A stretch of DNA of 32,885 nt from Planctomycetaceae bacterium (lineage in GTDB: Bacteria; Planctomycetota; Planctomycetia; Planctomycetales; Planctomycetaceae), in the NCBI GenBank assembly GCA_020426485.1, contig JAGQPY010000012.1:1-32885 (forward strand), written 5' to 3'. The stretch's first letter is position 1. Each line of letters begins with the position of its first letter. The notes below the pieces were generated by a model, which was not told where the DNA came from, searched no databases, and saw only the letters and a list, made by a program, of their open reading frames with translations. The position numbers were made by a program, and so were the translations under genes. This document shows, piece by piece, positions 1-32,885 of the stretch.

Positions 1-1
1 C

Positions 2-27
2 AGTCCCGTTTTTCAACAGGCTGCTAG
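2..27. repeat. Candidate dispersed repeat or IS-end fragment
   Basis: The first bases read AGTCCCGTTTTTCAACAGGC followed by TGCTAG, that is, CTAGCAGCCTGTTGAAAAA on the other strand. Motifs of this kind (CCTGTTGAAAAA) recur in planctomycete intergenic regions and resemble terminal repeats of some transposases; this is recalled, not searched. Only one copy is in the window and no transposase is visible, so it may be a solo end or the edge of an element lying to the left. Confidence 0.3.
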
Positions 28-115
28 CGGACGACTCCAGGATCAGTTGATGTCATGGGCCGTGCTCCAGGGAAATCGGACAATCAACTTCCTTTGTCTG
101 AGGGGTGGGTTCATT

Positions 116-1396
116 ATGTTTCTGATGAGAACAATCGCTTTGTTGTTGCTGTGTTCGCAGACGTGCGCGGCCGAAGACTGGCCGCACTGGCGTGGTGCTG
201 ATCGGCGGGATGTGACCGTGGAAGCGTCGTTGTGGGACGGAACCAGCTGGGTGAACGATCAACCGATGTGGACGGCTGCTGTAGGTGAAGGCGGAACCTC
301 ACCGATCGTTATCGGCGACCGATTGTACGCCATGGGCTGGAGTAACGATCAGGATACAGTCTTCTGCCTGAACACCGATACCGGGAAGGAAATCTGGAAA
401 TCCAGTTATCGGTGTCCTCGATACGGTCGGCTCGCAACGGGTGACGAAGGACTGTATTCCGGCCCAACGTCGACACCTGAATATGATGCGGAAACCGGTT
501 TTCTGTACACGCTCAGTTGCGATGGTGATCTGAACTGCTGGGATGCCAAACAGCAGGGCTCGCGCCGATGGCACCTCAATCTTTATGACAATTTTCATGT
601 GGCCCGTCGTCCAAAGATCGGACGATCCGGACTGCGCGATTATGGTTACACGACATCGCCCTTGATTCATGGAAACTGGGTGTTGATTGAAGTCGGAGCC
701 GATAGCGGCGCGATCATGGCCTTCGACAAACGAACCGGACAGCATGTCTGGTCATCGGATGCCACCGGTCCGGCTGGCCATACCGGAGGATTGGTCCCGA
801 TCACTGTGGAAGGCCTGCCGTGTGTGGCAGTGCTGACGTGTTATCGGCTGCTGATTGTACGTCTGGACGAAGGCGCGGCGGGGAAGACGGTCGCGGAATA
901 CGAATGGACGACCAACTTTGTTAACAACATCGCCACGCCAGCGGTGTCGGAAAACTTCCTGTTGATTACTTCTGCCTACAACCACAATGCCATCTGCAAG
1001 CTGAAGGTGACGCTGTCAGGAATTGAGAAGATCTGGGAACAGCCGTTTGCATCCAAAGTGTGCTCACCCATCATTCATGGCGGACGTGTTTATTGGGCGT
1101 GGCAGAAACTGCATTGCCTGGACTGGGAAACAGGCTCCGAACTCTGGAGTGGTGGTCAGTTTGGCGATGCAGGATCGTGCATCATCACGGGCGATGACCG
1201 ATTGATCATCTGGAGCGGTCGCGGGACACTGACGCTTGCCGAAACAGCCGTTCGTTCCCCCGATGCCTATCAGGAACGGGCACACCTGGATATTCGATCC
1301 CGCAGCGACGTCTGGCCTCACGTCGTCCTGGCCGCCGGTCGAATCTTCTGCAAAGATCGCGATGGCCACTTACATTGTTTAAAATCCGGCCCTTGA
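116..1396 (+). CDS. Secreted PQQ-type beta-propeller protein
   Basis: This is a 426-residue exported protein of the PQQ-like (WD40-like quinoprotein) beta-propeller class, probably acting in the periplasm. The start at 116 is preferred over the in-frame TTG at 47 because it gives a compact signal peptide (residues 1-18, a leucine run ending SQTCA) and has a purine-rich AGGGGTGGG stretch just upstream; ATG 125 is also possible. The mature protein opens with WPHWRG (22-27), the usual start of planctomycete propellers of this type. Blade signatures recur, such as LNTDTGKEIW, AFDKRTGQHVW and LDWETGSELW, where an aspartate-turn-G-x-x-x-W pattern closes each blade. No dehydrogenase or kinase domain is attached, so it may be a scaffold or binding protein rather than an enzyme. 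It converges on the minus-strand GlmU-like gene. Family assignment is good; function is unknown. Confidence 0.85.
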   Translation: MFLMRTIALLLLCSQTCAAEDWPHWRGADRRDVTVEASLWDGTSWVNDQPMWTAAVGEGGTSPIVIGDRLYAMGWSNDQDTVFCLNTDTGKEIWKSSYRCPRYGRLATGDEGLYSGPTSTPEYDAETGFLYTLSCDGDLNCWDAKQQGSRRWHLNLYDNFHVARRPKIGRSGLRDYGYTTSPLIHGNWVLIEVGADSGAIMAFDKRTGQHVWSSDATGPAGHTGGLVPITVEGLPCVAVLTCYRLLIVRLDEGAAGKTVAEYEWTTNFVNNIATPAVSENFLLITSAYNHNAICKLKVTLSGIEKIWEQPFASKVCSPIIHGGRVYWAWQKLHCLDWETGSELWSGGQFGDAGSCIITGDDRLIIWSGRGTLTLAETAVRSPDAYQERAHLDIRSRSDVWPHVVLAAGRIFCKDRDGHLHCLKSGP

Positions 1397-1473
1397 ACCG
1401 GTGAGCATGGTTCGGCCGTTGAGTTTGGCGGCTTATGCTGAGGGGCAGGAGTCCGGTGCGGGTGCTGATCGTC

Positions 1474-2427
1474 TCAGGAATTGCCGCTGACGACAGTGTT
1501 GTCGGGGATTTCCTGTGGGCCGACCAGGTGAGCGTAGGGGCCGATGGTGCAGTTGTCGCCGATGCGAAGATCACCCTCGATGACGGTGAAGGGGCGGATT
1601 GTTGTGTCGCGGCCGATCTGAACTCCGTGGTCGATCGATGTCTGCAGGGGGTCAACGATGGTGACACCGGACAGCATCAGGTTCTGCAGGATTTCAGCGT
1701 GAATGTGCTGACGCACTTCGGCCAGCTGAATGCGATTATTCACACCAATGGCTTCCTGAATGGTCAGGCTGCAGCTGGCCGTCACTTTGTGACCATCGTC
1801 CATCAGAATGCGGGGACAATCGGTCAGATAGTATTCGGCCTGAACGTTATTTGGCTGAATCTTCTTCAGCGAACTCAGCAGCAATGGCGTGCTGAATGCG
1901 TAGCAGCCCGTGTTGATCTCTGTGATGGCTCGCTGTTCAGGAGTCGCGTCTTTGTGTTCGACGATGCATTCAAAGTCGCCCGCGCGGTTACGGACGACTC
2001 GCCCGAGCCCTTCGTTGCTGGCGGTGTCGGCTGTTCCGATGACGCAGGCCGCATTGTCGCGGGACTGAGCGTCCAGCAGAGCTTTCAGCGATGATCCCTG
2101 CAGCAATGGAGTATCACCGGCCAGAATCAGGACCGACCCGTCGTGGTCTCGCAGTTCCGGTTCCGCCATCATGACGGCATGACCGGTGCCCTTTTGTTCG
2201 GTCTGTTCGGCAAAGACCACATCTTTGTGGTGGCAGAGGGCCGAGCGAACCATGTCGGCTTTGTGACCGACGATGACGACAATTTTCCCAACCCCGGCGG
2301 CTCGCGCGGCATCCAGAACGTATTCGATCATCAGTCGTCCGCAAACCGGATGCAGCACCTTTGGTGTTTCAGATTTCATCCGTGTGCTCTTGCCGGCGGC
2401 CAGAATCACGGCGACGGGTGTGGTCAT
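1474..2427 (-). CDS. GlmU-like sugar nucleotidyltransferase lacking the acetyltransferase domain
   Basis: The 317-residue protein matches the uridyltransferase half of GlmU, which makes UDP-GlcNAc from GlcNAc-1-phosphate and UTP for peptidoglycan and LPS. The nucleotide-binding signature LAAGKSTRM with PKVLH lies at residues 10-26. A GTGHAV motif, typical of GlmU, a metal-binding AGDTPLL and EINTG follow. Only a short left-handed beta-helix segment follows (about 255-317: VQIGRDTTIRPF, IGDNCTIGPYAHL). E. coli GlmU is about 456 residues, so the acetyl-CoA-dependent acetyltransferase part is absent. The protein ends cleanly at TGA with no remnant downstream. Such short forms are common in planctomycetes as far as I recall, so this is probably a natural variant; the true sugar could differ from GlcNAc-1-P. 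It lies 94 bases downstream of the beta-barrel gene on the same strand and may be cotranscribed with it. Confidence 0.8.
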   Translation of the reverse strand: MTTPVAVILAAGKSTRMKSETPKVLHPVCGRLMIEYVLDAARAAGVGKIVVIVGHKADMVRSALCHHKDVVFAEQTEQKGTGHAVMMAEPELRDHDGSVLILAGDTPLLQGSSLKALLDAQSRDNAACVIGTADTASNEGLGRVVRNRAGDFECIVEHKDATPEQRAITEINTGCYAFSTPLLLSSLKKIQPNNVQAEYYLTDCPRILMDDGHKVTASCSLTIQEAIGVNNRIQLAEVRQHIHAEILQNLMLSGVTIVDPLQTSIDHGVQIGRDTTIRPFTVIEGDLRIGDNCTIGPYAHLVGPQEIPDNTVVSGNS

Positions 2428-2521
2428 GGTTCAAATCTTTTGTCGGTTGGTGGTCTGGCTGAAGGCCACAGAAAACCGCAGTGGAGCTGGTTGCGGGGAA
2501 CGGTTGGGAAGGGGCGAACAA

Positions 2522-3883
2522 TCAATAGCGCCAGCCGGCTCGTGCGATAAAGCCGGTATCCGGAGTGATCTTGCCGTTGGCGGGCAGGCCGTAGTCGATT
2601 TCTCGGTCAAAGACCCATCCGGCTTCGATGAACCATTGGTACAGTCCGGCATTCATCTTGAAACCACCCAACAGGCGATAGTCGGACAGTTCCACTTCAT
2701 CCATACCACCTGCTCCGGTGTTTACTTCATAGGCTTCGACGTGGTATTCCGCTCGGATATATGCCCACTTGGCCCATTGAGCTTCGTTGCCCAGGAACAG
2801 ACTGATCGTGGTCTCCGGATACATGATTCGCCATTCCCAGAAATCGTCCCGGTAAATTAAACCGGCATAGGGCAGCAGACGATCATCGACTCGATCCCAG
2901 TACGCGGCACCCAGTGCAATCGACCAGTACTGATCCAATGTAAACAGAAACAAAGCTCGCCCATCCAGCTGGAAGGCGGTCGATGACAGCGAACCGCCAA
3001 AGTCCGTGTTGATCGATGGCGTGATGCCAAAGCTCATCGACACGGGACCATTCTGAGGTGTCTCCAGTTCAAAGTCCCAGCCGAATCGGAAAGCTTCACC
3101 GGGAAGACCGGGGACTCCCAGCGGACCGTCCCAGTTTCGCAGGCGAAACTCATTGGTCCATTGCAGAATCCAGCCAGGCATAAAGGGGCCCGTCCATGCC
3201 AGATCGTAGTCGACGCCAAACTGGCCGAAGTTCCCCGGACGATTGTTCACGGACGCTTCGGGCATGTATTCCAGATCGATCCGGTTCTGCCAGCCCATCC
3301 GGTACGGTGCAGGTCCGTTGACTCCATAGGTGCTGAATGGCATGTTCATGCCGCCTGGCGACGCTCCAAATGGCTGTGCCCCATACGGTGTGTACGGTGC
3401 ATAGGGAGCGACCTGTCCCAGACTGGGATCGGTCACGAAGGGATCGCTGCTGATCGGAGGAGAAAAAGCATTCCATGTCGATGGCTGCGACAACGCGGGG
3501 TCGGTCCATGTCGTCACGGGAGGTTGACCCGTCAACGGCGCGAATATGCCGGAATTCGCGGGAGCGGTGGTGCCCGGCGGAATGGGAACGCCGCCTTCCG
3601 ACTGTCCGCGCAGAACGGGGCCGATTTCCGATATGGGTCGAAAATAGGAGGGCTCAGTTGGATTCGGCAACCGGGTGGTTTCGGTAAAAGACCCCGCGTG
3701 CTGATAGACCGGCTTATCGAATAAACCCGCATTGACCGACGTCGTGAGCGACGCCATCGCGGCGAACACCAGGACTCTGCGGACCGTCAGCCAAGCAATT
3801 CCCGGAGAGAATTTCGGCTCCAATGTCATCCGCGGTGTGGAGTTGCGGTGGTGCTGATGTAGGTACAGGTGAAGTCGTTTCAC
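2522..3883 (-). CDS. Outer-membrane beta-barrel protein, planctomycete type
   Basis: This exported protein of 453 residues is probably an outer-membrane barrel. The N-terminus contains a signal peptide (hydrophobic VLVFAAMASLTTSVNA before GLFDKP). Residues of roughly 70-190 form a Pro/Gly-rich low-complexity linker. The C-terminal two thirds alternate aromatic and polar residues in amphipathic strands (for example EWRIMYPETTISLFLG, YIRAEYHVEAYEV), ending ARAGWRY with the terminal aromatic residue expected of barrel proteins. It resembles the DUF6268-type barrels of planctomycetes, though I cannot confirm that label. The GTG at 3883 is preferred because an AAGGTG ribosome site sits 5 bases upstream; ATG 3829 would give a shorter, more classical signal peptide. 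A much longer open frame upstream to 4186 lacks protein-like composition and is not used. It is the first gene of a likely two-gene unit with the GlmU-like gene. Confidence 0.75.
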   Translation of the reverse strand: MKRLHLYLHQHHRNSTPRMTLEPKFSPGIAWLTVRRVLVFAAMASLTTSVNAGLFDKPVYQHAGSFTETTRLPNPTEPSYFRPISEIGPVLRGQSEGGVPIPPGTTAPANSGIFAPLTGQPPVTTWTDPALSQPSTWNAFSPPISSDPFVTDPSLGQVAPYAPYTPYGAQPFGASPGGMNMPFSTYGVNGPAPYRMGWQNRIDLEYMPEASVNNRPGNFGQFGVDYDLAWTGPFMPGWILQWTNEFRLRNWDGPLGVPGLPGEAFRFGWDFELETPQNGPVSMSFGITPSINTDFGGSLSSTAFQLDGRALFLFTLDQYWSIALGAAYWDRVDDRLLPYAGLIYRDDFWEWRIMYPETTISLFLGNEAQWAKWAYIRAEYHVEAYEVNTGAGGMDEVELSDYRLLGGFKMNAGLYQWFIEAGWVFDREIDYGLPANGKITPDTGFIARAGWRY

Positions 3884-4362
3884 GTGAGCACCTTGGTGAG
3901 AGGATGAGAGACAAGTGTGCTGATCGGGCCTTCTGAGAGAGGTTCCGAAGTCAGCGCTCATCAGTGTGTTTCCGGCGGACGATCCTGTCCGCGCGGAAGA
4001 ACATGAGGAAAGGTGGGGCAATTTTGGAAAAACCCCAAATTGCGTCAACACCAACTCGCCCGCTGGCGGCAGTCTTTGCTTCAGGGATCTGCTTTGGCGG
4101 CAAAAAACGTTTTTGGTTCGGCACGAACTGCCGGAGGGCTCCAGGACGGGCGGGACTCTGATTTGCCGCAGAAAACGAGGGGTCAACGGGTATCCTGGAC
4201 CCGATTTTGGGAAGTAGACTTCGCACCTGCTGCATTTTGTCCAATTGCGGCAGCTCCGGCACTTTTCCTCGGATTCGGTGTTGATTCATGATGACGCTCT
4301 GACGGATTCTGCGGGTGAGTCCATCCGGAGACAGGTCAGCCATCGATCGAAAGTAGAAGAGC
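3884..4362. promoter_or_regulatory. Divergent gene-free region with several short palindromes
   Basis: These 479 bases separate the minus-strand barrel gene from the plus-strand copper-oxygenase gene and must hold both promoters. No convincing gene is present; open frames in it have non-protein-like composition. Visible structures are GCGGAC/GTCCGC (3975-3992, 6-base loop), a 9-bp arm pair with one mismatch CAATTTTGG/CCCAAATTG (4019-4042), and the palindrome AAAAACGTTTTT (4103-4114). I cannot assign clear -35/-10 boxes. Confidence 0.45.
3889..3894 (-). promoter_or_regulatory. Ribosome binding site AAGGTG deciding the GTG start of the barrel gene
   Basis: On the minus strand AAGGTG is followed by the 5-base spacer CTCAC and then GTG AAA CGA. 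No comparable site precedes the ATG at 3829, which favours the GTG at 3883. Confidence 0.5.
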
Positions 4363-6675
<2,313 letters not shown>

Positions 6676-6735
6676 CAATTTGCCGCGCCGCCGCCTTTTT
6701 GCTGACAGGTTAATGATGGCCCGTCACCCGGATGT

Positions 6736-8181
6736 TTATCCACCCAGAGCTTTCTGGAATGCGGAGACCGGCAGGTCGATGTTGGCCAGAGTGCGGAACT
6801 GCTGACCCAGTTGTTCCGCGAAAATCGCCGACGGGCTGAGGTAAACTGAACCACGAACATTGGCCTCCACGGCGAAAGCAGATTCGCCGGGGTAAGCGGT
6901 GAGATCGATGACCAGCATGCCTTCTCGAAGCAGCGACGGATTCAGCATGCCGCGATCAGTCCCGCACCGAATGTCGGAACCGGCCAGGACAACCACATCG
7001 GTGGCTGTGGAATGGATGGCCGACCAGGGAACGTGACGGACGGAATGCTTTTTGGCCACCGTGGTGGCGGCGTTGTCGGAAGGTCCGGAGACACTGACGG
7101 CTGCATTGCGTGCCTTCATAAATTCGATCGCACCCATCGCCAGCGGCCCTGTGCCGAAGACCATGGTGGCTCGTCCTTCTGCCCAGCGTTCGGAGCCTTT
7201 GGTGTTGGTTGCAACTTTGTTGATCGCGTCGAAGATGGTCGATCGACCTCGCCAGCCGGACTTGCCTTCCATGACCACATCCATGTAACCGGACTGCTGA
7301 GAAATCTCATCGCCGGGGGTGGACATTGCGGCCATGTTGCCCTTGTGCAGCGGGTCGACCAGCAGAGCATTGATTTTCATCCCGGCCAGCATCTTGGGTA
7401 GTCGATCCATATCGCCGGGCATCAGCGGCAGACAGCGAATGGGTTTGTCCAGTTCCTGAAATGCTGCATTGAAGACTCGCACGGTCGTATTTTCCGCCGC
7501 GCTGAAGCCGACCACGCCCAGGAATCGGGTTTTGCTGGTGATGTCACCCCAGCAGTATTCTTCTTCCAGCTGCCAGACCGTCGGCTGAGACTCATAGGCT
7601 TCCATTCCTCGTTCCAGGGCGGCGTAAATCCATGGCGAACCGTATTTGCGACCCAGCAGAGAAAAGGTCAGTCCGGACTTCCCAATGCCCTGCCCCACCA
7701 CCGGAAGTTCGCGCGACTGAGTGACGGCGGCCAGCAGCGGCCATGCGGAATCCAGATCTTCTGTGGGCCATGTGAACTTCACAATATCGGCTTTGGCCTT
7801 GTAGCACTGTTCAAAGACGTCGTCGATTTTTCCCAGCGGACGATTCAGACTGGTGTAGCTGATGACGCGCTTGGTGTTACCGAAGCGAGGAATCTTGTCG
7901 GCGATGTCGACTTCCAGTTCCACGTAGGCGGGGCCGGCAACAATCGTATTTCGCAGCAACTGCAGACGTTCGTCTTCTGTCTTCCACCAGTTGCCTCCAT
8001 CTTTTTGACGACGGCATGACACCAGAACCGGCTTGTCGACAACTTTGATCAGTTCTCCGACATCCGGCGTCTTGACGAAACTGTCAAGACACAACTCAAT
8101 CAGATCACACTTGCGCGAAGCGTTCAGCATGTCAGCCGGAGCCAGAGTGCGTGACGATGGCGTAACAGAAATGCAGATCAT
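6736..8181 (-). CDS. AroD-AroE-like fusion with degenerate active sites
   Basis: The 481-residue protein has an N-terminal half like type I 3-dehydroquinate dehydratase and a C-terminal half like shikimate dehydrogenase, consecutive steps of the shikimate pathway. In the first half the Schiff-base lysine is kept (ADIVKF, K135). The usual catalytic His of SYH(D) is Thr110 (VISYTSLN), and the Arg of the ExR motif is Cys31 (IELCLD). In the second half, the NAD(P)-binding loop is GTGPLAMG (343-350) and Lys280 matches the catalytic Lys of the NVTxPxK motif (VDPLHK). The NTD motif containing the catalytic Asp reads STI (314-316), and the SxS substrate motif is lost (GFSAAENTTVRVFNAAF). It is the last gene of the fabI/glycosyltransferase operon. 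It may be a specialised or inactive paralogue, or a divergent planctomycete form. Fold assignment is good; activity is uncertain. Confidence 0.8.
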   Translation of the reverse strand: MICISVTPSSRTLAPADMLNASRKCDLIELCLDSFVKTPDVGELIKVVDKPVLVSCRRQKDGGNWWKTEDERLQLLRNTIVAGPAYVELEVDIADKIPRFGNTKRVISYTSLNRPLGKIDDVFEQCYKAKADIVKFTWPTEDLDSAWPLLAAVTQSRELPVVGQGIGKSGLTFSLLGRKYGSPWIYAALERGMEAYESQPTVWQLEEEYCWGDITSKTRFLGVVGFSAAENTTVRVFNAAFQELDKPIRCLPLMPGDMDRLPKMLAGMKINALLVDPLHKGNMAAMSTPGDEISQQSGYMDVVMEGKSGWRGRSTIFDAINKVATNTKGSERWAEGRATMVFGTGPLAMGAIEFMKARNAAVSVSGPSDNAATTVAKKHSVRHVPWSAIHSTATDVVVLAGSDIRCGTDRGMLNPSLLREGMLVIDLTAYPGESAFAVEANVRGSVYLSPSAIFAEQLGQQFRTLANIDLPVSAFQKALGG

Positions 8182-8265
8182 CGATTTGACTTATGCGAAG
8201 ACTGGAAAAACAGAAGACAAAACCAAATCCCGTCAGCACCACGCCGACATCCCGTCCGACGAACT

Positions 8266-9708
8266 TCAATCCTTAGCGGATGGCGGGCAGGACCTGCGGG
8301 ATGGCTGGCGAAACAGGCAATACACCTGTTGCCAGCCGATGACTCCCAGCACACAGATGATTCCCGTCAAAGGCGCTCTCATGCGAGCGTTTGTCCAGTA
8401 AAACGTGTGCAGAAGCAGGAAGGATAATATCGCGATCCACAGCAGCTGTATATCACCGGGACGACGAATCATACAGAACAGCGAGGCCACCAGCCCGCAC
8501 CACAGTCCGCCGTACCACAGGGACAGGATTCTGCGGAGGAAAACCCCGGTTTCAGCCGCCTCCGCTTCAGGAGTCGTCGCCCAGAATCGCTTCCACCTCA
8601 GCAGACAGGCCCGTCGAAAGGCTGCACCATTTTCGGCGATCCTTTGAACGGCGGTATCGTACATCCATCGGTCGATTGAGACTTCCGAGCGATTTCCGGC
8701 GACTGCCTGTTCCGCCTGCTGCTGCATGTCCTGTTGCCAGCGTTGCAGACTGGTACCTGACCAGACGGGTTGTCCCGGAGCCATCACCACCTCGCGATAG
8801 AAGACGTCGTTATTGCCCAGCAGCAACGTATAACCCCCGTGAGTCGTCGCCGGGATGAACGCATGGAATACCATTTGGTTCCGAACGATCCACGGCAACA
8901 GAATGATGCCACAGACGACTCCGGGGATCAGACAAAACGATGACGACAGGAATCGTCTTCCCGTGGAGATCGTCGTTCCGACGGGTGCCTGACGCAACAG
9001 GATCAGAAACGCCCCGCACAGACACATCAGTGCGCAGGTGATGAGAGCAACCGGGCGGCAAAGGCCGTTGAGTCCAAAACACAGTCCGCTCAACGCGAAG
9101 GCGCGGATGATTCGTCGAGTCGGCTCGCCCAGGCGAATGCGCGACGCTCCTTTCAGCAGCTGCAGGACACCGATGGTCAGCAGCATCGCGCTGAGTGTTT
9201 CCGTCATGGGCAGAGCCGCATAGCGCAACAGCAGCGGATCGAGAGCGGTAATGGCCGTGGCTATATACAATGCTGACTTTCTGAGTCCCAGAAAGCGAGC
9301 CAACCACCAGGTGGCGATCGTCAGCAGCGCGGCCGATACCACATTCACGAGTCCGGCTGCGGCGGATGGTTTCAGACCGGAACCAATCAACAGCGCCAGC
9401 AGCGCCGGGTAAAACGGAGACCGATACGCTGTCGGGTTTGATGTCCCGGGAACGCAGTAACAGCCGTTTTGCAGCAGTGTGGTGGCGTGTCCGATGTAGG
9501 CGTCGGGATCGGTACTCAGGTCAGCGGATCGCAGCATCACCACAATGATGCGGAAGGACAGGCCCACCAGCACCAGGCCCACCAGCCATCGCGCTTCGAT
9601 GGTGGAAATCCGGTGTTCGATTTCGTCCCCACCAGCACAACACGGGTCGGGGGCCGAATGATCGGATGCCGAGGCGGACGACGATGCTTCAGGTGGTTGT
9701 GTCGCCAT
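8266..9708 (-). CDS. GT-C family membrane glycosyltransferase (PMT/ArnT-like)
   Basis: The 480-residue polytopic membrane protein resembles the glycosyltransferase 39/83 family, which moves sugars from polyprenyl-phosphate donors onto proteins or lipid A on the outer face of the inner membrane. A 40-residue hydrophilic N-terminus precedes the first membrane helix (41-58). The first periplasmic loop carries acidic residues in [10 protein letters not shown] (D67, D69), the usual catalytic site of the class, followed by [13 protein letters not shown]. At least eight further hydrophobic segments follow, and the C-terminal part contains the typical NARMRAPL just before the final helix. The start ATG at 9708 lies inside the end of fabI (20-base overlap, different frame), which suggests translational coupling. 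The aroDE-like gene follows 84 bases downstream. The acceptor is unknown; no lipid A or O-antigen genes are adjacent. Confidence 0.78.
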
Positions 9709-10492
9709 GGATCAACTCATCATCGAAGTAGTTCGTTTCCATACCGGCATCAATCACAATTCCCTGAGCATTAATTCCCGACGATCGGGGACTCAGCAGA
9801 AAGGCAACAGTGGAGGCGACTTCCGACGTCTGCACGGCCTGTTTTCGCAGGGTCGCTTTTTCGGCAAACAGATAGCTGTCGACATAACCCGGGATACCGG
9901 CCGAAGCAGAAGTTTTCAGGAGCCCCGGACAGGCGGCATTGAAGCGAATGCGGGAGAATCGGGAAAACGACTTTGCCAGAAAGCACAGGCTGGAATCCAG
10001 GGCCGCTTTCACGGGTGCCATGTACCCATAGTTCTCCGCCGCCATTCGAGTCGTGGAAATCGAGATCGTGACCACGCTGCCCTGCTCCGGATCCAGTGCT
10101 GCCTTCAGAGCGTTCGAAAGCGAGATCAGCGAGTAGCAGGAGACATCGATTGCCTGCAGGAAGGCCGGCCGAGGCGTCTCATGGAACGGAAGCCAGCCAG
10201 CGGAATAATCCGCGAAGGCGACGGAATGCACCATGCCATGCAGCACCCCCACGTCGCGGGTGATTTCCTTCGCCAACAGATCAATCTGGTCCTGATGCTC
10301 CAGGTCACAGATCAAGACTTTGCTGTTGGGGGCCAGCTTTCGGACCGTTGCGGCCCGCTGTTCACTGCGAACGGAGAAAATCACGTTCGCACCGGCTTCC
10401 AGCAGTAATTCTGCCGTTTGCCAGGCAACGCTCTTCCGATTGGCCACGCCGACAACCAGGATGTTTTTGTTACTGAGCTGTAAGAAATCCAT
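9689..10492 (-). CDS. fabI: Enoyl-ACP reductase (FabI type)
   Basis: The 267-residue short-chain dehydrogenase reduces trans-2-enoyl-ACP with NAD(P)H in fatty-acid elongation. The FabI-specific cofactor loop [10 protein letters not shown] is at 15-24 (instead of the TGxxxGIG of other SDRs), HSVAFAD at 89-95, and the Tyr-x6-Lys pair at Y155/K162 ([11 protein letters not shown]). The tyrosine that in E. coli lies ten residues before the catalytic one (Y146) aligns with Ile145, an unusual change, and the usual GxER segment is TTRM. A divergent paralogue is therefore possible. Length fits the family (about 260). It is the first gene of a unit fabI - glycosyltransferase - aroDE-like. The start at 10492 has no strong ribosome site. 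Confidence 0.78.
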
Positions 10493-10856
10493 GATCTGAT
10501 TGTTTCATCTGATGGTTCTGTTCGGTTTGTCAGCCAGTGGAAATCGCGTCCGCCAGGTACGCTCGCCGGCCGCGCTGACATACGCACACGATCAGGTCCA
10601 TTTTCGTGAGATCCAGAATCGCGATTGTCAATCCGCTGAACTTGCCGAATGACGGATCAGAACCAGCGGTCTGTCGGGAAAGATTAACTGTAGCCGGATT
10701 GACCAAAGTTCGAAATGATTACGATGTGAGGCGGCCCGAAACATTCGAGATGTGCTGGTTCAACCGGCAGCTCGGTGTGGCTTTGTTTCGGAAATGTCAT
10801 AACGTCATCTGGTGGGAGCCGGCAAAACAATCGTGTCGGATCGAGGCAAAACGTTC
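10493..10856. promoter_or_regulatory. Divergent intergenic region between fabI and the SRPBCC gene
   Basis: These 364 bases hold no recognisable gene. TTGACC at 10699-10704 followed 15 bases later by TACGAT (10720-10725) could be a weak sigma-70-like promoter for the plus-strand gene, but the spacing is short. Nothing else stands out. Confidence 0.25.
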
Positions 10857-11330
10857 ATGGCAACATTTGATCACAGATTTACCGTGGCCGCTTCCAAAGA
10901 AGCAGTGTCCGCTTTTCATTTCGAACCCGGCATTCTGAAAACGCTGACGCCTCCGTTGATGATCATGCAGGTACATCAATTTGAGCCGTTGGCGGAAGGT
11001 TCGGTGGCCGAGTTCACGATGTGGATGGGGCCATTACCCGTTTATTGGAAGGCCCTGCATTCCGATGTCAGCGTCGACGGCTTCACGGATACTCAGGTAG
11101 CCGGACCCATGAAGTCCTGGGTACATCGACATCGTTTCACAGCCGTCGATTCACAGACCACCGAAGTACACGACCACATCGAATTCGAACACCATTCCGG
11201 ATTGCGGGGTCTGCGTTCCCGATTGCTTTTTCCCCCGCCCGGCTTAAAAGCGCTGTTCATGATTCGAGCCGCGATTACTCGCCGAGAAGTTCGCAGACGC
11301 TCGACTCACCCGAACCACTACCCTCAGTAG
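10857..11330 (+). CDS. SRPBCC (START-like) ligand-binding protein
   Basis: The 157-residue cytoplasmic protein matches the SRPBCC/polyketide-cyclase-like fold: an N-terminal beta strand FDHRFTVAASKEAVSAF, the loop PGILKTLTPPLMIM, strands with ...GSVAEFTMWMGPLPVYWKA, a central MKSWVHRHRFTAV strand, then EVHDHIEFEH and a C-terminal helix ending in basic residues. ATG 10857 is chosen because the fold begins there and GAGG lies 9 bases upstream; an upstream in-frame start at 10812 would add 15 residues of no clear fold. Members bind hydrophobic ligands or modify membrane lipids, but the ligand here is unknown. It is divergent from fabI and converges on the zinc-ribbon/DUF805 gene. Confidence 0.65.
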   Translation: MATFDHRFTVAASKEAVSAFHFEPGILKTLTPPLMIMQVHQFEPLAEGSVAEFTMWMGPLPVYWKALHSDVSVDGFTDTQVAGPMKSWVHRHRFTAVDSQTTEVHDHIEFEHHSGLRGLRSRLLFPPPGLKALFMIRAAITRREVRRRSTHPNHYPQ

Positions 11331-11390
11331 TCAAAGCACGCATCAAAAGCGTTTGGGCGCTTGTGACGGACCACCTCTGGTAGGAAACCA

Positions 11391-11432
11391 CGCCACCGGG
11401 TCGAGGGCGAAGCCCTCGTCAGGCGGGTGGCG
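11391..11432. repeat. Nested hairpin at the junction of two convergent genes
   Basis: An outer 7-bp pair CGCCACC (11391-11397)/GGTGGCG (11426-11432) encloses an inner 7-bp pair CGAGGGC (11402-11408)/GCCCTCG (11412-11418) with a GAA loop. It covers the stop codon of the minus-strand gene and lies 60 bases past the plus-strand stop. There is no T-tract, so it may be a dispersed repeat or mRNA end-stabilising stem rather than a classical terminator. The 15-mer GGGTCGAGGGCGAAG in it (11398-11412) recurs at 15757-15771. Confidence 0.55.
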
Positions 11433-13008
11433 GACCATATTGGTTGCTGCCCGGAGTTCCCGGCAAACATCCGCATTCCACCAAAACCCACACAGCGCCG
11501 ATGAAGGGGATGAAGGAGACCAGAAACATGATTCCCGGACGGCCTCGATCCTGCCAGCGCTTGTACTGCAACGCGATTCCTGACCATGCCATGACCACGG
11601 TCAGGCCCAGAATTCCGATGACGCGGACAAGTTTTCCGATGGTGGAATCCGGTCCGAGCGGAGCGGTGATGACGGCAATCAGCAGAAGACTGACGATCAC
11701 CGCCGCATACATCGCGATGGAGTAGCCCCAGAAGGTGCCTCGACCAATCCGGCCCTGAAAGGAGAACAGTTTCTGACTCAACGTCAGCGGGCGGCCGCGT
11801 TTGGCATTTGCGACGGCCTTCTTTGGCGAAGCCGTCGCCGCAGATCGAACAGGTGCCGCAGATCGAACAGGTGCCGCGGTCGCCGCAGATTCACCGCCGA
11901 GAAGTATCCATGCCAGACCGGCCAGCGTGAGCAGAACACCGCCTGCGAAATATGCCAGTCGAGCGGCAGCACCGGAAGGTGTTCGACCGACCTCGAAGAT
12001 CAGTACGTCATCGGGATTTGTTCCCTGCAGATTACTCTGCAACAAACGCCGTTCGTCACTTCCCAGGCCTCGAATGTCGTTGACGATCATGCCCGTGTGC
12101 GAACGGGTGTCCATCAGACGTCCCACGGCATCATCGTCGGAAGCTTTGGTGCTGAACAGCAGAAACTTCACCTGCTGCTGATTCGAATCGGCGGGAACGC
12201 AGGGGATCCAGACTTTGCTGTAGCTTGACAGCGGTCCTCGACTGCGCTGTTCGTACACGAATTCACCAGTCTGAGGTTCGACGCCGGAGACCGTCAGATA
12301 GATGTTCTCTCCTGCACCTTTGTCGATCAGCTCCACCAGCGAGATCTCTGCCGGGACAGCATTCGACTTGGCGGCCAGACGGCTTTCGTTGATTCCCAGA
12401 ACGAAAAGCACGATACCGCCAAACGTCATGGCCACGTTCAGGCCGTGAGGGTTGAAGCCCCACTTCAAGCCGTTCCTGCTCTTCGAAGACGACTTCTTTG
12501 CTCCGGAACGCTTCTTTGGCGGTGCAGAGCCGAAAGGGTCGTCGTAGTGATCTACCGTTTTATCATCGTACGGCTCTGCGAATTCGTCATCGGCTTCGTC
12601 GTAAGGCTCTGCGTACAGATCATCGGGATTTGTATCGCGATAGGCGTCCGAAAACGGATCAACCTGCTGTTGCCGTTTGGCAGGATTCGGCCCGGCAGGG
12701 TTCGGTCTGGATGGGCGACGAGCCGGCGTCGGGCGCTGTGCTGGCGGTTGATCACTTCGGCTTTGCGACGCAGACGAGGGCGTTCGAGGGCGTTTGGACT
12801 TCTGGTCGGTCTGCGTCGCGGTCGGGCCAGCTTTCCCGGGTGGCGTTCGTGGAGGGGGCGTCGCCCGGGTTGAGCCGGTGCCCGTTGGCGCAATCGGGCG
12901 AGCGGTCACGACGGAACCGCATCCTTTGCATTTGAACTTCTTGCCATTCAGCTCATCTTTCAGGCGATACTGCTGACTGCATTTTGGGCATTTTACGTCA
13001 ATGGGCAT
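11419..13008 (-). CDS. Zinc-ribbon / DUF805 membrane protein
   Basis: The 529-residue protein starts with a zinc ribbon of the MJ0042 type (C7xxC10 ... C27xxC30, with KCPKCSQQYRLKDELNGKK between). A long Pro/Arg/Thr-rich and then acidic Tyr/Asp-rich linker (about 35-170) follows, then a basic stretch, a membrane segment (about 191-205), a soluble domain of about 140 residues, a second membrane segment (about 350-371), and a C-terminal DUF805 domain (about 413-515: FQGRIGRGTFWGYSI ... YKRWQDRGRPG ... GCLPGTPGSNQYGPP). The start at 13008 is chosen because planctomycete zinc-ribbon proteins begin MPIxVxCPxC; an upstream TTG at 13071 would add 21 residues without family resemblance. Function is unknown; sensing or membrane-anchored protein interaction is plausible. 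The soluble middle domain is not recognised. Confidence 0.7.
   Translation of the reverse strand: MPIDVKCPKCSQQYRLKDELNGKKFKCKGCGSVVTARPIAPTGTGSTRATPPPRTPPGKAGPTATQTDQKSKRPRTPSSASQSRSDQPPAQRPTPARRPSRPNPAGPNPAKRQQQVDPFSDAYRDTNPDDLYAEPYDEADDEFAEPYDDKTVDHYDDPFGSAPPKKRSGAKKSSSKSRNGLKWGFNPHGLNVAMTFGGIVLFVLGINESRLAAKSNAVPAEISLVELIDKGAGENIYLTVSGVEPQTGEFVYEQRSRGPLSSYSKVWIPCVPADSNQQQVKFLLFSTKASDDDAVGRLMDTRSHTGMIVNDIRGLGSDERRLLQSNLQGTNPDDVLIFEVGRTPSGAAARLAYFAGGVLLTLAGLAWILLGGESAATAAPVRSAAPVRSAATASPKKAVANAKRGRPLTLSQKLFSFQGRIGRGTFWGYSIAMYAAVIVSLLLIAVITAPLGPDSTIGKLVRVIGILGLTVVMAWSGIALQYKRWQDRGRPGIMFLVSFIPFIGAVWVLVECGCLPGTPGSNQYGPPPA
11842..11877. repeat. Perfect 18-bp tandem duplication inside the DUF805 gene
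   Basis: Two exact copies of GCAGATCGAACAGGTGCC (11842-11859, 11860-11877) encode the repeated hexapeptide AAPVRS in the linker just before the DUF805 domain. In-frame, so the gene stays intact; it is a likely site of slippage. Confidence 0.85.
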
Positions 13009-13426
13009 AGCGCCGTTCCGCAGGAGTTCTGTTCCATCCGAAAGGCAGACGTCGTCTGAAGGGATGTCCAACAGTTAGGGTGTTCTACACGGACCAGTGC
13101 CCGATGACTCAAGGTGAACGCCGGTTTTACAAACGGTCACCAGTTGCCGCCGATGCCAGGCCAGTGAAGTCATCGTCTGGTCGCCGGAACCCACAAAACC
13201 TCTCAACAGGAATCGAAGATTCTGCGTAGAATAAACCAACCGGTCGACAGCCTGTGTTCCGGCGGCGATCGCAGAAAGCTTGATCGAATAACCGTGGGCG
13301 AAGCCTTTCTACTTTGACAACGCCCGCAGAGCGACCAGCAGCATCACGTCAGATCGGTGAACGGTCGCGTTCTACGTGTCCCGTGTATTCTGGTGAGGAC
13401 ATCAACCCCGTTGAGGTAACATAAAC
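13009..13426. promoter_or_regulatory. Divergent intergenic region upstream of the lipoprotein gene
   Basis: These 418 bases contain no recognisable gene. A strong ribosome site GAGGTAA (13413-13419) with a 7-base spacer precedes the lipoprotein start. Promoter boxes cannot be assigned with confidence (TTGACA near 13315 lacks a matching -10). Confidence 0.4.
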
Positions 13427-13951
13427 ATGAAATTTGCTGGTCTATCGCGGCTCGTGTTGTGTGCAGGACTTTTGCTGAGCACGATGGGGTGTCCATCGGC
13501 CGAAGACAGTCGGATCCAGGGTTTTCGAGAAAAGCTGCAGCTGAGTGATCCACCGGGTGAAACGACAAGTGTCAGCAAAGTTCGAAAGATCCTGCTGGAA
13601 GACTCCGAAGTTGGTGAAGTCGCGGACGTGGTGATACGTGGTCGGATCGACGCTGGTGAATCACCGCCGTGGGAGCCGGGAAAGGCCGTGTTCGTGATCA
13701 CCGATGCGACGGGACACGAAGGCGAAGAAGATCATGATCCTCATACGTGTCCATTCTGCAGCCGCAACATTAAAGACTATCTGGCTCGCGTGACTCTGGT
13801 GGATGAATCGGGCAAGGTCATCCCGGTCGATACTCGCGAGCTGTTGAATGTTCACGAGAAGCAACTGGTTATCGTGAAGGGAAAGGCCACTTTGTCAGAC
13901 ACGGAGATCCTGCTGATCGAATCTTCTGCTGTTTACGTGCCGCAACGCTGA
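13427..13951 (+). CDS. Small lipoprotein with an HxxHxCPFC motif
   Basis: The 174-residue protein has a signal sequence with a relaxed lipobox (LLSTMGC, Cys22), so it is probably anchored to a membrane after lipidation. The mature part is an OB-like beta-rich domain: VADVVIRGRI near 65-74, AVFVITDATG at 87-96, then HDPHTCPFC (103-111) and later strands VIVKGKAT and ILLIESSAVYV. The His/Cys cluster (H103, H106, C108, C111) looks like a metal-binding site. This fits a conserved planctomycete family of unknown function; I do not know its name. Start and ribosome site (GAGGTAA, spacer 7) are clear. A strong terminator follows 28 bases after the stop. Confidence 0.8.
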   Translation: MKFAGLSRLVLCAGLLLSTMGCPSAEDSRIQGFREKLQLSDPPGETTSVSKVRKILLEDSEVGEVADVVIRGRIDAGESPPWEPGKAVFVITDATGHEGEEDHDPHTCPFCSRNIKDYLARVTLVDESGKVIPVDTRELLNVHEKQLVIVKGKATLSDTEILLIESSAVYVPQR

Positions 13952-13979
13952 GGTTTGAAAGCGAGTACGACAGAATGAG

Positions 13980-14012
13980 AAAAGCCCCGCGAAGTGATTT
14001 CGCGGGGCTTTT
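13980..14012. terminator. Bidirectional rho-independent terminator
   Basis: A perfect 14-bp stem AAAAGCCCCGCGAA (13980-13993)/TTCGCGGGGCTTTT (13999-14012) with a 5-base loop. The A-tract on one side and T-tract on the other allow use in both directions, serving the convergent lipoprotein and coiled-coil genes. Confidence 0.92.
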
Positions 14013-14045
14013 GACGTTTCAGCTCAGGTGACGCTCAATGCATCA

Positions 14046-14849
14046 CTATTTGGCTTTCGGAGCTTCCGGCTTCTCTTCCTTCGGCTGTTCCGTTTTTTCC
14101 GGAGCATTTTCGGGCTTCGGCGGCTCTTCTGCCTTCTTTTCCTTGTCTTCGGCGACGGCAACCTTCTTCGGTTCGCTGGCTTCCTGCTTCATCTTCTGAA
14201 GTTCCGCCTGAGCGGTTTTCAACGCTTCCGCAGATTCATTGCGAGCAGCGATGGCAGCGGCCAGATCTTTCTGAAGCTTGTCGTTGGCAGCTTTCAGCTG
14301 TTCGCGTTCAGAAGTTGACTGCTGCAGGTCCTTCTGGACCTTTGCCAGCATGTTTTGAGTGTTCTTTTCAGCTTCGCGTGCTTTGTTGGCTTCATCAGCT
14401 GATTTCTTCTGAGCTGCCTCGGCCTTTTCCGCTCGCTGCTTCTGATTGGCAGCCACTTTCGTCTGCTGGCCAAGCTTTTGCTGCAGTTCAGCAATCTGAG
14501 CTTCCATGGCGGCCGCTTTTTCTTTCAAGGCCACCAGTTCTGCCTGAGCACTTTCCAGAGCGGCGTTGGACTGTTCCAGCTGACCTTTGGTTTCACCCAG
14601 TTCGGCTTCCAGGTGGTCGGCTTCGACAGACCGATGAAGAGCTTCCCAATGAGAAATCACTTCTCGAATGGTGCCATCCTTTGCCATGAACAGCTTTGTC
14701 GTGGGACCATTCGCACACGATCCACAACTGGAACCGCAGGCAGGGACCGGGACACAATTTGTTGAAGGGCATGGTCTGCAACAGCTTCCGGCCTGCGCCA
14801 GAGAGCAGCAGAATGCCAACGAGAGGAAGGCAATGTTTCGTGTGTTCAT
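14046..14849 (-). CDS. Secreted Cys-rich coiled-coil protein with acidic/basic Pro tail
   Basis: The 267-residue exported protein has a signal peptide (1-20, ending SLAQA), then a Cys-rich patch (SCCRPCPSTNC ... ACGSSCGSCANG, about 22-46, nine cysteines). A segment KLFMAKDGTIREVISHWEALHR leads into a long coiled coil (about 75-225; repeated heptads rich in A, E, K, Q, L), and the protein ends in a low-complexity K/E/P tail (226-267). It is probably an envelope structural or tether protein; the cysteines may form disulfides or bind metal. No homologue is recognised by name. It is transcribed alone and shares the terminator at 13980-14012 with the lipoprotein gene. Confidence 0.75.
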   Translation of the reverse strand: MNTRNIAFLSLAFCCSLAQAGSCCRPCPSTNCVPVPACGSSCGSCANGPTTKLFMAKDGTIREVISHWEALHRSVEADHLEAELGETKGQLEQSNAALESAQAELVALKEKAAAMEAQIAELQQKLGQQTKVAANQKQRAEKAEAAQKKSADEANKAREAEKNTQNMLAKVQKDLQQSTSEREQLKAANDKLQKDLAAAIAARNESAEALKTAQAELQKMKQEASEPKKVAVAEDKEKKAEEPPKPENAPEKTEQPKEEKPEAPKAK

Positions 14850-15478
14850 GATGTTTTACTGCACAGAAAGGGAGAAGTTGAGGCGGGTTTCTATCCGTAC
14901 CGGAGGTGGCGAGGCCAGTTGAAATCCGTTCGACTGGTGGGTTTGTTCAATCGATTCGAGCGCTGCCCGATTTTCGTTTGAACGAAGACCTCGCCAAAAA
15001 CCTGGCCCAATTGAGCTTCCGGCTGTCAACGACGACACAGTCGAACCATACTGAATCAGCTCTGGTGACCGCATCCGGTGAACCGTGAACATGTCGCAGG
15101 ATGCGGCATTTCCGATTCAAGTGTTCCCTCTTTTGGACCGGCTTTCATTGATAATCGACTAGAAAACATGGATCAAATAAGGATTATGGGTTGAATGAGC
15201 GGATTTTTCCATCAGTGTGCATGAGATGAACGCGCAACCCGCAGGAATTCTCGCCGTCGGGCTCACCAGTACCGGATTCGGGGAGGAATTTCCCGGTTTC
15301 CGGGGGGGCAGCACCTGTGCTTTGGCGGGCAGCTTTCCCGTCATGAAAAGCATGAAAAGTCCGGTGGCAGGCGTTTCTCTGCCCTCAATGCTCCAATACA
15401 CCTCAGGCGCACAGCGGAGGCTCAACGACCGGCCTCAATGAAGGGATGGAGTGATCTGAACGGCACTGGTATCAAGCC

Positions 15479-15525
15479 GGCATTCCTTCAGAAACGCTGG
15501 CTTCTGTGTTTTCAGAAGGAATGCC
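15479..15525. ncRNA. Nested hairpin, candidate small RNA or regulatory structure
   Basis: An 11-bp perfect pair GGCATTCCTTC (15479-15489)/GAAGGAATGCC (15515-15525) encloses a smaller stem CAGAA/TTCTG (15489-15506). It lies in a gene-free region, with no T-tract following on the plus strand. It may be a structured RNA or a dispersed element; expression is unknown. Confidence 0.3.
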
Positions 15526-15756
15526 GAGGCCATGATTTCCTTTGTCGTCTGTGAAGCGAATAATCTCCGCCTGACATGTTGTGATGGAACGCGGTTGTCA
15601 GAGGGAGTGATAGGGGCGTTGCCAAACGACGCTGGTTTTTGTGCAGCCGTGTTGTTATCCGGCACGGCCTGACCAGCGATTGCGATTGACGAAGCGGCCA
15701 ACGGAAGCTTCCCGGGGGCTGCAGCGATCCACGTCGAACATCATTCCTCGCCGGTT

Positions 15757-15771
15757 GGGTCGAGGGCGAAG
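15757..15771. repeat. Second copy of the 15-mer GGGTCGAGGGCGAAG
   Basis: Identical over 15 bases to 11398-11412. Here the right arm is degenerate (TCCTTGC instead of CCCTCG), so the hairpin is weaker. Both copies are preceded a few bases upstream by CGCC. It ends 26 bases before the queE start. Confidence 0.55.
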
Positions 15772-15797
15772 TCCTTGCTAGAGACAGAGTTGCCTGT

Positions 15798-16475
15798 TTG
15801 TTCATTTCAGAGATTTACGAATCGTTTCAGGGTGAGGGTCCGTATGCCGAGACACCGTCCCTGTTTATCCGCACCTCCGGCTGCAACCTGCGCTGTCGGT
15901 TCTGTGATACTCCGTTCACGTCGTGGAATCCGGAAGGCGAACAGTATTCGATTGCTCAACTGGAAGAACGAGTCCGCTCCAGCACCGCGCCACATGTGGT
16001 GATCACGGGTGGGGAGCCGATGCTGGCGGCTCAGCTGACAGAACTGACGGACGTTTGCCGCAGTGCCGGAAAATTCATCACCATCGAGACGGCAGGCACG
16101 GTGGATCGGTCTGTCGAATGTGATCTGATGGCGATCAGCCCAAAGATGAAAAATTCGACTCCGGATGACGTTTCCTGGTCTCAGCGTCATGATGAAACTC
16201 GGCATCAGCCCGCCGTGATTCAGTCACTGTTTGAACGGTATCCTTCGATCCTGAAGTTCGTGATTGAATCACCTCTGGATGTTGAAGAAGTTGTAGCCTA
16301 CCTGCAGCATGTTCCTCACGTCAGCCGCGATCAGGTCTGGCTGATGCCACAGGCTCGAACTCAGGAGGAGCTGCGAGAGCGTCGGGATGCCGTTCAGGCG
16401 GCCGCAGCGCAGCATGGGTTTCAGTTTTCTTCGCGACTGCATATCGAACGATTTGGAAATATTCGTGGAGTCTGA
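15798..16475 (+). CDS. queE: 7-carboxy-7-deazaguanine synthase (radical SAM)
   Basis: The 225-residue radical SAM enzyme converts 6-carboxy-tetrahydropterin to 7-carboxy-7-deazaguanine in queuosine/deazapurine synthesis. The N-terminus has the family signature EIYESFQGEG (5-14); the cluster motif is C29xxxC33xxC36 (CNLRCRFC), followed by DT and the TGGEP motif (70-74). Length fits the family (210-240). The start appears to be TTG at 15798: it places the conserved EIxxSxQGEG correctly, and no ATG or GTG exists in frame upstream before a stop. The ribosome site is weak (AGAGACAGAG). No queC, queD or queF is nearby, so the rest of the pathway must be elsewhere. The DUF58 gene follows after 43 bases and may be cotranscribed. 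Confidence 0.9.
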   Translation: MFISEIYESFQGEGPYAETPSLFIRTSGCNLRCRFCDTPFTSWNPEGEQYSIAQLEERVRSSTAPHVVITGGEPMLAAQLTELTDVCRSAGKFITIETAGTVDRSVECDLMAISPKMKNSTPDDVSWSQRHDETRHQPAVIQSLFERYPSILKFVIESPLDVEEVVAYLQHVPHVSRDQVWLMPQARTQEELRERRDAVQAAAAQHGFQFSSRLHIERFGNIRGV

Positions 16476-16518
16476 ATCTCCATCCTGCGGCTCAGGTTTT
16501 TTCTCAAAAGTCTGATTC

Positions 16519-17433
16519 ATGTCTGATCCTTCGTCACTGCCCGTCAACCCGACTGAACTTGTCCGTATGGGACGGCTGGAGCTTGTTGCTCGGCAGTTGG
16601 TGGAAGGGCTGATGATGGGGCGACACCGAAGCCCCTTCAAAGGGTCCAGCGTCGAATTCGTGGAACACCGCGAGTATTATCCGGGTGACGAAATTCGGCA
16701 CATCGACTGGCGAGCCTATGGAAAAACCGGTCGGTATTACGTGAAGGAGTTCGAAGACGAAACCAATCTTCGAGCTCACCTGCTGGTCGATGCCAGCGGC
16801 AGCATGAAATACGCCGGCCGAACGCTCAGCAAATTCGAATACGCCCGAGCACTGGCGGCGTCACTGGCGTGGCTGCTGACGACTCAGCGGGATTCGGTGG
16901 GCTTGATCACCTTTGATTCGAAGGTTCGTGAACAACTGCGGCCGTCCAGCAGTCGTGAGTCCCTTCGTCGCATTATTCACGTGCTGGAGGGAACGACTCC
17001 CGGGGCCGATACGGGGCTGGCGGCTGTTCTCGATTCAGCGTTGCCCACCATTCAGCGTCGCAGTCTGTTGATTCTGATCAGCGACTGTTTCGATTCCCCG
17101 GAAGCTCTGGAAAGAACTCTGCAAAGATGCCGGCATGCTCGACACGAAGTTGTTGTGCTGCGGATCGTTGCACCCGAAGAGGTGGAGTTTCCGTTCAGCA
17201 AACCGACTCAGTTTCGCGATTTGGAAATCTCTGACAACCGATTGCTGGTCGATCCGGCTCGCCTGCGTCAGGAATATCTGCGCCAGTACCACGACTTCGC
17301 CACTCGACTGGAACAAATCTGTGGCAATCTTGGCGTCGACTATCGCGTCCACAGGACCAGCGATTCTCTGCAGTCCGTTCTTGGCCTGTGGCTTGCGGAA
17401 CGCATGTCCGTTCGAAGTCGACCTCAACATTAA
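16519..17433 (+). CDS. DUF58 family protein (vWA-like)
   Basis: The 304-residue cytoplasmic protein has the DUF58 core: GRHRSPFKGSSVEFVEHREY with YPGDEIRHIDWRAYGKTGRYYVKEFE (35-79), followed by a von Willebrand A-like domain with a MIDAS-type DASGS (91-95) and a downstream ILISDCFD strand. DUF58 proteins normally work with MoxR-type AAA+ ATPases in chaperone or metal-insertion roles. No moxR gene is adjacent here; upstream is queE, and downstream the kinase gene converges, its stop codon 62 bases away. No membrane segment is seen, whereas many DUF58 proteins have N-terminal helices. The partner ATPase presumably lies elsewhere. Confidence 0.88.
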   Translation: MSDPSSLPVNPTELVRMGRLELVARQLVEGLMMGRHRSPFKGSSVEFVEHREYYPGDEIRHIDWRAYGKTGRYYVKEFEDETNLRAHLLVDASGSMKYAGRTLSKFEYARALAASLAWLLTTQRDSVGLITFDSKVREQLRPSSSRESLRRIIHVLEGTTPGADTGLAAVLDSALPTIQRRSLLILISDCFDSPEALERTLQRCRHARHEVVVLRIVAPEEVEFPFSKPTQFRDLEISDNRLLVDPARLRQEYLRQYHDFATRLEQICGNLGVDYRVHRTSDSLQSVLGLWLAERMSVRSRPQH

Positions 17434-17495
17434 TCCCGGACGAACAGGTGAAAGCTGGTCCAGTCTTCAGGCCTTTTCGGAGGTCATCGGGAAGA

Positions 17496-20400
17496 TCATT
17501 CCTGAGCGTCGGGCTGTCGAACATCAGTTGAAGTTTGCTGCACGGTTGTCAGTTCCCTCAGGCCATACTGTTTCCGATCGTCGTTTGCCTCCACGACAGT
17601 TCCCCAGGCGGGATGTTCACCCTCTGCGAAAACGAAGTTAAGGTTCTGAGGCCGTGCGGATTCGTTCGGAAAGACGGTCGCCAGAATCTCTGATTCTTCA
17701 ACCATTCGGCGATCATCGGCATAGGCGCACAGCAGAAAGTCGATGACCTTGGCCTGGCTGGCAGTCAGCGAATATTTTCTGCTGTTCCATAGAAACCGGT
17801 AGAATTCCCCTGGCTGGAAGCGTTGATCCGCGTCGCGATGGAACCGCCAATTCGTTTCGGAGATCTGCTTCAGATTGCGTCGGGCATCGACGGTTACGAA
17901 TTCCCCGGCTTCGATTTTGATCGGGTTGCGGCCCGCTGCGTACTGTGCGTAGGCGTAGGTGCCCGTGTCGGCATCGTAGGGTACCCCAGCAATGTCGGCG
18001 TTTTTGTAGACGGTGTCCATGAGGCCTAAGAGTTTTTGGTATTCGCCCTGAGGATGGGACTTCACGTCCGGTAGCCAGCCGGCCACGGTATCAAAGACCA
18101 TCACGGTGTAGGTGCCGACCGGAAGTTTGTGTCGTCCGGGCGGAAGCACCTGCGGTCCCTTGCCGGAAATATACGGTCCCAATCCGACGACGACCACATG
18201 AGTGCCCGGATCATCTCCTTGAAGAATCAGCCCTCCACAGTCGTGGTCAGCTGGTCCCAGTGTGTCGCCGCCGTTGATAACGATCTTGGTGGGATGATGC
18301 ACCGGATCAAATCCCCACCGTCCAAGCGTATCCTGCCGCAGAAGGATGCGATGTCCCTGTACCTCAGAAGGTTGATCCGACGGGACAACAACAACAGCTG
18401 AACCATGGCCGATCGATGTCACGCTGAGCACCGGTTTGTGGAATCGCTGAGCGACAAACTGCGCAGCCGCTTCGCTCGTTTCTTTGCTCAGAACAACGTG
18501 CTTCTGAGACCTCATGAAGAACCACAGGGCGGTGATGAGACAGGCGAATGTGACCAGCAGGACTGACATTCTCCCGCCGGACGGCGAACCGCCGTTTTCT
18601 GCGAAAGTCGGCGAAGACGATCGCGGGGCAACGGTGAATCCGACGTAGACGCAGAAGAAAATCCACAGAAGGGTCAGCATCACTCCGACCTCAATCAGAC
18701 TGGAAACGTTGTCGGACGCCCCCTGACCGTCCGGAGTCAATCTCAGAATCGTGGTCCAGAAGAACGCGACAATCGCGGCACTGAATGCAGCCCCGCTCAG
18801 CAATGCCCACGGTCTGAGCGGCTTTGGCTTTCCTCGCACCAATGACATCAAACACTGCGCGGCCCAAATGGTGAACATGAATCCGGGGTATCGAATCAGT
18901 CTCGTCGTGATGCCGGACTGAGTTCCCGAATCAATAACGGAATACCCGCCTCCGATCGCCGCCATCAGGACAAGGATGGCGATGTATCCCGGCCACGGAG
19001 TTTTCAATTGCGCTGCATGAGCCTGTGGCGAAAGATTCGGTGATGCGTTTCCCGGTGATGAAGCGGGCGGACGGCTCTTTGTCTGTGTCGTCGGATGGTG
19101 TAAGTCTTTCGACTGCTGTTGAGACATCCACCACCAGATTCCCAATGGTCCCAGCAGAGTCATGCCACTAAAGCTGAACAATGCTGAAACAGGCTGGTTG
19201 CCGAAGATTTCTCCTCTGAGAAGCATACCGGGCACAATGAACGCTACGGCCGCGATGATACTGACGGCAAAGATCGTCTCGGCGTTTTGCCTTGCGATTT
19301 GTGGGGCGTTGATGACTTCAAAGCCGACCAGCAGGAACCAGGCAATCATCGAGAAAAGGATCATCGCTCCCGCACCCACAAGCCAGGTTCCGACTTTGTA
19401 ACGCGACACAGGCGCAGAAATATCAGCTTCGGTCGCGGGTTGCAGTTTGTCGCTGAGGAACAGATAGACAACGAGTCCCAGTGGTCCAAGTGCCAGAAAG
19501 AGCACAACCAGAAGGGCCTCCCTGGTCATATGGCGGCGACAAAGCAGACCGGCCATCAAAATCGGCCAACCGGCAAAAATGAACACGGTGGCGGCTTCGA
19601 CCGGGCCAATGCCAATTCCGTTCGAATTGCCGTAGACCATCAATCCGGCCATGAAGATTGCAACGACAATCATAATGCGGGCGAAGGCTCGTAATGTCTC
19701 CGGCACACGAATGTGGTTTGGTGGGACAGCGGGGCGGGCCGTCGAAATGTCGTCCGGAACTTTCGAGTGTGGCTCAGGTACCGTTTGCGACGAGACTTCC
19801 GGCAGCGAGTTCGGCACCTGTTGATTGATGACCGAATGCGAACCGGATTCCGTCGGATGCTGAATACGTTTCAGGTGTTCATCAAGGATGGCCACCACGC
19901 CTTCGGCAGTTTGAAAACGCTGTTCCGGATTTTTCTGCAGCAGGCAGTCGATGATCTCACGAAGCCATGTCGGAATTTCCGGGTTCTGGTCCGTGATCGA
20001 GCGAGGTGTATCCTGCGTGACTCGCTTGATCACATGCGCAATGCCGTCGCCACGAAACGGACTGTGGCCCGTGCACATTGCGTACATTACACATCCCAGA
20101 CTGAACAGATCGCTGCGATGATCGACTCGTTCACCGCTGGCCTGTTCCGGTGACATGTACTGAGGTGTCCCGCTGACTTCGCCGGTGCGAGTGACCGTGA
20201 TGTCGTCAATCGCACGAGCCAGACCGAAGTCGGTGATCTTGACTCGCTCCACTCCGTTTTCGAGCAAAATGTTGGCCGGCTTGATGTCTCGATGAATGAC
20301 GCCCTGCTTGTGAGCGGCCGCGAGTCCTTCCGCGATCTGGCGGCCGATTCGCAGAATTTCGGTCAGTCGCAGTGTGCCGACTCGATCCAGCTTCTGCTGC

Positions 20401-21032
20401 AGTGACTGACCGGCGACGAATTCCATGACCAGATACGGCGGAACCGGTTTGCCCTGAGCGTCTTCGTGAGAATCATCGACCGCATGAATGGTGACAACGT
20501 GCGGATGACTGATCGCAGCCGCGGCCTGCGCTTCCCGCAGAAAGCGGCGGCGTGAATTGGGATTGGCGGCCAGTTCGGGAAGCAGTGCCTTCACCGCGAC
20601 GATGCGATTCAGCTTGGGATCAACCGCCCGCAGCACAACTCCCATCCCGCCGCGTCCGATAACTTCAAGCACCTCGTACGGCCCAATCGTGCCCTTGACA
20701 CCGTCTTTGGGCGATGGTTTCAGAAAGCTGAGCGACACCTCGTCCGCTGGTCTCGGCCCACCTGCCGGAGTTTCCAGAAAACTGCCCGCGTCATCGTAGG
20801 CTCGCAGCAACGCCATGACGCGGTGACGTCGCTCGACATCACCGCCACATTCGGCTTGCAAAAAGGCATCCTGTTTCACCGTGTCGCCAATTTTCAGAGC
20901 CTGCAGGAACAGCCCTTCAATAGAGTTCGGAGAAACGGAGTGATGATGCTGGACAGATGTGAGTTCAGTTACATCAGGTGCGTCTGAATCCGGGGGTTCC
21001 GGCTTATCTGGATTGTTCGCTGCGGTGGTCAT
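17496..21032 (-). CDS. Giant membrane Ser/Thr protein kinase with C-terminal winged-helix-like domain
   Basis: The 1178-residue protein has a Hanks-type kinase domain at about 118-390: GRGGMG loop (126-131), VAVK Lys148, Glu167, HRD (247-249), DFG (268-270), SGTPQYMSPEQ activation segment; all key residues are present. A Pro/Ser linker precedes about 11 hydrophobic segments between 452 and 840, arranged as repeated blocks. The C-terminal part (about 850-1178) is soluble and beta-rich, with a PEGA-like strand region around 960-1055. It ends in a domain (about 1076-1162, bases 17547-17807) with FLWNSRKYSLTASQAKVIDFLL and HPAWGT, which resembles a winged-helix-like domain seen in planctomycete proteins. 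The start has AGGAA 8 bases upstream. It follows the ECF sigma gene by 150 bases, a common planctomycete pairing. It probably phosphorylates regulatory partners in response to an envelope or membrane signal. Confidence 0.88.
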   Translation of the reverse strand: MTTAANNPDKPEPPDSDAPDVTELTSVQHHHSVSPNSIEGLFLQALKIGDTVKQDAFLQAECGGDVERRHRVMALLRAYDDAGSFLETPAGGPRPADEVSLSFLKPSPKDGVKGTIGPYEVLEVIGRGGMGVVLRAVDPKLNRIVAVKALLPELAANPNSRRRFLREAQAAAAISHPHVVTIHAVDDSHEDAQGKPVPPYLVMEFVAGQSLQQKLDRVGTLRLTEILRIGRQIAEGLAAAHKQGVIHRDIKPANILLENGVERVKITDFGLARAIDDITVTRTGEVSGTPQYMSPEQASGERVDHRSDLFSLGCVMYAMCTGHSPFRGDGIAHVIKRVTQDTPRSITDQNPEIPTWLREIIDCLLQKNPEQRFQTAEGVVAILDEHLKRIQHPTESGSHSVINQQVPNSLPEVSSQTVPEPHSKVPDDISTARPAVPPNHIRVPETLRAFARIMIVVAIFMAGLMVYGNSNGIGIGPVEAATVFIFAGWPILMAGLLCRRHMTREALLVVLFLALGPLGLVVYLFLSDKLQPATEADISAPVSRYKVGTWLVGAGAMILFSMIAWFLLVGFEVINAPQIARQNAETIFAVSIIAAVAFIVPGMLLRGEIFGNQPVSALFSFSGMTLLGPLGIWWWMSQQQSKDLHHPTTQTKSRPPASSPGNASPNLSPQAHAAQLKTPWPGYIAILVLMAAIGGGYSVIDSGTQSGITTRLIRYPGFMFTIWAAQCLMSLVRGKPKPLRPWALLSGAAFSAAIVAFFWTTILRLTPDGQGASDNVSSLIEVGVMLTLLWIFFCVYVGFTVAPRSSSPTFAENGGSPSGGRMSVLLVTFACLITALWFFMRSQKHVVLSKETSEAAAQFVAQRFHKPVLSVTSIGHGSAVVVVPSDQPSEVQGHRILLRQDTLGRWGFDPVHHPTKIVINGGDTLGPADHDCGGLILQGDDPGTHVVVVGLGPYISGKGPQVLPPGRHKLPVGTYTVMVFDTVAGWLPDVKSHPQGEYQKLLGLMDTVYKNADIAGVPYDADTGTYAYAQYAAGRNPIKIEAGEFVTVDARRNLKQISETNWRFHRDADQRFQPGEFYRFLWNSRKYSLTASQAKVIDFLLCAYADDRRMVEESEILATVFPNESARPQNLNFVFAEGEHPAWGTVVEANDDRKQYGLRELTTVQQTSTDVRQPDAQE

Positions 21033-21182
21033 CAGTCAGGTTCCTGGCATTAGAAGACAGACTCCACAACGTCATGCGAGAATCACGGACCGCGCGCCTC
21101 ACGGTATTTCGGAGAATTCTTCGCGAAACGAGAATCCAGGTCGCGAGTTGCCGAAAATCGCGGGAAAAGCTGTCGTGAGTGC

Positions 21183-21776
21183 TCATGAGGCCTCTGAATT
21201 TCCCTGCATCCGACACAACAGCCACGCTCGAGAATATGCCCACCAGCGAGAAGCCGTGGGCCGCGAAATCCCAAGCGTCAGGGCAGCTTCCTCTTCTGAC
21301 AGCCCGGCAAAGTATCGAAGCCTTACGAGCTCGGCTTTCGGTGCATCCTCAGCCTGAAGCTCACTCAGAGCAGATTCCAGCGCAATCAGATCGACCTTGA
21401 GCCCGTGATCTTCAACAGCGATGTCAGCTTCGATCAAATCAACTTTGTGATGCTGACCACCGCGTTGAAGCTGTCGCCGCTGTCGAGCGTTGTCAACCAG
21501 AATCCGCTGCATCGCAATGGCGGCTGCACCAAAGAAGTGACGTCGATTCTGCCAGGTGACATTGCCGTCTCCCACAAGTCGCAGAAAGGCTTCGTGAACC
21601 AGCGCAGTCGGCTGCAGAGAATGTCCCGGACGTTCCTGTTTCATGTGTTCCGACGCAATTCGTCGCAGCTCATCATAGACCACCGCCATCAACTGCTGTG
21701 TTCCAGCGCGCCCGGATTCGATCTCGTTCAGAATCAGCGTCAAGTCGGTCATGTTGCAGAGGCTTTCGTTATTCAT
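21183..21776 (-). CDS. ECF-type RNA polymerase sigma factor (planctomycete ECF/kinase-linked group)
   Basis: The 197-residue sigma-70 family protein has region 2 at about 25-110 (VYDELRRIASEHMKQERPGHSLQPTALVHEAFLRL split over two helices) and region 4 at about 145-190 (RLRYFAGLSEEEAALTLGIS, then RPTASRWWAYSRAWL, the recognition helix). It matches the planctomycete/verrucomicrobial group of ECF-like factors next to Ser/Thr kinases. No anti-sigma gene is seen, so control may be by the kinase. The ATG at 21776 overlaps the stop codon of the upstream exported-protein gene (ATGAATAA, 8 bases), while ATG 21752 fits the usual family start better; neither has a good ribosome site. Confidence 0.87.
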   Translation of the reverse strand: MNNESLCNMTDLTLILNEIESGRAGTQQLMAVVYDELRRIASEHMKQERPGHSLQPTALVHEAFLRLVGDGNVTWQNRRHFFGAAAIAMQRILVDNARQRRQLQRGGQHHKVDLIEADIAVEDHGLKVDLIALESALSELQAEDAPKAELVRLRYFAGLSEEEAALTLGISRPTASRWWAYSRAWLLCRMQGNSEAS

Positions 21777-24483
21777 CCGCTGCAGGACCGCTCAACGCTT
21801 CCGCTCGGACATCCAGTGTTTTCCAGAAAACACGGACATGGCCACCGTTCCCGTGGATCTGTGCCATCAGGCGTACACCATCGATGGCCACGTCGTCGGT
21901 CGCTGCGGGCTGCTGACCGCGGAGGCGAAAATGGGGCGAATCATGCTCGGCCGTCAGATAATACATGGTGGTTCCTCGCCGCGACATGCGGAGTCGACCA
22001 CTTCGTTCGTGCATGGGTTCCATCCCGAAGTAATGCCGCCGCTCTCCATCCGGGAACTGTCGCACGGTCGCACATTGAACCACCTGTTCAGGTGCAGCGC
22101 CGGGTTTCAGAATCTGTTTCCGCGCTGTGAAGAATTCGTCTTTGGTTTCGTTGTTCAGCAGAGTGATCAAAGCGATCTGGGTGTGGCTGGTGGCGTCGGG
22201 ACTCGTTTCGAACTGGTCGTATTCGGCGATCACGTCGAAGTCTCCTTTGACGACAATCGAAGGAGCAATGGCCGCATTCTGATAGCCGCCGATCCCCATT
22301 CGGGATGCCAACAGTCCATCCGGGCGTGCGACGATATCCGTGCCCGCTGTTCCTCGCATGACTTTGAAACGATCCGCCGGCAACCCAGCGACTTGAAAGT
22401 CGTGATGAAACGTCGCCTGCAGGCGAGCTTCGTCATCTTCAGAGAATCCGTCGTATTGAATGGCCAGTTCCTGCTGATGAGTTTCCGGAAGTTTTCGCGG
22501 CCAGTTGCCCTTCCACACGATGTTTCGCACGCGTACTTCAGTTTGGTCGGAGAAGTGAAACAAACCGAATGTGCGTTGATTTCCGCTCTCAAGAGGGCGT
22601 TCGTAAATCATGACGCCGTTCAGGCGAAGCGTAACGTTGTCGTTTGTCACTGTAAGAGACAGTTGGTTCCAATCGTTGTTCATCATTGGCAACGGAGCCG
22701 GGCCGCGACGGTGCTGCGGTTCATCAAAGACATTCATGGGGCTCAGAGATGTTTGTTCATATGCACCGTCCGTGATTTGATGAATCTGCACTCCGGAAGG
22801 ATACAGCAGAAAGGCCAGCCGATCCAAAGCCGGGTGCACCAAAGTCCTGCCGGGTTCATAGAAGAACTCATATTGGATCGTACCGTCTTCCAGCATCGGA
22901 CGATGGTAACGCAACACACGTTCATCGCTTCCGACGTCTTCGGAAATAACCTTCGATCGTGCTTCCGAAGAATTCTGATGTGGAGCAGCGATGCCATCGT
23001 GGAGACCGTACAGGACCTGATTGCGCACGACCCAGTGGTCACCTTCATCTCCGATCGATTCGCCAAAGTACGGATACCAAACGCTCAGGCTGCTGTCGGC
23101 AGACAGGGAAATGCTGTCCGGAATTTCGGGCGTCCCGGAAATTCGAATATCGCGCACAATGCCGTGGTCTCGAACATTGCTGCGGATGGCAATCCAGGGA
23201 TCGATTTCTTTGGCGGTCGTTCGCGTCTGAATGGGTTCGCCGTTGAAATACGTCGTGATTTGTCTGTCGCGAACGGTCGCCCGATAGTGCGGCCAATGGC
23301 GAGCACGCGTGAGAGGTGTCGCGATGGACGTTCGAGGTGCTTGCCAGCGAAAGCTTCCCAGGTCGAAGCCGTTCTGCGCATAGATCGGTCCCAGCCACCG
23401 CCCGCCAATCATCACGGAGGAGATGCTCCACGCCGCGACAGAGACGTCGCATTCGACTTCAAAGTTGCCCTGCAGCGGAATGGCGAAATACAGGTAATCG
23501 CGGTTCATCGGGGCAACAAGTTCGCTCTGTCCCGTTCGCAGCGCCCAGCGAACATTTGGCATCCCCGGTCCGCGTACGGAATCCTGGCCACGGCTGACCG
23601 GATGCCACTGTCCGGCGACGGGCGAGTCATCGGTGACGCCGGATCCTTGGATTTGAGCAGAGTCCTGTGTATGTATCTGGTACGCCATCGCCATCACATG
23701 GCGATGCCGAACGGTCGGCTCGTAGGGTGACTTCATCCATTGATCACAACAACTCAACAGAGCAGCGGTGACTTCGCGAAGATCGGGAACCAACCATGTG
23801 CGCGACAGGAGCAGCAACAGGGCATCGTCTGGATGGAAGTCGCCAGCGGCGGCACGACTTCTGGTTTGTTGCAGCACTTGCTCCATAGATGCTGCTGCTT
23901 CAGTGAACCGTCCGGCGGCCGCGTCAATCAAGGCGAGAGCGCATCGCCGGGACGATTCGACGTTATTGGAAACTCCGCCATCTGAATGGACAGCGAGCGG
24001 TGCGTCGGCAATCTGAGCGCGAATGGTGTCCAGTTGATCGAGTTCGAGAGCCACATCGATCAGTTCCAGTATGGGTGCCATCATTTGTCCACTGCGGTTG
24101 GGCTTCGCGGAATCACTCTTTAGAAGCCACGGCGGGTGATATGGCCCCGGATCAGTTGGCGTAAAGGCCAGTGATGTTCGGATCGTCGGGCGATCTGCCG
24201 ATGGCAGAACCCACTGCGACAGATATTCAAATCGCTGTTCCGGTGGAAGACGGTCGGCATGCAGCAGCACCCCCAGAGCTTCTTCAGCGATATGCTCTTC
24301 CGCAAAGATCTCATGCAACACCCGGCGTTGGGCTGTCGGAGATTCCTCTGACAGGGTCGCGGCCAATGTGGAAACAGCGGAAAGACGGTCATCGGCAACC
24401 GCGCGGATCGGAAAGACTGACAGGCAAACACCGACAGTTGCCAGCACAGAAATGAGCGGGGCATTGCGATCAGAAATCTCCAT
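21769..24483 (-). CDS. Exported DUF1583-like protein (concanavalin-like domains)
   Basis: The 904-residue protein begins with a signal peptide (hydrophobic SVLATVGVCLSVFPIRAVA). A helical N-terminal region of about 300 residues follows. Then come beta-rich regions with LamG/concanavalin-like features: YFAIPLQGNFEVECDVSV, a repeat-like FGLFHFSDQTEVRVRNIVWKGNW, and the late strand GDFDVIAEYDQFETSPDATS. These resemble the DUF1581/DUF1583 families described in Rhodopirellula, a recollection I could not check. ATG 24483 has GAAGGA with a 6-base spacer; upstream in-frame starts are weaker. It overlaps the ECF sigma start and may be the envelope partner or product of that regulatory unit. Function is unknown. 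Confidence 0.72.
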   Translation of the reverse strand: MEISDRNAPLISVLATVGVCLSVFPIRAVADDRLSAVSTLAATLSEESPTAQRRVLHEIFAEEHIAEEALGVLLHADRLPPEQRFEYLSQWVLPSADRPTIRTSLAFTPTDPGPYHPPWLLKSDSAKPNRSGQMMAPILELIDVALELDQLDTIRAQIADAPLAVHSDGGVSNNVESSRRCALALIDAAAGRFTEAAASMEQVLQQTRSRAAAGDFHPDDALLLLLSRTWLVPDLREVTAALLSCCDQWMKSPYEPTVRHRHVMAMAYQIHTQDSAQIQGSGVTDDSPVAGQWHPVSRGQDSVRGPGMPNVRWALRTGQSELVAPMNRDYLYFAIPLQGNFEVECDVSVAAWSISSVMIGGRWLGPIYAQNGFDLGSFRWQAPRTSIATPLTRARHWPHYRATVRDRQITTYFNGEPIQTRTTAKEIDPWIAIRSNVRDHGIVRDIRISGTPEIPDSISLSADSSLSVWYPYFGESIGDEGDHWVVRNQVLYGLHDGIAAPHQNSSEARSKVISEDVGSDERVLRYHRPMLEDGTIQYEFFYEPGRTLVHPALDRLAFLLYPSGVQIHQITDGAYEQTSLSPMNVFDEPQHRRGPAPLPMMNNDWNQLSLTVTNDNVTLRLNGVMIYERPLESGNQRTFGLFHFSDQTEVRVRNIVWKGNWPRKLPETHQQELAIQYDGFSEDDEARLQATFHHDFQVAGLPADRFKVMRGTAGTDIVARPDGLLASRMGIGGYQNAAIAPSIVVKGDFDVIAEYDQFETSPDATSHTQIALITLLNNETKDEFFTARKQILKPGAAPEQVVQCATVRQFPDGERRHYFGMEPMHERSGRLRMSRRGTTMYYLTAEHDSPHFRLRGQQPAATDDVAIDGVRLMAQIHGNGGHVRVFWKTLDVRAEALSGPAADE

Positions 24484-24842
24484 CACTGGTCCTTCATTCG
24501 ACGTCAGATTGAATTGATGATCAACACTCGGAATTCCTGTTGTCAAATGGTGCACGCTATCAGGCCAGCGTCTCTTTCGGAGTGCAGAGACTCATCACCG
24601 CTTTGAAGATTCTGTGATCATCGATATTGGATGAGATCATGAACGTCGGAACCGTTTCCCGGTTCTTCCCGGCGAACTCAGGTGCGTGAGTCAGTCGGAA
24701 CGGATGAACAATTCGCAATCCGCATGACGGGAACCGGAGAATTCAAACGAAAGCGACGACAAGTCGTCGCACTCCAAAGACAGACAGGACGCTGTCCAGC
24801 TATGTCGCGGCCGGCAGCAGAAATCACGCACAAACTTCTGCA
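24484..24842. promoter_or_regulatory. Intergenic region between recG and the DUF1583-like gene
   Basis: These 359 bases hold no gene. On the minus strand they contain the candidate recG terminator (24744-24770) and presumably the promoter of the exported protein/ECF/kinase unit. The ribosome site GAAGGA (24490-24495) is at the left end. Promoter boxes are not clear. Confidence 0.45.
24744..24770 (-). terminator. Candidate terminator of recG
   Basis: GCGACGAC (24753-24760) and GTCGTCGC (24763-24770) are separated by 2 bases. Read on the minus strand, the stem (6 bp with a 6-base loop, more realistic than 8 bp with 2) is followed by TTTCGTTTG. It lies about 70 bases after the recG stop. It could instead be a protein-binding palindrome. 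Confidence 0.5.
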
Positions 24843-27011
24843 TCAGCCGGTTTGCGGCAGATCAAGGACATGAGCAAAACGTTCCAGCACAATAGCCTTG
24901 AGAGCGTGATATTCCGGCGTATCGAATTCGCCCGTGCGAACCAGATCGTGAGCCATACGGCGAGCGACCTGCAGCAGCTGAATGTCTCGGACGGGATTGG
25001 CGACCCGTAGAGGCAGAGAACCGCTTTGTCGAGTGCCCAGAACATCACCCGGGCCGCGAAGTTCGGCATCTCGTTCCGCCAGCTTGAATCCGTCCGACGA
25101 TTCCTCCATGGCCTTCAGTCGTTCAATGGCGTCAGGGGTCTCTGCGTCGGAGATCAGAAAACAGTATCCCTGATAAGAACCTCGACAAATGCGTCCTCGC
25201 AACTGGTGCAGCTGAGCCAGCCCGAAACGTTCGGCCTGCAGAATGACCATCAAAGTGGCATTGGGCACGTTGACGCCCACTTCCACGACGGTTGTGCTGA
25301 CCAGTACCTGGATTTCCTGTTGACGGAAACGTTCCATCACTTCCCGTCGCATCTGCCGGTCCATACGGCCGTGTAGCAGATCCACTTTCAGATCCTGAAG
25401 TTCGGTTCGCCGCAGTCGCTGGAAGACGGTTTCGGCGGCAGCATCGTCTTCTTCGGACTGTCCTTCAACGCGAGGACAAACAACGTAAGCCTGGCGTCCC
25501 TTGCCAACCTGCTGACGAATGAATTCCCAGGCACGGTTCTGTTCGACCTGATTCTGTAGTCGACTGGTGATGACCTTCTGTCGCCCCGGAGGCAATTCAC
25601 GAATCGTGGAGATATCGAGGTCCCCGAAACGTGTCAGACACAAACTGCGAGGAATCGGCGTTGCTGTCATCACCAGCACATGCGGCTGACGATTAGCGGC
25701 TCCTGCCCGCGGATCACTTTTGCCTGCTGCCCGGTCGCTGTCGCTGACGGATCCGAATGACGCGCGCTGACGGACTCCAAAACGATGCTGTTCGTCAATC
25801 ACAGCCAAAGCCAGCTGGCGAAATTTGACAGACTCCTGAATCACGGCCTGAGTTCCCACGATCAGTTGACATTCGCCTGATGAGATGTCCGCCAGCAGTT
25901 GCCGTCGTTCCGCAGCGGGAAGGCCGCCCACCAGGAACCCGCGTTTGACTCGACTGTGAGCCAGCAGTTCTTCGAACGTTTCCCAGTGCTGAGTCGCCAG
26001 AACTTCGGTCGGCGCCATCAGCACGGCCTGATGTCCACAGGCAACGGCGGCCAGCATCGCGTAGACGGCAATGGCTGTTTTGCCGGCTCCGACGTCGGCC
26101 TGCAGCAGTCGATGCATGGGCTGCTTTTTTTCCAGATCAGCGACCAGTTCTCGAACGACCGTGTCCTGCCCTTTGGTGAATCGAAATTCGAACAGACGGC
26201 GGATGCGAGCATCCACCAGAGCCGTCACGGGAATGGGCCATGCGGTTGATCGAGTCCCCCAGACTCGCCGACGCAGCGCCAGTCCCAGCTGAAATTCGAG
26301 CAGGTCGTCCAGCACCAGACGTTTCCGGCCGTCATCGAACTGCTGCCGCGTGTCCGGAGTATGAAGCCACTTCAGTGCGGTGGGCAGGTCCGGCAGACGA
26401 TGATGTGCCAGGAATGGTTCCGGCAGAGGATCGGCCATATATCGAGCATAGCCTTCCACCGCCGCTCGAGTCATCTGCCGCATCTGATCCATGCGGATTC
26501 CGTCGGTCAGGGGATATCGCGGCAGAACGCCCACAGCGGATTCCAGATCACTGGCGTCGTCATCGCCGGCCAGCCAGTGGACTCGCGGATTGCCGAATTC
26601 CCAGCGGCCCGCCTTTCGTTGAGGCTTTCCGCTGAAGATGACGGCTTCGTGGTCCTGAAACTTCTTCAGCATCCATGGCTGATTAAACCACGTGCCGCGA
26701 ACAAACTGCCCTTCGCAGTCCAGCAGAATACCAACCAGAGTTCGTCCTTTGGACAACATCCTCAGATCACGGTCGACCACACGTCCAAGGACGGACTGTT
26801 CGATGTCCGCTTCCAGTCGGTGAGCCGGTCGCAGGTCGCTGAAGTCATTCACGCTGTGCGGAACATGCAACAGGAGGTCACGCACGGTTTTGATGTTCAG
26901 TCGAGCCAGCAGGGGTGCTCGCTGCGGTCCTACGCCTGGTACAAACTGCACCGGGGTCATCAGAGGATCTTCGGCCTCGGTCGAAGCCGGAATGTTGTTC
27001 GTTGCCGACAT
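24843..27011 (-). CDS. recG: ATP-dependent DNA helicase RecG
   Basis: The 722-residue superfamily 2 helicase remodels stalled replication forks and Holliday junctions. The N-terminal wedge/OB region opens with FVPGVGPQRAPLLARL. Helicase motifs: Walker A DVGAGKT (306-312), APTEVLATQH, DEQHRFG (406-412), TATPIPR, then PPGRQ, VVCPRVEG, LLHGRMD and the RecG C-terminal block ERDAELRGPGDVLGTRQSG. Motif VI reads QLRGRICRG (603-611) where QLRGRVGRG is usual, so one Gly is replaced by Cys. Length is slightly above the usual 690. The start at 27011 (ATG) is preferred over a GTG at 27050 because it gives a typical N-terminus; neither has a good ribosome site. The BshC-like gene lies 86 bases upstream on the same strand. 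Confidence 0.93.
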   Translation of the reverse strand: MSATNNIPASTEAEDPLMTPVQFVPGVGPQRAPLLARLNIKTVRDLLLHVPHSVNDFSDLRPAHRLEADIEQSVLGRVVDRDLRMLSKGRTLVGILLDCEGQFVRGTWFNQPWMLKKFQDHEAVIFSGKPQRKAGRWEFGNPRVHWLAGDDDASDLESAVGVLPRYPLTDGIRMDQMRQMTRAAVEGYARYMADPLPEPFLAHHRLPDLPTALKWLHTPDTRQQFDDGRKRLVLDDLLEFQLGLALRRRVWGTRSTAWPIPVTALVDARIRRLFEFRFTKGQDTVVRELVADLEKKQPMHRLLQADVGAGKTAIAVYAMLAAVACGHQAVLMAPTEVLATQHWETFEELLAHSRVKRGFLVGGLPAAERRQLLADISSGECQLIVGTQAVIQESVKFRQLALAVIDEQHRFGVRQRASFGSVSDSDRAAGKSDPRAGAANRQPHVLVMTATPIPRSLCLTRFGDLDISTIRELPPGRQKVITSRLQNQVEQNRAWEFIRQQVGKGRQAYVVCPRVEGQSEEDDAAAETVFQRLRRTELQDLKVDLLHGRMDRQMRREVMERFRQQEIQVLVSTTVVEVGVNVPNATLMVILQAERFGLAQLHQLRGRICRGSYQGYCFLISDAETPDAIERLKAMEESSDGFKLAERDAELRGPGDVLGTRQSGSLPLRVANPVRDIQLLQVARRMAHDLVRTGEFDTPEYHALKAIVLERFAHVLDLPQTG

Positions 27012-27097
27012 TCGCGAAGTATGGCGAGACCGGAAAAAATCTCCAACCACACTGGACGGCTTCCCGGTGATCGCCTCAGCTGTTCCACACAGGCAGG

Positions 27098-28675
27098 TCA
27101 GCGAAACATGAACCAGGGATAGGTCCGGCAGTTGATCGCATCGCGCTGTTCGGGCGTCAGCCGATTGAGCTTCTGCAATGGTCGCTCAAATTCGGCCGAC
27201 ACATCGTCTCGAATCTGATTGGTGAGCGTCTGAATCTGACGACCAATGTCCTGAGCAGATTCGCCGGCCGAATGCCGTCGCTTCATCTGATCCACCAGAT
27301 CCTGTTTTTCCTGACACAGTACGTTCAGACGCTGCTGCAGATCTGCAGTAAAGATGGAATCGTTCAGGTAGCGCTGAGGATTGTACTGCAGGTCTCTGAG
27401 CTGGCTCTGGATGTGTTCCAGCCGAGCGAGTTCTGATCGCAGTTCCGGAAACAGATATCGAGACGCGCTGGCGACGGCAAACGGCGGTGGCTCAATATTC
27501 CACCAGGTGCGAACGAACTCATCTGTGAATCGATCGTACCGGCCTCCACCGGTTCCATGTACGAACAGATCACTGAACAGCAGCCTCAGAAAGGCCGTGA
27601 TCAACGCACCTCGCGGAACGATCTGGATATTCTGCAGCAGCATGGGTTCCAGTGCGTCGGGAGTGATGTTGCCGGCGAACGTGTCGACGACTCGGCCGTT
27701 CGCCAACAGGCGAGTCACATTTCCGTCGAGCTGGACTTCCAGTGCGTGTCGGGTTTTTCGATTGTGACTGATGACCCAGAACGGCAATTCGCAGGTATCG
27801 TCCGTCACCTTCAGATTCGGGAACGGATTGGCTGCGTTCCGGATGTTGTTTTCGTCACGATACATCTCCAGAGCAGCGTTGTAGGCGGAGGCAAATCGGC
27901 GAGGCTGCTTCAGAATGTCGGACGTCAGGGTCAGCATCTCCGGAAACGAAGCCAGAGACGACAGTGGAATCTCCAGCAGTCGGCTGCCGATGCCGTGCTG
28001 CCAGCGAGTGATCAGATTGGCCTGCATCACGGAAGCTCGAACAGCCGACAGTTGTCCAAACTGCAGCAGAGCTTCACGGACATTTGTCACGGCCGTCGTC
28101 ATGGAAAGCTCTTCCAGACGTTGACACAGCGTGTCGCTGATCTGTGCGATTTCGGGGGCAGACTTGAGACGCCCGTGACCGTACAGTCCCAGCGATTCGG
28201 CGATGGAGTCAATCTGCAGTTCCGCAGCCGGAAAGGCATCCGACAGTTCACCGGGTTCCGTGTTGTCCGGAATGGCCGGATAACTGAACTGGCCCGCATC
28301 TCCCTGATCCGTATCGATCACGACGGCGATGCCGATGGCATTGTTTTGCGACGCAAAGGCCTCCGTTGTTTCGTACTTAAACGTTAGTCCGGAATGAAAG
28401 ACCACCGGTTGATGCCCGGTCATGACAAGTGGCTGTTCCGACGGATTTCCGGACAGCATTGGCTGGGTACCGGTGTTCAGATCTGCGTCGTCCGCAAGGG
28501 CATTCAGGCGGCGAACAAAGTCGACAGCGGATTCCACCAGTCGCTGACGAGCCGACGTCCGCAACTGCTGCAGCTGCGCATGGTCGAGTTCAACCGTCGT
28601 CAGCAGCGACGCCCAGTTTTTCAGCGATGGATTGATCTGAATATCTGAGTATTCAGGAACCGCAGACGATTTCAT
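27098..28675 (-). CDS. BshC-like conserved protein (bacillithiol cysteine ligase superfamily?)
   Basis: The 525-residue protein shows the same order of motifs as BshC: MTGHQPVVFHSGLTFK (85-100) against TGQQ...TGPLYTIHK; an acidic DTDQGD (121-126) against the E/D-rich GEDHD; the late segment VPRGALITAFLRLLFSDL then FVHGTGGGRYD (371-381) against the RP...GGPGEI.Y loop; and a C-terminal coiled coil (about 405-500, ending FMFR). The comparison is from memory. BshC adds cysteine to GlcN-malate in bacillithiol synthesis. The HGTGG-x-YD motif suggests a distinct planctomycete branch with perhaps another substrate. BshA or BshB genes are not in the window. It lies upstream of recG on the same strand, with no obvious operon link. 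Confidence 0.55.
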   Translation of the reverse strand: MKSSAVPEYSDIQINPSLKNWASLLTTVELDHAQLQQLRTSARQRLVESAVDFVRRLNALADDADLNTGTQPMLSGNPSEQPLVMTGHQPVVFHSGLTFKYETTEAFASQNNAIGIAVVIDTDQGDAGQFSYPAIPDNTEPGELSDAFPAAELQIDSIAESLGLYGHGRLKSAPEIAQISDTLCQRLEELSMTTAVTNVREALLQFGQLSAVRASVMQANLITRWQHGIGSRLLEIPLSSLASFPEMLTLTSDILKQPRRFASAYNAALEMYRDENNIRNAANPFPNLKVTDDTCELPFWVISHNRKTRHALEVQLDGNVTRLLANGRVVDTFAGNITPDALEPMLLQNIQIVPRGALITAFLRLLFSDLFVHGTGGGRYDRFTDEFVRTWWNIEPPPFAVASASRYLFPELRSELARLEHIQSQLRDLQYNPQRYLNDSIFTADLQQRLNVLCQEKQDLVDQMKRRHSAGESAQDIGRQIQTLTNQIRDDVSAEFERPLQKLNRLTPEQRDAINCRTYPWFMFR

Positions 28676-28694
28676 AGGTGAACTGATAAGTCAG

Positions 28695-28724
28695 CGGCAC
28701 GAGGCATTTTCAGTGGCCGTGCCG
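28695..28724. repeat. Inverted repeat in the gap between two minus-strand genes
   Basis: CGGCACG (28695-28701) pairs with CGTGCCG (28718-28724) over a 16-base gap. There is no T-tract, so a terminator call is weak. It sits just upstream of the BshC-like start. Confidence 0.3.
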
Positions 28725-28844
28725 AAGAATCGCCAGCAGAAGGGGACGCAGAGAATCTGAAGTCCGCGTCTCACAAAATGCTGACGGAGAATCGGGTGGG
28801 AACAGTCCGCGGGATGCCGCCGCCACTCAGGAAAACAAACGGCT

Positions 28845-30209
28845 TCAATCCCACCACCAGGTGGTCCGAACTGCGGGTGCCACGATAGTCGGCTGCTGTT
28901 CCGGTTTCAATTCGACGGTGCGTCCGATCACCTGTTCCGGGACAATCGTAACGCCGCCTCCGATCAATCCGATCATCAGGCTGCGGCCGGACATTTTGAC
29001 GTTCACCAGCGACGGAACTTCCCGGGGCACAGGAAATTCGTTCAGCGGCAGTCGTTCGTCGTCCAGAAACAGGCCGGGAACCCAGCCCGCCTGTTCGGCG
29101 AGGCGTTCCGACCGAATCAGAGCACTGACGACGGACAAATCAAACAGGTTCTGGATTCCTGCAAAACACGCGAACTGCGCACACAGTGCGTCCATGTGGC
29201 GATTGAACTGCTTTGTGTAGCGCTCCGCACTGACTTCTTTGAACGGCGCGTCGGAACGAATGCCCTGAACGTCGACCAGTTCCTCCTGAGACAGCAGTTG
29301 TAATCGAGGCCCGGCCAGCCGCCACGCCAGTCCGTCCGTTGACCGTTCCAGCACCTCGTATCTGGGGGCAAACCACCAGCGTCGCATGGTGTTCTCACCG
29401 GGACGAGCCATCTCCAGATGACTCAGAAATCCTCGCACAGCGGGCCGATCCAGCCCCAGTGCGATGCGTTTCATCGTGAAGTCTGCTTCAACCGCAGTGA
29501 TGGCCGCATGTCCCGATTCGGGCAAACCGAAGATCGTCACATTCCAGTTTCCCAGAACCTGAGCCATCTGGAAGAAACGCTGTCGAGCAACCGCGGTCGA
29601 AGCGGGAGCACTGTTGGCTTTGTTCCAGGCCTGAGCACTGGCCAGGCGGTCCGGATCCGGATCGAAGGAACATCCCAGCGCGGTGTGAGGGCGTTGGATG
29701 CGAAGAACGGTCAGCAGGTCCTGCAGAGTCAACACGGGACGACCGGTTTCGATTCCGATCACGCGTCCACTGCGATCGGCTGCAAAACCTTCGGCCGGAC
29801 CTGCAATCACGACGTCTTCGGATTCCGGCATCGCAAAGACGTAGTGGATCTGAGTGATCCCGGCAAGATAGCGATGAGCATCAGAAAATTCCCGTCCTTC
29901 GGCCAGCGCGGATTCACACGACTGCTCCAGACGGTTCAGTGAAACTTTTCGAAGTTCACTGGCCGTCGCCAGTTCACTCGGCAACGTGCGGCCTGCCAGA
30001 GCCTTCAGACGCTTCTGTTCCAGCGCGGGATTGATGCGCTGTCCCGCAGCGGACGAAATGAGGCCGTCGGGATTGATCAGAATTCCGCCCGGAAACTGGT
30101 TGTTCTGCCCCTGATTCCCACCGGCATTTTGAGCGATCGTCGGTGGCAGCATCAGCATGATCAGCAGCGTCTGCAGGCACCAGCACCGGATTGTTGTGTT
30201 GTAATTCAT
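28845..30209 (-). CDS. Exported DUF1598-like protein
   Basis: The 454-residue exported protein has a signal peptide (LLIMLMLPPTIAQ), an Asn/Gly-rich stretch (NAGGNQGQNNQFPGG) and then ILINPDGLIS. Later blocks match the DUF1598 family of planctomycetes as I recall it: AEDF-type strands (VEADFTMKRIALGLD), RWWFAPRYEVLERSTDGLAWRL, and FDLSVVSALIRSERL. It ends VRTTWWWD. ATG 30209 is chosen because it supplies the signal peptide; a longer frame to 30365 adds 52 residues before it with no such feature. Function is unknown. It is divergent from the exported protein at 30673, and both leave a shared 463-base region. Confidence 0.72.
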   Translation of the reverse strand: MNYNTTIRCWCLQTLLIMLMLPPTIAQNAGGNQGQNNQFPGGILINPDGLISSAAGQRINPALEQKRLKALAGRTLPSELATASELRKVSLNRLEQSCESALAEGREFSDAHRYLAGITQIHYVFAMPESEDVVIAGPAEGFAADRSGRVIGIETGRPVLTLQDLLTVLRIQRPHTALGCSFDPDPDRLASAQAWNKANSAPASTAVARQRFFQMAQVLGNWNVTIFGLPESGHAAITAVEADFTMKRIALGLDRPAVRGFLSHLEMARPGENTMRRWWFAPRYEVLERSTDGLAWRLAGPRLQLLSQEELVDVQGIRSDAPFKEVSAERYTKQFNRHMDALCAQFACFAGIQNLFDLSVVSALIRSERLAEQAGWVPGLFLDDERLPLNEFPVPREVPSLVNVKMSGRSLMIGLIGGGVTIVPEQVIGRTVELKPEQQPTIVAPAVRTTWWWD

Positions 30210-30672
30210 GTTGCATTCCGCTGTGTTGGCTGATGTGCACAGCACACTTCGCCGTGCCGTCGGCCGTTCCACATTATTGTTGCCTTGTTCTGATGGAAAT
30301 CGAAGAATGAATCCGGGATTTCGGACAGACGGCATGCGGTCCCTGTAAGTCCCTTGAAGGACCATCGGCGGTCGCCCTTTTCTGGTCAGATCCCACAGAC
30401 CAGATTCGCCGCCGTGTGGTTCGGCAGACTGGCGGAGCCTTCGTTGACCGGCAAAGTCAACGGTTCTGATGCCCGAAGCCGCTTGACACGACGGGCTGGG
30501 CAGTCAGTGCAGGTCAGGAAGGCTGCACAAGCGGCCTGCTGGACAATTGGTGTGATCAGGTGCAAAAGGATGTTTTTGTGCTTCTGTCCGCCCGGAATTT
30601 CGGACAATTCAACCAACGGTCCCGAATCGGGATTCCGGACTCAGAATTGGTGTTTCGACCGCCATTGATTTC
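30210..30672. promoter_or_regulatory. Divergent promoter region with near-identical 15-base motifs
   Basis: This 463-base stretch has no gene. CCGGGATTTCGGACA (30313-30327) and CCGGAATTTCGGACA (30592-30606) differ at one base and lie near the two flanking gene starts; each has a CCG...CGG dyad. A 13-base palindrome TCCCGAATCGGGA is at 30620-30632, about 40 bases before the plus-strand start. They may be operator sites for one regulator. Confidence 0.4.
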
Positions 30673-32253
30673 ATGGCCATCAAATTGATCCCGCGTGAAA
30701 TGACGATTCGTTCGACAACGCAAAACGATATCCGTCGACGAGGGTCAGCGATTCTGCTGACACTCTTTGCGGTGACGTTGCCGTTGCAGTCGACGAGTGC
30801 TCAATCACTGGAGATTCCCGGGATTTTGGACACACCGGTCCAAGCTGACCATTCGGCGAATTTCCGCCCCGATGTTGTCGAACGGTCGATGCTTCCCGCA
30901 GAAGTTTCGGTCAGTCTGGACGTGTCTTTGTTGCGGCGGTTTGTGGATCGGACCACGGTCGAAAGTGACAACGTCGCGACCTGTGTCATGGAGGCCGATG
31001 TTCGTGGAACTCAGACGACGACCACCGGTATTCAGCTTGAGTGCGTTCCGGGGGAAGACAAGGCTTACTTCTCGGTGCGAGCTCAGGGAACGGTCGCCAG
31101 TTCCACCGTGGGCATGACGCCTCAGGCTCGAATCACATCACTGGGGCAACATACGTTCAACGTCGTCAAGCCCGTCATCTTCGACGGGGAAAGGTTTCTG
31201 ACCAAGCCCGCGTACGGAACACTGCAGGCTCATCAGACACCGCAGGCCGTTCAGAGTCTTGCCTCGGGAGTTCCGCTGCTGGGACGCATCGGGGATCAGA
31301 TTGCATGGAATGAAGTCTACCGACGGATGCCCGCCTCAGATTCCATTGTTGTGCGACGTGTGGCTGATGACGTTCTGCCAAAGGTCAACCGAGGCATCGA
31401 CAATGAACTGGTTCGCCTGAATCAAAGCTGGCAGGTTCTGCGACAGTCGGTTGATCAGTTTGTTCCGGACAGTCGACATCAGTGGACAGCCCAAACCAGC
31501 GAACGCGACATCCTGATCACTGTCCGCGACATCGCGAACGTTTTCGCAGTCGACCAGAGCCGTGCGGTCGATTCGGTTCGCCCTCATGTAACAGACCGCG
31601 AAGCGGCCGTTCTGACGGTTTCTGACACGGCGGTCAATTCATGGCTGGAGAAGCAGCCCTGGCGAGGAGCCACGATTACCGACACGGGTCTGCAGGAACT
31701 GGTCAGAACTGTTCAGGCCACAGAAAAACCGAATCTGCAGCAGTTGCTGACGGCATTGAAGCGACTGACTCGGGTGTCGACCGAACCCATGCTGTTTTCC
31801 ATCAAGCTGTCGGACGAACAGCCCGTTGAACTGGCATTCATCGACGGCATCTGCGCGGTGCGGTTGAGGTTTCAGATTGTTCCGAAAGGTGGCATGCCCA
31901 GTCAGATGCACTTGGTGGAAATTCGTCTGCAGGGTGAGGCGACCGAAGCCGACCAGTGGTCGATTGCTGTTCGCGACATCAAGGCTGGTCCCGCCAGCCG
32001 TCAGGAATTGCCGGATGCATGGACAGCTCTGATGAATCAACAGGCCGCTCAGCTGCTGAATCATATTCCGCCCACCGTGCTGCCTCGCCGCTTCAACCTG
32101 ACTTCGATCCACGAAAAGCTGCCGCCTCTGCGGCTGTATCGCATTCAGACGGCCGATGGCTGGTTGAGGATCTCCGTGGAAGATGATTCTCCACCAGGCA
32201 CGTCTACCTCTCTTCGGCTTCGCTATCGGCAGGGATTTCGCCCAGCGCCGTGA
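30673..32253 (+). CDS. Exported protein of unknown function
   Basis: The 526-residue protein has a signal peptide with a long basic n-region (RRRGSAILLTLFAVTLPLQSTSAQ). ATG 30700 would shorten the n-region by nine residues, and neither start has a clear ribosome site. The body is mixed alpha/beta without recognised catalytic motifs; strand-rich blocks alternate with helices (for example FNVVKPVIFDGERFLTKP, then RMPASDSIVVRRVADDVLPKVNRG). The C-terminal part includes a long beta region ending RLRYRQGFRPAP. It is one of a divergent pair with the DUF1598-like gene, so an envelope role is likely. I do not recognise the family. A strong hairpin lies 16 bases beyond its stop. Confidence 0.65.
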   Translation: MAIKLIPREMTIRSTTQNDIRRRGSAILLTLFAVTLPLQSTSAQSLEIPGILDTPVQADHSANFRPDVVERSMLPAEVSVSLDVSLLRRFVDRTTVESDNVATCVMEADVRGTQTTTTGIQLECVPGEDKAYFSVRAQGTVASSTVGMTPQARITSLGQHTFNVVKPVIFDGERFLTKPAYGTLQAHQTPQAVQSLASGVPLLGRIGDQIAWNEVYRRMPASDSIVVRRVADDVLPKVNRGIDNELVRLNQSWQVLRQSVDQFVPDSRHQWTAQTSERDILITVRDIANVFAVDQSRAVDSVRPHVTDREAAVLTVSDTAVNSWLEKQPWRGATITDTGLQELVRTVQATEKPNLQQLLTALKRLTRVSTEPMLFSIKLSDEQPVELAFIDGICAVRLRFQIVPKGGMPSQMHLVEIRLQGEATEADQWSIAVRDIKAGPASRQELPDAWTALMNQQAAQLLNHIPPTVLPRRFNLTSIHEKLPPLRLYRIQTADGWLRISVEDDSPPGTSTSLRLRYRQGFRPAP

Positions 32254-32269
32254 GAGTTCCTGATGTTTG

Positions 32270-32334
32270 ACCCGATGCCGCAGGCGAGGACAGTTCTGTC
32301 CCGACCGCGTTCAACCTCGCGTGCGGCATCGGGT
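32270..32334. terminator. Long inverted repeat between convergent genes
   Basis: 20-base arms (32270-32289 and 32315-32334) pair with one mismatch over a 25-base spacer that itself holds ACAGTTCTGT. It starts 16 bases after the plus-strand stop and about 100 bases after the minus-strand stop. There is no long T-tract, so it may be a strong stem-type terminator, mRNA-stabilising element, or dispersed repeat. A second small stem, TCAGTC/GACTGA, follows near 32350-32370. Confidence 0.6.
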
Positions 32335-32436
32335 TAAACGAACCCTTTTCAGTCTCATGAAACGACTGAGCGTAGTGGTGCGATTCATGCCGAAATACGG
32401 CGTCTTTCCATTCCGGTTTTCGTTGCGGCTTTCGTT

Positions 32437-32885
32437 TCAGTCCTTGTCAGGGGCCGCTTCTTTCGGTGCGGTTGGTGACGTGGTGATGTAGGCCAGAATA
32501 TCCAGCAGTTCATCGCGGGAGAACTTGTCCAGCAGAGCTTTGGGCATCATGGATGTCGGTGACGGGATGATTTCATCAATGTCGCTTTTGTTGATGACTT
32601 TGGGTTCCGGAACTTCCGGATTGACCAGAATGGAAATCGACTTTGTATCTTCTGCGGTGACGATGCCGGTCGTCGAGCGTCCGTCGTTGTCGACAACGAT
32701 TCTGACCGCATACTTCGGTTCAATGCGATAACTGGGCTCCAGAATTTCACGCAGAATTCCTGTACGGTCACCCTTCCAGCGGTTCAGGACATCTGTCAGT
32801 TCCGGTCCGACCGCTCCGCCCTGCCCGTTCATTTTGTGGCAGCCAAAACAGGTGGCTTCCCGAAACAGAGTCGCGCCGGCTTCCG
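32437..32885 (-). CDS. C-terminal heme c domain of a planctomycete PSCyt/dehydrogenase-type protein (partial)
   Basis: The gene begins outside the window on the right; only its 3' part is visible. Frame continuation to the edge reads EAGATLFREATCFGCHK before the first internal Met, giving a heme-binding CFGCH at about 32836-32850. The rest (NGQGGAVGPELTDV, EPSYRIEPKYAV, DGRSTTGIV, SMMPKALLDKFSRDELLDILAYI) matches the Pirellula/Verrucomicrobium-type putative heme-binding C-terminal domain (TIGR02603-like) found on secreted sugar-dehydrogenase proteins. It is a periplasmic electron carrier part. The upstream dehydrogenase or beta-propeller part cannot be seen. It ends with a short acidic, basic tail (PTAPKEAAPDKD). 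Confidence 0.85.
   Translation of the reverse strand, partial: EAGATLFREATCFGCHKMNGQGGAVGPELTDVLNRWKGDRTGILREILEPSYRIEPKYAVRIVVDNDGRSTTGIVTAEDTKSISILVNPEVPEPKVINKSDIDEIIPSPTSMMPKALLDKFSRDELLDILAYITTSPTAPKEAAPDKD

Follow-up and report, generated by a model that had tools for sequence, protein, structure and literature searches.

The stretch of DNA that we analysed (the window; 32,885 nucleotides of contig JAGQPY010000012.1 from a Planctomycetaceae bacterium, GC 56.7%) carries a long open reading frame for a membrane-bound Ser/Thr kinase, with the gene of an ECF sigma factor upstream of it (Table 1). The G-loop, catalytic Lys, HRD and DFG of the Hanks-type Ser/Thr kinases are all present in the 1178-residue protein, and the motifs GRGGMG, AVK, HRDIKPAN, DFG and SPE are all found in residues 119–377. 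The complete kinase that an earlier note, made from the sequence alone, had read in this frame is borne out by the Pfam Pkinase match and by the intact catalytic motifs. Its count of about 11 membrane segments also agrees with ours, 11 by hydropathy reading and 10 by a topology HMM, the doubtful one lying at about residues 717–735. Beyond the membrane segments there is a tail of 337 residues. The patterns quoted from its C-terminal domain, WNSRKYSLTASQAKV and HPAWGT, are found there, and the bounds of the domain move from 17547–17807 (residues ~1076–1162) to the homology-defined residues 1071–1161 (17550–17822). A beta-rich region before this domain is plausible, but it has low confidence in a model of the whole tail. 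The source genome encodes dozens of paralogues of the kinase domain (58 matches), but the C-terminal domain just once.

Table 1. Features of the kinase and sigma factor genes, in positions of the window.
Feature	Position	Strand	Basis or remark
ECF sigma factor gene (PF07638 / TIGR02999)	21183..21776	-	150 bp upstream of kinase, same strand
Sigma region 2.2 motif QPTA, residues 55–58, replacing DAED	21603..21614	-	Thr57 is the predicted phosphorylation site
Whole ORF, polytopic Hanks-type Ser/Thr kinase, 1178 aa	17496..21032	-	Open, ATG start
Kinase domain, residues 119–377, catalytic motifs complete	19902..20678	-	PF00069 E 9.5e-53
Membrane domain, residues 449–840, 10–11 hydrophobic segments	18513..19688	-	Hydropathy and topology HMM
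Predicted extracytoplasmic tail, residues 842–1178	17499..18509	-	Positive-inside statistics, 25 orthologues
Beta-rich unit, residues ~931–1070	17823..18242	-	Orthologue alignments; low-confidence strands in model
Winged-helix-like domain, residues 1071–1161	17550..17822	-	Profile E 1.1e-33; AlphaFold2 pLDDT 77.9; Foldseek

Sequence comparison shows that the C-terminal domain forms a true family, one that is missing from the libraries that we searched; the tail gave no match in Pfam, NCBIfam or the PDB sequences. A C-terminal query of 97 residues found homologues in other genera (E 2e-14 to 1e-12), and profile matches to the domain were obtained in 40 of the 170 genomes of the family Planctomycetaceae, in 18 genera, so it is not a chance pattern. 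When genome contigs were searched with the single domain (the query had three extra N-terminal residues, GSS) nothing was found, and a search based on an alignment gave 4 loci. The named public relatives are Planctomycetaceae, Planctomycetota and Gimesia MAGs, and a search of viral contigs gave one relative.

The carriers of the domain are of two classes, long kinases and short proteins. The domain-bearing planctomycete kinases of the same family number about 30, with 1–4 copies each, and are ~1100–1627 residues long where complete. In them the domain copies accompany the beta-rich unit, which has the signature ...LPxGxYxVxxxDxxxGW..., and in orthologues the two are repeated together, in tandem. 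The short proteins, ~150–630 residues, have a single copy, C-terminal or nearly so. Sampling across the phylum gave the kinase-length form in the window's own family only, and the shorter proteins in other families as well. The core residues of the domain (W, Q, F and HPAW) are kept across genera, whereas the membrane bundle is variable, with roughly 5 to 15 segments in the relatives and numbers that differ between genera. A PEGA domain seemed possible by eye in the orthologues and was rejected, as Pfam gives no PEGA match.

The soluble planctomycete proteins (e.g. L096, L099, L103) have the domain family in common with the kinase (HSPDFRSVNWFG...HPAWGTLI), but they have no kinase domain and mostly no membrane segment. 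There is no ECF sigma in their retrieved loci, and some adjoin integrase or DnaB genes. Such short soluble proteins, ending in the domain, are spread through the phylum (L093–L103, L108, L122–L130). L099 has a DnaB helicase and a phage integrase as neighbours, and on the viral contig L108 the neighbours are an integrase and an MT-A70 methylase, which suggests that some of the soluble carriers are on mobile elements. Some orthologues of the kinase (L033, L035, L036, L072–L075, L083, L088) have Met/Gly-rich inserts between the membrane and the winged-helix-like domain, with up to 8 Met per 40 residues, e.g. MMAGGMEMGGGDMGMGMF; the window protein is without them. These inserts bring to mind Met-rich copper-binding segments.

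The fold of the domain had earlier been guessed to be winged-helix-like. An AlphaFold2 model, made from a shallow alignment of only seven sequences, has a pLDDT of 77.9 and a pTM of 0.68, and its elements follow the order strand-strand-helix-strand-helix-helix-strand-strand. The model of the whole tail shows nearly the same order, with the C-terminal domain as the sole well-predicted part. The strands and helices are ordered as in the winged-helix domains of the OmpR/AfsR type, Zur and cullin WHB. The top entries of a Foldseek search against the PDB were cullin WHB, AfsR, Zur, Oskar LOTUS, ORC2 and ArlR, which we take to be mostly winged helices; TM-scores were ~0.35–0.46 on the query and no match was individually significant (best E 0.083, none <0.001). 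A viral structure library gave no significant match. Since the element order and the nature of the top matches agree, it is quite likely, if not proven, that residues 1071–1161 adopt a winged-helix fold in the way the model predicts; the guess fits in these respects, but a best E-value of 0.083 falls short of securing it. The domain differs from OmpR/AfsR, Zur and cullin WHB in that neither sequence nor Foldseek gives a significant match to them, and in being acidic and predicted to be extracytoplasmic.

The side of the membrane on which the tail lies was approached in several ways. The topology HMM, which is approximate and has parameters that we set ourselves, gave 10 segments for the window protein alone and a probability of 0.54 for the C-terminus being outside, and its best path had the C-terminus outside in 18 of 29 orthologous sequences, the window protein included. 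Reading the topology from the number of hydrophobic segments alone was rejected as unreliable, since orthologues differ by duplication or loss of the GPLG unit; a loose hydropathy threshold also caught beta strands. This three-segment unit, ending LGPLG, is duplicated in the window protein (19125–19688, residues 449–636). It is likewise found twice in L085, and once in the closest orthologue, L078, where 8 hydrophobic segments, if all are counted, would place the tail inside provided that the GPLG segment crosses the membrane. In orthologues the LGPLG segment is often followed by positively charged linkers, so it is perhaps non-crossing, and the sequences suggest that these segments may be re-entrant.

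To the positive-inside rule we put the last three membrane segments only, chosen by hand in 25 orthologues. Mean counts of Lys plus Arg were 3.4 ahead of the third-last segment and 1.0 in the loop that follows it, then 4.1 in the loop leading into the last segment and 2.1 over the 15 residues beyond. Such a distribution speaks for an outside C-terminus in 24 of the 25 orthologues, which are related and come from ~9 genera, and hence are not 25 independent votes. In a survey of planctomycete kinases the kinase domains were predicted to be inside and the commonest associated domains mostly outside (PMC11032199). Going by the charges, the tail (842–1178) is very probably outside the cytoplasm.

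In the sigma factor, region 2.2 reads HSLQPTALVHEAF and DAED is absent. The consensus of the sigmas at this place is [QT][AP]TALVHEA, and all 23 that were aligned have the Thr of [QT][AP]TA unchanged. Of 28 kinase loci from other genomes, 22 have an ECF sigma, ~19 of them immediately upstream and three 1–2 kb away; several of the loci without one end at a contig edge. The source genome has only five PF07638 sigma genes (E <1e-10), each with a kinase gene directly downstream in the same orientation (contigs C33, C475, C134, C155 and C115). The two marks of an ECF sigma/Ser-Thr kinase (ECF-STK) pair, a conserved adjacency of sigma and kinase and the loss of DAED with a Thr in region 2.2, are both found here. 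In EcfP the motif is STTA, its Thr is the target of the kinase, and the phosphate gives the charge for binding RNA polymerase (PMC8999054, PMC8103513); the consensus of ECF43 is QTTA, and PknS phosphorylates EcfK directly (PMC13147305). Several planctomycete ECF groups are presumed to be regulated by phosphorylation (PMC8999054). By analogy, the sigma factor at this locus is probably phosphorylated at Thr57. On the far side of the sigma gene lies a gene for a DUF1581/DUF1583 protein (21769–24555), on the same strand and overlapping the sigma start by 8 bases; it has no homologue in the orthologous loci.

A sigma gene beside a Ser/Thr kinase gene is also the arrangement in EcfP/PknT of Vibrio parahaemolyticus and in EcfK/PknS of Xanthomonas citri, both of them pairs with an ECF43 sigma. 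STTA or QTTA there and QPTA here are each an uncharged replacement of DAED with Thr at the phospho-position. Unlike EcfP and EcfK, the planctomycete sigma is placed by PF07638/TIGR02999 and not by ECF group. The kinase can be likened to PknS, which spans the membrane and has a periplasmic region at its C-terminus, but it has a polytopic membrane domain and, in place of the TPR repeats of PknS, a new winged-helix-like ectodomain, and its phosphorylation of the sigma is a prediction. Comparable too are the planctomycete STK-linked groups ECF59, ECF61, ECF62 and ECF217, with the same phylum, gene arrangement and proposed activation by phosphorylation (PMC8999054); the papers that we read do not describe this ectodomain. 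The model that scores this kinase domain best is that of the PknB-type PASTA kinases (NF033483), a family with the kinase inside and repeated modules outside, from which the kinase here differs by its many membrane segments. A PASTA kinase proper (Stk1/PknB) was rejected: the score was 312.8 bits against a cutoff of 450, the match stops at residue 465 and there are no PASTA repeats. The system is of a known kind, ECF-STK, with a new and repeatable ectodomain module.

The sequences establish how the protein is built, the family of its C-terminal domain, the conserved pairing of the genes and the motif; the action of a ligand on the kinase and of the kinase on the sigma, and the sensing role of the tail, are inferred. 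A signal outside the cytoplasmic membrane would act on the tail, and possibly on the membrane bundle too. The beta-rich unit and the winged-helix-like domain of the tail would together form an extracytoplasmic module that binds a protein or a ligand, and the signal would pass through the membrane bundle and switch the cytoplasmic kinase domain. The kinase would then phosphorylate the co-encoded sigma factor, most likely on Thr57 of QPTA, and the negative charge of the phosphate would stand in for the missing acidic patch of DAED, letting the sigma bind RNA polymerase and turn its regulon on. It appears fairly likely that the kinase is the sensor kinase of an ECF-STK pair, with its tail sensing outside. 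Sensor modules are often repeated in tandem, and the tandem repeats of the domain and the beta-rich unit were for this reason counted in favour of a sensor role. Counted against the sensor kinase were the HMM results (0.54 for the window protein, 18 of 29 sequences), the 8 segments of L078 and the soluble, apparently cytoplasmic relatives.

It would also be possible, though unlikely, that the winged-helix-like domain, though outside, has no more than a structural role, for example in dimerisation or envelope anchoring, and that the membrane bundle does the sensing. The bundle is far bigger than a simple anchor and its number of segments differs between genera, which suits a sensing part; it is the domain with its core residues, however, that is kept across the genera, and not the bundle.

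The earlier note had proposed direct signalling from membrane to gene, together with the adjacent sigma factor, by a C-terminal domain that binds DNA or the sigma. This calls for a cytoplasmic C-terminus, and the winged-helix-like fold, the ambiguous topology prediction for the single protein and the soluble relatives, which are probably cytoplasmic and in some cases lie beside integrase and DnaB genes, all speak for it. Nevertheless, it is improbable. A C-terminus outside the cytoplasm, which the note itself had held to be incompatible with its reading, was looked at and is favoured by the charges at the last three segments in nearly all of the orthologues. The domain copies of the kinases are acidic, with a mean net charge of -3.0 as compared to +0.2 in the soluble relatives, so DNA binding is not favoured; the copy of the window protein has a pI of ~5. 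Up to 4 copies alternating with beta-rich units also suit a sensor better than a reader of DNA. The direct membrane-to-gene role, as judged from these features, is probably wrong. The link to the sigma factor is real, but contact through the C-terminal domain is disfavoured, and phosphorylation of the sigma by the cytoplasmic kinase is the likely route. It is likely that the C-terminal domain is more a sensor than a gene-binding part. A membrane-anchored DNA-binding regulator of the CadC/ToxR type was also set aside: this type is marked by a winged helix on the cytoplasmic side, and the positive-inside statistics, an indirect measure, favour the outside.

That kinase and neighbouring sigma are not a dedicated pair, the adjacency reflecting shared expression and the sigma being regulated in another way, is highly improbable: mechanisms may be different in ECF groups outside ECF43 (PMC8999054), but the pairing is kept across genera and in all five cases in the source genome, and the acidic motif is lost with the Thr invariant.

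It is conceivable, although rather doubtful, that a winged-helix module common to soluble, partly mobile-element-linked proteins has been recruited to the outside of planctomycete receptor kinases as a receptor for macromolecules; these may be peptides or polysaccharides, or even nucleic acid outside the cell. If true, a DNA-reading fold would serve as an extracytoplasmic receptor that controls a sigma factor. DNA binding does not follow from the mere presence of a winged-helix-like tail on a membrane kinase. Signalling by phosphorylation of sigma factors was discovered recently and has been demonstrated in few bacteria, and the planctomycetes have many kinases and several sigma groups that are presumed to use it. 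The locus offers a clear sigma-kinase pair and a predicted phospho-site that can be tested, and its receptor part carries a new, repeatable domain.
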